Shown here: positions 1 to 64,000 of the stretch, in pieces
Layout of the letters: each line of letters starts with the position of its first letter
Position numbering within the stretch: position 1 is the first letter of the stretch
Origin: Synechococcus sp. RCC307
GTDB taxonomy: Bacteria; Cyanobacteriota; Cyanobacteriia; PCC-6307; Cyanobiaceae
Direction: 5' to 3'
Assembly (NCBI GenBank): GCA_000063525.1
Contig: CT978603.1
Location: forward strand, 2,160,915-2,224,914
DNA: 64,000 nucleotides
Position numbers and translations under genes: made by a program
The notes under the pieces: model-generated
What the model was told of the DNA's origin: nothing
Database searches by the model: none
Seen by the model: the letters and a program-made list of their open reading frames with translations, nothing else

Positions 1-255
1 GCTGTATTTCTGAAACACCATGCCGCGATCTGGACCCGGACCCTGAACCGCTTGACCATCCACGCGAACCTGGCCTGAGCTCGGCTGCTCAAGACCCGCG
101 ATCAAGCGCAGGATCGTGCTCTTGCCCGAGCCTGAACTCCCCACCAAAGAGAGAAACTCGCCAGAGCGCAGAGCAAAGCTGATATCGCGCAACACCTCTT
201 TCCTGTGCTGACCCGAGCCAAAGGTTTTGCCGAGATGGCGGACCTGCAATTCCAT
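1..255 (-). CDS. ABC transporter ATPase, NitT/TauT type (partial, guanidine importer)
   Basis: Only the first 85 codons are in the window; the gene continues past the left edge. The start is the ATG at 255. The protein shows a Walker A motif GSSGSGKST near residues 40-48 and reaches the Q-loop (VFQK) at the very edge. It would be the cytoplasmic energy subunit for the permease and binding protein encoded immediately upstream (only 3 bases separate it from the permease stop). Synechocystis has the same gene order behind its guanidine hydrolase gene, which suggests guanidine as substrate; the transporter family itself (nitrate, taurine, thiamine-precursor importers) does not fix the substrate. 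Confidence 0.88.
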   Translation of the reverse strand, partial: MELQVRHLGKTFGSGQHRKEVLRDISFALRSGEFLSLVGSSGSGKSTILRLIAGLEQPSSGQVRVDGQAVQGPGPDRGMVFQKYS

Positions 256-258
256 CGT

Positions 259-1077
259 TTACAGAGCCCAGCGGCACGACAACCGCAACAACAGACGGAA
301 GCCCATATCGATCGCAAAGCCAATCAAGCCCAGCACGATCAACTCGGCAAAGATCTGATCCGTGCGGAAGAAACGCTGCGCCAGCTGAATGCGTTTGCCC
401 AAGCCCACCTCAGCAGCCACCAATTCGGCCACAACAACCAAGTTCCATGAGGTGGCGATGTTGATGCGCAGGGTGTCGATGATGCTGGGCAAGCTGTAGC
501 GCGCCACCACCTGCACCAACACCTGACGGCCGCGGCCACCCAGGGTGAGGGTGGTTTCAATCAACTCTTTGGGAACGAACTTGACGGCATCCATCACCAT
601 CAAGACGTTGAAATAAACAGTGCCCAGAAAAATCAGCGCAATCTTGGGCTCTTCACCTATCCCCAAATAGATGATCAACAGGGGAATGAACGCCGCGGCC
701 GGCATGTAGCGCAGCATCGCGATCAAGGGCTCACACAGGGCGCAGATCGCGGGATACACACCCATGCAGATGCCCAAGGGCACAGCCACGAGCGTGGCCA
801 AGAAGAACCCGGCAAACACCCGGCCGGTGCTGGCCACGATGTCCTGGAACAGGATCCCCTCCCGTGCCATCGAGGCCAGCGACTCCAGCACCGCCGCTGG
901 AGACGGCAAAAATTTGCCGTCCACCAGTTCCAGGGCACTGATCACCGTCCACAGCAATAGCGGGATCAGCAGGGAAGACACCTGCAAACCGCTGCGCACC
1001 AACGGTGATGGAGTGGCTCCAATCGACAGCAATGGCAGGGGCTTAGCGCCCCCGCCATCCGTTGCTGACGCCACCAT
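259..1077 (-). CDS. ABC transporter permease, NitT/TauT (SsuC-like) family
   Basis: A 272-residue inner-membrane permease with a proline-rich N-terminal tail of about 25 residues and about six hydrophobic segments. The binding-protein-dependent transport signature with an EAA-like loop lies near residues 165-195 (TLTLGGRGRQVLVQVV region). The length fits SsuC/TauC permeases. The start ATG overlaps the stop of the upstream binding protein by one base (TAATG), indicating translational coupling. With the neighbouring ATPase and lipoprotein it forms a complete importer in the gdmH-hypA-hypB operon, so guanidine uptake is the most likely role; this is inference from context. Confidence 0.9.
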   Translation of the reverse strand: MVASATDGGGAKPLPLLSIGATPSPLVRSGLQVSSLLIPLLLWTVISALELVDGKFLPSPAAVLESLASMAREGILFQDIVASTGRVFAGFFLATLVAVPLGICMGVYPAICALCEPLIAMLRYMPAAAFIPLLIIYLGIGEEPKIALIFLGTVYFNVLMVMDAVKFVPKELIETTLTLGGRGRQVLVQVVARYSLPSIIDTLRINIATSWNLVVVAELVAAEVGLGKRIQLAQRFFRTDQIFAELIVLGLIGFAIDMGFRLLLRLSCRWAL

Positions 1078-2075
1078 TAGGACGCAGCGATGGTCTTGAT
1101 GAAGGAGGGATCAAACAGGTTGCTCATGTCGGGCTTTTCAGGAATGAAGCCCACGGAGACCATGAAGTCAGCCATCTTCTGGGCGGCATAGGGCATGTGT
1201 TGCATGCCATCGCCATCACTGAAGGCCTCCAGGTTCTGATCGACCGAGAAGAAGGTGGTGCCGGCCTTGTACTGCTCGTACTCAGCGGTCGGGATGCCAG
1301 CACGCTTGGCCATGATTTGCTCCGATTTTTCGGGGTTGGCAGCCATGAACTCGCGCACATCCCACCAGGTCTTGACGATCTTCTGAACATCCTCAGGGCG
1401 TTCTTTGATCAGATCACCACTGACAGTCAGCAAGTCAGGGATTGCACCGGGGTATTCCTTTGAGCTGGCGATGACATGGGCGCCGTCACGCTGCATGGCG
1501 GTGCCGGTGTAAGGAGGGAACGCGCCAACGGCATCCACCTTGCCGGCAGCAAATGCCGTCGCAGCCTGATCGGTCGGCATGCCCTTGATGATCACGTCAT
1601 CACGGCTGAGGCCGACATCACGCAAAGCCAGGCTCAGCAGGAAATCATCCACAACACCCTCTTCAACGGCAACCGTTTTGCCTTTGAGATCGGTGATGGT
1701 TTCGATCGCCTTATCAGCAATGATTTGATCATTGCCAGCTGAATTGTCATTGACCAGAACAACAACTTCGCCGCCATTCTCTCCGGGCAAGAAGGAGATG
1801 GTGTCATTCAGAGTTTGAGAGTTGCCATCAATTTTGCCGGCGGCAAACGTTTCCATCGATTGGACATAGCCGTCAAACCATTTCATCTCAACATTGACGC
1901 CATTCTTTTCAAATAGCTTCTCCTCAACGGCAATAGCCCAAGGCCACCAACCAGCCCAATTGCTGTAACCCAAAACAATGGGCTCACCGCCAATGGATGT
2001 GGAAGGCTTGGAGCAAGCCACAGCCAACACCACCGCCAAGCCGGCAAATAAGAGATTTCGAAGTTGTTTGGTCAT
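1077..2075 (-). CDS. ABC transporter substrate-binding lipoprotein, NitT/TauT family
   Basis: A 332-residue periplasmic binding protein. The start at 2075 is preferred because it gives a clean lipoprotein signal: MTKQ, a hydrophobic stretch, then lipobox LAVAC with Cys at about residue 21. A longer reading frame to 2174 would bury this signal behind a polar extension that overlaps hypB. The mature part begins with IVLGYSNWAGWWPW, typical of NMT1/ThiY-like periplasmic proteins. It sits between hypB and the permease gene. The match in gene order to the Synechocystis guanidine operon suggests it captures guanidine or a related cation, but the ligand cannot be read from the sequence. Confidence 0.88.
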   Translation of the reverse strand: MTKQLRNLLFAGLAVVLAVACSKPSTSIGGEPIVLGYSNWAGWWPWAIAVEEKLFEKNGVNVEMKWFDGYVQSMETFAAGKIDGNSQTLNDTISFLPGENGGEVVVLVNDNSAGNDQIIADKAIETITDLKGKTVAVEEGVVDDFLLSLALRDVGLSRDDVIIKGMPTDQAATAFAAGKVDAVGAFPPYTGTAMQRDGAHVIASSKEYPGAIPDLLTVSGDLIKERPEDVQKIVKTWWDVREFMAANPEKSEQIMAKRAGIPTAEYEQYKAGTTFFSVDQNLEAFSDGDGMQHMPYAAQKMADFMVSVGFIPEKPDMSNLFDPSFIKTIAAS

Positions 2076-2110
2076 GACACTGCAATAAGGACAACACGCA
2101 AGAACGCTGC

Positions 2111-2809
2111 TCAGGCCATGGCCAGAGCAGGTTCCAAGGTGTTTTGGCGAGCCGATCGCAGCCAGGCATGCCAAACATCGATGCCCTCACCAGTGAGAGC
2201 GGACACCGAAATCACACTGGCTTTGGGATTGATGCTGTTGATGTTGCGGCGAAAGGTCTCAAGCTCAACCGGCAGATACGGCAGCAGATCAATCTTGGTG
2301 ATGAGGACCACATCAGCCTGGCGAAACATCAGCGGGTACTTCAACGGCTTGTCCTCACCTTCAGTGACACTGAGAAGCGCCACTTTGTGATGTTCACCCA
2401 CTTCAAATTCAGCAGGGCAAACCAAATTCCCCACGTTTTCAACCCACAGCAGATCCAGCTGATTTGGGTTGAGCCGCTCACGCAACAACTTCAGGCCGCC
2501 ACTGACCATGGCGGCATCGAGATGGCAGGAGCGCCCGGTGGTAATCGGCACCACCGGAATGCCCACAGCCTCCAAGCGCTCCGCATCCAATTGGGTGGTC
2601 ATGTCGCCTTCCAAGACAGCCATGGACCACTCCTGAGCCAACTGAGGTAAGGAGCGCTCAAGCAATGCTGTTTTGCCCGCCCCGGGGCTACTCATCACAT
2701 TGAGGGCCAGCACCTGCCAAGCCTCAAAGTGCTCACGGTTGTGCTCGGCTTGGTGCTGATTGGCCGCCAGCAAATTCATGCCGAGGCGATCTTCTAAAGG
2801 CAAATGCAT
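2111..2809 (-). CDS. hypB: HypB-like nickel-insertion GTPase
   Basis: A 232-residue SIMIBI-class GTPase. Walker A SSPGAGKT lies at residues 40-47, the HypB-type metal motif SCHLDA near residue 95, and a TKIDLLP guanine-specificity motif near residue 175. No histidine-rich N-terminal nickel store is present. HypB normally helps load nickel into [NiFe]-hydrogenase, but no hydrogenase gene is seen here. The gene lies directly after hypA and the ureohydrolase gene, the arrangement known for the nickel-dependent guanidine hydrolase of Synechocystis, so its likely client is the GdmH protein encoded at 3246-4436. Confidence 0.92.
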
Positions 2810-2839
2810 GACAAGAGAGGTTGGAGAACTGTTTTGCCT

Positions 2840-3241
2840 TCAGACGCGCTGGAGCGATAGAGCTTGTGACTCAACAGCGCTCTGAAGGGACGTGCGGTAG
2901 TCGATGCTGCGAATTCGCAATTCGCGGCCACTGACGATCTCCTCAAGAGGGTGATCGCAGCAGGGAGAGCGGTAAGCACCCTCAGGAGTTGGGCTGTAGG
3001 TGCCATTGCAGACCAAGCAACGACCCACAAAGGGGATCTCTTCGATCTGCAGCTGCGCGCCATCAAGCCAGCTGCCAGCAACAGCCGCCTGAAAGGTGAA
3101 GCGCAGCTGCTCAGGCTCAACGCAGGTGAAGCGGCCCACATCCAAATGGATGGTGTCCACCATCGCCTGAGGCGATGCCTGCTCCTCGCGCCATTGCTGA
3201 AGAGCCAGGAGCAGGCACTTGGTCATGTCGACCTCATGCAT
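2840..3241 (-). CDS. hypA: HypA-like nickel metallochaperone
   Basis: A 133-residue HypA-family protein. It starts with MHE, whose His2 is the nickel ligand in HypA. A structural zinc site is formed by CLVC near residues 75-78 and a CC pair near residues 94-95, a slightly unusual spacing and arrangement for the second cysteine pair (usually CxxC). The gene starts 4 bases after the gdmH stop codon and is followed by hypB, so the three are co-transcribed. The expected role is delivery of Ni2+, with HypB, to the guanidine hydrolase rather than to a hydrogenase. Confidence 0.9.
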   Translation of the reverse strand: MHEVDMTKCLLLALQQWREEQASPQAMVDTIHLDVGRFTCVEPEQLRFTFQAAVAGSWLDGAQLQIEEIPFVGRCLVCNGTYSPTPEGAYRSPCCDHPLEEIVSGRELRIRSIDYRTSLQSAVESQALSLQRV

Positions 3242-3245
3242 GGGA

Positions 3246-4436
3246 TCACCTCCAGGCCTGATCCACCTGCATGTTGCAAGTGGGGTTGATCCAACTGGGC
3301 TTCTCTTTGCGGGGCAGCTGGCCGCTCACCACCAGGTGGGCCATGGTGTCGCAGATCACCCGCGCGGCCATCAGCGATGTCATGTCACTGATGTCATAGG
3401 GAGGGGAAACCTCCACCAACTCCAGGCCACAGACCGGCACATTGCGGACGATCAGCTCGAGCAACTTCAGGGCTTCGCGGGGCAACAACCCCCCTGGCTC
3501 TGGCCAACCGGTGCCTGGAACAAAACCGGCATCGATGCAGTCGATGTCAAAGGAGATGTAGACGCAATCGGTGCCATCGGTGGCCCGTTCAATGGCATAG
3601 CGGGCGGCTGCCTCCAGACCCATCTCGGTGATGTCGGTGACCGTGAGCACATTGGTGCCGCGCTCACGGCAAACCTTCACCCCCTCGCGGGGCACTTGCC
3701 AGCCACCAATCCCCAGCTGCACCAGGTTCTGAGCCGGTGCGTTGGCCATGTTCGTGGCATGGAACCACGGACAGGTGTGCATCCGTTCATCGAGATCGAT
3801 CTCTTGGGTGTCGACATGGCGATCGAAGTGGATGATCCCCACCTTCTTGTCGCCGAGGTGTCGGCAAACCCCACGGACTGTTGGAAAACCAATGGAGTGA
3901 TCACCACCCAAGAGGATTGGGAAGGCCCCGCTGGCAAAGACGTGGGCGACCCCCTTGGAGATCTGATCAAAGCTTTTCTCGTTGTTGGCTGGGATGGTGA
4001 AGACATCACCCACATCACAGAGGGTGATTTGCTCGCGCAGATCCACACCCATCTCGTAGTTGTACGGGGTGTAGAGCGCTGAAATCCTGCGAATTCCCTG
4101 AGGCCCAAAGCGCGTTCCTGGGCGATAGGTGGTGCCGCAATCGTGGGGAATGCCCACCACCGCCACGTCAAATTCGCCGACCCGGTTCACGTCCTCGAGA
4201 TAGGGCGCCTTCATGAAGGTGTTGATGCCCGCGTAATGGGGCAACTCACCGCGAGAAAAGGTGGAGATATTGCGGTCCACGATGCTGTGGGCCGCTTCCA
4301 ATCCCAGGCGCTTGGCCTGATCCACCTCTTGCTGCCATCCGGTGAGGGGCAGGCGTTGCTCTTTTTCCAGGGCCGCCATCCCCTCACTGGGATGGCTGCG
4401 CTCGAAGCCCCCAGGGGAGCCACTTGTGGACGTCAT
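3246..4436 (-). CDS. gdmH: Guanidine hydrolase (nickel-dependent ureohydrolase family)
   Basis: A 396-residue protein of the arginase/agmatinase superfamily. Metal-ligand motifs are complete: GGDHSIG at 177-183, FDRHVD at 204-209 (a variant of the usual DAHxD, with Arg for Ala), and SFDIDCID at 295-302. Classical agmatinases are about 300 residues; the extra N-terminal ~80 residues and total length match the Ni2+-dependent guanidine hydrolase GdmH (Synechocystis Sll1077, formerly called agmatinase SpeB2), which splits guanidine into urea and ammonia. The context is decisive: hypA and hypB follow within 4 and 30 bases, an ABC importer follows them, and a guanidine-I riboswitch lies in the leader. 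An internal Met at residue 20 is an alternative start. Confidence 0.92.
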   Translation of the reverse strand: MTSTSGSPGGFERSHPSEGMAALEKEQRLPLTGWQQEVDQAKRLGLEAAHSIVDRNISTFSRGELPHYAGINTFMKAPYLEDVNRVGEFDVAVVGIPHDCGTTYRPGTRFGPQGIRRISALYTPYNYEMGVDLREQITLCDVGDVFTIPANNEKSFDQISKGVAHVFASGAFPILLGGDHSIGFPTVRGVCRHLGDKKVGIIHFDRHVDTQEIDLDERMHTCPWFHATNMANAPAQNLVQLGIGGWQVPREGVKVCRERGTNVLTVTDITEMGLEAAARYAIERATDGTDCVYISFDIDCIDAGFVPGTGWPEPGGLLPREALKLLELIVRNVPVCGLELVEVSPPYDISDMTSLMAARVICDTMAHLVVSGQLPRKEKPSWINPTCNMQVDQAWR

Positions 4437-4449
4437 TGCAGGGGAGTGC

Positions 4450-4565
4450 GAGTGAGTGCGGTCTCCCAGGCTTTTGTTCCACCGACGAACCGGAAAAGCT
4501 GGTTGGAAACAGTTGGCTCACTCACCCAGACGGGGCGGTTGGAGCGCTGGTTTCCACAAACCGCC
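4450..4565 (-). ncRNA. Guanidine-I (ykkC) riboswitch in the gdmH leader
   Basis: Read on the minus strand, the leader contains CGG-T-GGAAC followed by AAAAGCCTGGGAGA (the latter at 4462-4475). This aligns closely with the hallmark 3' block of the guanidine-I/ykkC class. A 5' hairpin is formed by GGCGGTT (4559-4565) and AACCGCC (4534-4540), and GAGTGAG (4517-4523) pairs with CTCACTC (4450-4456) with two more pairs outward. The element ends about 15 bases before the gdmH ATG, so control of translation initiation or a short attenuator is possible; no clear U-tract terminator is visible. Exact boundaries are estimates. Confidence 0.75.
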
Positions 4566-4599
4566 TATCCAATCTCCGGCTGCGATAGACCCCAATGCG

Positions 4600-4613
4600 G
4601 TAACAGGCGATAC
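4600..4613 (-). promoter_or_regulatory. NtcA-binding site upstream of the gdmH operon
   Basis: A perfect GTA-N8-TAC palindrome (GTATCGCCTGTTAC on the minus strand). An extended -10-like hexamer GAGATT (matching xAN3T) begins 23 bases downstream, the spacing of NtcA-activated promoters. The predicted transcript would start near 4565, just at the 5' edge of the riboswitch. It lies in the 191-base gap between cobA and gdmH, pointing only toward gdmH. Confidence 0.65.
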
Positions 4614-4627
4614 CCGTTGTTGAGTGT

Positions 4628-5440
4628 TTAAGCAGGGGCGTTTTGAGGGCTGCGCGCTATGGGCTGCGGCATCGTCACGGGGGCTGGCATGGGCGCACAA
4701 CCAGGGATTCGCTGCTCCACCACCTCACCGATCACAACGATGGCCGGGGCACTGAAACCCTGCTCATCGGCGGCATCAGCGAGATCCTCCAGCGTGGCAA
4801 TCAGATGCTTTTGGCCATTCACGCTGCCCTGCTGAATGATGGCGGCAGGCGTGGTTCCCGCCAGTCCGCCGGCCTGCAACTCCTCGCAGATGCGAGCCAA
4901 GTTGTGCAGGCCCATGTAGATGACGAGGCCATCACTGCAAGCGGCCAACGCGCGCCAATCCACCGCTGGCCGGCCTTTATCAATTTCTTCGTGGCCAGTG
5001 ACAAAGGTCACCGATGAACCGGCACGGCGATGGGTCACCGGAATCCCGACATAGGCCGGCGCCGCAATGCCAGAGGTGACCCCGGGAACCACCTCAACAG
5101 GCACACCGCGCTTGGCCAAATAAGCGGCTTCCTCACCACCACGACCAAACAGAAAAGGATCGCCCCCTTTCAACCGCACCACACAACGGCAACGTCCTGC
5201 CAACTGCAGCAACAACGCATTGGTGCTGGGTTGCGGCACGGAATGGTGGCCGCGCCGTTTGCCGACCGGATGAATCTCGCAGCCCTCAGGAACCAACTCC
5301 AGTAACTCCATCGGCACCAAGGAGTCATGCACCAAGGCATCACAACGTTGCAGCAGACGATGGGCCCGCAACGTCAACAACTCAGGGTCTCCAGGACCTG
5401 CTCCCACCAAATAAATAATGCCGGGCGTGTCAGTGGTCAT
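4628..5440 (-). CDS. cobA: Uroporphyrinogen-III C-methyltransferase
   Basis: A 270-residue SAM-dependent tetrapyrrole methylase (SUMT) that methylates uroporphyrinogen III at C2 and C7 to give precorrin-2, the branch to siroheme and cobalamin. Visible motifs are VGAGPGDPELLTLRA near residues 12-26 and GDPFLFGRGGEEA near 93-105. The length is that of a single-domain SUMT, not a CysG fusion. Its start overlaps the stop of the upstream cbiX-like gene by 4 bases. The position beside nirA fits siroheme supply for nitrite reductase. A weakly conserved proline-rich tail follows the catalytic domain. Confidence 0.96.
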   Translation of the reverse strand: MTTDTPGIIYLVGAGPGDPELLTLRAHRLLQRCDALVHDSLVPMELLELVPEGCEIHPVGKRRGHHSVPQPSTNALLLQLAGRCRCVVRLKGGDPFLFGRGGEEAAYLAKRGVPVEVVPGVTSGIAAPAYVGIPVTHRRAGSSVTFVTGHEEIDKGRPAVDWRALAACSDGLVIYMGLHNLARICEELQAGGLAGTTPAAIIQQGSVNGQKHLIATLEDLADAADEQGFSAPAIVVIGEVVEQRIPGCAPMPAPVTMPQPIARSPQNAPA

Positions 5441-6096
5441 GGCAAGTCCAACAACAGCTCGAAGAGAAATTGACGCGTGGCAGGGTGCTCTAGCAGAGCC
5501 AGACCACCCCCCTGCTGAGCACTGAGGTGGGCTGTCATGCGATTGGGGGCCAAAGCAAGCGGCAACACCCGATCAAGCTCTGCATCACAGGTGTCAGCAC
5601 TCCGCAAAGGAAGGCCAAGCTCCTGGCTAAGAACGTGCAGATAGCGGTCAGCAATCCCCGGACGAAGGGGGTGATGAACAACCACCTGACGTTCAGCTTC
5701 GCATCCCAACTGGCGCAAATGCTGGAGCCAGGGCTGCCAAGCCCCCAAAAAAGGCAAGGCCATCACCTGATGGCCAAGACCGCGCAATCGCTGGCGAATT
5801 GCCGGAACATCAACGCGCACGTGGCTTCCCGGCGTTAACAACAACGGCACCAACAAAAGCTTCTGGCGCGGCGGTAATTCAACGGGTTCAGCTGTTAACG
5901 CCTGCACCCACACCGCGGCGCCCCTGGCTTGAGCGAGCTCATCGAGCAGGCATTGCAACACAGCAGGAACAGCCCCTCCGCCATGGCCATGCACGACCAC
6001 CAACAGAGGCCAAGGCCCAGCCGCAGCCTGGCCCTGTAACAACGGCCACCACTGAATGGCCACCTCAGCTGATGAACTCCTGGTTCGTTGCGCCAT
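5437..6096 (-). CDS. CbiX-like sirohydrochlorin chelatase
   Basis: A 219-residue protein of the CbiX/SirB chelatase family. The N-terminal metal-site motif VVVHGHGGG lies near residues 32-40 and the family's VPLLLTPGSHVRVDVP strand-helix near residues 81-98, followed by a second half with PLRPG. CbiX/SirB proteins insert cobalt or iron into sirohydrochlorin. Coupling to cobA (4-base overlap) and divergence from nirA suggest it makes siroheme for NirA, but cobalt chelation cannot be excluded. The gene is divergent from the small gene at 6106, leaving only 9 bases between start codons. Confidence 0.8.
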   Translation of the reverse strand: MAQRTRSSSAEVAIQWWPLLQGQAAAGPWPLLVVVHGHGGGAVPAVLQCLLDELAQARGAAVWVQALTAEPVELPPRQKLLLVPLLLTPGSHVRVDVPAIRQRLRGLGHQVMALPFLGAWQPWLQHLRQLGCEAERQVVVHHPLRPGIADRYLHVLSQELGLPLRSADTCDAELDRVLPLALAPNRMTAHLSAQQGGGLALLEHPATRQFLFELLLDLP

Positions 6097-6105
6097 CCCA
6101 TCACG

Positions 6106-6333
6106 ATGCCATCGCCACGAGCGCTGCCACGGTCACGACGCTCCAGCCGCGTCAGAACGGCTGAACGACGGACTAGCTACTCCCGTCCCCCAGAGCGACG
6201 CCCTGAGCGTCGAGCTCATCGCGGTGATTGGCAGAGCGAACTTGATGCCGATTTCGCGGCCATGTCCAAGGTGTGGCAAATGCTGCGCCATGGAGCTGTG
6301 CGGATGCTGGGAGAAATCGGCCGTCAATACTGA
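6106..6333 (+). CDS. Small Arg-rich hypothetical protein upstream of nirA
   Basis: A 75-residue frame, MPSPRALP... to ...IGRQY. The first ~40 residues are very basic and low-complexity (Arg, Ser, Pro), and the last ~30 look like an amphipathic helix (ADFAAMSKVWQMLRHGAVRM). The ATG at 6106 is chosen because the next upstream start (6088) would overlap cbiX. It ends 10 bases before the NtcA box of nirA. I do not recognise a family; the ordered C-terminal part suggests it is real rather than a shadow frame. Confidence 0.55.
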   Translation: MPSPRALPRSRRSSRVRTAERRTSYSRPPERRPERRAHRGDWQSELDADFAAMSKVWQMLRHGAVRMLGEIGRQY

Positions 6334-6343
6334 ACGAAGTTTC

Positions 6344-6357
6344 GTAGCAACGGTTAC
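6344..6357 (+). promoter_or_regulatory. NtcA-binding site of the nirA promoter
   Basis: Perfect GTA-N8-TAC (GTAGCAACGGTTAC). A -10-like TTAAGT/TAAGTA begins 22-23 bases downstream at 6380-6386, giving a predicted start near 6393 and a leader of about 70 bases before the nirA ATG. This is the arrangement of class II NtcA-activated cyanobacterial nirA promoters. Confidence 0.8.
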
Positions 6358-6465
6358 TTCCTCCAGCGGGCTCAATCCATTAAGTAGTCAAAACATCAAG
6401 CCGTGCCTTTCATTCTGAAGCGGCCTGAGAGTTGAACTCCAACACTCACATTTCGCTTCAGAACT

Positions 6466-8013
6466 ATGGTGGCAACACCGGCAAAGCCCCTGCCGAGTTG
6501 GCTTGAGGGCAAAAAACTCAACAAGATCGAGCAAAACAAAGCCAACAAAGATGGCTTGCTCGTTGGTAGTGAAATCGAAGAATTCGCCCGTGTCGGCTGG
6601 GAGAACGTCGACGAAACCGATCTTCAGCTGCGGCTGAAGTGGTACGGAATGTTCTGGCGCCCCAAAACCCCGGGGCTATTCATGTTGCGCCTGAGGGTTC
6701 CCAATGGGGTCCTCAATGCAGAGCAGTTGCGCGCCATCGGCAGCATCGTTGCCCGTTACGGCGATAGCGGCAGTGCCGACATCACCACCCGCCAGAACAT
6801 CCAATTGCGTGGTGTTCTGCTGGAAGACCTACCCGACATCCTCGAGCGCCTGAAGGCTGTTGGCCTGAACACCATCCAATCGGCCTTCGATAACCCCCGC
6901 AACGTCACGGGCAACCCGATTGCTGGCATCGACCCTGAGGAAATTGTCGATACGCGCCCGTACACCCTGGAGTTGCAGAACTTCCTAACCAGCAATGGCG
7001 AAGGCAACCCTGAGTTCTCGAATCTGCCGCGCAAGTGGAACACGGCCGTTGCCGGCTCCCGCGACAACTTCCTGCTGCACAACGACATCGTCTTCCACCC
7101 GGTGGAACGCGACGGCGTGATGGGTTTTGGGGTCTGGATCGGAGGGATTCTTTCCTCACAGATGAACGCCTATGCCATCCCCCTCGATGCCTGGGTGAAG
7201 CCCGATGAAATCTGCCGGATGACCGCAGCGGTTCTGACCCTGTGGCGCGATAACGGTGAACGGGACAAGCGCCCCAAAGGCCGGTTCCGTTTGTACCTGG
7301 ATTCCGTTGGCCTGGAAGCATTCCGCGAGCTTGTCGCCACGCGTTTTGGCCCACTCACTCCCGACCCAGGCTCGGTGTTTGATGCAACGCCGCGCTCCCA
7401 CTACGGGATCCATCCGCAGAAACAGGCCGAGCTCAACTACGCCGGGCTGCATGTTCCTGTTGGCCGCCTCAAGGCCGAAGACTTCCAAGATCTGGCCTCC
7501 CTTTCAGAGGGTTATGGCAGCGGGGATGTGCGCCTGACTGAAGATCAAAACGTGATCATCACCGGCATTCCCAGCGGCCAGCTCGATCGCTTCAAGAGCG
7601 AGCCACTGCTGCAGAAATTCCCGCTCGAGCCCAGCCACCTGGCGGCAGGCACGGTGAGCTGCACCGGCAACACCTATTGCAGCTTTGCGCTGACCAACAC
7701 CAAAGACCAAGCCCTGGCAGCAGCCGCTGAGCTGGATCAAGAGCTGCACCTGCCTGAGGAGATCAAGATCCACTGGACCGGCTGCCCCAACACCTGCGGC
7801 CAGGCCTACATGGGCGCCATTGGCCTCACTGGCACCAAAACCCGCGGTGAATCAGGGATGGTTGAGGGCTACGACATCACCATCGGCGGCTCCCAAGGGG
7901 CCAACCCGCAAGTTGGTGAATTGCATCGCAAAGGTGTGCCCGCCACCGAAGTGCGCTCAGCACTGAAAGAAATTCTGATTGAACAATTCGGAGCCAAACC
8001 CAAGGCTGCTTGA
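6466..8013 (+). CDS. nirA: Ferredoxin-nitrite reductase
   Basis: A 515-residue assimilatory nitrite reductase that uses ferredoxin to reduce nitrite to ammonium in six one-electron steps. Two ferrodoxin-like half-domains and the siroheme/[4Fe-4S] cysteine pairs are visible: CTGNTYC near residues 398-404 and CPNTC near 439-443. The N-terminal region carries RQNIQLRGV, typical of the sulfite/nitrite reductase fold. The length matches cyanobacterial NirA without a fused ferredoxin domain. It is led by an NtcA box and flanked by siroheme genes and a nitrite-type transporter. Confidence 0.98.
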   Translation: MVATPAKPLPSWLEGKKLNKIEQNKANKDGLLVGSEIEEFARVGWENVDETDLQLRLKWYGMFWRPKTPGLFMLRLRVPNGVLNAEQLRAIGSIVARYGDSGSADITTRQNIQLRGVLLEDLPDILERLKAVGLNTIQSAFDNPRNVTGNPIAGIDPEEIVDTRPYTLELQNFLTSNGEGNPEFSNLPRKWNTAVAGSRDNFLLHNDIVFHPVERDGVMGFGVWIGGILSSQMNAYAIPLDAWVKPDEICRMTAAVLTLWRDNGERDKRPKGRFRLYLDSVGLEAFRELVATRFGPLTPDPGSVFDATPRSHYGIHPQKQAELNYAGLHVPVGRLKAEDFQDLASLSEGYGSGDVRLTEDQNVIITGIPSGQLDRFKSEPLLQKFPLEPSHLAAGTVSCTGNTYCSFALTNTKDQALAAAAELDQELHLPEEIKIHWTGCPNTCGQAYMGAIGLTGTKTRGESGMVEGYDITIGGSQGANPQVGELHRKGVPATEVRSALKEILIEQFGAKPKAA

Positions 8014-8023
8014 TCGGATCGAA

Positions 8024-8046
8024 ATCAGTGGCGGCGCTGATCTTTT
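8024..8046 (+). terminator. Terminator-like hairpin after nirA
   Basis: ATCAGTG (8024-8030) pairs with CGCTGAT (8035-8041) around a GCGG loop, seven pairs with one G-U, followed by CTTTTG. The short U tract suggests a weak terminator that could set nirA above the following small gene and focA. Confidence 0.45.
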
Positions 8047-8094
8047 GAAGCCCCGCTGAGTTTTGATCACCCGCCCACCTCAACCTCACTCACC

Positions 8095-8229
8095 ATGGCT
8101 CAAAAAGCTGATTTCTTCAGTCGTTTGGTCAACTGGTTCAGCACCAGTGGCAAAGACAAACCCGCCATCAACAAACCAGAAGGGAGCAAGGATGCCTTCT
8201 CCAAGCTCATGAACAGCATCAGCGGCTGA
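8095..8229 (+). CDS. 44-residue hypothetical protein between nirA and the nitrite transporter
   Basis: An ATG-to-TGA frame of 44 codons: an N-terminal amphipathic segment (ADFFSRLVNWFSTS), a basic Lys-rich middle and a C-terminal KLMNSISG. It is collinear with nirA and focA, 81 bases after nirA and 36 bases before focA. No family is recognised and no strong Shine-Dalgarno is seen. Amino-acid composition looks protein-like, and the position in the nitrite module suggests a small accessory peptide, but this is inference. Confidence 0.5.
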   Translation: MAQKADFFSRLVNWFSTSGKDKPAINKPEGSKDAFSKLMNSISG

Positions 8230-8265
8230 TTAAAGAGCCACGACTAAACAACTGACTTCAACACC

Positions 8266-9168
8266 ATGAGCGTTACAGCCTCACAAATGGACTACGTCCT
8301 GCCCAATGAGCTCGTCGACGGCATGATTGCCGCCGGCGGCAAAAAAGCCACCGTTAGTGTTAAGAACCTGCTGCTCCGCGGCTTCTATTCCGGAGCCATT
8401 CTTGGCCTGGCCGTGATCTTGGCCCTAACCGTTGGCATTCAGAGCAAGATGCCGTTCCTCGGCTCCGTGCTCTTCCCCTTTGGCTTCGTCAGCATCGTGC
8501 TGTTCGGCATGGAGCTGGTCACCGGCAACTTCGCGCTGCTGCCCATGGCCACCTGGGCCGGCAAGAGCACCTGGGGTGCCACCTTCCGCAACTGGAGTTG
8601 GGTGTGGATCGGCAACTTCATCGGCACCCTGGTGGTGGCGATCATCATGGCCATCAGCCTCACCAGTGGCGGCACGATTGACCCTGCCGCTGATGGCGGC
8701 ATGTGGCAAAAAGTGGCCCAAAAGATCATCAGCCTCAACATCCTCAACGTTGAGAAGAAGTACGAAGCCCTCGGCAGCCTCGGATTTTTCCTCGCCTTCC
8801 TGCGCGGTCTTGTGGCCAACTGGTTGGTCTGCCTCGGCGTGACCCTGGCCTTGGTGAGCAAAAGCGTTCCCGGCAAACTGCTGGCCTGCTGGCTTCCCAT
8901 CACCGCGTTCCAAACGATGGGCATGGAGCACATCGTTGTGAATCAGTTCCTGCACACCGCTGGTCCGATCCTTGGCTCTGGGGTTCCTTTCACCAAGGTG
9001 ATTTTCTGGAACTTCCTGCCTGTCACCCTGGGCAACATCGTGGGCGGCATGGTGTTCATCGGGATGCTCTTCTACAGCACCCACCGCACCAAGCTGGACA
9101 ACGTTCTGCCTCGTGAAAAAGACGAGAAGCTCGAGCGCGAGCTGGCTGCTGAACTCGGCGCCCGCTGA
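8266..9168 (+). CDS. focA: Formate/nitrite transporter (FocA/NirC family), probable nitrite uptake
   Basis: A 300-residue integral membrane protein of the FNT family with about six transmembrane helices. Family features include GMELVTGNFALL near residues 83-95, NWLVCLGV near 183-191 and MGMEHIVVNQF near 218-228. FNT channels pass small anions such as formate, nitrite or hydrosulfide; position two genes after nirA makes nitrite the likely substrate. The C-terminal tail is charged (EKDEKLERELAAEL). In picocyanobacteria such genes accompany nirA in strains using external nitrite. Confidence 0.93.
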   Translation: MSVTASQMDYVLPNELVDGMIAAGGKKATVSVKNLLLRGFYSGAILGLAVILALTVGIQSKMPFLGSVLFPFGFVSIVLFGMELVTGNFALLPMATWAGKSTWGATFRNWSWVWIGNFIGTLVVAIIMAISLTSGGTIDPAADGGMWQKVAQKIISLNILNVEKKYEALGSLGFFLAFLRGLVANWLVCLGVTLALVSKSVPGKLLACWLPITAFQTMGMEHIVVNQFLHTAGPILGSGVPFTKVIFWNFLPVTLGNIVGGMVFIGMLFYSTHRTKLDNVLPREKDEKLERELAAELGAR

Positions 9169-9171
9169 TCG

Positions 9172-9915
9172 ATGCTCACTGTTGTCGCCCCTGCTGAGCA
9201 GTTGACGCCTGACCAGGAACTGGAACTGTCCAAGCGTCTTGCTCAGTGGAGGCGCCAACCACTCAGCCCTGAAGAACTGGCAGCACTGCTGCCCAAGGTT
9301 TCTGACCCTGCCCTTGCACTCGCCATCGGTGAGCGCTTGGGCATGGCAGGGCCTCAAGCTTTTGAGCTGATCGGGCCCCTCTGCCAACAACTGGGACTCC
9401 GATCAGCGTTAATTCGAGCCCTCAGCATTTGCCATCACCCCGACGCCAAAGAGCAGCTGCTGCAATGGCTGCCGCAAGCGGGTGAGTTCGAGCCGGAGGT
9501 GCTGCGTGCCCTGGGGTGTTGGGGTAATGGGATTGATCTATCAATCATCACCAACGCCTTAGACGCGCCAGGCCAGCAGCACCGCTTAGCTGGAATCGAA
9601 TTGCTGACATTTCGCTGCCGCAGGATCTCCACCGAGCAACTGCTGAGCTTGTGCGAACCCCTGCTGAACGATCTACGAACCGAGGTTGTGATCGCCACCT
9701 TGCGGCTGCTGCAACGACGCGATGAACCCGAAATCCTCCAGCGGATCGCCGCCTGCGCCACGGTGGATGCCCTGCCTGGCGTACCTGAGATGGCCATCCA
9801 GGCCCTGGGCTGCATTCAAAGCGAGTCCAGCCGCCTATTGCTGGAGCAATTGACCCAGGACTTACAACAAACGCGCCTCGAAGAGGCCTTGCAACGCCAA
9901 CTCAAAGCCCAATAA
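9172..9915 (+). CDS. HEAT-repeat-like helical protein in the nitrite cluster
   Basis: A 247-residue, leucine-rich all-helical protein with weak repeats of about 30 residues resembling HEAT/PBS-lyase-type units (for example EPEVLRALGCWGN, TEVVIATLRLLQRRDEPEILQRIAA, PEMAIQALGCIQSESSRLL). It starts 3 bases after the focA stop, so it is co-transcribed and probably coupled. No catalytic motif is seen. HEAT proteins often act as scaffolds or assembly factors; a role in maturing NirA or the transporter is possible but unsupported by direct evidence. The ATG at 9172 is used. Confidence 0.8.
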   Translation: MLTVVAPAEQLTPDQELELSKRLAQWRRQPLSPEELAALLPKVSDPALALAIGERLGMAGPQAFELIGPLCQQLGLRSALIRALSICHHPDAKEQLLQWLPQAGEFEPEVLRALGCWGNGIDLSIITNALDAPGQQHRLAGIELLTFRCRRISTEQLLSLCEPLLNDLRTEVVIATLRLLQRRDEPEILQRIAACATVDALPGVPEMAIQALGCIQSESSRLLLEQLTQDLQQTRLEEALQRQLKAQ

Positions 9916-9938
9916 AAAAGCGGCCAATCATGGCCGCT
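9913..9938. terminator. Bidirectional terminator between the HEAT gene and cynS
   Basis: Perfect 8-bp stem AGCGGCCA (9919-9926) / TGGCCGCT (9931-9938) with loop ATCA. On the minus strand it is followed by a TTTTTTA tract, a strong terminator for cynS. On the plus strand the tail is only TTACTT, so termination of the nirA-focA transcript is probably weaker. Confidence 0.8.
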
Positions 9939-9963
9939 TACTTGGTTATCTAAACTGAGATAA

Positions 9964-10446
9964 TCACCACTTTTTGTAAGGCAAGAACTTGCCGCACATG
10001 GTGACCTTGACACGATCACCAGCAGGGTCTTCCACCTTGTCGATGTTGAGGGTGAAATCAATGGCGCTCATGATGCCATCACCAAACTTTTCTTGGATCA
10101 CATCTTTCATCGGCATGCCATAGACCTGCATGATCTCGTAGAAGCGATAGATGAGCGGGTCCGTTGGGATCACAGGCTCCAGCGAGCCTTTGGTGGGATA
10201 GCTCTGCAGCGCCTCGGTGATCGCCGGATCAAGATTCAAGGCTTCAGCCAGCTGCTGAGCTTCAGCAGCTGAGGCTGTGGATTGGCCATAAAACAGAGAG
10301 GCAACCCACACCTCATCACGGCCCAGCAGAGAACCAAGCTCAGTGAATGTGAGTCCTTTCGCCTTTTTGGCAGCCAAGAGTGTGGCCGTGACGGTATCAG
10401 CTGATGGCGCCGCCAGGCTTGGCGTCAGCGAAGGGGTCAAAGTCAT
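9964..10446 (-). CDS. cynS: Cyanate hydratase (cyanase)
   Basis: A 160-residue cyanase that converts cyanate and bicarbonate to ammonia and CO2 (via carbamate). The N-terminal helix-turn-helix-like domain is followed by the catalytic domain with YRFYEI (Arg and Glu of the active site) near residues 108-113 and GIMSAIDF (Ser) near 132-139. The length is slightly above the usual ~150 because of a Ser/Pro/Thr-rich N-terminal tail. No cynABD cyanate importer is seen nearby, so it may act on internally formed cyanate or on cyanate entering by another route. Confidence 0.97.
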
Positions 10447-10574
10447 GACTGAAAGGGCAAATTAGATGTTTTAAAAGAAAAAGCGTTCTGAAAAGTTGCC
10501 GCTTTTCAGTCATGAATCTGAGGCAAATTAATCATCCCAACAGCAACGCTTGCTACCCGGCAAAGAAGCCATTG

Positions 10575-10588
10575 GTAGCGGTTGATAC
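10575..10588 (+). promoter_or_regulatory. NtcA-binding site between cynS and the TrpD2-like gene
   Basis: Perfect GTA-N8-TAC (GTAGCGGTTGATAC). On the plus strand a CAGGAT hexamer (xAN3T) lies 23 bases downstream, 25 bases before the ATG at 10642. On the minus strand AAGCGT (also xAN3T) lies 23 bases away, about 100 bases before the cynS ATG. The site could serve either gene or both. Confidence 0.6.
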
Positions 10589-10641
10589 TCAATAGGGCCC
10601 CCTCGGCTCTTCAGGATCGCCGCAGCGCCGAGGGAGCAGTC

Positions 10642-11703
10642 ATGGCCGCACAGCCAAGCTCGCCGGCCAGTGGGCGGGAAACGTTTAAGACCTACCTGCG
10701 CAAAGTTGGCAGCGGTGAGCACACCAGCAAAGGACTCAGCCGCGAAGAAGCTCGCCACGCGCTTGAGCTGATCCTTGATGAGGAGGCCACACCAGCCCAA
10801 ATCGGCGCCTTTTTAATCGCCCACCGCATCCGCCGGCCTGAGCCCCAAGAGCTCACCGGCATGCTCGATGTTTATCGGCAGCGCGGTCCCAAGCTCAGCA
10901 CCACCACCAAGGCGATCAGCTTTGGCATGCCCTTCGATGGCCGCAGCCGCACCGCACCGATCTATCCCCTCACGGCTCTTGTCTTGGCGGCGGCAGGCCT
11001 TCCTGTTGTGCTGCAAGGTGCTGGGCGTATGCCTGTGAAATATGGCGTCAGCAGCGCTGAACTCTTCAGCTCCCTGGGAGTGAACTGGACAGGCCGCAAC
11101 TTAGAAACGCTCCAGCAGTGCCTCGATGCCACCAACCTGGCCCTAGTGCATCAACCCGACCACTTTCCAGCTGCTGAAAGCCTGATTCCTTACCGAGAGG
11201 ATCTCGGCAAACGGCCACCAGTCGCCAGCCTTGAACTGCTGTGGACGGCCCACCAGGGTGAGCACCTGCTGGTGAGCGGTTTTGTTCACCCCCCAACCGA
11301 AGCCAGAGCCTGGGAGGCACTCAAGCTCGCCGATGAGCCCGATGTAATGACTGTGAAGGGCTTGGAGGGCAGCACGGATCTACCGATCAGCAGGGCCTGC
11401 GTCACCGCCCGCTGCAGCAACAACCAACAGCAGCGGCAAATCCTCCACCCCCGTGACCATGGCTGTTACGGCCATGACCAACTCTGGGAAGGGCTTGAGG
11501 TCTGGAGCGATCAGGCCAGAGCAGCTCTGGGCGGGCAGGGCGAGCTAGCAACCGCCTTGCTCTGGAACGCCGGCACTTATCTGTGGCAGGCGGGCTGTGA
11601 AGACAGCCTGGAGCAAGGGCTTGAGCACGCCAGAGAAGTGCTGAACTCAGGCCAAGCCCTCAATCACTTGGGCGCCGTACAGGCTGCCTTGGCTCAGGGC
11701 TGA
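10642..11703 (+). CDS. TrpD2-like anthranilate phosphoribosyltransferase family protein
   Basis: A 353-residue member of glycosyltransferase family 3 (TrpD/TrpD2/YbiB-like). The N-terminal helical domain (SREEARHALELILDEEATPAQIGAFL region, cut here at about residues 32-55) is typical of the family, but the canonical TrpD phosphoribosyl-pyrophosphate loop GTGGD is replaced by GMPFDGRSR near residue 95, so it is probably not the tryptophan enzyme. The ATG at 10642 follows a GGGAG ribosome-binding site. The promoter region holds the NtcA box shared with cynS. Its substrate is unknown. Confidence 0.85.
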   Translation: MAAQPSSPASGRETFKTYLRKVGSGEHTSKGLSREEARHALELILDEEATPAQIGAFLIAHRIRRPEPQELTGMLDVYRQRGPKLSTTTKAISFGMPFDGRSRTAPIYPLTALVLAAAGLPVVLQGAGRMPVKYGVSSAELFSSLGVNWTGRNLETLQQCLDATNLALVHQPDHFPAAESLIPYREDLGKRPPVASLELLWTAHQGEHLLVSGFVHPPTEARAWEALKLADEPDVMTVKGLEGSTDLPISRACVTARCSNNQQQRQILHPRDHGCYGHDQLWEGLEVWSDQARAALGGQGELATALLWNAGTYLWQAGCEDSLEQGLEHAREVLNSGQALNHLGAVQAALAQG

Positions 11704-11897
11704 GCCAGCGGCTGCCACAGGCTGGCGGCATGGGCGGTCACCGGAGCCACCACCTGGGATGGCGAAACAGCCACTGGATCAGCCGTTCTCAGCAGTTGAA
11801 CTGCCAAAGAACCAACGACAAAGGCTCCAAGAAAGCCAGCGGCGATGGTGATGGGATGACGGCCTGAACCGACCGTCGCTGCACTTTGACCTGCCAT
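11694..11897 (-). CDS. Small single-span membrane protein, hypothetical
   Basis: A 67-residue frame starting MAGQSAAT, with one hydrophobic segment (ITIAAGFLGAFVVGSLAVQLL) at about residues 15-35 and a Pro/Ala/Val-rich tail. It overlaps the 3' end of the TrpD2-like gene by 10 bases on the opposite strand. I recognise no family. The clear membrane segment favours a real gene, with moderate confidence. Confidence 0.5.
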   Translation of the reverse strand: MAGQSAATVGSGRHPITIAAGFLGAFVVGSLAVQLLRTADPVAVSPSQVVAPVTAHAASLWQPLAQP

Positions 11898-11937
11898 CAA
11901 AATCAAATCTTGATGACTTCACTATGAAAAATGCTCT

Positions 11938-12063
11938 TCAGTTCACCCAAGAGTCGGTATAAATCGACACAAAAGCGGGCTCCGCCTGAACCATGCGTTG
12001 ATCAACAGCAAACCAACCGTGGGAGGCTCCAAGAAGTAGACCCATGGCAATTGCCAAACGCAT
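11938..12063 (-). CDS. 41-residue candidate secreted peptide near narM
   Basis: An ATG-to-TGA frame of 41 codons with a short signal-like start (MRLAIAMGLLLGASHGW) and a polar remainder ending SIYTDSWVN. It occupies part of the 241-base gap between the small membrane protein and narM, divergent from narM. No strong ribosome-binding site is visible and no family is recognised, so this is a candidate only. Confidence 0.35.
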   Translation of the reverse strand: MRLAIAMGLLLGASHGWFAVDQRMVQAEPAFVSIYTDSWVN

Positions 12064-12138
12064 GATTAATGCTTCAAACAGAAGCTAAAACTGTCAGGAA
12101 ACGGAACATCAATAAGCCACAACCGACACCAAATTGCG

Positions 12139-12594
12139 ATGAATCAAGCCAGCCACTGTTTTGCCTTTGAGCACGATTTCATCGGTAGCTGGCGCTGCAT
12201 ACCCCTCTGTGTTCGCCGCAAACTCGATCTCATCGGCCTCAAGCTGAAGTTGAACCACTGGTTGGCGCTGAGTCAGGAACAACGCCAACAACTTGTGGAT
12301 TGGCCTGATGAGCACCAGCAGCTCAATGCACTGCGTGATCATCTGCGTGATTGCACCAGCTCAATGGCTGATGGGATGGCCAAAAACCTGCCTCCAGCTT
12401 GCAGTGAGCCGTGGCAACAGCCCAATCGCATTCCTGCTGAGTTGATCGATGCGGCTCAAAAGCAGGGAGTTGAGCTCGATGCCAACGCCTGGTCAAAGCT
12501 CGATGAACTGGAACGCTTTGCCCTCTGCAAGCTGGCCCGACCAGGCCACGATCACCACAACCTGCCGGCCGCCTTCAGCGAGGTGCTGGGCTAA
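12139..12594 (+). CDS. narM: Nitrate reductase-associated protein NarM
   Basis: A 151-residue protein of the nitrate-reductase-associated family. The family signature FAFEHDFIG...RCIPLCVRRKLD followed by GLKLKLNHW occupies residues 8-41, and the C-terminal domain has ELIDAAQ and WSKLDELERFALCKL. NarM is needed for NarB activity or maturation in cyanobacteria. It converges on narB, and the two 3' ends overlap by 20 bases. No NtcA box was found in its upstream region. Confidence 0.9.
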   Translation: MNQASHCFAFEHDFIGSWRCIPLCVRRKLDLIGLKLKLNHWLALSQEQRQQLVDWPDEHQQLNALRDHLRDCTSSMADGMAKNLPPACSEPWQQPNRIPAELIDAAQKQGVELDANAWSKLDELERFALCKLARPGHDHHNLPAAFSEVLG

Positions 12595-14794
12595 ACAAGC
12601 GACGTAAGGCTTGCAAGCGATGGCTCGTCTGCTCCTGCGGACGAATCACCGAAACCGCCGGAGCCACCACCACGGCTGTGGCCTTGAGCTCTGGCTGCTT
12701 GGAAATCGGACAGGCCTCACCGTGCATCAAGGCATTGGCTTCACAGGCATGCTCCTGGGTGAATCCCCAGTGCATCGGCAAAAACACCGAACCCGAGCGA
12801 ATGCGGTCGGTGATGGTGATGCGAGCTGAGAGCGTGCCGCGGCGTGAGGTGATCGCCGCAACGCCATCGGCCTCGAGGGAAAAACGCTTGGCGTCATCGG
12901 GATGCACCTCAAGGCGAGGTTCGGCATGCATCGACTGAATGCGCTCGACCTTGGCCGTTCGCGTCATGGTGTGCCAATGGCCCAAATAGCGGCCAACCGT
13001 GAGCACCAAGGGGTAAGCCTCACAGGGTGGTTCGGCCAAACCCAATGGCTGCTCAGCCATGAAACGGGCCCGCCGCGATGGCGTGGCAAAGCGGTGATCG
13101 CTGTACAGCCGCTTGGATTCTGTGGTGGGTTCACTGCCACTGGGGAACGGCCACTGCTGGGGTCCGTGCTCAGAAAGCAACTCATGGCTGAGGCCAGAGA
13201 CATCGCATAAACGGCCAGCGCTCAGAGCCGCAAATTCGGCATACACCTCAGCAGCGGAGTCGTAGCTGAACTGCTGCTCAAAGCCGAGCCGGCGACCGAG
13301 CTCAGCGAACACCTGCCAATCGGCGCGGCTCTCGCCATGGGGTTGGCGGAAGGCCGGGCAATAGGTGATGCGCCGCTCTGAATTGGTCATCGCTCCTGCT
13401 TTCTCGCTCCATTGCGCCGCTGGCAACAGCAAGTGGGCGTAGTGGGAGGTTTCGGTATCGGCGTAGGCGTCACTGACCACCACCAAAGGGCAGTTGCGCA
13501 GCGCTGCCTTGAGCCGGTCCAACTCCGGCATGCTCACCAAGGGGTTGGTGGCCGCCACCCACCAAAGATCGAGCTCACCGCGCTCCATAGCCTCCACCTG
13601 CTCACCAGCAGCCAAACCAGGCTGAGCCGCAATCGATCCAGGCTGAAAACCCCAGGCCCGCTCAACCTCAGCGCGGTGGTCGGCATTGCCCACCAGCCGA
13701 TAACCGGGCAGCAGATGGGCCAAGCCGCCGGCTTCGCGGCCACCCATGGCGTTGGGTTGGCCGGTCAAGGAAAACGGTCCAGCTCCGGCATGACCGATCT
13801 GACCGGTGAGCAGATGCAGGTTGATTAAACCGCCAACGACTGCCGTGCCCTCACGACGCTGGTTGACGCCCATCGACCACAAACTCAGAACCGCTGGCTT
13901 GCGGCACCACAAGCGGGCCACCGCCCTGAGTTGCTTTTCAGTGATGCCGCAGGCCTCAACAACCCGCCGCGGTGTCCAGGACTCCACCGCCTGAGAGAAC
14001 GCTGCAAAGCCCTCGGTGGCCTCATCAATGAAGTCGGCATTGAAGCCAGCATCTTTGAGGATCAAGCGCGCCAATCCGTGCAGCAACATCAGGTCTGTCC
14101 CTGGTGCAATCGCCAAGTGATGGTCGGCGATCTTGGCTGTTTCCGTCGCCCTTGGATCCACCACCACAATCGTGAGGCCCTTGGGATCTTTCTTTTTGCG
14201 CTTCAACAAGCGCTGGAACAACACTGGATGGCATTCGGCTGTGTTGGTGCCAATCAGAAAGGCCACCGAACAGTGATCGAGATCCTCGTAACAACACGGC
14301 GGGCCATCAGAACCAAGGCTGCGGGTGTAACCAGCCACCGCTGAACTCATGCACAAGCGCGAGTTGGCATCGAAATTGTTGGAACCAATGGCGCCTTTGA
14401 AAAGCTTCTGCGCCAGGTAATAGTCCTCGGTGTGGAACTGGCCGGAGCCATACATCGCAATCGCCCCAGGACCTTTGCTCGCCAGGGTGCTGCGGATGCG
14501 TCCCGCCAAGAGATCAAAGACGTTGTCCCAGGTGATGGGCTCGAACGGGTCCTCCAGTGAGGAGCGATACAGGGGCTGACTGAGTCGTCCACCCGCCAAG
14601 GTCTCGCCAACCGTGGCCCCTTTGATACAGACCTGGCCCTGACTTGAGGGATGGGCACGATCACCACGGGCGGACCACATGGGATGGCCCTCGCCATCAC
14701 GACGAACGGGCCGGCCCGGTTGCGCGGGAGGCAGCAATTCCAAACCGCAGCCAACACCGCAGTAAGGACACTGACTGGTCACCGAATCAGCCAC
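12575..14794 (-). CDS. narB: Assimilatory nitrate reductase (ferredoxin-dependent)
   Basis: A 739-residue molybdopterin oxidoreductase that reduces nitrate to nitrite. The N-terminal [4Fe-4S] ligands are C9, C12, C16 (CPYCGVGC) and C56 (GQVCIKG). The bis-MGD domains follow, with SRLCMSS near residue 140 and the C-terminal molydopterin-dinucleotide-binding domain from about residue 600. The length matches cyanobacterial NarB. Translation starts at a GTG at 14794. A terminator for the upstream nrtP lies only 12 bases before this start, so narB depends on read-through or on a promoter inside that short gap. Confidence 0.98.
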   Translation of the reverse strand: MADSVTSQCPYCGVGCGLELLPPAQPGRPVRRDGEGHPMWSARGDRAHPSSQGQVCIKGATVGETLAGGRLSQPLYRSSLEDPFEPITWDNVFDLLAGRIRSTLASKGPGAIAMYGSGQFHTEDYYLAQKLFKGAIGSNNFDANSRLCMSSAVAGYTRSLGSDGPPCCYEDLDHCSVAFLIGTNTAECHPVLFQRLLKRKKKDPKGLTIVVVDPRATETAKIADHHLAIAPGTDLMLLHGLARLILKDAGFNADFIDEATEGFAAFSQAVESWTPRRVVEACGITEKQLRAVARLWCRKPAVLSLWSMGVNQRREGTAVVGGLINLHLLTGQIGHAGAGPFSLTGQPNAMGGREAGGLAHLLPGYRLVGNADHRAEVERAWGFQPGSIAAQPGLAAGEQVEAMERGELDLWWVAATNPLVSMPELDRLKAALRNCPLVVVSDAYADTETSHYAHLLLPAAQWSEKAGAMTNSERRITYCPAFRQPHGESRADWQVFAELGRRLGFEQQFSYDSAAEVYAEFAALSAGRLCDVSGLSHELLSEHGPQQWPFPSGSEPTTESKRLYSDHRFATPSRRARFMAEQPLGLAEPPCEAYPLVLTVGRYLGHWHTMTRTAKVERIQSMHAEPRLEVHPDDAKRFSLEADGVAAITSRRGTLSARITITDRIRSGSVFLPMHWGFTQEHACEANALMHGEACPISKQPELKATAVVVAPAVSVIRPQEQTSHRLQALRRLFSPAPR

Positions 14795-14805
14795 GGCAAG
14801 CGCTT

Positions 14806-14843
14806 TTAAAAAACAAAAAGCCCAGGATCTTTCGACCCTGGGC
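14806..14843 (-). terminator. Terminator downstream of nrtP
   Basis: Minus-strand stem GCCCAGG (14837-14843) / CCTGGGC (14820-14826) closing a loop of about ten bases, followed by TTTTTGTTTTTT. This is a textbook intrinsic terminator and sits directly between nrtP and the narB start codon. Confidence 0.82.
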
Positions 14844-14859
14844 AGGAACTAGCAACTGC

Positions 14860-16428
14860 TTAGGAAGCAGGCTGAACTTGAGCAGCCTCACCTTCATGCA
14901 GTTCCGCAAAGGAACCCTTGGGCTCTTTGAGGAAGAAGAAGCAGAAGAAGGCCACAACCAGACCAGCCACGCCGAGCACCTGGAAGAAGGCACTATTGGA
15001 AGAAGCGATGATGTCAGCTGTGGGCTCAGCGCCACCACCCATCCACATGGGCAGCAAGCTGAAGATGGTGAGGTATGTCACTGCGCCAACGTTGCCGTAG
15101 GCGCCCACCAAACCAGCCACCTGGCCGGTGACGCGACGCTTCACAAGAGGCACCAAAGCAAAGGTGGCTCCTTCACCCGCCTGCACAAAGAAGGACGCCA
15201 GCATCGTGATCAGCACAGCAACAGCAATGCCGGTGGAACCGGTGAAGGTGCCGGGCTTGATCATGCTCATGATCAGATAACCAACACCTAAGCCGAAGGT
15301 GAGGAAGCCCATGGTGTTTTTACGGGAACCCAGGCGATCGGAGATCAAGCCACCAGCAGGGCGAGCGACCAGATTCACAAAAGCAAAGCAAGAGGCCAGG
15401 ATTCCAGCAGTGGCCTTGGGCAGGTCAAAGGTGGTTTCAAAGAAGGTGGGAAGCATCGAGACCACCGCCAGCTCAGAGCCAAAGTTGACGATGTAAGTGA
15501 GCTCCAGAATCGCCACTTGTTTGAACTCGTAGCGGTCTTCCTTGGGGTATTCCTTGGTGCCCATGATCAGCTCACGGTTGGTGCGAACGATCCCCCAGGT
15601 CTGGAAGGCAAACCACACCAAAACTGCCAAGAGAGCCAACGGATAGGTGGAAGCGTTGAGGAATCCAACCTTCTGAAGGCGCCAACAGAGAACACAAAGA
15701 ATGGCCGCAAAAGGCACGTTCATGCCAAGCAAACCCCAGAAATCACGCATGGAAGTGACTTCAAGACCAGCTGTTTTTTCCGGACGCTGATACACCTTTC
15801 CAGGCGGAGTATCACTAACGTTGAAGTAATAAATGACGCCATAAACAGCCGAAATAATGCCGGTTAGGGCAATGGCACCACGCCAGTTCAAGACCGCACC
15901 GGTGGGCAGCTCAAAACCACCCGAGAAGGACAGCCAACCGGCCACACCAACCAGAGCTAAAGCGGAGAAAGCGGAGCCAAAGTTGCCCCAACCGCCATAG
16001 ATACCCTCAGCCAAACCGATTTCTTTGGGCGGGAACCATTCGGCCACCATGCGGATACCGATCACAAAGCCGGCGCCAACGATGGAAAGCAGCAGGCGAG
16101 ACACCACCAACTGATTGAAATCCTGCGCGAACGCAAACATCAAGCAGGGGATGACCGAAAACACCAGCAAGGTGGAGTAGGTCAGCCGTGGACCGAATTT
16201 GTCGAGAAGCATCCCGATCAGCACGCGCGCCGGGATGGTGAGCGCAACGTTGCAGATCGCCACGGTGCGGATTTGGCCAACAGTCAAACCCAGGTCAGCC
16301 TTCACCGTGGTGGCGAGGGGAGCCAGGTTAAACCAAACAACAAACGTTAGAAAAAAGGCGAACCAGGTGAGATGCAGCGTGCGATATCTCCCCTGGAACG
16401 ACCAAAGGTCGCCAAGCATGAGAGTCAA
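14860..16428 (-). CDS. nrtP: Nitrate/nitrite permease, NNP-type MFS (NrtP/NapA)
   Basis: A 522-residue major facilitator with about twelve transmembrane helices. The nitrate/nitrite porter signature AEWFPPKEIGLAEGIYGGWG lies near residues 127-146, with a second GRxG-like region near 380. NNP permeases replace the ABC system NrtABCD in marine Synechococcus. A long cytoplasmic loop after helix 6 (residues ~205-225) and another near 280-300 are seen. It is transcribed toward narB and is led by a perfect NtcA box 113 bases upstream. Confidence 0.96.
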   Translation of the reverse strand: MTLMLGDLWSFQGRYRTLHLTWFAFFLTFVVWFNLAPLATTVKADLGLTVGQIRTVAICNVALTIPARVLIGMLLDKFGPRLTYSTLLVFSVIPCLMFAFAQDFNQLVVSRLLLSIVGAGFVIGIRMVAEWFPPKEIGLAEGIYGGWGNFGSAFSALALVGVAGWLSFSGGFELPTGAVLNWRGAIALTGIISAVYGVIYYFNVSDTPPGKVYQRPEKTAGLEVTSMRDFWGLLGMNVPFAAILCVLCWRLQKVGFLNASTYPLALLAVLVWFAFQTWGIVRTNRELIMGTKEYPKEDRYEFKQVAILELTYIVNFGSELAVVSMLPTFFETTFDLPKATAGILASCFAFVNLVARPAGGLISDRLGSRKNTMGFLTFGLGVGYLIMSMIKPGTFTGSTGIAVAVLITMLASFFVQAGEGATFALVPLVKRRVTGQVAGLVGAYGNVGAVTYLTIFSLLPMWMGGGAEPTADIIASSNSAFFQVLGVAGLVVAFFCFFFLKEPKGSFAELHEGEAAQVQPAS

Positions 16429-16540
16429 GGTGAATAAACAGACCCTGAGCTCAAAATGGAATGCTCGGGCAGCGGATTTAGGGCGTTACCAAAACAAGTC
16501 GCCCACCCCGCTATTGGATCAGCTTGGAGCCCTCTTAAAG

Positions 16541-16554
16541 GTACTTAATGATAC
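16541..16554 (-). promoter_or_regulatory. NtcA-binding site between nrtP and mobA
   Basis: Perfect GTA-N8-TAC (GTATCATTAAGTAC on the minus strand). Toward nrtP, TCCAAT lies 22 bases downstream as a partial -10 element (T and final T conserved). The nrtP ATG is 113 bases away. Toward mobA (ATG 16629) the spacing is 74 bases but no good -10 was found. Confidence 0.7.
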
Positions 16555-16628
16555 AAAGTAAACATCAAGTGGTTCATGCAGAACGTTTTCACCGGGATTC
16601 GCGAAGTGTTGATCATCAAACTGTTGTA

Positions 16629-17198
16629 ATGACTACCAAAATTGCACTAAAGGCCGTTGTTCTCAGCGGTGGGGCCAGCCGGCGCATGGGCCGGGATAAG
16701 GCCTTGCTTCCCCATGCCGCTGGCGGCACCTGGTTGGAGCACATCACGGACCTGCTCAACAGCTTGGATCTACCGGTGCTGGTGCTCACCATCCACCGCA
16801 GCCATGAACAGCTGCTGCAAACAAGCCAAGGGGTGAGCGTGCAGCGCGATGCCACACCAGGAGCAGGCCCGCTTCAAGCCATTGCACCGGTGTTTCCTGC
16901 CGATCAGCAGCAAGCCCTGCTGGTTGCACCGGTAGACATGCCGGAACTGCAAGCTGATGGCTTACGACAACTCATCAGCAGCTGGCAGCAGCAACCCAGT
17001 GCAGCAGCTGTGGCCCATGACGGCGAACGCCTGCAGCCCCTGCTGGGTATTTATCCGGGGGGAAGCAAACAACGCCAATCCATGCTGGAAACACTCGCCG
17101 CCGCTCACAACAGTTGGATGGCCTGGCTCGACCAAATCGACTACCGAGCCGTGAGCCTGCCGCCAGGGCAACTGCGCAACTGCAATCGACCCCAATGA
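16629..17198 (+). CDS. mobA: Molybdenum cofactor guanylyltransferase
   Basis: A 189-residue nucleotidyltransferase that adds GMP to molybdopterin to form the MGD cofactor used by NarB. The GTP-binding signature LSGGASRRMGRDKALL lies at about residues 11-26, and PVDMPEL near residue 97 carries the metal-binding aspartate. The ATG at 16629 is chosen over the longer frame from 16548 because it places the nucleotide-binding loop at the usual distance from the N-terminus and keeps the NtcA box outside the gene. It overlaps moaA by 4 bases (ATGA). Confidence 0.95.
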   Translation: MTTKIALKAVVLSGGASRRMGRDKALLPHAAGGTWLEHITDLLNSLDLPVLVLTIHRSHEQLLQTSQGVSVQRDATPGAGPLQAIAPVFPADQQQALLVAPVDMPELQADGLRQLISSWQQQPSAAAVAHDGERLQPLLGIYPGGSKQRQSMLETLAAAHNSWMAWLDQIDYRAVSLPPGQLRNCNRPQ

Positions 17199-18247
17199 CA
17201 ACTCCAGGGCGATTGATGGATCAACACCACAGGCCATTGGGTGTGCTGCGGCTGTCGCTGACGGCCCGCTGCAACCTGTCTTGCCCGTACTGCCAGCCCG
17301 ATGGCGGCGAAGACAGCCGTCTCTCGCTGCACCAACGGCTGCAACTGATCCGTGCTTGCTGCGAGCTGGGCTTGACCACCCTGCGGCTCACCGGGGGAGA
17401 ACCGCTACTCGCCCCTGAATTGGATGAGCTGCTGCTGGCGATTCAGCAGGGCCGCAACAGCCGCCACGACCCGTTGCAGCAGCTGCAGGAGGTGGCCCTG
17501 ACCACCAATGGCACGCTGCTTAACGGCTGCCGAGCCGAGCAACTCAAACGAGCAGGCCTCGATCGCATCACCATCAGCCTCGATGGGGCTACCGGGGCCA
17601 GCGTGAGCCGCATGGCCGGCTTGCAAGGGGGCGAGCGCCATGGCGAGCAGATGCTGCAACGCGTGCTGCAAGGCATTGCTGCGGCCAAAGCCGCTGGCTT
17701 TCACGCCGAATCCGGTGCCATCAAGCTCAACAGCGTCATCCAACGCGGCCACAACGACGATCAACTGCTTCCCCTGGCCGAATTGGCGCGCCAGCAGAAC
17801 GTGGAGCTGCGGCTGATCGAATACATGGATGTGGGCAACCGCAACGGGTGGTCAGCAGCAGAGGTAGTGCCCGCCAGCGAACTCCTCAGCCAACTGCAAC
17901 AGCGTTGGCCACTGGAACCGTTAGGGCGGCCCCAACACAGCACCGCCAGCCGCTGGCGTTACCGCGATGGGGCAGGACACATCGCTGCAGTGGCTTCAAT
18001 AAGCCAACCCTTCTGCCGCGACTGCAACCGCCTGCGGGTCACCGCTGAAGGCATGGCCTACACCTGCCTGTTTGCCGAGCAGGGCCATGATCTGCGCCCA
18101 TTCCTTGGGACAGACAGCAGCACTGACGAACTTCAAGCCGCTCTAAAGGCCATCTGGCAGCAGCGCACCGATCGCTACAGCGAAGAGCGCGAGCAACGCC
18201 AAGGGGAAATCAGACAGCCAGCGGAGATGGCTTATTTAGGCGGCTGA
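17195..18247 (+). CDS. moaA: GTP 3',8-cyclase (MoaA)
   Basis: A 350-residue radical SAM enzyme for the first step of molybdopterin synthesis. The N-terminal cluster motif CNLSCPYC is near residues 26-33. The C-terminal cluster cysteines appear in FCRDCNRLR near residues 273-281 and YTCLF. The family's catalytic C-terminal Gly-Gly is present (MAYLGG). The start ATG overlaps the mobA stop, so the two are translationally coupled. The length is slightly above the usual ~330. Confidence 0.97.
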   Translation: MTTPGRLMDQHHRPLGVLRLSLTARCNLSCPYCQPDGGEDSRLSLHQRLQLIRACCELGLTTLRLTGGEPLLAPELDELLLAIQQGRNSRHDPLQQLQEVALTTNGTLLNGCRAEQLKRAGLDRITISLDGATGASVSRMAGLQGGERHGEQMLQRVLQGIAAAKAAGFHAESGAIKLNSVIQRGHNDDQLLPLAELARQQNVELRLIEYMDVGNRNGWSAAEVVPASELLSQLQQRWPLEPLGRPQHSTASRWRYRDGAGHIAAVASISQPFCRDCNRLRVTAEGMAYTCLFAEQGHDLRPFLGTDSSTDELQAALKAIWQQRTDRYSEEREQRQGEIRQPAEMAYLGG

Positions 18248-18317
18248 AGGATTTAGGTGAGAACACCGATGCCAATTGGCGCCTGAGCCGATCAAGCTGT
18301 AGCAAAAGATACGGTTG

Positions 18318-18689
18318 ATGCTTCCCTCCTCCCTCTGCCGCGGCAGCAGCACCTCCCAGCAACGCAAGGAACAGCAACTAGTCATGCGGCTCTGCAAGGA
18401 CATTGCCCGCGCCCAATTCGTCTTTGCCAATCCCAAGCGCAGCAAGCGGCTTTGGGATGAAGCAGCCGCCCTCGAGATCGAGCCGGATCGTTTGCTCCAC
18501 CTCCTCTATGGAGGCGTGGATCTCGACGACCCTGCTGATTTGATCGCTGCCGACGAGCTCTATTTGAGTCAAAGGCAGGGCTATCGCCGCAGCCCCTGGG
18601 TCAGCCGCATCTTCCCAACAAGGCGCCGCCAGCCTTCACGGCCGGCTCAAGCCTGCAGCGGATCCTCCGGCCAGCGGTGCTTGGGATAA
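18318..18689 (+). CDS. Conserved-looking hypothetical protein after moaA
   Basis: A 123-residue protein with a polar N-terminus, a helical middle (LCKDIARAQFVFANPKRSKR, then EIEPDRLLHLLYGGVDLDD) and a basic Arg/Pro/Ser tail. No family is recognised. The last 43 bases overlap hrpB on the opposite strand, so the tail is composition-driven and probably unimportant. A start at 18384 (MRLCKDIA) with AAGGA upstream is a plausible alternative and would give a core of about 101 residues. Confidence 0.6.
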   Translation: MLPSSLCRGSSTSQQRKEQQLVMRLCKDIARAQFVFANPKRSKRLWDEAAALEIEPDRLLHLLYGGVDLDDPADLIAADELYLSQRQGYRRSPWVSRIFPTRRRQPSRPAQACSGSSGQRCLG

Positions 18690-21166
18690 CGACCCCGCAG
18701 GTCTTTGCGCACCAGCGGGTAACCCTGCTGCCAAAAACTCTCCAAATCTCGGGTCACAGCAGCCGGGCGGCCAGCCGGAGAGAGCAAATGCACCAGCACG
18801 GCATGGCGTCCGCCCGCCAGACGCGGCGTCTGCTGCAGGCCAAAAAAGTCTTGGAGCCGGCTGCTGAGCACCGGCTCTTCGCCGCTGTAATCAATGCGCC
18901 CATTTCGGCCACTCGGCAAGGTCCATCGCAACGGGGCCAGCTCATCGAGTTGGCTGCGGGCACGCCAATCCAAGCGATCCAGCAAGGCCCCCTGCAGATC
19001 AATGGCCTGCAGCTGCGCCGCGCTGCGTACGCCCTCCAAATGCGGGCCAAGCCAGAGCTCCAGCTCAGCCAGCAGGCTCGCCTCATCCACCGCTGGCCAC
19101 AGCTCAGGATCGAGCTGATGCAGAAAAGCCAGCCGGCCGCGCAACTGCATCTGCGCTGGCGTCCAACCGAGCCACTGCAAACCGCGGCGCTGCAGCTGCT
19201 CCAGCAGCACGGCCTGCACAGCCACTGCATCCGGCTGAGGCTGGGGGGCATCACTAAGCAGCAACGCACCCAGGCGGCGCTGCCGGCGGGCCATCACCTG
19301 CTGACGCTCGTCGTCCCACTCCACAACGTCGTCATCAAGGAGCTGTTCGGGCTGCAACAACTCCAAGGCCGCGCGGGGCAGCGGTGCTGCCAACCAGATG
19401 CGGGCCTGACGCCGGTCGCCATCGAGATGGGCCGCCACCAAGGCTTCGCTGGCGGCCAGGGGATCCTGCGGCTCCAGAGCTGCGCCGCGGCCAGAGCTAA
19501 GCACCATCACGCCAGGGCGCTCCTGAGCCCGCGGCAACGCCAAACGGTCGGGATAGGCCAAGGCCAACACAATCCCTACCCACGCAGCCCAGCCCTCTGG
19601 GAGCAAAGGAACACTTTTGGGCAAACGCAGCTGACGGCGGAGTTGCAGCGCCAGCTGGCGGATGGGTGCAATCGCGCCAGCTCGGCCTCGCTGCTCTAGC
19701 AGATCAAGCCGCAGGCAAAGGTCGGCACCAACAGCGTCTTGGCGCAAGGGATCCCGTTCGCCAAGCAGCGCCGCCATCACACAGGCCAAGGCCTGGCGCT
19801 GCTCGGCTGACAACGGCGGCAGCTTCAACGCAGTGGCCGGCAGCTGAAGATCAGCGGCGCGCAACACCATGGCCCCCAAGCGCGGGTGCAAGCCCAAAGC
19901 CGCCATCGCTCGGCCGCGGGGAGTGGGTTGGCCATTGGGCAGCATGGCGCCCAACTCCTGCAACAACACCCGGGCCTGCTGCAGAGGACCTGAAGGCGGC
20001 GGATCAAGGAACGCCAACTCCTCCCCCTCAGCTGAGCCCCAAAGGGCCAACTCCAATGCCAATGGAGCGGGATCACTGCTGAGAATTTCAGGCTGGGGTT
20101 GCAGCGGCCGGCGCTGTTGATCCACAGCAGTCCACAGCCGCCAGCAAACACCTGGCCCCAGGCGACCCGCGCGGCCGCGGCGCTGATCGGCTTGGGCCAC
20201 GGCAGCTTTTTCGGTCAACAACCGCGCCAAACCGGTGCTGGGGTCAAACCGCGACACGCGGCTCCAGCCCGCATCAATCACCACCTCAATGCCATCGATG
20301 GTGAGGCTGCTTTCCGCCAGGGCCGTGGCCAGCACCACCTTGCGGCGACCTGGCGCCGCGGCGGCCACCGCCGCGTCCTGGGCGCGCGCATCGAGATCAC
20401 CAAACAGGGGCGTGAGCTCCACGTCTGCCGGAAGGGCGTCCTGCAGCTGTTCCATCAGACGACGGATCTCCGCCTGACCAGGCAGAAACACCAAAACGCT
20501 GCCCTGCTGCGTTGCCAAGGCCTCCCGGATCGCCGGGCGCACCTGATCCGCAATCGCTCGCGGACTGGGTTGATCCGGTGCTGGCCGCTCGGCATAGATG
20601 GTTTCCACCGGGAAAGCACGGCCCTCACTGCTGAGCACCGGAGCGTTATCGAGCAACCGCGCCAATGGCTCGGCATCGAGGGTGGCTGACATCGCCACCA
20701 CAGCGAGATCGGGCACCAGCAGCTGGCGGGCCTGCCAGGTGAGCGCCAAGGCCAGATCACTACCAATGCCCCGCTCATGCACTTCATCGAACAGAACCGC
20801 ACTGACGCCGCTCAGGGCTGGGTCCTCTTGCAACAGGCGCAAAAAGAGCCCATCGGTCACCAACTCCACGCGGGTGTTGGGACCAACGCAGCTATCGAGC
20901 CGCACGCGATAGCCCACCGTTTCACCAACGGCTTCCCCCAGGCTGCGGGCCATCTGGCGCGCAGCCAACTTGGCGGCCAAACGCCGCGGTTCCAGCACCA
21001 GCACCCGGCCTTGGCTCCAAGGCTCAGCCGCGGCCAAGGCCAACGGCACTCGCGTGGTTTTGCCCGCTCCAGGCGGGGCCTGCAGCACCAGCCGGCCATG
21101 GACGCGCAACGTCTCCAGCAGCTGCGGCAACAACGGCTCAATCGGCAGCCAAGCAGAAGAAGCCAT
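18647..21166 (-). CDS. hrpB: ATP-dependent helicase HrpB
   Basis: An 839-residue DEAH/RHA-type helicase. Walker A APPGAGKTTRVP lies near residues 29-40, DEVHERG (DEAH box) near 126-132, SAT near 159-161 and QRRGRAGRLGPGVCWRLW near 330-348 (motif VI). The HA2 domain and the HrpB-specific C-terminal domain follow, ending with GGRHAVLVHLLSPAGRPAAVTRDL. The length matches HrpB. It starts 3 bases after the TauE/SafE gene stop. Its role in RNA metabolism is poorly defined, and there is no obvious link to the cofactor genes around it. Confidence 0.95.
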   Translation of the reverse strand: MASSAWLPIEPLLPQLLETLRVHGRLVLQAPPGAGKTTRVPLALAAAEPWSQGRVLVLEPRRLAAKLAARQMARSLGEAVGETVGYRVRLDSCVGPNTRVELVTDGLFLRLLQEDPALSGVSAVLFDEVHERGIGSDLALALTWQARQLLVPDLAVVAMSATLDAEPLARLLDNAPVLSSEGRAFPVETIYAERPAPDQPSPRAIADQVRPAIREALATQQGSVLVFLPGQAEIRRLMEQLQDALPADVELTPLFGDLDARAQDAAVAAAAPGRRKVVLATALAESSLTIDGIEVVIDAGWSRVSRFDPSTGLARLLTEKAAVAQADQRRGRAGRLGPGVCWRLWTAVDQQRRPLQPQPEILSSDPAPLALELALWGSAEGEELAFLDPPPSGPLQQARVLLQELGAMLPNGQPTPRGRAMAALGLHPRLGAMVLRAADLQLPATALKLPPLSAEQRQALACVMAALLGERDPLRQDAVGADLCLRLDLLEQRGRAGAIAPIRQLALQLRRQLRLPKSVPLLPEGWAAWVGIVLALAYPDRLALPRAQERPGVMVLSSGRGAALEPQDPLAASEALVAAHLDGDRRQARIWLAAPLPRAALELLQPEQLLDDDVVEWDDERQQVMARRQRRLGALLLSDAPQPQPDAVAVQAVLLEQLQRRGLQWLGWTPAQMQLRGRLAFLHQLDPELWPAVDEASLLAELELWLGPHLEGVRSAAQLQAIDLQGALLDRLDWRARSQLDELAPLRWTLPSGRNGRIDYSGEEPVLSSRLQDFFGLQQTPRLAGGRHAVLVHLLSPAGRPAAVTRDLESFWQQGYPLVRKDLRGRYPKHRWPEDPLQA

Positions 21167-21169
21167 GGC

Positions 21170-21883
21170 TCAACCCAGCAGCAACTTGCTGCCCGCAAAC
21201 CCGGTGACTAGGGCCAGCAAACGGCGAATGGTGGGAACGGCCCAGCGATGACTACCCACGTAGGCACCGGCGCCACCAGCTAGCAGCACGATCAGCAACC
21301 ATGCCCATGGCACAGCCGGCAGCGGTTGGCCTGAGCGCCAAAAACCCAAGAGCCCTGCGATCGAGTTCATCAAGATGAACACCGCCGATGCCGCCGCGGC
21401 TTGGCGGGTGCCGCACCAGCGCCGCAACACCATCCAAGGGCTCAGAAACACACCACCTCCAGTGCCGGTCAGGCCAGCCATGAACCCCAAACCACCACCG
21501 GTGGCTAGCAGGCTGAAGCGATCGGGAGGAGCGAGCTGCTCGGGATCCTGCGGACGCAGCAGAAAACGAACGGCGGCCGACAGCAGCACCACGCCCAACA
21601 GCACCCGCAAACCTCGGGTTGGCACATCCAGCCATCCCCCCAAAAAAGCCGCTGGCACCGCCAGGGGCAGCAGCGGCCAAAACTGTCGCCACTGCAGATG
21701 ACCAGCACGCCAAAACTGCCAACTTCCCAAGCTCGCCACCACCACGTTGAGCAGCAAAGCCGTGGGCCGGATCTGCTCAGGGGCGAGGCCGGCCAACGCA
21801 AACACAGCGATGTAACCGGTGGCACCGGCATGGCCAACAGCGCCATAGAGAAACGCCACCACCGCCAGCGACAAGGCGATCAC
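21170..21883 (-). CDS. TauE/SafE (sulfite exporter) family membrane transporter
   Basis: A 237-residue protein with seven or eight predicted transmembrane helices and the family's two-fold repeat. The N-terminal FLYGAVGHAGATGYIAVF and the central GFMAGLTGTGGGVFLSPWMV are typical. The GTG at 21883 is chosen because it overlaps the moaB stop (GTGA) and removes a non-homologous N-terminal extension. Members of this family move sulfite, sulfoacetate or other organic sulfur anions. Tight coupling to moaB raises the possibility of a role with oxyanions in cofactor synthesis, which is inference only. Confidence 0.88.
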   Translation of the reverse strand: MIALSLAVVAFLYGAVGHAGATGYIAVFALAGLAPEQIRPTALLLNVVVASLGSWQFWRAGHLQWRQFWPLLPLAVPAAFLGGWLDVPTRGLRVLLGVVLLSAAVRFLLRPQDPEQLAPPDRFSLLATGGGLGFMAGLTGTGGGVFLSPWMVLRRWCGTRQAAAASAVFILMNSIAGLLGFWRSGQPLPAVPWAWLLIVLLAGGAGAYVGSHRWAVPTIRRLLALVTGFAGSKLLLG

Positions 21884-22389
21884 GACGGTTCCCGCAGGCG
21901 GGGCAACAGCTGCACCAAATTGCAGGGGCGGGTGTCTGGATTCAGCTGAGCTGCAATCAAACGCTCCCAGGCCGTGGTCACCGCATCGAGGGAACCCGGC
22001 AACACAAAAATGATCGTGCCGTTGGCTGTCCCCGCCAAACAACGACTTTGCAAGCTGCTGGTGCCGATGGTCTCGAAGGACAGGACCCGGAACAGCTCAC
22101 CAAAGCCATCAATGGTTTTATCCAGCAGCGGAGCCACCGCTTCTGGCGTGCCATCGCGACCGGTGAGCCCGGTGCCACCTGAGCTGATCACCACCTGCAC
22201 CGCTGGATCAGCAATCCAAGCGCTCAATACCGCCCGAATCGCATAACGGTCATCGGGCACCAGCTCGCGCTCCTGCAACTGATGGCCTGCGGCGAGTAGG
22301 GCCTGCTGCAGGGCATCGCCGCTGGGATCGTCCGCCAAGCTGCGCGTATCGGACACCGTCAGCAGTGCGATTGCAAGTCCCATCGCCAA
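21880..22389 (-). CDS. moaB: Molybdenum cofactor biosynthesis protein MoaB/MogA family
   Basis: A 169-residue molybdopterin adenylyltransferase-type protein. The family motif [15 protein letters not shown] lies near residues 11-25, [18 protein letters not shown] near residues 68-85 binds molybdopterin, and [14 protein letters not shown] near 129-142 completes the fold. It diverges from moaD with 31 bases between the genes. The start could be Met1 or Met3. Adenylation of molybdopterin prepares it for molybdate insertion by MoeA, encoded nearby. Confidence 0.94.
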
Positions 22390-22420
22390 GGGGTGCTTTA
22401 CCCATTCCTAGGCTGCCGTG

Positions 22421-22669
22421 ATGCAGCAAAGCTCAGGCAGCATCACTGTGCGGTTGTTTGCCGCTCTGCGTGAACAGGCGGGCTGGGACCAGCGATCATG
22501 GCCGCTCACCAGTGGCGCCAATGCCCTAAGCGTGTGGCAAGCCTTGGGCTTTGGAGACGCCATTCCCGACGGCACACGCGTCGCGATCAATCAAGAATTT
22601 GAAAGTCCGCGCCAACAGCTCCAACAAGGCGATGAGCTGGCCTTCCTGCCGCCGATCAGTGGTGGCTGA
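22421..22669 (+). CDS. moaD: Molybdopterin synthase sulfur-carrier subunit
   Basis: An 82-residue ubiquitin-fold protein ending in the required Gly-Gly (LPPISGG), which is thiocarboxylated and donates sulfur to cyclic pyranopterin. The beta-grasp core starts ITVRLFAALREQAG. An upstream in-frame GTG at 22418 is an alternative start. moaE begins 4 bases after its stop, as expected for the MoaD-MoaE complex. Confidence 0.95.
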   Translation: MQQSSGSITVRLFAALREQAGWDQRSWPLTSGANALSVWQALGFGDAIPDGTRVAINQEFESPRQQLQQGDELAFLPPISGG

Positions 22670-22673
22670 CGCC

Positions 22674-23120
22674 ATGGCCAGCAGCATCCCGATCGATGTG
22701 GCGCTCTGCAGCAACGCTTTCGAGCCACTGGCTGAGTTGCAGCAATGGCCGCACCACCAGAGCAACGCGGCCACCGGTATTTTCATTGGCCGGATGCGCA
22801 GCCAAGGCAGCAGCGCTGAGGAGCTCGAAGCCATGCAGCTGGAGCACTATCCCGGCATGACCGAACGCCAGCTGCAGCACTTAGCCAGCGATGCAGCCGC
22901 TAGCCACGGCGTACGCGCCGTGCTGATTCGCCATCGCATTGGCCGGGTGACACCCAATCAAACCCTGGTGCTGGTGGCCGTGAGCGCTGATCGCCGCGGT
23001 CCAGCCCAGCGCTGCTGCCAAGCGCTGCTGGAAGCCATCAAGCACGACGCGCCGTTCTGGAAACAGGAGATCAGCCGCTCTGGTGACCGCCGCTGGATCG
23101 AGGGCAACACGCCGCTTTGA
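22674..23120 (+). CDS. moaE: Molybdopterin synthase catalytic subunit
   Basis: A 148-residue protein that, with MoaD, converts cyclic pyranopterin monophosphate to molybdopterin. The family elements GIFIGRMRSQGSS near residues 39-51, LEHYPGMTERQL near 61-72, RIGRVTPNQTLVLVAVSADRR near 90-112 and the active-site Lys in PFWKQE near 131-136 are present. The ATG at 22674 follows moaD by 4 bases; longer frames run into moaD. It converges on moeA, 1 base apart. Confidence 0.95.
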   Translation: MASSIPIDVALCSNAFEPLAELQQWPHHQSNAATGIFIGRMRSQGSSAEELEAMQLEHYPGMTERQLQHLASDAAASHGVRAVLIRHRIGRVTPNQTLVLVAVSADRRGPAQRCCQALLEAIKHDAPFWKQEISRSGDRRWIEGNTPL

Positions 23121-23121
23121 T

Positions 23122-24378
23122 TCAAAAGATCGGCAGCCGCAGCAGTTGCGCCCACACCAACGTTCCCGCCGCTAACTGCGTGGCTTCAGCTGGCAACTCC
23201 AACAGCAGATCCGCCTCCTGCAACGAGCCAATGCGGGAGGAGGCCTGACTGCCCTCCAGCCAAGCCATCGGCACGCCAGAACCATCCACGTGCAAGCGAG
23301 CCCGGGCTAACTCCGGCCGGCCGGCGCGGCGGCGCAGGTCCTGGGCCAACGGCAGCTGAAAACGGGGCAGCAGCTGGGGCTTGGCTCCCTCCAGCTGTTG
23401 CAGGGCGGGCCACAGCAATTGCAAGGCTGTGATCGCTGCGGCCACGGGATTGCCAGGCAGACCAAAGAAGGGGATGACTTGGCCGCTGGGCCCTTGCAGC
23501 GAGCCAAAGGCAAACGGGCGGCCTGGCTTGAGAAACAACTTCCAAAACGCCACCTCACCGAGCTCGGCCAGCAGGGGGCGAATCCAATCACTGTCACCAG
23601 CAGACACCCCACCAGTGCTCACCACCACATCCGAGCCAGCGGCCAGCTCCTGCAAGGCCAACCGCAATGCTGCCGGATCGTCGGCCACCACTCGGCGCTG
23701 GGCCACGGGATAACCCAGCCGAATCAATAACGACTCCAGCAGGGTGCCGTTGCTCTCCCAAATGGCTCCCGGGGGCCGGCGTTCACCCGGGGGAATCAAC
23801 TCATCCCCGGTAATCAACAGCCCCAGCCGCGGCCGCACAGTCACCGCAAGCTGGCTGATTCCACACGAAGCCAAGCGAGCCAGTTCCGCTGCGCCCAAAC
23901 GGGTGCCGGCAGCCAATAGCTGCTGGCCTGCACTGGCCTCCTCATCAGCCGCGCGAATCCACGGCTGATCTGACACCGCCTCAACCAGCTCGAGCGTGGA
24001 GGCCGTAGGGCACTGCACCTGCTCCTGGGGCAACACCCGCTGAGCCCCAGTTGGCAGTGGTGCACCGGTGAGGATGCGAATTGCTTCACCGGCGCCAAGC
24101 TCAGCGCCATAGGGGGCCCCGGGCCCTGAGCGGCCCACCAGCTGCCAACGCGTTCCAGACGCTGGCGGCTCCGGTGTGCTGATGGCGTAGCCATCGAGGA
24201 TCGAGGCACGAAATCCAGGCACCGACTCAGCCGCCAACACCGGTGCAGCGCTCAAGCGCCCCAACGCCTCTTGCAGAGGCAGCGATTCCACCAATGGCGC
24301 GGCCGACAAGGCTGCGAGCACGGCCTGGCGAGCTTGCTCTAAGGGCAAGCCTTCGGCTGGAAAGGGTTCAGCCATCAC
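23122..24378 (-). CDS. moeA: Molybdopterin molybdenumtransferase
   Basis: A 418-residue MoeA-type protein that inserts molybdate into adenylated molybdopterin. Visible motifs are SILDGYAI near residues 60-67, [15 protein letters not shown] near 104-118, GDELIPPGE near 191-199, [15 protein letters not shown] near 256-270 and [11 protein letters not shown] near 302-312. Domain order and length fit the family. Its start overlaps the moaC stop by 11 bases, so the pair is coupled. Confidence 0.96.
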
Positions 24379-24883
24379 TCGAGCGTTGCCAGCGGCCGTT
24401 GCGGCCTCCCTCCTTACTCAGCAGGCGCACGGACGTGATGGTCATGGCCGGATCAGCACTTTTGAGCATGTCGTAGAGGGTCAACAAGCCCACCTGCACC
24501 GCCGTGAGCGCCTCCATCTCAACGCCGGTTTGACCAACGGTGCGCGCCGATGCCTCCAGCCGCAAACCACTGCCATCCGCCAGCGATTCAATGCTGACCT
24601 CAAGGCCGGTCAATGCAATCGGATGACAGAGAGGGATCAACTCCCAGGTGCGCTTGGCCGCCTGAATGGCAGCAATGCGAGCCACCGCCAAGACATCGCC
24701 CTTGGGCGCACGCCGCTGCAGCACCAACTGCAGCACCTCGGGCTGCATGCCAATGCAGCCTTCGGCGGTGGCGCAACGTTCAGTGCTGGCTCGATCACCC
24801 ACCTCCACCATGTGCACCTCACCGCTGGCGTTGAGGTGGCTCAAGCTGGGCTCGACCATCCGATTGAGCTGCTGATGCACCAA
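24368..24883 (-). CDS. moaC: Cyclic pyranopterin monophosphate synthase
   Basis: A 171-residue protein catalysing the second half of precursor Z formation after MoaA. The N-terminal [18 protein letters not shown], central [13 protein letters not shown] and C-terminal [22 protein letters not shown] segments are family hallmarks; each fits the expected position. A start at Met9 (24859) would bring the N-terminus closer to the usual length. It diverges from the deaminase gene across 26 bases. Confidence 0.96.
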
Positions 24884-24909
24884 GCTTGCGTCATTCCTGA
24901 GCCCTGGTG

Positions 24910-25401
24910 ATGTCGAGCGCCGACCAGCACGAACAGTTCATGGCCCAGGCCATTGAGATCTCGCGGCAAACCGCCCTGGAAGAACGCAGCGGCGAACCCT
25001 TTGGTGCTGTGATCGTGCGCGATGGAGTTGTGATTGCCGCGGAAGGCAACAGCGTCAACGGCGATAGCGACCCCACAGCGCACGCTGAAATCAACGCCAT
25101 TCGTGCCGCTGGCCGCGCACTGGGGACCTGGGACCTCAGTGGCTGCGTGCTCTATGCCAGCAGCCGCTGCTGCCCCATGTGTTACGGCGCTGCCCACTGG
25201 GCTGGCATCCGCAAGATCTATTACGGCGCCGGCTGGGAGGACTACAGCGACTTCTACGACGACTCGGAAGCCATCAAAGAAATGAACCTGCCGCCAGAGC
25301 AGCAAGCGATGGCACCGGAGCAACTGCTGCGCCAGCAAGCCATTGCGGTCTGGCAAACGGTTCGTCAGGAGCGCGGCATGGCTCAGCCGGAGAGCGCCTG
25401 A
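24910..25401 (+). CDS. Guanine deaminase-like protein, CMP/dCMP deaminase fold
   Basis: A 163-residue zinc deaminase. The catalytic HAE motif lies near residue 58 ([10 protein letters not shown]) and the second zinc motif is CCPMC near residues 87-91 (the usual PCxxC has Cys in place of the first Pro neighbour). The C-terminal [15 protein letters not shown] resembles Bacillus GuaD guanine deaminase, which has a swapped C-terminal segment. Guanine deamination would release ammonia and give xanthine, fitting a nitrogen-scavenging locus. A GTG at 24907 is an alternative start. Other nucleobase or tRNA substrates remain possible. Confidence 0.82.
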
Positions 25402-25402
25402 G

Positions 25403-26617
25403 TTGAAGCGTCCCTCCACCCTGCTTTGCGTTTTCGTCACCCTGCTCAATGACCGGGTCAGCGAAAGCCTGGTCTTCCCCTTGCTGCCGTTTTTGCTAGC
25501 CAGCTTCACCAGCAGCGGCACCACCTTGGGTTTGCTGGCCGGAAGTTACGCCCTGGCTCAGTTCATCGCCACCCCCCTCATCGGCGCCTTCAGTGACCGC
25601 TTTGGCCGGCGCCCGGTGATTGCCACCTGTGTGGCAGGAACGGTGGTTGGGCTTGGGGTGTTTGGACTGACCTTGGAACTGCCGTGGCCCGATGGCAGCC
25701 TTTGGCCGCTGCTGCTGCTGTTTGGCGGCCGCCTTCTCGATGGCTTTAGTGGCGGCACAGCAGCCACCGCAGGTGCGGTGCTGGCTGACATCAGCACCCC
25801 AGAAAACCGGGCCAAAGCCTTTGGCTTGATCGGTGTGGCCTTTGGCTTGGGGTTCATCCTCGGGCCGGCCTTCGCGGGGATCTTGAGCCAGTGGAGCGTC
25901 ACGCTGCCGGTCTGGATCGCACTGCTGATTGCTGTTGTGAACCTGCTGTTGGTTCTGCGGCTGCTGCCGGAAACACACCCACTGGATCAACGCCAACCGC
26001 TGCCGCGCAAACGGGCCCTCAATCCCTTCACCCAACTCTCCGGTGTGTTCAGCAACCCGCGGGTGAGCCGGCTGTGTTTGGGCTTTTTCCTCTTCTTCTT
26101 GGCCTTCAACGGCTTCACGGCCGTGCTGGTGCTGTTCTTTAAACAGAAATTCGGCTGGGGACCTGGCCCTGCCACCACGGCATTTTTGATCGTGGGGATT
26201 GTGGCCACCGTGGTGCAGGGGGGCTTGATTGGCCCTCTGGTCAAACGCTTCGGCGAGCAGCGCTTAACCCTGGCGGGCCTGGGCCTGGTGCTGGTGGGTT
26301 GCCTGATGATTCCGCTGGCCCCGGTGGACCGCAGTCAAAGCGTCGTCTACCCAGCGGTGGCCCTGCTGGCCTTTGGCACTGGGTTGGTGACGCCATCGCT
26401 GCGCAGCCTGGTGTCGCGTCGCCTCAGCAGTGGCGGCCAAGGTGCAGCTCTCGGCAGCCTGCAAGGTCTGCAGAGCCTCGGCAGTTTCCTGGGGCCGCCA
26501 CTGATGGGATTCAGCTACGAGCTTGTGGGTCACAGCAGCCCGTTCCTGCTGGCCGCTGCCTTCCTGATCGGCGTGGCTGCCTTGAGCGCTAACGGAAGCT
26601 TTAAACAAGCTGGCTAG
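25403..26617 (+). CDS. MFS transporter, drug/metabolite exporter type
   Basis: A 404-residue major facilitator with about twelve transmembrane segments. The motif A region GAFSDRFGRRPVI is near residues 62-74, and GPAFAGILSQW near residue 153 resembles the motif C of tetracycline-type drug/H+ antiporters. The start is a TTG one base after the deaminase stop, since the first transmembrane segment follows directly; longer frames run into the deaminase. Coupling to the deaminase might indicate transport of a purine or product, but the family is usually an exporter and the substrate is unknown. Confidence 0.88.
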   Translation: MKRPSTLLCVFVTLLNDRVSESLVFPLLPFLLASFTSSGTTLGLLAGSYALAQFIATPLIGAFSDRFGRRPVIATCVAGTVVGLGVFGLTLELPWPDGSLWPLLLLFGGRLLDGFSGGTAATAGAVLADISTPENRAKAFGLIGVAFGLGFILGPAFAGILSQWSVTLPVWIALLIAVVNLLLVLRLLPETHPLDQRQPLPRKRALNPFTQLSGVFSNPRVSRLCLGFFLFFLAFNGFTAVLVLFFKQKFGWGPGPATTAFLIVGIVATVVQGGLIGPLVKRFGEQRLTLAGLGLVLVGCLMIPLAPVDRSQSVVYPAVALLAFGTGLVTPSLRSLVSRRLSSGGQGAALGSLQGLQSLGSFLGPPLMGFSYELVGHSSPFLLAAAFLIGVAALSANGSFKQAG

Positions 26618-26650
26618 TTTCCGGGCCGCAAGCATTCCTGCAGCAATCCC

Positions 26651-28783
26651 ATGACGTCGGTCGAACTCGCGCCCGAGCTCTACCTCAACCGGGAACTGGC
26701 CTGGATTGATTTCAACCAGCGGGTGCTGGCCCAGGCCATGGACCCACGCACCCCGCTGCTGGAGCAGGCCAAATTCAGCGCGATCTTCAGCAACAACCTC
26801 GACGAGTTCTTCATGGTGCGGGTGGCTTCGCTGAAGTCACAGGTGGAAGCCGGCATCGAGACCCCAAGCGTCGACGGCCTCACCCCGCTGGAGCAATTGG
26901 TGGCGATCCAAACCAAGTTGCGGCCACTGCTGGAGCAGCAGCAACAGCACTACCGCGACACCCTGCGGCCGCAACTGGCTGAACACGGCGTGCAGGTGCT
27001 GGATTACCACCAGCTCAATGGCGAGCAGCGCGCTTGGATCAACCAGCACTTCCGCAGCGCCATCTTTCCGGTGCTGACGCCGCTAGCGGTGGATCCGGCC
27101 CACCCATTTCCCTTCATCAGCAACCTCAGCTTCAACATCGCTGCCTTGATTCGGGACCCCGATACCGGTGAGCAGCAATTTGCGCGGGTGAAAGTGCCCC
27201 AAAAGAATCTGCCGCGCTTCATCAAGATGCCCCTTGAGCTGGCTGGTCAAGAGGGCTTGCTCTACACCGCCATCGCCCTAGAGCAGGTGGTGGCCAACAA
27301 CCTGGGCTTGCTGTTCCCAGGTATGAGCGTGGAGGCCCACTACACCTTCCGGGTCACCCGCGACGCGGACCTGGAGCTGCGGGAATTGGAAGCTGACGAC
27401 CTCATGAATGCGCTGCAGGAGGGTCTGCGCCGGCGCCGCATGGGCGGCGAGGTGGTGCGCCTTGAGGTCGCCGATGACATGCCAAGCGATGTGATCGGCC
27501 TGCTGATGGAAGGCATGGCGGTCGAGCAAGAGGACGTTTACCAAATCAGTGGGCCGCTGGGCCTCGATGACCTGTTCGCCCTCACCGGCGTGCCGCTGCC
27601 GAAGTTCAAAGACCAGCCCCAAAAGGCCCGCATTGCAGCGCCATTGGCACGCGCGCAGAAAGCTCTGCTGGCCGATGGGTCGATCCCAGAAGAGGAATTT
27701 GAAAGCATCTTTGCTGTGCTCAAACGCGGCGATGTTCTGCTGCATCACCCCTATGACCTGTTCTCCTCATCGGTTGAGGAATTAATCAATCAATCGGCCG
27801 ATGATCCTGATGTGCTCGGCATCAAAATGACCCTCTACCGAGTCTCAAAAGACTCGGCCGTGATCAGTTCATTAATCCGCGCCGCTGAGAATGGCAAACA
27901 GGTCATGGCCCTGGTGGAGCTCAAGGCCCGTTTCGACGAAGAAAACAACATTCAATGGGCCCGCCAGCTTGAAAATGCTGGTGTGCATGTGGTCTACGGG
28001 GTGATCGGGCTTAAAACCCACACCAAAATCACCCTGGTGTTGCGACGCGAAAAAGAAGAGTTGCGCTCCTACGTGCACATCGGCACCGGCAACTACAACT
28101 CCAAAACGTCACGTTTGTACACCGATCTCGGTTTGCTGAGTGCCAGGCCTGAATTGGGGGGAGACCTGGTGGAGTTGTTCAACTACCTCACCGGTTTCTC
28201 CAAGCAGCAGACGTTCAGCAAACTGCTCGTCGCTCCCGTCAGCCTGCGCGCGGGAATGGAGGCCCTGATCCGCCGTGAAATCGACCATGCCAAGACAGGC
28301 CGCGGCGGTCACATCATCGCCAAGATGAACTCCTTGGTGGATCCGAGCATCATTGCCCTGCTCTATGAGGCCTCCCAAGCCGGAGTGCAGATTGAACTGA
28401 TCATTCGAGGCATCTGCAGCCTCAGACCAGGGATTCCCGGCCAAAGCGAGACCGTGCGCGTGGTGAGCATCATCGGTCGCTTCCTCGAACACTCGCGAGT
28501 CTTCTGGTTTGGTAATGCCGGAGCGTCCGAGGTGTTTATCGGCAGTGCCGACTGGATGGGACGCAACCTCGACCGGCGCGTTGAAGCGGTGACACCTGTC
28601 GAGGACCCAGTTCTACGCCGACAACTCGAAGTTTTGATGCAGACCTATCTCAATGACAACCGCGGCGCCTGGGATATGGGCAGCGACGGTCAGTTCACAC
28701 AGCGGCAGCCACAAGAGGAAGAACGCAACTCACAACTCGAGCTCATGGACACATGGCGCTCCGTACAGGGCCAAGACCACTAA
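26651..28783 (+). CDS. ppk1: Polyphosphate kinase
   Basis: A 710-residue PPK1 that transfers the gamma-phosphate of ATP to polyphosphate. The N-terminal domain begins YLNRELAWIDFNQRVL near residue 11. The catalytic C1 domain has the phosphorylated histidine in GLKTHTK near residue 457, and the C2 domain has IRGICSLRPGIPG near residues 587-600 and the second phospholipase-D-like motif. The length is normal. It follows the MFS gene by 33 bases. The 225 bases after it hold no gene I can support. Confidence 0.97.
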   Translation: MTSVELAPELYLNRELAWIDFNQRVLAQAMDPRTPLLEQAKFSAIFSNNLDEFFMVRVASLKSQVEAGIETPSVDGLTPLEQLVAIQTKLRPLLEQQQQHYRDTLRPQLAEHGVQVLDYHQLNGEQRAWINQHFRSAIFPVLTPLAVDPAHPFPFISNLSFNIAALIRDPDTGEQQFARVKVPQKNLPRFIKMPLELAGQEGLLYTAIALEQVVANNLGLLFPGMSVEAHYTFRVTRDADLELRELEADDLMNALQEGLRRRRMGGEVVRLEVADDMPSDVIGLLMEGMAVEQEDVYQISGPLGLDDLFALTGVPLPKFKDQPQKARIAAPLARAQKALLADGSIPEEEFESIFAVLKRGDVLLHHPYDLFSSSVEELINQSADDPDVLGIKMTLYRVSKDSAVISSLIRAAENGKQVMALVELKARFDEENNIQWARQLENAGVHVVYGVIGLKTHTKITLVLRREKEELRSYVHIGTGNYNSKTSRLYTDLGLLSARPELGGDLVELFNYLTGFSKQQTFSKLLVAPVSLRAGMEALIRREIDHAKTGRGGHIIAKMNSLVDPSIIALLYEASQAGVQIELIIRGICSLRPGIPGQSETVRVVSIIGRFLEHSRVFWFGNAGASEVFIGSADWMGRNLDRRVEAVTPVEDPVLRRQLEVLMQTYLNDNRGAWDMGSDGQFTQRQPQEEERNSQLELMDTWRSVQGQDH

Positions 28784-29008
28784 AACTGTGGCCATCCACA
28801 CACATTGCAAACGATTTGCCACTGAAACCAAAGAGTTTTGAAGCTTTAGAGACAAAGCATCAACACCACATCAACGCATCAATTACTTAGCGATCAGAAA
28901 CGCTGATCCAGTTGCTTTCTGGAAATCCAGATTGTCTTCCTAATAGCAGCAATTAAGCGGCCGAAGCAGTGCTATGTTCTGGCCAAATTAAATTCGGAGA
29001 CCAGGGTG

Positions 29009-29977
29009 ATGGGGACACCACTGGAGCACCGATCTGAGGCGCCTAAGCCTCGGAATCGCAGTGCCTCGCGTTCATCTAATCGCGGCTCAGGCCGCCTTAG
29101 CACTGATTCAATTGGCTGGTATCTCAGCAATATCGGCCGAGTGCCGCTGCTGACTGCCGCAGAGGAAATCGAGCTGGCCCACCAGGTCCAGCAGATGAAG
29201 CAACTCAGCGAAATTCCCGCTGAGGAGCGCACTCCTAAGCAGCGCCAGCAGGTGCGCATGGGCTGCCGCGCCCGCGACCGCATGATGGCCGCCAACCTGC
29301 GCCTGGTGGTCAGCGTCGCCAAGAAATATCAGAACCAAGGCCTGGAGCTTCTGGACTTAGTGCAAGAAGGGGCCATTGGTCTCGAGCGTGCGGTCGACAA
29401 ATTCGACCCGGCCATGGGCTACAAGTTTTCAACGTATGCCTACTGGTGGATCCGCCAGGGCATGACGCGCGCCATTGATAACAGCGCCCGCACCATTCGC
29501 CTGCCGATTCACATCAGCGAAAAACTCTCCAAGATGCGCCGCATCACACGGGAGCTCACCCACCGCTTTGGGCGTCAACCCAATCGCTTGGAACTCGCCC
29601 ACGCCATGGGCATGGAGCCCGATGAACTGGAAGAACTTCTGAGTCAGAGCGCCCCTTGTGCATCGCTCGATGCCCACGCCCGCGGCGAGGAAGACCGCAG
29701 CACCTTGGGTGAACTGATCCCTGACCCGTCCTGCAACGACTCCATGGAAAGCATGGACCGGCGCATTCAAAAAGAACATCTAGGCACCTGGATTACCCAG
29801 CTCAATGAGCGGGAACAAAAAATCCTGAAATTGCGCTTTGGTCTCGAAGGTGCCGAGCCACAAACGCTGGCCGAAATTGGTCGTCAGATCAACGTGTCCC
29901 GCGAGCGGGTGCGGCAACTGGAAGCCAAAGCCATCCTCAAGCTCAGACTGATCACCAATCAGCAACAGGCCGCCTGA
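29009..29977 (+). CDS. Group 2 RNA polymerase sigma factor (sigma-70 family)
   Basis: A 322-residue non-essential-type sigma-70. Region 1.2 (DSIGWYLSNIGRVPLL) starts near residue 33; region 2 (ANLRLVVSVAKKYQ to YAYWWIRQGMTRAID) covers about 95-165; region 3 and region 4 (LAEIGRQINVSRERVRQLE) end at about 312. It lacks the long region 1.1 of the principal sigma factor, so it is group 2, the class used for stress, nutrient or circadian responses in cyanobacteria. Which of the several paralogues it is cannot be said. An in-frame GTG precedes the ATG at 29009. Confidence 0.94.
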   Translation: MGTPLEHRSEAPKPRNRSASRSSNRGSGRLSTDSIGWYLSNIGRVPLLTAAEEIELAHQVQQMKQLSEIPAEERTPKQRQQVRMGCRARDRMMAANLRLVVSVAKKYQNQGLELLDLVQEGAIGLERAVDKFDPAMGYKFSTYAYWWIRQGMTRAIDNSARTIRLPIHISEKLSKMRRITRELTHRFGRQPNRLELAHAMGMEPDELEELLSQSAPCASLDAHARGEEDRSTLGELIPDPSCNDSMESMDRRIQKEHLGTWITQLNEREQKILKLRFGLEGAEPQTLAEIGRQINVSRERVRQLEAKAILKLRLITNQQQAA

Positions 29978-29978
29978 G

Positions 29979-30617
29979 TTGAGCGCTGCCGCCAACCTGC
30001 TTTGGGTCGCCCTCTGGCTGGCGTTGGTCCTGGTTGCTGCCAAAACCGCACGGCTGATTTGGCCACTGCAAAAGGAACTCAGCCGCAAGCTGGTGCACAT
30101 CGGTGCTGGCCTGGCTGTGCCGCTGGCCTGGGCTCTGCAGATTCCGCGTGCGTGGGCCCTACCCGCGGCTGGACTGGCGACGCTGATCGCCCTGATCAAT
30201 CACCGCTTCCGGCTCGTGCCGGAAGTCGAAGATGTTGGTCGGCGCAGCATCGGCACCATCGCCTACGGGCTCTCCATCACCTTGCTGGTGTGGTTTTGGT
30301 GGCCGCAACGGGCTGATCTGGTCAGCGCTTGTGTGCTGGTGATGGTCCTCGGCGATGGAGCCGCTGGCTTGTTGGGCTCCTCACTCTCATCACCGCGTTG
30401 GCAAGTGATGGGACAAACCAAATCACTGATCGGAACCAGCGTGATGGCCATCGTCAGCTTGCTGGTGCTGAGCTTGCTGCTGCGCGATCTCAGCTGGCCA
30501 ACCCTGATCGCCCTCAGCGCGGCAGCCACCTTGCTGGAGCAAATCAGCTGGGGAGGCCTCGACAACTTCAGCGTGCCAATGGGCGTTGCCGCGATGGCCT
30601 ACTGGCTTGGTGCTTAG
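29979..30617 (+). CDS. Phytol/dolichol kinase family membrane protein
   Basis: A 212-residue protein with about six or seven transmembrane helices. The family motifs SRKLVHIGAGLAVPLAW near residues 35-51, RRSIGTIAYGLSI near 88-100 and MVLGDGAAGLLGSSL near 121-135 match the VTE5/VTE6 phytol kinase group, which phosphorylates phytol or phytyl phosphate with CTP for tocopherol or chlorophyll salvage. The start is a TTG one base after the sigma-factor stop, suggesting coupling. Exact substrate is not certain. Confidence 0.87.
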   Translation: MSAAANLLWVALWLALVLVAAKTARLIWPLQKELSRKLVHIGAGLAVPLAWALQIPRAWALPAAGLATLIALINHRFRLVPEVEDVGRRSIGTIAYGLSITLLVWFWWPQRADLVSACVLVMVLGDGAAGLLGSSLSSPRWQVMGQTKSLIGTSVMAIVSLLVLSLLLRDLSWPTLIALSAAATLLEQISWGGLDNFSVPMGVAAMAYWLGA

Positions 30618-30943
30618 GCCTCAAACATCTTTTCGCAGCGCAACTGCCAATCCTGGGGCGTTCCCAAACCAGCCACCAACAGCCTGTCGGCGGGTGCTTG
30701 ACCCAAGATCCGCTGCCACTGGGCAATGAGCTCCTCTTTTTCCAACCAACCCTTGAGCAAGGCTTGATGCACGAGCTGCGGATCCCAACAGCGCTGCTCG
30801 GCAGCTTGTTGGCCCCACCCCAGCAAGCGATCGAGCTGACAGGGCCGAAAACCTGCAAACACAGGGCCCGCCGGCTGACCCTGCTCCAAACGAAACAAAT
30901 TCAGCGAATCGCTGATGCCAAAAAACTGCAACAACAGGGCCAT
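30614..30943 (-). CDS. Hypothetical protein with strong ribosome-binding site
   Basis: A 109-residue soluble protein, Leu/Gln/Trp-rich, probably helical, ending WQLRCEKMFEA. I do not recognise its family. The start is well supported: AGGAGG lies 9 bases before the ATG. Its stop overlaps the 3' end of the phytol-kinase-like gene by 4 bases on the opposite strand. Confidence 0.75.
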   Translation of the reverse strand: MALLLQFFGISDSLNLFRLEQGQPAGPVFAGFRPCQLDRLLGWGQQAAEQRCWDPQLVHQALLKGWLEKEELIAQWQRILGQAPADRLLVAGLGTPQDWQLRCEKMFEA

Positions 30944-31026
30944 GAAGGAAGGCCTCCTGGAGAGCTGTTTGAGATTAAGCAGAGAAAAACAAGAGACCGT
31001 GACTGTCGCTACAAGCCATCAAAGAC

Positions 31027-32100
31027 CTAGGCCACCGGAACCGGAACCGCCGCCGCCAACTGCTCGAGCAATTGCTCGGTGGTGGTGAGATCGATGCAGG
31101 CATCGGTGATGCTCTGGCCATAGGCCAGCTGACTGAGGTCAGCGGGAAGTTTTTGATTGCCCTCGACCAAATTGCTTTCGAGCATCACGCCCAGAACCGA
31201 CTTGGAGCCCTGGCGCACCTGATCCGCCACGGCTGTGAGCACCTCGCTTTGGCGCCGGTAGTCCTTGTTGGAGTTGCCATGGCTGCAATCGACCATCACC
31301 CGATCAGGCAACGCCGCTGCCTTGAGTTCAGCGGCGAAAGAGGCAATCGCTTCAGCGTGGAAGTTGGTCTGGCCGCCACCACCGCGCAACACCAGATGAC
31401 CATCGGGATTGCCCGTGGTCGACACGATCGAAGCGTGCCCCTGACGGTTGATCCCCAAGAAATGATGCGGCCGAGCGGCGGCCTGCATGGCGTTGATGGC
31501 CACGGTCACCCCGCCATCAGTGCCGTTCTTGAAACCAATGGGCATGGACAACCCCGAGGCCATCTCGCGGTGGGTTTGGCTTTCGGTGGTGCGGGCACCA
31601 ATGGCCGTCCAGCTCACCAAATCAGCGATGTATTGAGGAACGATTGGATCCAGCAATTCCGTGGCCGCCGGCAGGCCCCGCTCAGCCAGTTGCAGCAGCA
31701 GCGAACGGGCCCGGCGCAAGCCGCTGTTGATGTCGTAGCTGCCATCGAGATGGGGGTCATTAATCAGACCCTTCCAGCCCACCGTGGTGCGGGGCTTCTC
31801 GAAGTACACCCGCATCACGATCTCAAGGCTGTCCTTGAGACGTTCACGGATCAGGGCCAGCGCGCCGGCGTATTCCTCTGCGGCGGCCACATCGTGAACC
31901 GAGCAAGGGCCGACGATCACCAGCAACCGCGGATCCTCGCCGCGGAGAATGCGTTGGATCCGCTGACGGGTCTGGCGCACCGTTTCACTGGCCCGATCCG
32001 ACAACGGCAGATCACTGTGCAGGATGGCCGGGGCCACCAACGGGCGGGTCTCCACCACATGCAGATCGGAGGTGGGGAGCATCGGGCAAGACCTAGGCAT
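31027..32100 (-). CDS. aroG: 3-deoxy-7-phosphoheptulonate synthase, class I
   Basis: A 357-residue type I-alpha DAHP synthase, which joins phosphoenolpyruvate and erythrose 4-phosphate to open the shikimate pathway. Signature segments are VGPCSVHD near residues 63-70, YFEKPRTTVGWKGLINDP near 99-116, ARTTESQTHRE near 169-179, MVDCSHGNSNKDYRRQ near 270-285 and GVMLESNLVEGNQ near 304-316. The length fits E. coli AroF/G/H. The start could instead be at Met7. It diverges from acnB across 75 bases. Confidence 0.96.
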   Translation of the reverse strand: MPRSCPMLPTSDLHVVETRPLVAPAILHSDLPLSDRASETVRQTRQRIQRILRGEDPRLLVIVGPCSVHDVAAAEEYAGALALIRERLKDSLEIVMRVYFEKPRTTVGWKGLINDPHLDGSYDINSGLRRARSLLLQLAERGLPAATELLDPIVPQYIADLVSWTAIGARTTESQTHREMASGLSMPIGFKNGTDGGVTVAINAMQAAARPHHFLGINRQGHASIVSTTGNPDGHLVLRGGGGQTNFHAEAIASFAAELKAAALPDRVMVDCSHGNSNKDYRRQSEVLTAVADQVRQGSKSVLGVMLESNLVEGNQKLPADLSQLAYGQSITDACIDLTTTEQLLEQLAAAVPVPVA

Positions 32101-32175
32101 CGCTCAGCCTAAGATCCGCCGCCATCCCGGCAAATCAGACAATGGTTTGCTGAGTTTGTCGCTGACGCCGTACCG

Positions 32176-34779
32176 ATGAGCCTTACCCCTGACGCGTTCC
32201 TGCCGGCTTACCGCGCTGCCGCCGCTGAGCGAGAAGGCCTTGGTGTGCCCCCCTTAGCTCTCGACGCTGAGCAGACCAAAGCCCTCACAGACCTGCTGGA
32301 AACACCTTCCACTGGGGAGGAGCAGACGCTGCTGCATCTGCTCAGTGAACGCATTCCACCGGGTGTGGATGAGGCGGCCTACGTCAAAGCCGACTGGCTC
32401 AGTGCCGTGGCCGAAGGCCGGCGCAGCAGCCCCTTGGTCGCCCCGCTGGAAGCCACCCGGCTTCTGGCCACGATGATTGGCGGCTACAACGTGGCGGCCC
32501 TGATCCGGCTGCTCAGCAACACCGACAACAGCCTGGCCGCCGCCGCAGCCGAAGGCCTGAGCCGCACCCTGCTCGTTTACGACGCCTACAACGACGTCCT
32601 CGAGCTGGCTGCTGGCAACAGCTACGCCAAGCAGGTCATCGATAGCTGGGCTGAAGCGGAGTGGTTCACGGCCAAGCCCGAACTGCCCGAGTCCATCACC
32701 GTCACGGTGTTCAAGGTGGAGGGAGAAACCAACACCGACGATCTCTCCCCTGCCACCCACGCCACCACGCGTCCTGACATCCCGCTGCATGCCACAGCGA
32801 TGCTCGAGACCCGCATGCCCGGCGGCTTGGAGCAGCTGGAAGCCCTCAAGGCCAAAGGCCTTCCAGTGGCCTACGTGGGTGATGTGGTGGGCACCGGCAG
32901 CTCCCGCAAATCAGCCATTAACTCGGTGCTGTGGCACACCGGCAGCGACATCCCCCATGTGCCCAACAAGCGCAGTGGTGGCGTGATCTTGGGCGGCAAA
33001 ATCGCTCCCATCTTTTTCACCACAGCAGAAGATTCCGGCGCTCTGCCGATCGAATGCGACGTCACCGGGCTCAACAGCGGTGATGTGATCACGATCCGTC
33101 CCCATGCCGGCACGATCGAGCGCGACGGCGAGGTGGTTGCCCGCTTCGATCTCAAGCCCAGCACCATCAGCGATGAGGTGCGCGCAGGCGGCCGCATTCC
33201 TCTGATGATTGGTCGCGCCTTGACCGACAAGGTGCGCAGCCAACTGGGTCTACCGGCCTCCGAGCTGTTTATCCGCCCAACGCCTCCCGCCGACAGCGGC
33301 AAGGGCTTCACGCTGGCGCAAAAAATGGTGGGCCGCGCCTGCGGACTGCCGGGTGTGCACCCTGGCACCAGCTGCGAGCCGTTGATGACCAGCGTTGGCA
33401 GCCAGGACACCACCGGGCCCATGACCCGCGATGAGATGAAGGAGCTGGCCTGCCTTGGCTTCTCCGCTGATCTGGTGATGCAGAGCTTCTGCCACACCGC
33501 GGCCTATCCCAAGCCGGTGGACCTCAAAACCCACGCCGAGTTGCCCGACTTCATGAGCAACCGCGGCGGTGTGTCCCTACGCACTGGCGACGGCATCATC
33601 CACAGCTGGCTCAACCGCATGCTGCTGCCCGACACCGTCGGCACCGGCGGCGATAGCCACACCCGATTCCCCCTCGGCATCTCCTTCCCCGCAGGCTCCG
33701 GTCTGGTGGCCTTTGCCGCAGCCATCGGCGCCATGCCACTCGACATGCCGGAATCGGTGTTGGTGCGCTTCAGCGGAGAACTTCAGCCCGGCGTCACCCT
33801 GCGTGATGTGGTGAATGCGATTCCCTATGTGGCGATCGAGAAGGGGCTCTTGACGGTGGAGAAAGCCGGCAAGAAGAACGTCTTCAACGGCCGCATCATG
33901 GAGATCGAAGGTTTGCCCGATCTCAAACTGGAGCAGGCCTTCGAGCTCACCGACGCCACGGCCGAGCGCTCCTGCGCCGGCAGCACGATCAAGCTCAGCG
34001 TCGACACCGTCAGCGAATACTTGCGCAGCAATGTGGCCCTGCTCAAAAACATGATTGCCCGCGGCTACAGCGATGCCCGCACCCTGGCGCGCCGCATCAA
34101 AGCCATGGAGGACTGGCTAGCCAACCCTGAATTGCTGGAAGCCGATGCCAATGCCGACTACGCCGCTGTGATCGACATCGACCTCAACACGATCACCGAG
34201 CCGATCGTGGCCTGCCCCAATGACCCCGACAACGTCAAAACCCTCTCCGACGTCGCTGGCGACAAAGTCGATGAGGTGTTCATCGGCTCCTGCATGACCA
34301 ACATCGGCCATTACCGGGCCGCGGCCACCGTGCTGAAAGGTCAGGGGCAAAACACTGCGCGCCTGTGGGTCTGCCCCCCCACCCGCATGGATGAGGAGAC
34401 GTTGAAAGCCGAGGGCTACTACGCCACCTTCGAAGCCGCCGGATCACGCATGGAGATGCCGGGTTGCTCGCTCTGTATGGGCAACCAAGCGCGCGTGGAA
34501 GACAACACCACCGTGTTCTCCACCAGCACCCGCAACTTCAACAACCGCCTCGGCAATGGCGCCCAGGTCTATCTGGGCAGCGCCGAGTTGGCAGCGGTCT
34601 GCGCCCAACTGGGACGCATCCCCAGCCGCGAGGAATACCTGGCGGTCGCCGCAGAGCGGATTGATCCCAACAGCGCTGAGCTCTACCGCTACTTGAACTT
34701 CGATCAAGTGCAGGGCTTCGCCGATGAAGGCCGGGTGTTGAGCCAAGCCGAAGAAGAGAAGCTGCTGGCGGAGGCCTAA
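32176..34779 (+). CDS. acnB: Aconitate hydratase B
   Basis: An 867-residue bifunctional aconitase/2-methylisocitrate dehydratase, the normal length for AcnB. The N-terminal HEAT-like domain covers about residues 1-160, the swivel domain with [12 protein letters not shown] near residues 238-249 follows, and the [4Fe-4S] cysteines occur in FIGSCMTN near residue 705 and [11 protein letters not shown] near 764-774. [13 protein letters not shown] near residues 491-503 is the active-site segment. It serves the incomplete or GABA/2-OGDC-type cycle of cyanobacteria. Its stop overlaps the convergent sulfotransferase-like gene by 4 bases. Confidence 0.98.
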
Positions 34780-35597
34780 AGCGTCGGCGACTTGTAGCCG
34801 AAGCGTTCGGTGATGAAGCGGTCCCGCTGGGCCACCAGCTCGATGCTGGCCTGGTCGTAGTAGTCCTGCCAGCGGCTGCGTTTGCCGCGGGACGGATTGC
34901 TGCGGCCGCCCCCCAGGATCTGGCTGCGCTGCTCATCGCTCACAGCGATCTGCAAGCGCTCCAGCACCATCAACAGGTCCTGTTCCAAGTGCTCGGTGCG
35001 GATCACGTGATCGAGGTAATTGGCAGTGGCATCAAAGGCACGCAGGCTTTCCAGATCAGCGATGGAGCGAAAACTGCCGCGGCAGAAGAGATCGAGGTAG
35101 CGGTAGGTCAGCAGACCCACCCGATCAGCGCAGGCATGCAAGGCCAAGCGCTCGCCGCTGTCCCAACGGCGGGCGGGCTCATGCAGCCAACGCAACCAGG
35201 TGCGAAAAGCCTGCACGTCTTGAACATCGCTGTAGAGCCGCTGCCACTCGGCTGGACGCTGGCGCAGGCTGTGCAGCCAACGCCTGCCGGCATAGATCGG
35301 CGCAGCGCGCCAACCCAAACCCCGCACACTGCCGCGCCCGTGGGTGAGGGCTTCCCAGAGCATTCCCTCCTGCTGGCAGCCGTAGGCCCACAGCGAGACG
35401 TACCAGGCCCAGGGATTGCGGACGGAACCGAGAAACACCGGCCTGCGATCGAACTCAGCCTGGCTGGGTTTGTTGTGCTTACCCCGCTGCTCCCCGGGAA
35501 CGACCAAGGCCAAAAGCTTGCCGATGTGGGTGCAGGCCGTCTTGGGCAGCTCCACATAGATCAGGCGATCGGCGATGAACATCCGCAGCCAGACCAT
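34776..35597 (-). CDS. Sulfotransferase-like family protein
   Basis: A 273-residue protein. [15 protein letters not shown] near residues 15-29 resembles the 5'-phosphosulfate loop, and [17 protein letters not shown] near residues 54-70 resembles the 3'-phosphate motif of PAPS-dependent sulfotransferases, especially those with the K-T-A/G-[CS]-T form seen in bacterial and viral carbohydrate sulfotransferases. No signal peptide is present. The acceptor is unknown. Met6 (35582) is an alternative start. Confidence in the fold is fair, in the reaction lower. Confidence 0.72.
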
Positions 35598-35712
35598 CGG
35601 CGCAGCAGCCTACCGATCGCAGGGATGATGGGAACACCACAGCCTTCCGCGCCTGAAACAGGAAACGCTGCTGTTTGAACCAGCCCAACCGGCGGCTGGT
35701 GCCCTACGCGCT

Positions 35713-37293
35713 GTGCTGGCCTTCCCCAGCACCTACTCGGTGGGCATCACCAGCCTGGGGTACCAGGTGGTTTGGGCCAGCCTGGCCGGCCGCAGTGATC
35801 TCGATGTGCGGCGCCTGTTCACCGATCAAGGCGACCCACCCCATCGCCACTGCGATCTATTTGGCCTGTCCCTGAGCTGGGAGCTGGATGGCCCGGTGCT
35901 GCTCGATCTGCTGGAGCAGCAGCGCATCCCGCTGTGGAGCACAGAACGCGGGGATAACGATCCGATCGTGTTTGGCGGTGGGCCGGTGCTGACCGCCAAC
36001 CCTGAACCCTTGGCCCCCTTCTTTGATGTGGTGCTGCTCGGTGACGGCGAATTGCTGTTGCCAGCCTTCATCGACGCCCTGCAAGAGGTGCGCGGGGCAC
36101 CGCGGCAACAACAGCTCAAGCGACTCGCCCAGGTGGAGGGGATCTATGTCCCCGGGCTCTATGCCCCTCGCTACGACGCCAGCGGCCAGCTCCAGGCCAT
36201 TGAACCGATCGATAGCGCTGTGCCGGCACGAATCAGCAAGCAGACCTGGCGCGGCAACACCCTCAGCCACTCCACGGTGATCACCCCAGAGGCCGCCTGG
36301 CCTTCAATTCACATGGTGGAAGTGGTGCGCAGCTGCCCGGAGCTCTGCCGCTTCTGCCTGGCCAGCTACCTGACCCTCCCGTTTCGCACCCCCTCCCTCG
36401 ATGACGGCCTGATTCCTGCGGTGGAGAAGGGGCTTGGCGCCACCAAGCGTCTGGGGTTGCTCGGGGCATCGGTGACCCAGCACCCGCAGTTCAATGAGCT
36501 ACTGCAGTGGCTGAGTCAGCCGCAATTCGACGACACACGCATCAGCGTGAGCTCAGTGCGCGCCGCCACGGTGACGCCGCACTTGGCCGCCAGCTTGGCG
36601 AGCCGCGGCAGCAAATCAATCACCATCGCCATCGAGAGCGGCAGCGAACGGCTGCGCCAGGTGGTGAACAAAAAGCTCAGCGAAAGCGAGATTTACGCCG
36701 CGGCCCGCTACGCCAAAGAAGGGGGGCTCAGTGCCCTGAAGCTCTATGGCATGGCTGGCTTACCGAGCGAAAACGACGACGACATCGAAGCCACAGCATC
36801 GCTGCTGCTAGCACTGAAAAAAGCCACCCCTGGACTGCGGCTCAGCCTGGGGGTGAGCAGCTTTGTGCCCAAAGCCCACACCCCGTTCCAATGGCAGGGG
36901 GTGCGGCCTGAAGCCGAAAAGCGCCTCAAGCTGCTGGCCAAACGGCTCAAACCCAAGGGCATCGATCTGCGCCCGGAGAGCTATGGCTGGAGCGTGATCC
37001 AAGCGTTGCTCTCCCGCAGCGACCGGCGCCTGGCACCTGTGATTGCAGCCGTGCGCGGCAAGAGCGACAGCCAAGGCAGCTGGAAGCGGGCCTACAAAGA
37101 GCTCAAAGGCGATCTACCGCCTTGGGACGACGTGGTTCACAGCTGCTGGAATAGCGATCGGGTGCTGCCCTGGGAGCACCTGGAGGGCCCACTGCCGAAA
37201 TCAACCTTGGCTAAACATCAGGCCGAAGCCCTGACGGACGGGGCCAAGCCGCTGTCCGCAGCCCTGCCAACAGAATCCAGCCCACCACATTGA
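35713..37293 (+). CDS. Radical SAM protein with B12-binding-like N-terminal domain
   Basis: At least 526 residues. An N-terminal region begins LAFPSTYSVGITSLGYQ and includes FGGGPVLTANPEPL near residues 76-89, like cobalamin-binding-type domains. The radical SAM cluster motif CPELCRFC lies near residues 209-216. The open frame continues upstream to 35629 (ETLLFEPAQPAAG...RAV) without ATG or TTG, so the real start may be an upstream CTG; the GTG at 35713 is the first conventional codon. Substrate unknown. The last 83 bases overlap the O-antigen-ligase-like gene on the other strand. Confidence 0.86.
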   Translation: MLAFPSTYSVGITSLGYQVVWASLAGRSDLDVRRLFTDQGDPPHRHCDLFGLSLSWELDGPVLLDLLEQQRIPLWSTERGDNDPIVFGGGPVLTANPEPLAPFFDVVLLGDGELLLPAFIDALQEVRGAPRQQQLKRLAQVEGIYVPGLYAPRYDASGQLQAIEPIDSAVPARISKQTWRGNTLSHSTVITPEAAWPSIHMVEVVRSCPELCRFCLASYLTLPFRTPSLDDGLIPAVEKGLGATKRLGLLGASVTQHPQFNELLQWLSQPQFDDTRISVSSVRAATVTPHLAASLASRGSKSITIAIESGSERLRQVVNKKLSESEIYAAARYAKEGGLSALKLYGMAGLPSENDDDIEATASLLLALKKATPGLRLSLGVSSFVPKAHTPFQWQGVRPEAEKRLKLLAKRLKPKGIDLRPESYGWSVIQALLSRSDRRLAPVIAAVRGKSDSQGSWKRAYKELKGDLPPWDDVVHSCWNSDRVLPWEHLEGPLPKSTLAKHQAEALTDGAKPLSAALPTESSPPH

Positions 37294-38503
37294 TCTGACC
37301 GGAATACAGGGGCAGATCCGTGGCATGGAGCAATGCCAAGATCACAAACGCTGTCCACCAGCCCCGCTCAAACGGATCAGCGCCAAACATGCCGCGCTGC
37401 AGTGTGCGCACAAGCAACCACACCACCAAGCCAACAATCATCAGAGCTGCCGGCAAGCCAAAGCTGATGGCCAACTCCAACGGCAGGTTGTGGGGATGGC
37501 CATGCCAGACGCCGGCCCGCTCTGGATACACCAGGCTGAACGCCGCTGCACCCCAACCCAGCCAAGGGCGATCGGCCACCAGGCTGACGGCCACCGACCA
37601 TTGGCCAAGGCGGGTGGAGGCCAAGGGCCGTTCGCTGAAGGCCAGATCACTCAGCCGGCCCCAAATCGCCTCCGGCACGATGGCCCGCGCCGGCAACTGC
37701 AGCAGCTCCGGGATCCCAGGCAACACCGCCAACAACACCGGCAGCAGCAACAGCAACAGCACCGGCAACAACCAAATCCAGCGGGCTGGACCCAACACCA
37801 ACGGCACTGCCACAACGGCAGCACCCCAGGCATTGCGTGAATCGGTGAGATAGAGGGCCGCCAGCTGCGAGATCACCAGCAGCAGCACCGTGGGCTGCTT
37901 CCAGCTCCAGCGGCCCCACCACTGCCGCCCGATGCTGACGGCCACCGCCAAGAGCAATGGCCAGCTAAAAGCCAACCAGGCCGCGGCCACATTGGCGTAA
38001 TCAAACAGGCCCGAGAGCCGACCTGCCGGCAGACCACCGGGGTCCATATGCCAAATCACCAAACGATTGAGCACCTCCCAGGGACCGCTCCAACCGAGCA
38101 ACAACTGACCCAAACCGGTGACCACCACCGGCACGGTGCCAGCCACGAGCACTTGGGTGATGCGGCGCCGGGCTGCCGGGGTCATCAGATAGGGCTGAAA
38201 ACCCCAGAAACCCCAGAAAAAAGGCAGCCAATTCACCAAACCCGGCCAGGCCAGCCAGCCGCTGCGGGCAAAAGGAGCTGCGCAGGTCATCAGGACCGCC
38301 ACCGCCACCAACCAGAGGTTGACCCGATCACGCCACCAGCGCGGGCGGTGATGGCGGGTGCCCTCCAGCAGGGCCCAAAACAAGGGGATCACGGCCAGCA
38401 ACAAACTGCTGGCCAGCAAGAAGAGGCCGAGCTGAAACGCCAGCCAACCCGAGCGAGTGGCCACCGACGGGCGGTGCTGCTGTAGGCGCTCGATCAACGG
38501 CAA
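37211..38503 (-). CDS. O-antigen ligase/polymerase-like membrane protein
   Basis: A 430-residue protein with about ten to twelve transmembrane helices. The large periplasmic loop with RPWLGWGAAAFSLVYPERAG near residues 310-330 and GHPHNLPLELAISFG near 334-348 matches the Wzy_C / O-antigen ligase domain, which includes cyanobacterial IctB-like proteins. Probable role is surface polysaccharide polymerisation or ligation, though IctB-type proteins have also been tied to inorganic carbon. The tail encoded over the radical SAM gene is polar and probably dispensable. Confidence 0.85.
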   Translation of the reverse strand: MPLIERLQQHRPSVATRSGWLAFQLGLFLLASSLLLAVIPLFWALLEGTRHHRPRWWRDRVNLWLVAVAVLMTCAAPFARSGWLAWPGLVNWLPFFWGFWGFQPYLMTPAARRRITQVLVAGTVPVVVTGLGQLLLGWSGPWEVLNRLVIWHMDPGGLPAGRLSGLFDYANVAAAWLAFSWPLLLAVAVSIGRQWWGRWSWKQPTVLLLVISQLAALYLTDSRNAWGAAVVAVPLVLGPARWIWLLPVLLLLLLPVLLAVLPGIPELLQLPARAIVPEAIWGRLSDLAFSERPLASTRLGQWSVAVSLVADRPWLGWGAAAFSLVYPERAGVWHGHPHNLPLELAISFGLPAALMIVGLVVWLLVRTLQRGMFGADPFERGWWTAFVILALLHATDLPLYSGQINVVGWILLAGLRTAAWPRPSGLRPDV

Positions 38504-38516
38504 AGGTTTGAGTTAC

Positions 38517-39371
38517 TCAATCAAAAACAGCGGTGCGGCCGCGATAGACCATCACCTGATGGTGCAGATGCTGACGCAGGGCCCGCGCCAAGGCGAGGCG
38601 TTCCATATCGCGCCCTTTACGAATCAGATCATGGACCTCATCGCGGTGACTCACATGCACCGTGGCCTGTTCGATGATCGGGCCGGCATCGAGCTCTTCG
38701 GTGACGTAATGCGCTGTGGCGCCAATCAACTTGACCCCTCGCTCCCAAGCGCGGTGGTAGGGCTGAGCCCCGGTGAAGGCCGGCAAAAAGGAATGGTGGA
38801 TGTTGATCACCGGGCCAAAGCGACGCAGGAAATCGCCACTGAGCACCTGCATGTATTTGGCCAAAACCGCCAGATCAATCCCCTCCTCGTCCAAAAGCTC
38901 GAGCTGCCGCTGCTCAGCCTGTTGCTTGCTGGCTGCACTCACCGGCACCAACTCAAAGCGGGCCCCAAAGTCTTCGGCGATGGCACGCAGATCGGGGTGA
39001 TTGCTAATCACCAGCGGCACCTGCATCGGTAACTCCCCAGCGCGGGTGCGCCAGAGCAGATCCAGTAGGCAGTGGTCCTGCTTGCTGACAAACAGCGCCA
39101 CCCGGCGCTGCTGATCGGAAAAGTGCAGTTGCCCCTCCCCGCCCAACCGGGCTGAGAGGGCTTGCACCGCCTCAGGCAGGCTGGAGCGCGGCAAGCCAAA
39201 GCCTTCGAGGTCCCACTCCAAACGGCTGAGAAACAAACCCGCACCGCCGTCAGTGTGGTGATCGGCATGGCGAATGTTGCCGCCATTGGCGGACACCCAA
39301 CCCGACAACTCACTGACCAAACCAGGGCGATCAGGGCAGATCAACTGCAGGATTGCCGTTGGGGCAACCAT
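38517..39371 (-). CDS. purU: Formyltetrahydrofolate deformylase
   Basis: A 284-residue enzyme that hydrolyses 10-formyl-tetrahydrofolate to formate and tetrahydrofolate. An N-terminal ACT domain (ICPDRPGLVSELSGWV near residues 9-24) is followed by the formyltransferase-type domain with VISNHPDL near residue 120 and INIHHSFLPAF near 224-234. The length is normal. Formate is the substrate of PurT, also encoded in this window, so the two would form a formate shunt to purines. Confidence 0.96.
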   Translation of the reverse strand: MVAPTAILQLICPDRPGLVSELSGWVSANGGNIRHADHHTDGGAGLFLSRLEWDLEGFGLPRSSLPEAVQALSARLGGEGQLHFSDQQRRVALFVSKQDHCLLDLLWRTRAGELPMQVPLVISNHPDLRAIAEDFGARFELVPVSAASKQQAEQRQLELLDEEGIDLAVLAKYMQVLSGDFLRRFGPVINIHHSFLPAFTGAQPYHRAWERGVKLIGATAHYVTEELDAGPIIEQATVHVSHRDEVHDLIRKGRDMERLALARALRQHLHHQVMVYRGRTAVFD

Positions 39372-39410
39372 GGCGAAGGAATGGCACGGGACCCCGTTTT
39401 AACGCCAGCC

Positions 39411-41003
39411 TCAGAGACCTGCTTGCCCTGCCTGCAAGCAAGCCCGCCGCGTCAGTGCCATCGAAGTGAGCGTTGGGCTCTGCCAACCCGATGACGGCCA
39501 ACTGGCCCCATCGGTGACCAGCAAATTGGAGCAACCACGCCAACGGTTCCAACCATCCAACAGGGATGTGGCGGGGTCAGACCCCATCGGCACGCCGCCC
39601 AGTTCATGGATGTAGTAGCCGGGTGGCCCTGGCCGCTGGGAGCCCGCCGCACTGGTGCGCACCCATGGCTCCACCAAGGGCAGATGCAACAGCTCTTCAA
39701 TCGGCCGCACCATGCCATCGGCTGCAGCCACCACCGTGTGGATGCGCTGGAGCATTTGCTCGAGCAACTGCTGTTCGGGCTGACGCCAACCCATGGCGAT
39801 ATGCGGCACGGGCAACCCCCAAGCATCACGGGCCTGGGGGTCGAGAACAACGCGATTACGCCCATCGGCCTGCACCTCGCCGTGGCCGATCAAAAAGCCC
39901 AAGGCGGTGTCGGGCTGACGCTGCAACACAGGTGGTGGATCGAACCGTTGCACGGCGCACCAGAGCCCATAGCCCTCACCGGTGTTGGGAATAAAGCAAC
40001 TTTCTGCCCCCGATAAACCCGTGCCCGCTGGAGCAGGGGGTTGAGCCGGCAGCGCAAAGAATCGCGCCACCGAGACGTGATCCATCAAACCCAGCCCCAA
40101 CAGCCCTTGGGGATCGATCAAACCGCCGGATTGATGGTCGTCGCGGGAGAGCAACAGCAACCGAATGGTTTCAATCGTCGAAGCGCAGAGCACCACCAAG
40201 CGAGCTGAAGCCCGCTCGATGGCTCCAGTGGCGGCATCAATGAACAGCACCCCTTCGGCTTGATCTTGCGCGGGATTGAGCAGCAGTTGCGACACCAAAG
40301 CGCCACTGCGCAACGTCACCCGGCCAGTGGCCAGGGCTGCTTGCAGCGCCCCCCCTTGGGCTGAAAAACGGGGCCACGGACCATCACGACTGGGCCGATG
40401 CCGGGCAAAGCCGCGGGAAGCGATGAAGGGAAGATCCAGAGCAGCGCAGGCCTTGCCGAGGTGAACCTCACCCGGCGTGAACGCAGCCGCTGGCTGGTAA
40501 TCGCCATCGGGCAGCAGCTCCAGCCCATCGCGGTGGCCCCAAACACCGAGCTGCTGTTCCAGGGCGCTGTAGTGAGGGGCCAGATCCTCATGGCCTACAG
40601 GCCAACCCTGGGCAAACTCCCGCTCGGAGAGGCGCAGGGTGATGCCGCCCCAGCTGAGGCTCTTGCCCCCCACCTGGCGGCCCCGTGTCCACAGGAAGGG
40701 CTGCTCAGCAGGGGTTGTGTAGGGATTCAGCTGCTCATCGATGTAGAGATCCGGGTTGTTTTTCCAGTAGCCCGGGTGCTGGCTTTGCAGGCGATGGCGG
40801 CCAGCCAGCAAATGCTGGAAGCGGCGAGCGATGTTGCGTGGTTCTGAGCCGAGCGCCTGCTGCGCCGATAACTCCGGCCCGGCCTCAAGCACCAACACCT
40901 GCAAACCCTGCTCCGCCAAGGTCTGAGCGGCCACAGCACCTGTGGCACCGCTACCCACCACCAAAGCGTCGTAGGTGAGGGTTGGATCAAAGCGGCGTGC
41001 CAC
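39411..41003 (-). CDS. GMC-family oxidoreductase
   Basis: A 530-residue flavoprotein. The FAD-binding motif VVGSGATGAVAAQTLAEQG lies near residues 15-33, and RQVGGKSLSWGG near residues 109-120 is the flavin-attachment region. C-terminal LVTDGASWPSSGWQSPTLTSMAL resembles the GMC signature (often HPTLT; here SPTLT). GMC enzymes oxidise alcohols or sugars; the substrate is not indicated. It diverges from psbQ across 86 bases. Confidence 0.88.
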   Translation of the reverse strand: MARRFDPTLTYDALVVGSGATGAVAAQTLAEQGLQVLVLEAGPELSAQQALGSEPRNIARRFQHLLAGRHRLQSQHPGYWKNNPDLYIDEQLNPYTTPAEQPFLWTRGRQVGGKSLSWGGITLRLSEREFAQGWPVGHEDLAPHYSALEQQLGVWGHRDGLELLPDGDYQPAAAFTPGEVHLGKACAALDLPFIASRGFARHRPSRDGPWPRFSAQGGALQAALATGRVTLRSGALVSQLLLNPAQDQAEGVLFIDAATGAIERASARLVVLCASTIETIRLLLLSRDDHQSGGLIDPQGLLGLGLMDHVSVARFFALPAQPPAPAGTGLSGAESCFIPNTGEGYGLWCAVQRFDPPPVLQRQPDTALGFLIGHGEVQADGRNRVVLDPQARDAWGLPVPHIAMGWRQPEQQLLEQMLQRIHTVVAAADGMVRPIEELLHLPLVEPWVRTSAAGSQRPGPPGYYIHELGGVPMGSDPATSLLDGWNRWRGCSNLLVTDGASWPSSGWQSPTLTSMALTRRACLQAGQAGL

Positions 41004-41089
41004 GCCTCGGTCGCTGTTACACCTGATGCTGCCGCAAGCCAGATCGGCAGAGGCGGCTCCTACACTCCGCCTGATTCAGATCCCCTGCA

Positions 41090-41560
41090 ATGGCCTCCGC
41101 CTTGGCTTCTCTGCTGCGTCGACTCGCCGCCGTGGCACTGGTTCTTCTGCTTTGTGTTGGCTTCATCTCTCCAGCTGAGGCCAAGGGCAAAGCGGCCAAG
41201 ACCATCAGCCCTGAAGACATGGCGGTGATCCGCCGTCAGGCTGAAGAGTTCATGGAAGCCAAGGATCGCCTGCCCGAACTGGCCACCTTGGTGAACGAGA
41301 GGGATTGGGTCTTCACCCGCAACCTGATTCGCGGCCCCATGCAGCCCCTCGGCCGCGAAATGCTCTACATCAACCAGCGCCTGCTGCCCCAGGACCGCAA
41401 GGAAGCTGACAAGCGCGCAGCTGAGCTCAAAACCGCTCTGGCTGAGCTCGATGAAGCGGCCCGCCTGCAGGACGGCTCACGCCTGACCAAGGAATACAGC
41501 CGGGTGGCGAGCGGCTTTGGTGCCTACACCGAGATGATCCCCGCTGAAGCCCTGAGCTGA
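41090..41560 (+). CDS. psbQ: Photosystem II protein PsbQ (CyanoQ)
   Basis: A 156-residue lumenal PSII assembly/stability protein. A signal peptide (hydrophobic residues ~10-27) ends near SPAEA-K. The mature part is a four-helix-bundle type, with VIRRQAEEFMEAKDRLPELATLV and the family's NERDWVFTRNLIRGPM near residues 68-84. In Synechocystis CyanoQ is a lipoprotein; here the only Cys is inside the hydrophobic core (LLLCVGF) and a standard lipobox is not evident, so cleavage by signal peptidase I looks more likely. A TACACT -10-like element lies 25 bases upstream. Confidence 0.9.
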   Translation: MASALASLLRRLAAVALVLLLCVGFISPAEAKGKAAKTISPEDMAVIRRQAEEFMEAKDRLPELATLVNERDWVFTRNLIRGPMQPLGREMLYINQRLLPQDRKEADKRAAELKTALAELDEAARLQDGSRLTKEYSRVASGFGAYTEMIPAEALS

Positions 41561-42597
41561 GCGCCCAAGCCCGAATTGCCGTCATTGGCGGTGGCTTCGT
41601 TGGCCACTGCTGCGCTTGGTTGCTGCAACAGCAGGGCCACCAGGTCCAGCTGATTGCTCCAGCCACGGCTCCCCCAGGCAGTGCCGCAGCCCTCGGGCTG
41701 TTGATGGCAGAGGTGTATCAACGCCGCAGCGGCCGCGGCTGGCGCATGCGGCGCCGATCGATGCAGTTGCTGCAGTACTGGCAGGAGCAACTCCAGCTAC
41801 CAATCCAGCGTGGCTTGCTGCTGCTGGCATCCGAGCCCCAGGAATGGGACCGCCAGCAACGGATGGTGCAGCAGAGCCAATGCTTGGAACTGCTGAGCCC
41901 TGCCGATCTCAACAAGCGGGTCAACCAAGCAGCCCTCCCCGACCTACCGAATGGGGTGCTCGGTGGGGTTTGGTCGGGCGGTGACGGGCAGCTCGATCCA
42001 ATGCAATGGATCCAGCAGCTGCAGCTCTCCGGTGCTGAACAAGGCCTTGAGTGCTTGCAGGCCAGCGTTACAGGCATCGATGGCAAGGGCCGTGGGCCCT
42101 GGCATCTCAGGCTCAGCAATGGCTCAGAACTCAGCTGTGACTGGCTCGTGATCGCTGCAGGGCTGGGCAGCAGCGAGTTACTGGAATCACTAGGCCACTC
42201 CCTACCCATGGAGCCGGTGTTGGGGCAGGCCTTGGAGCTGCAACTAGGCAGCGAACCACCGGCATGGAACGGTTGCCTGATTTGGAAAGGCATCAACCTG
42301 GTGCCGCGGCCCAACCGGCGGCTCTGGCTGGGGGCCACCGTGGAGCCTGGGGCCGAGGCGTCGGCTCCAGCACTGGCTGAACTGCAGAACCTGAAGGGCA
42401 CAGCTCCAACCTGGCTGCAACAGGCCCAAGTGCTGCGCCAATGGCAGGGCCTGCGGGCACGCCCCAGCGGCCAACCGGCACCGGTGCTGGAGCAACCACA
42501 ACCCCGTCTGCTGGTGGTGAGCGGTCATTACCGCAACGGCATCCTGTTGGCTCCGGCCAGCGCTGAATGGGCAGCAGAACAAATTGCCGAGGGTTAA
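41557..42597 (+). CDS. FAD-dependent oxidoreductase, ThiO/DAO-like
   Basis: A 346-residue flavoprotein if translated from the CTG at 41557. That start overlaps the psbQ stop (CTGA) and includes the essential dinucleotide-binding motif IAVIGGGFVG at residues 7-16; an in-frame stop at 41545-41547 rules out anything longer. The conventional TTG at 41620 would delete this motif. The C-terminus SGHYRNGILLAPASAEWAAEQI resembles glycine oxidase ThiO, which supplies glycine imine for thiazole synthesis. Substrate is inferred from that similarity only. Confidence 0.84.
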   Translation: MSAQARIAVIGGGFVGHCCAWLLQQQGHQVQLIAPATAPPGSAAALGLLMAEVYQRRSGRGWRMRRRSMQLLQYWQEQLQLPIQRGLLLLASEPQEWDRQQRMVQQSQCLELLSPADLNKRVNQAALPDLPNGVLGGVWSGGDGQLDPMQWIQQLQLSGAEQGLECLQASVTGIDGKGRGPWHLRLSNGSELSCDWLVIAAGLGSSELLESLGHSLPMEPVLGQALELQLGSEPPAWNGCLIWKGINLVPRPNRRLWLGATVEPGAEASAPALAELQNLKGTAPTWLQQAQVLRQWQGLRARPSGQPAPVLEQPQPRLLVVSGHYRNGILLAPASAEWAAEQIAEG

Positions 42598-42662
42598 TTC
42601 AATGGTTGCGAGCGCTTAAAGCGCGCTTTCTAAACCTTGCGTTGGTCATCATTCATCGCTTC

Positions 42663-43655
42663 ATGGCCCGCAGATTTCTTGCGCTGGCAACAGCCGGCGG
42701 CCTCACCGCTCTCAGCCTCACGGGGTGCTCCTTATTCACCGGAAGTAGCGGTGGCGGCAAGCTCACCGGAGCCGGCGCCTCCTTCCCCGCTGCGATCTAC
42801 AACCGCTGGTTCCAACAATTGGCTCAGAAGCCAGAAGGCGTCAAGGTGGCCTACCAGTCCGTGGGATCAGGCGCCGGAGTGCGTCAGTTCATTGGCGAAA
42901 CGGTGGACTTCGGTGCCAGTGACGTGCCGATGAAGCCCGAACAAATTGCGCAAGTGAAGCGGGGCGTGGTGCAACTGCCCATGACGGCTGGCGCCATTGC
43001 CGTGGCTTACAACAAGCCAGGCTGTGATTTGAAACTCGATCAACAACAGCTGGCCGATGTCTTCCTCGGAAAAATCACCAATTGGAAAGATCTGGGTTGC
43101 GGCGACCAGAAGTTGACCGTTGTTCATCGCTCCGATGGCTCAGGTACCACCGCCAACTTCACAGCCCACTTGGCCGCGATCAGTCCTGCCTGGGCCAATG
43201 GTCCAAGCAAAGGCAAAACGATCAACTGGCCAACCGGTGTTGGCGCCAAAGGCAATGAAGGTGTCGCCGCACAGTTAGGCCAACTGGAAGGCGGCATTGG
43301 CTACGTGGAAGTGGCTTACGTCAAAGGAGCACTCCAAGCAGCCGCCCTCACCAATGCCTCCGGCGAGGTCGTGAAGCCCACGGCAGAAAGTGAAAGTGAG
43401 GCACTTGCCTCCATTGATCTGGGCCCTGACCTCACAGGCAGCAATCCCAACCCTGCCAAGGGCTATCCAATCGTCACATTCACCTGGATCCTTCTCTACA
43501 AAGAAGGAAACGGCGACAAGCTCAAACCTCTGCAGACAGCGTTTGAATACACGCTCTCCCCTGAGGCTCAGCAACAGGCACCAGAGATTGGCTACGTGAC
43601 CTTGCCGGAGGAAGTGGTGACCAAGGCCAAAGAGGCCCTTCAGACCATCCAATAG
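42663..43655 (+). CDS. pstS: Phosphate-binding lipoprotein PstS
   Basis: A 330-residue periplasmic phosphate-binding protein. The lipoprotein signal ends with LSLTGC near residue 20; the mature part begins with the PstS hallmark GAGASFPAAIYNRW and has GSGAGVRQF near residue 63 and RSDGSGTT near 157-164. The ATG at 42663 is preferred over a longer frame overlapping the previous gene. No pstC, pstA or pstB is adjacent, so this is a stand-alone pstS, common in picocyanobacteria that keep several copies. No confident Pho box was seen in the short upstream gap. Confidence 0.96.
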   Translation: MARRFLALATAGGLTALSLTGCSLFTGSSGGGKLTGAGASFPAAIYNRWFQQLAQKPEGVKVAYQSVGSGAGVRQFIGETVDFGASDVPMKPEQIAQVKRGVVQLPMTAGAIAVAYNKPGCDLKLDQQQLADVFLGKITNWKDLGCGDQKLTVVHRSDGSGTTANFTAHLAAISPAWANGPSKGKTINWPTGVGAKGNEGVAAQLGQLEGGIGYVEVAYVKGALQAAALTNASGEVVKPTAESESEALASIDLGPDLTGSNPNPAKGYPIVTFTWILLYKEGNGDKLKPLQTAFEYTLSPEAQQQAPEIGYVTLPEEVVTKAKEALQTIQ

Positions 43656-43668
43656 GCCGATTCGGCAC

Positions 43669-43703
43669 AACAAAAAAAAGCCCCCCTGTCTGGGGGGCTT
43701 TCT
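43669..43703. terminator. Bidirectional terminator between pstS and dnaK
   Basis: Perfect 10-bp stem AAAGCCCCCC (43677-43686) / GGGGGGCTTT (43692-43701) with loop TGTCT. An A-run on the left gives a long U tract for dnaK on the minus strand; on the plus strand the tail is TTTCTT. It separates two convergent genes. Confidence 0.93.
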
Positions 43704-43720
43704 TAATGGAACGGTGAGAT

Positions 43721-45625
<1,905 letters not shown>

Positions 45626-45716
45626 ACGAACTCCTCGTTAGACCTCTCAAACTTGTTGCATCTTCGTCAGCAGTTCCCCCTCCCGACGAGGTGTGGTTCC
45701 CGAACAACGGCCGCCC

Positions 45717-46613
45717 ATGAACTCCACAGCTGCAGCCCCAATCAACGCCTCCACTGAGCTGCTGGGGGTGATTGGCCAACCCATCCACCACTCCCTCTCA
45801 CCGGTGATGCACAACGCAGCCATCGCTGAGCTGGGGCTGAACTGGCGTTATCTCGCCTTTGCTGTGGCGCCCGATCGGCTACAGCAAGCCATCGAGGGCC
45901 TGGCCGCCATGGGCTGCCGCGGCCTCAGCGTCACCATCCCGCACAAAGAGACGGTGCAGCCGCTGCTGAGCAGCGTGGATGCGGTGGCACGCGAGCTCGG
46001 AGCTGTGAACTGCCTAATCCCCGATGGCCAAGGCGGCTGGCGGGGCACCAACACCGACTGGAGTGGCTTCCTCACCCCCTTGAGCGGGCGCTTGCAGGAG
46101 GGCGGCCAGGCCCTGATTCTGGGCAGCGGCGGCGTGGTGCGGGCCGTGCTGCGCAGCTGCTGCGAGCTCGGTATTGAGCAGGTGGTGTTGCGCGGGCGCA
46201 ACCGCAGCAAGTTGGAAGCCCTGGCGGAAGACGTCAGGAACTGGGCACCGCCTTTGCTGCTCAGCAGCGGCGATGAACCCCTCGAACCGCTCCTGGAACG
46301 CAGCAACTTGGTGGTGAATGGAACACCGCTGGGCATGGCCGAGATGCGCGATCAAACGCCCCTCAGCGCTCAGCAACTCTCCCTGCTGCCGGCCTCTGCC
46401 GTCGTCTACGACGTGGTCTACACACCCCGGCCAACGCTGCTGTTGAAGCTGGCCGCCCAGCGAGGCCTCAGCGTCTTCGATGGGCTCGAGATGCTGGTGC
46501 AACAAGGTGCTGCCGCCCTCAAGCTCTGGACTGGGCTGGAGCAGGTCCCCGTGGATGCGATGCGCCGAGCAGCCGCCCTAGCCTTGGAACCTGGCGCGGC
46601 AGACCATGGCTGA
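45717..46613 (+). CDS. aroE: Shikimate dehydrogenase
   Basis: A 298-residue NADPH-dependent enzyme reducing 3-dehydroshikimate to shikimate. GQPIHHSLSPVMHN near residues 17-30, VTIPHKE near 73-79 (catalytic Lys), NTDWSGF near 110-116 and ILGSGGVVRAV near 133-143 (Gly-rich nucleotide loop) are visible. The ATG at 45717 is chosen over a GTG at 45693. It overlaps the next gene by 8 bases. Confidence 0.96.
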   Translation: MNSTAAAPINASTELLGVIGQPIHHSLSPVMHNAAIAELGLNWRYLAFAVAPDRLQQAIEGLAAMGCRGLSVTIPHKETVQPLLSSVDAVARELGAVNCLIPDGQGGWRGTNTDWSGFLTPLSGRLQEGGQALILGSGGVVRAVLRSCCELGIEQVVLRGRNRSKLEALAEDVRNWAPPLLLSSGDEPLEPLLERSNLVVNGTPLGMAEMRDQTPLSAQQLSLLPASAVVYDVVYTPRPTLLLKLAAQRGLSVFDGLEMLVQQGAAALKLWTGLEQVPVDAMRRAAALALEPGAADHG

Positions 46614-47070
46614 GATTCCCCTTTGGCAACGGCTCCTGGGCTTGCTCGCCTACCTATTGCCCTGGTCAGACGCCCTCAGCTTTGGGCGTGAGCTCTACAA
46701 CCTCTTTCCCTGGATCTCGTACCTGGCCCTACCGGCCACACCGGTGTTGCTGCTGGAGCGCTCGATCCCCTTTGGAGGTTTTCTGCTCTTCCTGGTGCTG
46801 TTCCTGGTGGTGGTGCGCAACCCAAACGTGCCCTACTACCTGCGCTTCAACGTGCTGCAAGCGATCTTGCTGGACATCCTCTTGGTGGTGCTGGCCTTGG
46901 CCTTCAACGTCTTGCTCAGCCCCTTGGGCAACAGCCTGATGATCCGCACCCTCAACAACACCGTCTTCATTGGTGCCCTGGTGTTGGTGCTCTATGCCTC
47001 CATCCAGTGCATCCGCGGCAAAGAAGCTGATCTGCCCACCCTCTCGGACGCGGTGCGAATGCAGCTCTAA
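46606..47070 (+). CDS. Tic20 family membrane protein
   Basis: A 154-residue protein with four predicted transmembrane helices, beginning IPLWQRLLGLLAYLLPWSDAL. The order (LLAYLLPWSD, then RNPNVPYYLRFNVLQAILLDI, then a C-terminal helix) is characteristic of the Tic20/Ycf60 family. The chloroplast homologue is part of the protein import translocon; the cyanobacterial role is unsettled. Translation is coupled to aroE by an 8-base overlap. Confidence 0.9.
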   Translation: MAEIPLWQRLLGLLAYLLPWSDALSFGRELYNLFPWISYLALPATPVLLLERSIPFGGFLLFLVLFLVVVRNPNVPYYLRFNVLQAILLDILLVVLALAFNVLLSPLGNSLMIRTLNNTVFIGALVLVLYASIQCIRGKEADLPTLSDAVRMQL

Positions 47071-47092
47071 GGCCAAGGGGTAGGGTGATCAG

Positions 47093-47134
47093 TTCGACGC
47101 ACCGTCGAAGTCCGCCTCCGGACCGTTGGTCCGG
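47093..47134 (+). promoter_or_regulatory. Two tandem perfect hairpins in the rpsF leader
   Basis: TTCGACG (47093-47099) pairs with CGTCGAA (47103-47109) across loop CAC, and CCGGACC (47118-47124) pairs with GGTCCGG (47128-47134) across loop GTT. Neither is followed by a U tract, so they are not standard terminators. They lie 19-60 bases before the rpsF ATG. Autoregulatory leaders of ribosomal protein S6 exist in other bacteria; a link here is inference. Confidence 0.6.
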
Positions 47135-47152
47135 GTTCACCCCACAGGCAGC

Positions 47153-47560
47153 ATGAGCGCGAAGCCCAATTACGAAACCATGTACATCCTCCGGCCGGAT
47201 ATCGCCGAGGAGGAAGTTGAGTCCCACGCCAACAAGTACCGCGACCTGGTGGTCGAAGCCGGTGGTGAGGTGATCGACAGCCAAATGCGTGGCAAGCGCC
47301 GCCTGGCTTACAACATCGGTAAGCACCGCGAAGGCATCTATATCCAGCTGAACTACAGCGGTGATGGCAAGCAGGTGGGCCCGCTGGAGAAGGCGATGCG
47401 CCTCAGCGAAGACGTGATCCGTTATCTGACCGTCAAGTACGAAGGTCAGCACAGCTCCCTGGGCCGCAGCACCGCCCCAGCCAACCCGATGGCGAGCAAC
47501 ACCCCTCGCACCGAAGGCCAGGAGCAAGCCAAAACCGAGCCTCAAACCGCCCCAGCCTGA
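47153..47560 (+). CDS. rpsF: 30S ribosomal protein S6
   Basis: A 135-residue S6 with a typical ferredoxin-like core ([17 protein letters not shown] to [11 protein letters not shown]) at residues 5-105, and a Pro/Ala/Thr/Glu-rich disordered tail of about 30 residues. The ATG at 47153 is chosen because S6 proteins start a few residues before YETMYI; a longer frame from 47126 would run through the leader hairpins. rpsR is not adjacent. Confidence 0.97.
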
Positions 47561-47645
47561 TCTGGAGCGCTGACGCCCAGCAGACCGTCACGGCTTGCTG
47601 GGCTCGTTTGTGACCGATAGGGTCCAGCCAGAAGGCTTGGGCCCC

Positions 47646-48071
47646 ATGCAGGCGGAGTGGACAGCAGATCGGGAACCCCTGCCCCACTGGCTTGAAGAGC
47701 TAGAGGATCAAGCCAGCGCCGCGCGCCTGGAACTGGAGAGGGATCAGGCCGCTTCCAAGCTCGAGGAGCTGGAAAGCCTGCTGGAAAACCTCCCCGACAT
47801 TTTTGAACGCAAATTCTCGCAGCGCCTCGCCCCAGTGCTGGAGCGCCAGAAGTTGCTGATTGAGGAAAACGAGCACCTGCGCTCTCAAGTGGAGCGCTTG
47901 ATGCCCCAGCCGGGCGAAGTGCGTCTCAAATTTCCGCAAGCCAACAGCAACGACACGCCTCCCCAAGCCAATGAGGAGAGCCTGCCGCCGCTGCTGCAGC
48001 TCATCCGTGGTGGCCGCGCCGACGCTTGGCCGCGGCCCACAGCCGCGTGGGAAGACCCCAGACGTAAATGA
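47646..48071 (+). CDS. Coiled-coil hypothetical protein
   Basis: A 141-residue protein. Residues ~10-95 are strongly charged and heptad-like ([20 protein letters not shown], then [12 protein letters not shown] and [15 protein letters not shown]), predicting a coiled coil; the rest is Pro/Asn/Glu-rich. The ATG at 47646 is used because the upstream extension is not helical. The last 71 bases overlap argG on the other strand, so its C-terminal 20 residues are probably not constrained. Family not recognised. Confidence 0.72.
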
Positions 48072-49218
48072 ACCCAGAGGCGGCGCGATGATCGAATTGA
48101 TCTTCGGCGCCGTAGGTCGCCATATCCGGCTCATAGAGGCTGTCGCTGCTGGAGCGACCCACCACGGTGGCGGAACCACGGTGCAGCTTGATCCGCACGC
48201 TGCCATTCACGGTGAGTTGGGTGCGCTCAATGAACCCATCCAGCGCATCTTTCAACGGCCCGAACCAGAGGCCCTGATAGACGAGATCAGCCCACTGCAT
48301 CTCGAGCTGGCGCTTGGTGCGCAGCACATCAGCAGCGAGGGTCAAACTCTCCAATTCCTGGTGGGCCTGAATGAGCAGCAACAGGCCGGGGGTTTCGTAG
48401 ATCTCGCGGCTCTTGATGCCCACCACCCGGTTTTCGATCATGTCGAGGCGGCCAAAGCCATGGCTCCCGGCCAGGCGATTGGCTTCGCGGATCAAGCTGA
48501 CCGGGTCCAAGCGCTGGCCATTGATGCTCACCGGTAGGCCGGCTTCAAAACCAATGCTGACCAGCTCAGGCTGCGCCGGGGCCGCCTCGGTGGAGCAGGT
48601 CATCGCGAACACCTCTTCTGGGGGCTCCACATCGGGATCCTCCAGGGGACCCGCCTCAATCGAGCGACCCAGCAGGTTCAGGTCGATTGAATAGGGGGAG
48701 CGCTTGCTCACTGGCGAGGGCAGGCCATAACGCTCGCCGTAGGCGATGGTCTCCTCGCGGCTCATGCCCCACTCACGGGCCGGGGTCAGCACCTTGAGAT
48801 CAGGCGCCAGGGCACCAATGGCCACATCAAAGCGCACCTGATCGTTGCCTTTGCCGGTGCAGCCATGGGCCACGGCATCGGCCCCCACCTCACGGGCAAT
48901 CTCCACCAAGCGACGCGCAATCAGCGGCCGCGCCAAGGCGGTGCTGAGGGGATAACGGCCTTCGTAGAGGGCGTTGGCCCGGATGGCTGGAAACGCAAAT
49001 TCGGTGATGAACGGTTCAATCAGATCACCCACCAACGACTGGCTGGCTCCGGCATCCAGTGCCTTCTGGCGAATCGGTTCGAGCTCATCACCTTGACCCA
49101 GGTCGGCAGCAAAGGTGATCACCTCCTCCACGCCCCACTCGTGTTTGAGGTAAGGAATGCAGACGCTGGTGTCCACTCCGCCGGAGTAAGCCAGCACCAC
49201 CTTGTTTGCCCGCGCCAT
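48001..49218 (-). CDS. argG: Argininosuccinate synthase
   Basis: A 405-residue enzyme joining citrulline and aspartate. The ATP PP-loop AYSGGVDTS lies near residues 9-17; [13 protein letters not shown] near 115-127 and the [18 protein letters not shown] segment (19 residues, near 169-186) are intact. The ATG at 49218 is chosen because the PP-loop then falls at the usual position. The C-terminal tail ([11 protein letters not shown]) is extra and lies antisense to the coiled-coil gene's end. Confidence 0.97.
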
Positions 49219-49233
49219 GAATCCGGTCGTCAC

Positions 49234-49431
49234 TTAATCCACAGGATTGTCCGATGCCGAGCGCCAGGCAATCCAAACGCCCATCGCCAGCGGCGGCAGA
49301 AACACCAAACTCAGCAGCAATGGCAGCCCCGGGGAAGGCAGCTCGAGATGGGCACCACCCCAACGCAGCAGGGCTGCACCGGCCAGGGCACCGCCCCATG
49401 CCAATAACAGTTGCATGGCTTTGGTGTTCAT
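49234..49431 (-). CDS. Small membrane protein upstream of argG
   Basis: A 65-residue protein with two hydrophobic segments (MQLLLAWGGALAGAALL and LPLLLSLVFLPPLAMGVWIAW), ending SASDNPVD. It stops 15 bases before the argG start and may be co-transcribed with it. Met6 (49416) is an alternative start. No family is recognised. Confidence 0.65.
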   Translation of the reverse strand: MNTKAMQLLLAWGGALAGAALLRWGGAHLELPSPGLPLLLSLVFLPPLAMGVWIAWRSASDNPVD

Positions 49432-49476
49432 CGGTTAAGTTGATGGATTGTCAATCACGGGGCGAGACGTCAGCTG

Positions 49477-49737
49477 ATGAGCACGATGAGCACCCTCGAT
49501 AGTTTCAACCCTTCGCTCACCCGTTACGACCGCAACGACCCTGCACCGGTGCTGCCGCTGCGGGAAGAGCCCGATCTGCTCAGCTGGCTGGAAACCAGCG
49601 GTCGCCTGGTGGCCGATGAGGAGGACGCCGCCAACGACCAGGCCACTGTGGAAGAGGAGGAGCTCTCCGCGCTGATGGGCGACAAGGAGGACTACTCCAA
49701 GGACGACGAGAGCCAGGAAGAGAACTGGGAAGACTGA
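49477..49737 (+). CDS. DUF3134 family protein
   Basis: An 86-residue acidic protein. The N-terminal NPSLTRYDRNDPAPVLPL and LLSWLETSGRLV are typical of the cyanobacterial DUF3134 family; the C-terminal half is Glu/Asp-rich and probably disordered. Its role is unknown. It precedes mraY by 54 bases, a gap holding a CAGCCGC/GCGGCTG hairpin (49744-49760) without a U tract. A second Met at residue 4 could be the start. Confidence 0.85.
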   Translation: MSTMSTLDSFNPSLTRYDRNDPAPVLPLREEPDLLSWLETSGRLVADEEDAANDQATVEEEELSALMGDKEDYSKDDESQEENWED

Positions 49738-49791
49738 TTTGGGCAGCCGCGGCGCGGCTGATCTAGGTTCCCGGCGCCCGGTTCCAACCCT

Positions 49792-50877
49792 TTGACAGCT
49801 CAGCAGGCCCAACGCTTTCCAGGTACTGGCTTGCAATGGAGCCTGGGCCTGATTGCCCTGATCCTGGCGGCCTGCTTGATCAGTGATGGCCTCAGTGGAG
49901 GACCGCAACTGAGCTTGCCCCTGCTGCTGGCTGGCGCCCTCAGCTGGCTGGTGTGCTGGATCGGCGTTCCGCGCCTGCGCGCCTTGAAAATGGGGCAGGT
50001 GATCCGCCAAGAGGGTCCCCAATCGCACCAGAGCAAGTCCGGCACGCCCACCATGGGCGGCCTGCTGCTGGTGCCGTGTGGCGTTGTGGTGGGCAGCCTG
50101 GTCAGCCCAGGCGACCCAAGGCTGCTGCCCATCGGACTGGTGACCCTGGCCTTCATGGTGATCGGAGGCATCGATGACTGGCGCAGCCTGACCAAACGCC
50201 ACAACACCGGCCTGACGCCCAAAGGCAAGCTGCTGCTGCAGGCCCTGGCGGCGGGATTGTTTTTGCTGTGGGCCGGCCTGCATGGAGCGATCCCAACGGC
50301 CATTGCACTGCCCTGGGGCTGGCTGTTGCCCATCGGACTGCTGATCTGGCCCCTGGGCCTCTTTGTGTTTCTGGCGGAAAGCAACGCCACCAACCTCACC
50401 GATGGCCTCGATGGCTTGGCTGCCGGTGTGGGCGCGATCGTGCTGGTGGGGCTCTCGCTGCAGCTGATGCTGCGGGGCAATGGTGGTGATCCCGCCCTGG
50501 CTGGCTATGGCGCTGCCCTGGCTGGAGCCTGGCTGGGCTTTCTGCTCCACAACCGCCATCCCGCCCGCGTGTTCATGGGGGATACCGGATCGTTAGCCAT
50601 GGGGGCCGCGCTCAGCGCCATTGCCCTGTTGAGCAACAGCCTTTGGCCCCTACTGCTGATGGGCGGCCTGCTGCTGGCCGAATCACTGTCGGTGATCCTG
50701 CAGGTGTGGGTGTTTAAAGCCACCAAAGGGGCGGATGGCCAGGGCAAACGCCTGCTGCGCATGGCGCCGTTGCACCACCACTTCGAATTGGGCGGCTGGA
50801 GTGAACGACGCGTTGTGGTGAGCTTCTGGGGCATCAGCTTGCTGCTGGTCGCGCTCGGGCTCGTCCTCGTTCCCTGA
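49792..50877 (+). CDS. mraY: Phospho-MurNAc-pentapeptide transferase
   Basis: A 361-residue polytopic membrane enzyme that makes lipid I for peptidoglycan. About ten transmembrane segments are seen, with the active-site aspartates in GGIDDW near residues 124-129 and the [12 protein letters not shown] segment near 202-213, plus [12 protein letters not shown] near 324-335 (the MraY histidine loop). The start is a TTG at 49792. It is not next to other mur genes, as is usual in cyanobacteria. Confidence 0.96.
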
Positions 50878-50915
50878 AAACGCGGGCAGAATTAAGACAA
50901 CTGCCCCCTGCTGCC

Positions 50916-51173
50916 GTGCCCTACTTCACCTGGAAGGAACAAGGGCTCACAGCGGAATGCGCCAGCCTCGATGCCATGGCCTCCCGCTTTGAGGAAGCAT
51001 CGCAATTGATGCGGCGCATGGCCAGCGAGGGCTTCCGCGTTGAGCGCATTGAAGGCATGCAACGCATCACCCACGACGATGAAGCCCTGTTTGATGCCTA
51101 TGGCTTCATCAGCGAAGAATCACCAGAACAACAACTTGACCTGGTCTTGGAGGACAGCAGCCCAACGGCCTAA
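50916..51173 (+). CDS. Small hypothetical protein after mraY
   Basis: An 85-residue soluble acidic protein with a GTG start, containing MASRFEEASQLMRRMASEGFRVERI and ending in an acidic stretch (EESPEQQLDLVLEDSSPTA). It begins 38 bases after mraY. It looks like a conserved cyanobacterial small protein, but I cannot name a family. Its last 4 bases overlap the small gene on the opposite strand. Confidence 0.7.
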   Translation: MPYFTWKEQGLTAECASLDAMASRFEEASQLMRRMASEGFRVERIEGMQRITHDDEALFDAYGFISEESPEQQLDLVLEDSSPTA

Positions 51174-51322
51174 CGGCGCACGTAGCCAACGATCCAAATC
51201 ACCATGAACACCAGGCCCGAAAGGCCCAGGTAAAGCAGCACGCCATTCTGTAACCCAGCCAGATTGAGATCAAACGGCATGGGGCCGGGATCACCGACAG
51301 TGGCGTAAGCAAAAAGCGGCAT
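51170..51322 (-). CDS. 50-residue single-span membrane protein
   Basis: An ATG-to-TAG frame of 50 codons. A polar N-terminal segment (FAYATVGDPGPMPFDLN) is followed by one hydrophobic helix (GVLLYLGLSGLVFMVIWIVG) and a basic end (YVRR), the layout of small thylakoid subunits of photosynthetic or NDH complexes. It fills the otherwise empty gap between the mraY-linked gene and purT and is antisense to neither beyond 4 bases. No named family is claimed. Confidence 0.65.
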   Translation of the reverse strand: MPLFAYATVGDPGPMPFDLNLAGLQNGVLLYLGLSGLVFMVIWIVGYVRR

Positions 51323-51383
51323 GGGGGCCTCGATCCGCACGACGGTCTAGCAGCCCCACACCCTTTCACCAGCCCATCGCTTC

Positions 51384-52565
51384 ATGACCAGCACCCATCT
51401 GCCCGCCACCCTGCTGTTGCTTGGCAGCGGCGAACTCGGCAAAGAAGTGGCTATCGCCGCCCAGCGACTGGGCTGCCGCGTGGTGGCGGTCGACCGCTAC
51501 GCCAACGCTCCGGCGATGCAGGTGGCCGACACCGCCGTGGTGATTCCGATGACCGACGCCGAAGCGCTCAAACAGGTGATCCGCGAACACCAACCCGCCC
51601 TGGTGATCCCTGAAATTGAGGCCCTCGCCGTTGATGCCCTCGCCGAACTCGAAGCCGAGGGCATCACCGTGATCCCCACCGCCAGGGCCACAGCGATCAC
51701 GATGAACCGCGATCGCATCCGCGATCTCGCCGCCGGTGAGCTGGGCTTACGCACAGCCCGCTTTGGCTATGCGAGCTCGGCTGAAGAACTCAGCAGCGCC
51801 GCTGAGCCGCTGGGCTGGCCGGTGGTGGTCAAGCCCGTAATGAGCTCCTCCGGCAAAGGCCAAAGCGTGGCCACCAACCCCGAGGAACTGCAACAGGCCT
51901 GGACCGCTGCCACCCAAGGCGCCCGCGGCAGCGCCAGCCTGGTGATCGTGGAGGAATTTCTGCGGTTTGAGCAGGAAATCACCCTGCTAACGGTGCGCCA
52001 AAAAGACGGCCCCACCCTGTTCTGCCCGCCCATTGGCCACATCCAGGAACGGGGCGACTACCAATGCAGCTGGCAGCCCGCCGAATTGCAGCAGAGTCAA
52101 CTGCTGGAAGCCCAACGCATGGCCCGTCAGGTGACCGATGCCCTGGGCGGAGCCGGCATCTTTGGCGTGGAGTTCTTTATCGCCTCAGGCGAAGTGATCT
52201 TCTCGGAGTTGTCGCCACGGCCCCATGACACAGGCCTGGTGACCCTGCGCGGGCAAAACCTCAGCGAGTTCGAACTGCACCTGCGGGCCGTCCTGGGACT
52301 GCCCATCCCCAGCATCACCAGCACAGGAGCTGCCGCCAGCCGCGTGGTCTTAGCCGGCGCCGACCAACAGGGGGGACCCGTTCACTACCGAGGGGTCGCC
52401 GAGGCCCTGGCTGTGCCTGAAAGCGAACTACTGCTGTTTGGTAAGCCAGAAGCGCGGCCCATGCGGCGCATGGGCGTGGCGTTGGCCAGCGGGTCGAGCT
52501 TGGCGGAGGCGCGTGGGCGCGCTGACACGGCCGCGCAGGCTGTTGCTCTTGAGATTGGCGGTTGA
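51384..52565 (+). CDS. purT: Formate-dependent phosphoribosylglycinamide formyltransferase
   Basis: A 393-residue ATP-grasp enzyme that formylates GAR using formate and ATP in purine synthesis. The N-terminal LLLLGSGELGKEVAIAAQRLG near residues 10-30, PVVVKPVMSSSGKGQSV near residues 147-163 (nucleotide loop), VEFFIASGEV near 263-272 and ELSPRPHDTGLVTL near 275-289 are diagnostic. The 3' end overlaps the glycosyltransferase gene on the opposite strand by 138 bases. Confidence 0.97.
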   Translation: MTSTHLPATLLLLGSGELGKEVAIAAQRLGCRVVAVDRYANAPAMQVADTAVVIPMTDAEALKQVIREHQPALVIPEIEALAVDALAELEAEGITVIPTARATAITMNRDRIRDLAAGELGLRTARFGYASSAEELSSAAEPLGWPVVVKPVMSSSGKGQSVATNPEELQQAWTAATQGARGSASLVIVEEFLRFEQEITLLTVRQKDGPTLFCPPIGHIQERGDYQCSWQPAELQQSQLLEAQRMARQVTDALGGAGIFGVEFFIASGEVIFSELSPRPHDTGLVTLRGQNLSEFELHLRAVLGLPIPSITSTGAAASRVVLAGADQQGGPVHYRGVAEALAVPESELLLFGKPEARPMRRMGVALASGSSLAEARGRADTAAQAVALEIGG

Positions 52566-53924
52566 TTCCAACTGAGCAGCAGCACAAAGGGGCCGCGCTA
52601 CCTGCAGGTAACGGCTGGCATGGGCTTTCCAGCTGTAAGCCTGCTGCACAGCCTCAAGGCCCTGCTGCCGCCACTGATCCCAGGAGGCATCAGCAGCCAA
52701 AGCTTTCTCCAAAGTGGTGCGCAACGCCTCGCGGCTGGAGACATCCACCAACAAACCGTTGCGGCAACGACTCAGGATGTCGATGGGACCCCCATCGTTG
52801 GTGGCCACCACCGGCAAACCACAGGCCGCGGCTTCGATCAGGGTCAAACCAAAGGGTTCGGTGAGCGCAGGGTTCACAAACACGCCACGGCGAGCGGCTG
52901 CCCAGCGATAGATCGCTGGAACCTGCGAACGGCTGTGATGTTTGGGATAGGCGACCTGGCCGTAGAGATCCTGACGATCGATGGCTTCGAGCACGTGATG
53001 CCATTCCTCCCGTTGACTGCGTTCCAGCGAGTGGAAGCCTTCGCGGTTACCAAGCACCAGCAGCAGGTTGGCCTTCTCGCGCAGCAGCGGACTGCTGCCA
53101 AAGGCATCAATTAAGGCGGGGATGTTCTTGCGCCGATCAGGCCGGCACACCGCCAAGAAGCAGGGGCGATCAGGCTCGCGCAAGAAGGGGCTGAAGAGCT
53201 CAGCAATCTCCCCATCTTCACCGCTGTGGCTGGCCTGGGGCTGGAAACTGGTGGTGTCGACCCCCGGTGGAATCACCTCGGCCATTTCGGGGTGGAAATG
53301 GCTGTAACGCTCGTACTGAACCCGGATTTCTTGCCGGGTGCTGGTGACCACCAAGCTGGCAGCCGCTAACGCTTCTTCCTCAGCACCAATCCGGCGCTCC
53401 ATCGCGTAGCGCTGGTTGACCTGCTCCGGGTTCTGCCCGATCTCGAGCAGACGACGCTGCTTCTCACGGCCGAGGGAATGACCCGTAAACACCAGGGGAA
53501 TGCCGAGGCGTTGTTGGATCTGAGCACCCACCCAACCGGCATCGGCGTAATGGGCATGGATCCAGTCAGGACGGCGCTGCTGGCGGGTGATGTGGAGCAC
53601 CAAGGCATCCACCAACTGGTCCAGGTTGGGCCAGAGCAATTCCTTACGCAGGTAGCGGCGCGGTCCGAACGGCAACCGCAAAACGCTGGCTTTGGAGGTC
53701 AATGATTCGCGGTGGACCGCATATTCCGGGCTAACGCGACGGTCCTCAATGCAGCGGGTGATCACTTCCAAGCGATCGACTTCGCTGTGCTGGCCAAGAG
53801 CCTTGGCTAATTCAAGTACATAATTGGTTTGTCCGCCAGTATCAGCATCACGCCCTAATTCCAGGTCATGACCACGAAACAAGCCGTGAAGATGTAGGTG
53901 AAGGATATACAAACCCATAGGCAA
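52428..53924 (-). CDS. Sucrose-phosphate synthase-like glycosyltransferase lacking the phosphatase domain
   Basis: A 498-residue GT4-type enzyme. HLHGLFRGHDLELGRDADTG near residues 12-31, HAHYADAGWVG near 122-132, GHSLGREKQRRLL near 147-159, CRPDRRKNI near 257-265 and the EPFGLTLIEAAACGLP segment near 352-367 match sucrose-phosphate synthase. The glycosyltransferase domain ends near residue 445. Many picocyanobacterial SPS proteins continue into a ~250-residue phosphatase-like domain; here that is missing, and the last ~46 codons are antisense to purT and read as an Arg/Pro/Ala-rich tail. Single-domain SPS proteins exist, so activity is possible. A separate phosphatase is not seen in the window. 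Confidence 0.85.
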   Translation of the reverse strand: MPMGLYILHLHLHGLFRGHDLELGRDADTGGQTNYVLELAKALGQHSEVDRLEVITRCIEDRRVSPEYAVHRESLTSKASVLRLPFGPRRYLRKELLWPNLDQLVDALVLHITRQQRRPDWIHAHYADAGWVGAQIQQRLGIPLVFTGHSLGREKQRRLLEIGQNPEQVNQRYAMERRIGAEEEALAAASLVVTSTRQEIRVQYERYSHFHPEMAEVIPPGVDTTSFQPQASHSGEDGEIAELFSPFLREPDRPCFLAVCRPDRRKNIPALIDAFGSSPLLREKANLLLVLGNREGFHSLERSQREEWHHVLEAIDRQDLYGQVAYPKHHSRSQVPAIYRWAAARRGVFVNPALTEPFGLTLIEAAACGLPVVATNDGGPIDILSRCRNGLLVDVSSREALRTTLEKALAADASWDQWRQQGLEAVQQAYSWKAHASRYLQVARPLCAAAQLESTANLKSNSLRGRVSAPTRLRQARPAGQRHAHAPHGPRFWLTKQQ

Positions 53925-53983
53925 TTTCCCCCTCTTTTTTTAACCATACACACATTTTTGATAATGACGGCAAATGTTCTGTT

Positions 53984-54051
53984 TGATTTCTGACAAAAAC
54001 TGATTTCGTAGCTAAACAGACGTGTTTCTTCCGTTTTTATTCAGAAATCAG
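53984..54051 (-). repeat. Inverted repeats between the DUF1400 hydrolase and the SPS-like gene
   Basis: TGATTTCTGA (53984-53993) is a perfect inverted match of TCAGAAATCA (54041-54050). CTGATTTC (54000-54007) also pairs with GAAATCAG (54044-54051), and on the minus strand this second stem is followed by TTTTTG, like a long-loop terminator. The two pairings share one arm and exclude each other. The 138-base gap is markedly AT-rich compared with the rest of the window. Confidence 0.55.
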
Positions 54052-54062
54052 CCAGTAAATAC

Positions 54063-55490
54063 TCAGCGAAGCTGAAACAAAGCCAAGCCAGCAGGGTCTG
54101 CAACAGGGGCATCGGGGCCAATCGGCTCACCCTTCACCCAAGCCAACAGCAGGGCCCGAAGGGAGCCGCCATTGCCGCCCGAGGCTGAGGGCAGATTGAA
54201 GTGGGTGCCATCGCGGGCCACCACCAGGCGATGCGCCCCCTGGGAATAACGGGCAAACGGCTCAATTGCCTCCGGCTGAGCGGGCACCACCAGATCCCTG
54301 CTGCCGCTGATCAACAACACGGGAATCGCTAAATCGCTCAAACCACCGGCAAAGACCAATCCCTGGGGGGGACTCACCGCCACCACCCGAGCCAAGCGAG
54401 CATCGAGCAACGACTCAGGCTGAGCAGCGGGCAGCACCCCGCACTGCAATACCCAACTGGGGTTGCGGGACGGATGATTGGCCTGCTGACAGGCCTGCCA
54501 AAGCGGATCCTCCACGCTGCGGGCGCCGGCCAATTGCAGCGTTGACGTGGCCCCCCAGGAATGGCCAATCAACACCACATCACGGGCAGGGGCCCCGGCA
54601 GCTCCAGGAATTTGGCCCGCCTCAAGGGCATCGAGCACGGCTTTGAGTTCAGCCGGTCGCCGCAAAAACTCCTCTGGCTTGGGGGGCTCGGAGCGGCCGG
54701 CCAACATCGAGGTTTGCTGCCGGGTGTCGCTGCCGCTGTGGCGCGGCAACACCACCACAGCCCCATGGGAGGCCAGATGCTCAGCCCATCCCAAAAAACT
54801 CAACGGGGCATCCCACAACCCATGGGAGATCAACACCGTCGGCAACTCAGGAGCGCCCACCGGACGAACCACGGTCAACTCCAGCCCATTGGCCAGGACA
54901 ACAACCCGGCGCACAACCGCCCGAGGCCCCCTTGCGAGCTCAGCAGCCGGTGCCGCCGGCAAGGGGGTTTGAGCGAGGAGTTGCTGATCGAGGGCGGCGT
55001 TCTGGCTCGTCATCTTCCTGAGCGCCGGCAGCGCGCGGTCCAAGCGAATCGTGAGCTCGTCTCCCGGCAACACCCGCAGCAGCGTCAGCAAGGTGAGCGG
55101 CTCACCGCTTGCAGCGGCTTGGCGCAACCACGGCAATGAGGCTCCGGCTTGCACCACTGGCAGCTGCCATTGGCGCTCCGATGGTTCAACCAGGGATTGA
55201 ACCAGCATCTCCACTTGACGCGCCATCGGGTTGTCCAAACCCAGCTGCACCGGCAGCGGTAGGGGCGTGGTCAGCAGCGTTTGCAGCGACCGACCCAAAC
55301 GGCCATCGGTGGCCCGATTCAGTTCGGCCAAGTCACTGCTGCCAGACCACAACGCTTCAGGGCTGCTCAGCTCCTGCAGGTTCACGCTCAGGCGCTGCAG
55401 TCCAAGAGGCCCCTGCAGATAGAGGGTTTCAACGGCAGCAGCGGGCGTCGCCGCAGCCAACAGAGACAACCCCAGGGCAAGCCGCTTCAA
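54063..55490 (-). CDS. Exported alpha/beta hydrolase with N-terminal DUF1400-like domain
   Basis: A 475-residue protein with a signal peptide ([20 protein letters not shown]). Residues ~20-160 form a DUF1400-like domain (ETLYLQGPLGLQRLSVNLQ... LRVLPGDELTIRLDR). The alpha/beta hydrolase domain follows: LISHGLWD near residue 226 and the nucleophile elbow GHSWG near residue 310. DUF1400-hydrolases are common in cyanobacteria and thought to act on lipids or esters. The stop codon of the upstream gene order places its start 4 bases inside the uvrA 3' end. Confidence 0.86.
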   Translation of the reverse strand: MKRLALGLSLLAAATPAAAVETLYLQGPLGLQRLSVNLQELSSPEALWSGSSDLAELNRATDGRLGRSLQTLLTTPLPLPVQLGLDNPMARQVEMLVQSLVEPSERQWQLPVVQAGASLPWLRQAAASGEPLTLLTLLRVLPGDELTIRLDRALPALRKMTSQNAALDQQLLAQTPLPAAPAAELARGPRAVVRRVVVLANGLELTVVRPVGAPELPTVLISHGLWDAPLSFLGWAEHLASHGAVVVLPRHSGSDTRQQTSMLAGRSEPPKPEEFLRRPAELKAVLDALEAGQIPGAAGAPARDVVLIGHSWGATSTLQLAGARSVEDPLWQACQQANHPSRNPSWVLQCGVLPAAQPESLLDARLARVVAVSPPQGLVFAGGLSDLAIPVLLISGSRDLVVPAQPEAIEPFARYSQGAHRLVVARDGTHFNLPSASGGNGGSLRALLLAWVKGEPIGPDAPVADPAGLALFQLR

Positions 55491-58438
55491 GCGGCCAAGG
55501 GCTGCGCTGGATGCTGCTCAAGCACCTGGCGCAAGTAACGGCCGGTGTGGCTGGTGGGATGGGCCGCAAGGTCTTCCGGTGTGCCAGCAGCCACGATTTG
55601 ACCACCGCGATGGCCACCTTCAGGGCCCAAATCGATCAACCAATCGGCGCAACGGATCACATCGAGGTTGTGCTCGATGCAAATGATCGAATTGCCCTTG
55701 TCCACCAGGCGCTGCATCACATCCATCAACTTGTGGACGTCGTAGAAGCTCAGACCCGTGGTGGGCTCATCAATCAGATAGAGCGTCTTACCGGTGGCTC
55801 GCTTGGACAGCTCGGTGGCCAACTTGACGCGCTGCGCTTCACCACCAGAGAGGGTTGGAGCTGGTTGACCCAACTTCACGTAGCCCAGACCCACATCCAC
55901 CAAGGTGCGCAGGCGATCAGCAGCTTGAGGGATTGCCGAGAACACCTCAGCAGCCTGCTCCACCGTCATTTGCAACACATCGGCAATGGTGTGACCGCGG
56001 TATTTGACCTGCAACGTCTCTCGGTTGTAGCGAGCACCCTTGCAGACGTCGCACTGCACGTAGACGTCGGGCAGAAAGTTCATCTCAATGACGTTGACGC
56101 CCTGACCACTGCAGGCTTCGCAACGGCCACCTTTGACGTTGAAGCTGAACTGACCGACTTGATATCCGCGGGCCTTGGCCTCCACCGTGGCCGCAAACAC
56201 CTGACGGATGGGATCAAAGGCACCGGTATAGGTGGCTGGGTTGGAACGGGGGGTGCGGCCAATCGGGCTTTGGTCAATCACGATCACCTTGTCGATCGCG
56301 CTGATGCCTCGCAGTTCTTCCAAACCTGAGGGGAACGGCACCTTGTGGCCCAAGTTGTGCTCCAGAGCTGGATGCAACAACTCATTGACCAAGGTGCTCT
56401 TGCCGCTACCGCTGACCCCAGTCACCGCCACAAGCCGGCCCAACGGGATCTCCACATTCAGATGCTGGAGGTTGTTGCGATGGCAATCCACCAAGGTGAG
56501 CTTGCGGCTGCCGGTGTTGCGGCGCTCCGCCGGAGTGGGAATCGAGCGGCGACCACTCAAGTAGGCCCCAGTGAGGGAGTCTTCAGCAGCCATCAGATCA
56601 GCCAGGCTGCCCTCACTGACGATGTGGCCGCCATGAACCCCGGCCCCAGGACCGATATCGACAATGTGGTCAGCAGCCCGGATGGTGTCCTCGTCGTGTT
56701 CGACGACGATCAAGGTGTTGCCGAGGTCCCGCAGCTTGACGAGGGTTGAGAGCAACCGGTCGTTGTCGCGTTGATGCAAGCCAATGCTGGGTTCATCCAA
56801 CACGTAGAGCACACCGGTGAGGCCCGCACCGATTTGCGTCGCCAAGCGAATCCGTTGAGCTTCACCGCCGGAGAGGGTCATCGCCGGTCGATCGAGGCTG
56901 AGGTAATCGAGGCCCACATCGATCAAGAAACGCAGGCGCAAACGGATCTCCCGCAACACCAGATCAGCGATCTGGATCTGGCGCGCTGACATCAGTGGCT
57001 CGCCATCGGAGCCGCCACCCATCAAGGCATCGATGCGCTCGAGACACTCGCCCACGCTGATGGCGGTCAGATCGGTGATGTTGTAGGGGCCAATGCGGAC
57101 GGCCAGGGCTTCAGGCCGCAGGCGCTGGCCGGCGCAGGTGGCGCAGGGCACCAGCTCCTGATATTTCTCCAGCTTCTGGCGGGCCGATTCACCCCCGGCA
57201 TCACGGACCTGGCGCTCAAGGATGGCCAGAACTCCTTCAAAACGGCGCTCATACCCCTTGGTTTTGCGGTAGCGGCTATCGGCCTCGATCAAGATCGGCT
57301 CAACCGTGCCGAACAGCACGGCTTCTTGCTGCGTGCGGCTGAGCTCCTGCCAAGGGGTCTTGAGTTCAAAGCCGTAGGCCTGACCAACACTGAACAGCAG
57401 GGAGAAGTAGTAGCTGCTCTCTTTGTCGCTCCAGGGTGCAATCGCCGCGTAAACCGGCAGCGAAGGGTCAGGCACCACCCGCTCTTCGGTGAACTTGCGC
57501 AGGTAGCCGATGCCATGACAATCGGGGCAGGCGCCATAGGGACTGTTGAAGGAGAACAGGCGTGGCGAAAGCTCCTCCATCACCGCACCGTGTTCGGGGC
57601 AAGCGAAGTTTTCGGAATACAGGCGCTCACGCTGCACACCCTCGGGAAGCTCTTCGCCGCTCTTGGGCACGACCTCCACCAAAGCCAAACCATCGCCCCG
57701 CTTGAGAGCCGTGCGCAGCGAATCGGTCAAACGCTCCTGGATCCCCTCACGGGCCACCAGGCGATCCACCACCACTTCAATGTTGTGGGAATGGTTTTTG
57801 TCGAGCTCGATGTTGTCGGAGAGCTCGCGCACCTCACCATTGATGCGCACCCGCGCAAATCCTTCGGCCACCAAGCCGCTGATCAACTTGGTGTGGGTGC
57901 CCTTCTTGCCCCGCACCAAGGGAGCCAACAGTTGATAACGGGTGCCCTCGGGCAAGAGCAGGATCTGGTCGACCATCTCATCGATCGACTGGGGGCTGAT
58001 CGGCCGATCGCATTGGGGGCAGTGGGGCTCACCCGCACGGCCAAACAACAACCTCAGGTAGTCCTGGATCTCCGTGACCGTGCCAACGGTGGAGCGAGGG
58101 TTGTGGCTGGTGGATTTTTGATCGATCGAAATGGCCGGAGATAAGCCCTCGATGGCATCAACATCGGGCTTATCAACCTGACCAAGGAATTGGCGCGCAT
58201 AGGTGGAGAGACTCTCCACATAGCGCCGTTGACCCTCGGCAAAAATCGTGTCGAACGCCAGGGAGCTCTTACCGCTGCCGCTAACGCCGGTGAACACCAC
58301 CAGCTTGTTGCGGGGCAGAGCCAGATCAACGTCTTTGAGGTTGTGCTGCCGGGCACCGCGCACCCGGATCACATCACTGATATTTCCGCCGTTCAACGCC
58401 TGAAGGGCCTTGCCGGAGGCGGCTTTGGCTCGTGCCAT
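55487..58438 (-). CDS. uvrA: Excinuclease ABC subunit A
   Basis: A 983-residue nucleotide-excision-repair ATPase, slightly longer than the usual ~940-970. Both Walker A motifs are present ([12 protein letters not shown] near residue 54 and [15 protein letters not shown] near 664), with two ABC signatures ([12 protein letters not shown] and [12 protein letters not shown]) and zinc-site cysteines in CPQCDRPI and CEACSGQGV. The ATG at 58438 leaves an N-terminal extension of about 20 residues before the usual start of the fold. It overlaps the downstream hydrolase gene by 4 bases. Confidence 0.98.
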
Positions 58439-58481
58439 CGGGCGGTTTCTGGGCTTGCCACTTTAACGGCGAGAAACCCTT

Positions 58482-60164
58482 TTATGCGGCTTGGCGCTGC
58501 AACAAGCTGGCGGCAAACTCGCGGGCCTCACCAGAGTCGCCACCGGCCAATTCCGCCAGTTCTCGCTGCCGCTCTTGGAGCGTGCTCAGGGGCTCAATCA
58601 ATGAACGGGTGTTGCCCTGCTCCACCTGCTTACGCACCAACAGATGCTGATCAGCCGCAGCCGCCACCACCGGCTGATGGGTGACACAAAACACCTGACG
58701 GTGTTGGGCCAAGCGCTGCAGCAACGCCGCCATCGCCGCGCTCACCTTGCCGCTGACGCCGGTATCGATCTCGTCAAACAGCAGGGTGATCTCCCCATCG
58801 GCTTCCGATAGGCAGGTTTTCAAAGCCAGCAAAAAGCGGCTCATCTCACCGCCAGAGGCCACCTCTCGCAACGGCGCCAGAGGCTGACCCGGGTTAGCGG
58901 AAAACAAAAACTGCACGTTCTCCGCCCCATGCTCACTGGGCTGGGCCGGCACCAGCTCAACGGCAAAGCGCACATGGGGCAGGGCCATGGGCCGCAGCGC
59001 TTGCATCAAGTCGTGCTCCAAGCGTTCCGCTGCTTTCCGGCGTTGATCGGTGAGCTTCTGGCAAGCGGCATCACGCTGCTGACGGCGCAGCGCCTCCTCC
59101 TGCTCAAGCGCCACCAAAGCCGCTGCAGCCCCACCGGCCTGCAAGGTGTCGCGCAGCTGATCGCGGCGCTCAATCAAGGCCTCCAGATCAGCACCAAAGC
59201 GCCGCTCCAGGGCCTTCAACGCAGCAATGCGCTCCTGCAGGGCCGCCAAATGCTCAGGGTCAGCCTCTAAAGCAGCGGCGTAACGGTCCAAGTCGCGGCC
59301 AAGGTCCTCCAGAGCGCTTTGGGCATCAATCCAGCTCTGACGAATCGGCTGCAACGCCGGATCCAGCGCAGCCATGGCACTGAGCTCCTGATCGCAGGCG
59401 CCGAGATGCTCCAGCACTGACGGTGCCCCTTCAGCCCCTTCGATCAAACGCCCCTGCACCTCCTGACAGCCCTGCTGCAAGCGCACCCCATGGCAGAGCC
59501 GGTCTTGCTCTTGCTCCAGCAGCAGCCGCTCCTGTGGGTTGTCGAGTTGGGCCGCTTCGAGGGCTTGCAGTTGCTCCTCTTGATTGGCGCGATCTTGCAA
59601 CACGGCTTCCTGTTGGGCCCTGGCCTGCTCCAACGCTGCGGCCGCCTGGGTCCACAGCTGCTGGCATTGGCGCACCGGCTGCAACACAGCCGAGAGTTCG
59701 CTGCCACCAAAACGATCCAACCAACGCCGCTGTTGCCCGGCGCGGGCGAGTTGTTGGGTCTGGCCTTGACCGGTGAGATCCAACAGCAACGGCCGCAACT
59801 CGGCTAAGGCTGCGCGGTTGAGGCTGACGCCATTGAGACGACTGCGGCTGCTGAAACGGCCATCCAACAGCCGTAGCTCGCGGCTGAGCAGCAGCTCCTC
59901 CTCGTCGTCCAAATCAAGCTCTTGGGCTTGGCACCACTGCCGCAAGGGCTTGGTCCAACCAAAACTGGCTTCGATCGATCCCCTAACGCAGCCATCACGC
60001 AACAAGCGTTGCGGCTGACCGCCACCGGTCACCGCATCGAGGGCATCCAAAAGGATGGATTTACCGGCACCGGTTTCACCAGTGAGCACCGTGAAACCCG
60101 GACCGAACACCAGCTCTTGGCTGTCGATCAGGGCGATATTGCTGATGTGAAGCCCGGTGAGCAC
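58482..60164 (-). CDS. recN: DNA repair protein RecN
   Basis: A 560-residue SMC-like ATPase for double-strand-break repair. Starting at the GTG at 60164 the protein begins with LTGLHISNIALIDSQELVF, the usual RecN N-terminus, and Walker A GETGAGKSI lies near residues 29-37. A long coiled coil occupies about 140-360, and the C-terminal signature VASGGEMSRFLLALK and Walker B LLFDEIDTGVSG are intact. A longer frame from 60209 adds residues with no homology. It diverges from the ABC1 kinase gene. Confidence 0.96.
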   Translation of the reverse strand: MLTGLHISNIALIDSQELVFGPGFTVLTGETGAGKSILLDALDAVTGGGQPQRLLRDGCVRGSIEASFGWTKPLRQWCQAQELDLDDEEELLLSRELRLLDGRFSSRSRLNGVSLNRAALAELRPLLLDLTGQGQTQQLARAGQQRRWLDRFGGSELSAVLQPVRQCQQLWTQAAAALEQARAQQEAVLQDRANQEEQLQALEAAQLDNPQERLLLEQEQDRLCHGVRLQQGCQEVQGRLIEGAEGAPSVLEHLGACDQELSAMAALDPALQPIRQSWIDAQSALEDLGRDLDRYAAALEADPEHLAALQERIAALKALERRFGADLEALIERRDQLRDTLQAGGAAAALVALEQEEALRRQQRDAACQKLTDQRRKAAERLEHDLMQALRPMALPHVRFAVELVPAQPSEHGAENVQFLFSANPGQPLAPLREVASGGEMSRFLLALKTCLSEADGEITLLFDEIDTGVSGKVSAAMAALLQRLAQHRQVFCVTHQPVVAAAADQHLLVRKQVEQGNTRSLIEPLSTLQERQRELAELAGGDSGEAREFAASLLQRQAA

Positions 60165-60252
60165 GGCGTCCCCAAGCCAGCCGGCGCAGCGTAACGGCTC
60201 CAATATCAATTAAAAGGGGGTTCCCAGCCGGGTTCCCCACCGAAACGCCGCC

Positions 60253-62145
60253 ATGACCGCGACCAGCGATTTTCTCGAAGCGGCCGGTCTGAACAGCTAC
60301 GACCCGGCAGAGATCACCAGGATTTATGCAGGCCACCCCCTGCGGCTATTGAAACGGCTGCGGGAAACCCTGATTCCCATCGGGCTGTTGCTTCTGGGGG
60401 TTCTGTTTGATCGCCTCAGCGGACGCCTCAAAGACCCGAATATTTCAAGAGATCGCGCCAGGGAAGCTGCCAACCTGCTGGCTGATCTCGGTCCTGCGTT
60501 CATCAAGGCCGGCCAAGCCCTCTCCACCCGGCCCGACATCGTTCCGCCCGTGCTGCTGGAAGAGCTCTCACGGCTGCAGGATCAACTGCCGGCATTCCCC
60601 AGCGACCAGGCCCGAGCCTGCATCACCGAAGACCTTGGCGGTCCAGTGGATGAGCTCTATGGAGAGTTGGATGCCGAACCGATTTCTGCCGCTTCCCTTG
60701 GCCAGGTGTATCGGGGCACCTTGAAAGACGGCCGCAGTGTGGCCGTGAAAGTCCAGCGCCCCGGTTTGCGGGAACAAATCACGCTGGACCTCTACATCGT
60801 GCGCAACATCGCAGCGTGGCTGAACTCCAACATCGGCCTCATCCGCAGCGACCTTGTGGCCCTAATCGACGAACTGGGCCGGCGGGTGTTTGAAGAAATG
60901 GACTACTTCAACGAAGCCTCCAATGCCGAGCGCTTCGCTGAGCTCCACGCCCACAATCCGCGCATCGCTGTTCCAGAAATCCACCGAGAGCTCACCAGTC
61001 GTCGGGTGTTGACCATGGAATGGATCGAGGGGGTGAAGCTCACCCGGCTCGAAGCGGTCAAGGCCATGGGGATTGACCCCGATGAACTCGTCGATGTCGG
61101 CGTGAACTGCAGCCTGCAGCAATTGCTCGAACACGGCTTTTTCCACGCCGATCCCCACCCGGGCAACCTGCTGGCCCTGGCTGATGGGCGCTTGGCCTAT
61201 CTGGATTTCGGGATGATGAGCGAAGTCACCCGCGAATCGAGAACCGGCTTGATCCAGGCGGTGGTGCACCTGGTCAATCGCAACTTTGATGCCCTCTCCA
61301 AAGACTTCGTCACCCTTGGATTCCTGGCGGAAGAGGTGAACCTCGAACCGATCGTGCCGGCCTTTGAGCAAGTGTTCGGGCAGGCACTCCAGGCTGGGGT
61401 GAGCCGAATGGATTTCAAGGCGGTCACCGATGACCTCTCCGGAGTGATGTATCGCTTCCCGTTCCGAGTGCCGCCTTATTACGCGTTGATCATTCGCTCG
61501 CTGGTGACACTCGAGGGAATTGCCCTCAGCGTCGACCGCGATTTCAAAATCCTGGGCGCTGCCTATCCCTATTTCGCTCGCCGCCTGCTGGAAGATTCCG
61601 ATCCCGATCTGCGTCGCTCACTGCGGGACATGTTGTTCGACGGTGAGGATTTCCGCTGGAACCGGCTGGAAGATCTGGTCATGAATGCAGCCCGCCAGCA
61701 ACAGCTGGACATCGAAGGGCTGTTGGATCAAACCCTGGATTTTCTGTTCTCCCCACTCGGCGGAGTGCTGAGACAGCAATTGGTTACTGCCGCTGTGGAT
61801 CAACTCGATGCAGCTGGCTGGAACCTGGTGCAAAACCTCGGCAAGCGCCTGCCCTTGCGGTTGCGGCCACCGGGCCTGAAGACTCCACCGATGCGGCGCA
61901 CCAATGCAGCCCTACTGAACCTCGAACCCATTCGAGAGCTGGTGCGAATCCTGCAGCAACTCCCCGGCTTTGAACCGCGCCTGATCACCAGCCGTCTGCC
62001 GCGGCTGTTAGCAGAACCTGACCTGCGCGGCATGGGCCTGGATCTGGCCCGCGGCCTGGCAGAGAGGGGGATGGTGCGTCTGGTCCGCGACCTGTTGGTG
62101 GAACCCGACATTCGTCAGGAGGCTCAAATTCCTCAAGCGGCCTAA
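60253..62145 (+). CDS. ABC1/UbiB family kinase-like protein
   Basis: A 630-residue ABC1K protein. Family motifs are KAGQALSTRPD near residues 83-93 (KxGQ), ISAASLGQVYRG near 143-154 (Ala-rich loop), VAVKVQRPG near 159-167 and HADPHPGNLL with YLDFGMM near 297-320. The C-terminal third (~residues 430-630) has hydrophobic helices and may bind membrane. In cyanobacteria ABC1K proteins act in plastoquinone, tocopherol or lipid quinone homeostasis; the precise member is not resolved. Confidence 0.95.
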   Translation: MTATSDFLEAAGLNSYDPAEITRIYAGHPLRLLKRLRETLIPIGLLLLGVLFDRLSGRLKDPNISRDRAREAANLLADLGPAFIKAGQALSTRPDIVPPVLLEELSRLQDQLPAFPSDQARACITEDLGGPVDELYGELDAEPISAASLGQVYRGTLKDGRSVAVKVQRPGLREQITLDLYIVRNIAAWLNSNIGLIRSDLVALIDELGRRVFEEMDYFNEASNAERFAELHAHNPRIAVPEIHRELTSRRVLTMEWIEGVKLTRLEAVKAMGIDPDELVDVGVNCSLQQLLEHGFFHADPHPGNLLALADGRLAYLDFGMMSEVTRESRTGLIQAVVHLVNRNFDALSKDFVTLGFLAEEVNLEPIVPAFEQVFGQALQAGVSRMDFKAVTDDLSGVMYRFPFRVPPYYALIIRSLVTLEGIALSVDRDFKILGAAYPYFARRLLEDSDPDLRRSLRDMLFDGEDFRWNRLEDLVMNAARQQQLDIEGLLDQTLDFLFSPLGGVLRQQLVTAAVDQLDAAGWNLVQNLGKRLPLRLRPPGLKTPPMRRTNAALLNLEPIRELVRILQQLPGFEPRLITSRLPRLLAEPDLRGMGLDLARGLAERGMVRLVRDLLVEPDIRQEAQIPQAA

Positions 62146-62155
62146 ATTCCAGGCG

Positions 62156-62677
62156 TTGCCACAGCCCCCGGGTTTCATGCTGGATTTGCCACCGGTGCTG
62201 GCGACAGAAAATGTGGTCTTCGTCACCGGTGCCTACCGCCGCACCCTGACGGTCAGCTCACTCGACAAGTTCGTTGAAACAGGGGTCCCCAAAGGACTCC
62301 TCGCCGACCTACTGCGCTTCACCGGCTCACAGCCCAAGCCGATTCAGGGTCTGTTGAAAACGGAAATTCCTCTACCGGTGACACTCACCAGCCGGCTTCT
62401 GAACACCCGCATTGGTGAGGCGATCCTCGAGCGAGCCTCGGCAATTGTGTATCCGCTTCGCGCCCCCGATGCCGGCGTGGTGGCCATGCGTTCAGCCCTG
62501 GTGCTGGGGGTTTACGACAACGGCGGCAAGCTCACTCCCATCAGCTTTTTGAAGGCCTACCCCGCCGACGAGATGGCCGTCAACATCCCGCAATTGCTCG
62601 CCATCATCCAAAAAGCTGCCTCGATTAGCGATCTAGTTCGCTTCTTCTCCGATGCCCCTCTCGATGGGTTGCGCTGA
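62156..62677 (+). CDS. Stand-alone DUF1400 domain protein
   Basis: A 173-residue protein consisting only of a DUF1400-type domain: VVFVTGAYRRTLTVSSLDKFVETG near residues 20-43, IPLPVTLTSRLLNTRIGEAILE near 71-92 and SALVLGVYDNGGKLTPISFLKAYP near 113-136. In many cyanobacteria this domain precedes an alpha/beta hydrolase, which is absent here. No signal peptide is seen with the TTG at 62156 or the ATG at 62177. It follows the ABC1 kinase by 10 bases. Confidence 0.82.
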   Translation: MPQPPGFMLDLPPVLATENVVFVTGAYRRTLTVSSLDKFVETGVPKGLLADLLRFTGSQPKPIQGLLKTEIPLPVTLTSRLLNTRIGEAILERASAIVYPLRAPDAGVVAMRSALVLGVYDNGGKLTPISFLKAYPADEMAVNIPQLLAIIQKAASISDLVRFFSDAPLDGLR

Positions 62678-62709
62678 GGTTGGCGCCCTAGCGCGGGTAA
62701 ATTGACCTT

Positions 62710-63825
62710 TTGGCCGCAGCTGTGCCCTTGCTCCGTTCCGTTCGTGGCCTGTTTAAGCGGCCCACCACACAGAACTGGCAGGGCCTGATTCCCGCCTACC
62801 GCCGATGGCTTCCAGTCAGTGATGCCACCCCGGTGATCAGCCTGTGTGAAGGCGCCACCCCACTGGTTCCAGCTCCAGCCATCTCCGAACGGCTCGGCCG
62901 CGGCATCCGCGTGTTCCTCAAGGTGGATGGTCACAACCCCACCGGCAGCTTCAAAGACCGCGGCATGACCATGGCGGTCAGCAAAGCCAAAGAAGCTGGG
63001 GCTGAAGCGGTGATCTGCGCCAGCACTGGCAACACCTCAGCTGCAGCTGCCGCCTATGCCCGTCGCGGCGGAATGCGGGCCTTTGTGCTGATCCCCGATG
63101 GCTATGTGGCCCAAGGGAAACTGGCGCAGGCCCTGCTCTACGGCGCAGAAGTGCTGGCTGTGCGCGGCAACTTTGACCGGGCCTTGAGCATCGTGCGCGA
63201 GATGGCCGATCAATACCCGGTCACCCTGGTCAATTCCCTCAACCCATTCCGCCTAGAAGGCCAGAAAACGGCGGCCTTTGAAGTGGTGGATGAATTGGGT
63301 GATGCCCCCGACTGGCTCTGCATCCCCATGGGCAATGCGGGCAATATCAGCGCCTACTGGATGGGCTTCAAGGAATACCGGAACGCCGGCATGAGCCGCA
63401 AATTGCCGCGAATGATGGGCTTCCAAGCGGCCGGCTCTGCCCCTCTGGTGAACGACACCACGGTGGAGCAACCCGACACGATTGCCACCGCCATCCGCAT
63501 CGGCAATCCCGCCAACCGCGAAAAAGCCCTGAAGGTGCGCCAAGAGAGCAATGGCGGCTTTGCTGCCGTCACCGACGCCGCCATCCTCGACGCCTACCGC
63601 CTGCTGGGCCGGGAAGAAGGAGTCTTCTGTGAGCCCGCATCTGCCGCCTCGGTGGCAGGTCTGCTGCAACGGGCCGATGAAGTACCCAGCGGCGCCACGG
63701 TCGTGTGCGTGCTCACCGGCAATGGCCTCAAGGACCCCACCAGCGCCATCGACCACAGCGAGGCCACCTTCTACGGCGATCTCACGCCCGATGTGGCCAC
63801 CGTGGCCAAGACGATGGGGTTCTAA
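62710..63825 (+). CDS. thrC: Threonine synthase
   Basis: A 371-residue PLP enzyme converting O-phosphohomoserine to threonine. The PLP lysine is K82 in [25 protein letters not shown] near residues 98-112 and [14 protein letters not shown] near 206-219 bind the cofactor. The length is that of the shorter bacterial class. The start is a TTG at 62710. It is followed by 175 bases without a gene up to the window edge. Confidence 0.95.
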
Positions 63826-64000
63826 TTCAGGCAATCCAACCGAAAAACTGTCTGCTGAAAGGCGGTTCAACAGCTGTGTAAAACCCGGGGAAAAAGTGAG
63901 CCCTCCAGAGCGTCCGCTTCTCCACAGCCTGGGGATCAAGGGGAAAAGCGAGGCTTCTTCCCAATCAGCTAACGAACAATCCCCAGCCATGGCACCCGGT
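63826..64000. other. DnaA-box-like 9-mers downstream of thrC, possible origin edge
   Basis: Relative to the cyanobacterial DnaA box TTTTCCACA, the reverse complement of 63875-63883 is TTTTACACA (one mismatch), 63918-63926 is TTCTCCACA (one mismatch) and the reverse complement of 63939-63947 is TTTTCCCCT (two mismatches). No gene is seen to the window end. A dnaN gene just beyond the edge would support an origin. Confidence 0.4.

Follow-up and report, generated by a model that had tools for sequence, protein, structure and literature searches.

A probable guanidine-assimilation operon of Synechococcus sp. RCC307 with a perfect NtcA-type box and an altered guanidine-I aptamer

Which signal would turn on the predicted guanidine use of Synechococcus sp. 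RCC307? The operon in question is already known in print; this genome (G000; one contig, 2,224,914 bases) is a confirmed member with an unusual control region. The clusters Syn-eCAG_001 and Pro-eCAG_004, described by Doré et al. (2023) from marine Synechococcus and Prochlorococcus and proposed there to serve guanidine use, share with RCC307 the genes speB2 (gdmH), hypA and hypB, a TauABC-like importer and, in most genomes, a Rieske gene. In the main text of that study HypAB are proposed for insertion of nickel (or other metal) and the TauABC-like transporter for import, and a ykkC riboswitch is noted immediately upstream in Synechococcus reference genomes (PMC10119275), whereas that of RCC307 is unrecognisable at the Rfam cut-off. 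In Synechocystis PCC 6803 the corresponding six genes, sll1077–sll1082 (GdmH, GhaA, GhaB and an ABC importer), are arranged in identical order behind a guanidine-I riboswitch, according to the cited passages of PMC8390497, PMC10094980 and PMC12186494; degradation of guanidine by Sll1077 was shown by Wang et al. (2021; PMC8390497, cited passages). The RCC307 operon differs in its aptamer, which is far below recognition, and in the Rieske gene that follows. The guanidinase of Nitrospira inopinata is a homologous hexameric Ni/Mn enzyme (PMC11410670, cited passages). Its operon is riboswitch-controlled, with a predicted APC permease in place of the ABC importer of RCC307 (PMC12186494, cited passages).

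The DNA analysed (the window) is a stretch of 64 kb; its position 1 corresponds to L003:8916 (Table 1). The original prediction had placed gdmH, hypA, hypB and an ABC importer at 1..4613, and the named genes are present, all on the minus strand. Its interpretation held for the enzyme and for hypAB; the continuation of the operon past the window and the altered aptamer were both missed. Its end point, 4613, coincides with the outer end of a perfect GTAN8TAC box; the RNA element at 4461–4561 went unmentioned in the prediction. The gdmH product matches Pfam Arginase (263.5 bits). The hypA product is below the NCBIfam hypA cut-off (81.6 vs 88.1 bits) and above that of Pfam (90 vs 28.9). For the binding protein the ATG at 2075, followed by a lipoprotein-like signal, was chosen as start; the listed TTG at 2174 would overlap hypB. 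The best NCBIfam model for the permease is TauC, 143.5 bits, under its cut-off of 342. Intergenic gaps from gdmH to the Rieske gene are, in order, 4, 30 and 35 bases, an overlap of 1 (permease start with binding-protein stop), 3 bases and an overlap of 1 (importer ATPase gene with Rieske gene). With gaps and overlaps this small, the seven genes are likely a single transcription unit. Genes cobA and nirA are located on the other flank of the operon.

Table 1. Features of the operon and its control region (window positions unless prefixed with L003)
Feature	Position	Strand	Evidence or remark
gdmH, predicted Ni-dependent guanidine hydrolase-type ureohydrolase, 396 aa	3246..4436	-	764.8 bits to 7ESR/7OI1 chain
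hypA-type nickel chaperone, 133 aa	2840..3241	-	PF01155, 90 bits
hypB-type GTPase, 232 aa	2111..2809	-	TIGR00073, 277.3 bits (cut-off 121.2)
Substrate-binding lipoprotein of importer	1077..2075	-	TIGR01728 SsuA_fam, 276 bits (cut-off 163.5)
Importer permease, 272 aa	259..1077	-	PF00528 (BPD_transp_1), 68.5 bits
Importer ATPase, first 85 residues in window	1..255	-	ABC_tran, 122.4 bits
Importer ATPase, complete	L003:8403-9170		part outside window L003:8403-8915
Rieske oxygenase gene (seventh gene)	L003:7348-8403		past the window's left edge
Diverged guanidine-I (ykkC) aptamer	4461..4561	-	full-length match 1-107, 24.0 bits
Perfect NtcA-type box GTATCGCCTGTTAC	4600..4613	-	63 bases before the first core C of the aptamer
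Candidate -10 element GAGATT	4571..4576	-	23 bases after the box; putative assignment
NtcA-type box before nirA (second box in this cluster)	6344..6357	+	

The gdmH product had been predicted to be a guanidine-hydrolase-type ureohydrolase and proposed for comparison with GdmH and agmatinases. Synechocystis GdmH (7ESR chain) is matched with 321 of 382 aligned residues identical (84.0%), and the N. inopinata guanidinase (9FEK) at 566.8 bits with 236 of 363 identical (65%); the next solved relative after 7ESR/7OI1 and 9FEK scores 170.2 bits. Identity is 25–33% to three agmatinases, a guanidinobutyrase, a proclavaminate amidinohydrolase and a second ureohydrolase encoded in the RCC307 genome itself. 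Residues T103, H220, W311 and E342 are equivalent to Thr105, His222, Trp313 and Glu344, named as positions of the N. inopinata guanidinase (PMC11410670, cited passages), the numbering of the chain and that of the paper being taken to differ by two, as deduced from Trp313/Trp305; all four are kept. Thr103 and Trp311 set the protein apart from all six comparators, which have Ser/Gly and Thr/Ser at these positions. The original prediction had staked its enzyme on a phylogeny outside the agmatinases. In a 20-row tree the protein is placed inside a GdmH clade of 14 (support 100/99), apart from agmatinases and the second ureohydrolase; outgroup branches are very long, and only the GdmH clade itself is meaningful. 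The product also exceeds the NCBIfam agmatinase cut-off (179.2 vs 174.3 bits), which shows why such genes get misnamed. An agmatinase or other guanidino-acid hydrolase is nevertheless scarcely credible here: identity to such enzymes is low vs 84% to GdmH, the tree and the residues at 103 and 311 argue against it, and a separate ureohydrolase close to agmatinases is present in the same genome. On identity, residues and tree together, an agmatinase was rejected. The comparisons support placement of the product with characterised guanidine hydrolases, and Ni-dependent hydrolysis of guanidine would be expected of it.

The prediction that the ureohydrolase has its own nickel-insertion pair, beside it rather than beside a hydrogenase, agrees with the rest of the genome. 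PF01155 (HypA) has one match in the whole genome, the hypA of the operon, and the NiFe-hydrogenase large subunit (PF00374) had no match in the genome. Hydrogenase maturation is thereby disfavoured as the role of hypAB, and the pair is probably dedicated to GdmH. A urease alpha domain is encoded some 7 kb away from where the Rieske gene ends, at G000:C1:2151603-2151956; with urease present and NiFe-hydrogenase unmatched, a route from guanidine through urea to ammonium can soundly be inferred from gene content. In this scheme guanidinium would be taken up by the ABC importer, nickel would be inserted into GdmH by HypA/HypB, ammonium and urea would be formed from guanidine by GdmH, and two more ammonium would be freed from urea by urease. 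The importer matches SsuA/TauABC at family level only (nearest solved relatives of the binding protein are weak: SsuA 2X26, 45.4 bits), and guanidine is its presumed substrate. Free guanidine may be a nitrogen source in the sea, as originally predicted; this too is read from gene content, and is already suggested in PMC10119275.

Presence of the Rieske gene, which overlaps that of the importer ATPase, raises a different substrate: N-methylated guanidine would be demethylated by the Rieske enzyme and the product hydrolysed by GdmH. Among solved proteins the Rieske protein is nearest to carnitine monooxygenase (83.1 bits); lower in the list come demethylases among many aromatic-ring oxygenases. 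This similarity is weak and spans about the first 200 residues, and the substrate is not readable from sequence. For the six-gene operon that serves guanidine use in Synechocystis no Rieske gene is listed in the cited passages, and the N. inopinata enzyme yielded no urea from the other guanidino compounds tested, except a very minor amount from agmatine (PMC11410670, cited passages). N-methylated guanidine as the main substrate is therefore very improbable.

Among 87 loci examined, the counts are 87 for gdmH and for hypA, 86 for hypB, 79 for the binding protein, 77 for the permease, 76 for the ATPase and 60 for the Rieske gene; many of these loci are cut by contig ends, and at least two genomes are counted twice. 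Adjacent cobA and nirA are found at 3 of the 87 loci, from two genomes of the RCC307 genus (G070 twice, G097 once). This genus is represented by six genomes, with gdmH in three; the three others are 74–90% complete, so absence there is uncertain. The nearest named relative is the MAG Synechococcus sp. SW22112_bin_11 (L005). L005 and L120 (G070) are contigs of equal length and gene layout and were treated as one genome. The GdmH tree pairs the window with L005 and places G097 next to this pair (98/96).

The control region of the RCC307 operon is unusual. An Rfam search of the whole window at the cut-offs gave no match. A permissive search gave a full-length guanidine-I match (RF00442) directly before gdmH, at 24.0 bits; the gathering score is 63 bits. 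The leader of the sister G070 scores 20.6 bits, also under the cut-off. In the genus-mate G097 the same site beside cobA/nirA carries an aptamer of 80.3 bits. Of 43 positions invariant in 62 canonical relatives, 14 are changed in the window and 29 kept, and 15 are changed and 28 kept in L005, one change in each being an alignment gap. These 62 loci are not independent of each other and were picked by CTAGGGTTCC, which itself accounts for ten of the 43 positions; beyond the window and L005, this selection left out no other non-Prochlorococcus locus. Three core segments of the aptamer are present in all 62. In the structure 5U3G guanidinium is contacted by G33 and A34 of the AG-bulge and by G63, G64 and G81; the pocket also includes residue 79 (PMC11661666, cited passages). 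When mapped onto the leaders by spacing and invariance, the G33-A34 equivalents appear changed, from GA to CU in the window and to CC in L005, and the pocket guanines of the P3 side (G63, G64, G79, G81) appear kept in the window. In the Rfam alignment two of the four P3 pairs of the window aptamer are broken and one is turned to G-U. Complementarity of GGGAG and CTCCC beside the start codon is retained; in 47 of the 62 relatives CTCC or CTCCC occurs no more than 55 bases from the aptamer. No other Rfam family scored credibly at the leaders of the window and its sister. Guanidine sensing is likely eroded, and the ligand gate lost, in the window lineage.

Aptamers at or above 63 bits were detected in 110 of 400 family genomes, the lowest of these at 68.3 bits, and gdmH (E ≤1e-100) in 125 of 400. 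By hand tally the aptamer exceeds the cut-off in 108 of the 125 gdmH genomes, in G393 and G399 on another contig. The remaining gdmH genomes are RCC307, at 24.0 bits, and 16 without aptamer: G070, G074 (partial gdmH), G185, G272 and 12 of genus g18. In G185 and G272 gdmH-hypA-hypB is located at another site, with no importer genes within 15 kb. Among 81 upstream regions (80 loci and the window), 62 carry CTAGGGTTCC, 17 from Prochlorococcus are without it (L068–L084; L084, with only 72 bases upstream, is too short to judge), and two, the window and L005, are altered. Absence of the aptamer is thus not unique to the window lineage; an altered remnant is seen only there. A family-wide loss of the riboswitch was rejected, 62 of the 81 regions being canonical. 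Since the window and L005 are sisters and G097, next to them, has an intact aptamer, a single erosion event after the split from G097 would be the simplest history. Relocation of the operon as the cause of erosion is unsupported: the aptamer of G097, also beside cobA/nirA, is canonical.

The altered leaders of the window and G070 differ at 1 of 78 bases in the 3′ part up to the start codon and at 4 of 47 in the 5′ half; the spacer upstream differs at 7 of 66 bases and gdmH at 62 of 396 third positions. Conservation of the 3′ part is significant against third positions (binomial p 2.6e-5) and against the spacer (0.0016); constraint on the 5′ half is not clear (p 0.12). These tests are rough, with rates taken from third positions and spacer. 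Strong conservation of the 3′ part between sisters is easier to reconcile with a function still kept in some form than with unconstrained decay, and weighs against decay alone. Such a function could be that of a guanidine riboswitch which still works, tolerating an unusual core, with control as in the relatives; consistent with this are the conserved 3′ part, the pocket guanines of the P3 side as mapped and the complementarity by the start codon. With 14 of 43 invariant positions changed, by mapping including the AG-bulge, with two of the four P3 pairs broken and one turned to G-U, and with 24.0 bits against a minimum of 68.3 in the 110 genomes over the cut-off, this is unlikely.

A variant RNA element, responding to another ligand or signal through a refolded second hairpin, would also account for the conserved 3′ part. 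In both altered leaders the long first hairpin is kept in the predicted fold, and the lowest-energy fold pairs CCAGCUUUU with AAAAGCCUGG in a hairpin absent from the canonical fold. The energies of these folds are unremarkable (z -0.80 and -0.96). The same folding program misses the canonical structure in two intact aptamers, so the folds of the altered leaders carry little weight. With two sequences only, and no other Rfam family credible there, a variant element of this kind is quite improbable. A riboswitch turning into something else on a guanidine operon, with the ligand gate gone, the NtcA box perfect and the 3′ half refolded and conserved for a new regulatory function, is rather unlikely.

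The NtcA-type box of the control region is intact. NtcA-activated promoters have a GTAN8TAC box 22–23 bases before a TAN3T-like -10 element. In all 52 testable relatives a box of GTAN8TAC type, with one mismatch at most, stands 58–62 bases before the aptamer core, vs about 2 of 52 expected by chance (an estimate, 19/4096 per position over ten positions). The other 10 of the 62 canonical loci have at most 59 bases upstream in the extract, and no box with at most one mismatch was seen in them. The box is perfect in the window, and likewise in 9 of the 52. It is one of six perfect GTAN8TAC sequences in the 64 kb, vs 0.48 expected by chance; another of the six stands before nirA. In the relatives a -10-like element follows 22 bases after the box, its A conserved in all 52 and its T in 51; GAGATT of the window keeps the A and the last T, not the first T, and is one base further away. 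Binding of NtcA to the window box is predicted, and in relatives with the fixed-phase box the transcript would start near the 5′ end of the aptamer. Repression of the Synechocystis guanidine operon by ammonium (PMC10094980, cited passages) fits nitrogen control. Among 30 class-level loci, which are best-scoring aptamers unfiltered for gdmH (L139 and L147 anchored on a different motif), a box with at most one mismatch was found at 57–65 bases in 5, four of them from Cyanobiaceae genomes, and at 66–75 bases in six further loci. NtcA-aptamer phasing as a general cyanobacterial trait is unsupported by the 5 of 30 at 57–65 bases. A literature search found no description of the altered RCC307 control region and none of NtcA at an sll1077-type guanidine promoter; a 2025 PNAS study by Itzenhauser et al., reportedly on guanidine assimilation and riboswitch regulation in cyanobacteria, may treat NtcA control or variation of the riboswitch. 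Neither NtcA nor RCC307 occurs in the main text of PMC10119275.

Because 14 of the 43 positions that never vary in the 62 relatives are altered in this aptamer, control by nitrogen shortage is preferred: the locus is probably a guanidine-assimilation operon, predicted to be turned on mainly via NtcA when nitrogen is short. In most relatives the NtcA-type box and the guanidine aptamer would together act at the promoter as an AND gate. In the window lineage the NtcA-type half of this gate would be intact and the guanidine half likely without its ligand gate. Points against this reading are the restriction of the altered form to two genomes, the perfect box also in 9 of 52 relatives, the P3-side pocket guanines kept and the -10 element one base off the spacing of the relatives. 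The control region may be the useful part of the locus, since relatives join a fixed-phase NtcA-type promoter to a guanidine aptamer. Intact and eroded aptamers at the same chromosomal site within one genus are a natural experiment. The pair bears on how an operon can outlive its riboswitch, and on whether guanidine needs to be sensed or is scavenged whenever nitrogen is short.

In two genomes of the family genus g18 (G393 and G399), guanidine-I riboswitch aptamers scoring above the cut-off are located on a contig different from that carrying gdmH. Judged by eye, the genes near these aptamers look like those for nitrile hydratase subunits. Aptamers of g18 genomes, together with the other mapped features, are listed in the table. 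In two further family genomes (G185 and G272, loci L121 and L122), the gene set at the locus is restricted to gdmH-hypA-hypB; importer genes were not found within the 15 kb read at these gdmH loci, and neither genome gave an aptamer match in the guanidine-I search of the family genomes.

The gdmH locus of a contig labelled Acidiferrobacteraceae (L010) groups with Synechococcus, with 91% identity to the window; its presence under that label is probably a binning error.

The closest solved relative of the Rieske oxygenase gene product is carnitine monooxygenase (83.1 bits). Further perfect NtcA-type boxes (GTAN8TAC) occur at four sites of the window.

An additional gene is placed between hypB and the binding-protein gene in locus L016 of a relative; inspected by eye, it appears to encode a glutamine-synthetase-like enzyme. 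Many freshwater-type Cyanobium/Synechococcus loci have a similar hypB-to-binding-protein gap and probably hold an additional gene there as well. Identity of the binding protein to that of the window is about 42–48% in freshwater-type operons, whereas it is 77–87% in the marine type and Prochlorococcus.

Positions of aptamers, genes and NtcA-type boxes
Feature	Location	Strand	Remarks
Guanidine-I aptamer	L123:5547-5642	-	g18 genome; precedes another ABC-type binding-protein gene (L123:4496-5524)
Guanidine-I aptamer	L124:4960-5055	-	g18 genome; over cut-off
Rieske oxygenase gene	L003:7348-8403 (L003 spans the left edge of the window; the gene lies outside it)		1-base overlap with importer ATPase gene
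Additional gene	L016:9282-10658		
Perfect GTAN8TAC box	window 10575-10588		
Perfect GTAN8TAC box	window 16541-16554		
Perfect GTAN8TAC box	window 18299-18312		
Perfect GTAN8TAC box	window 46719-46732
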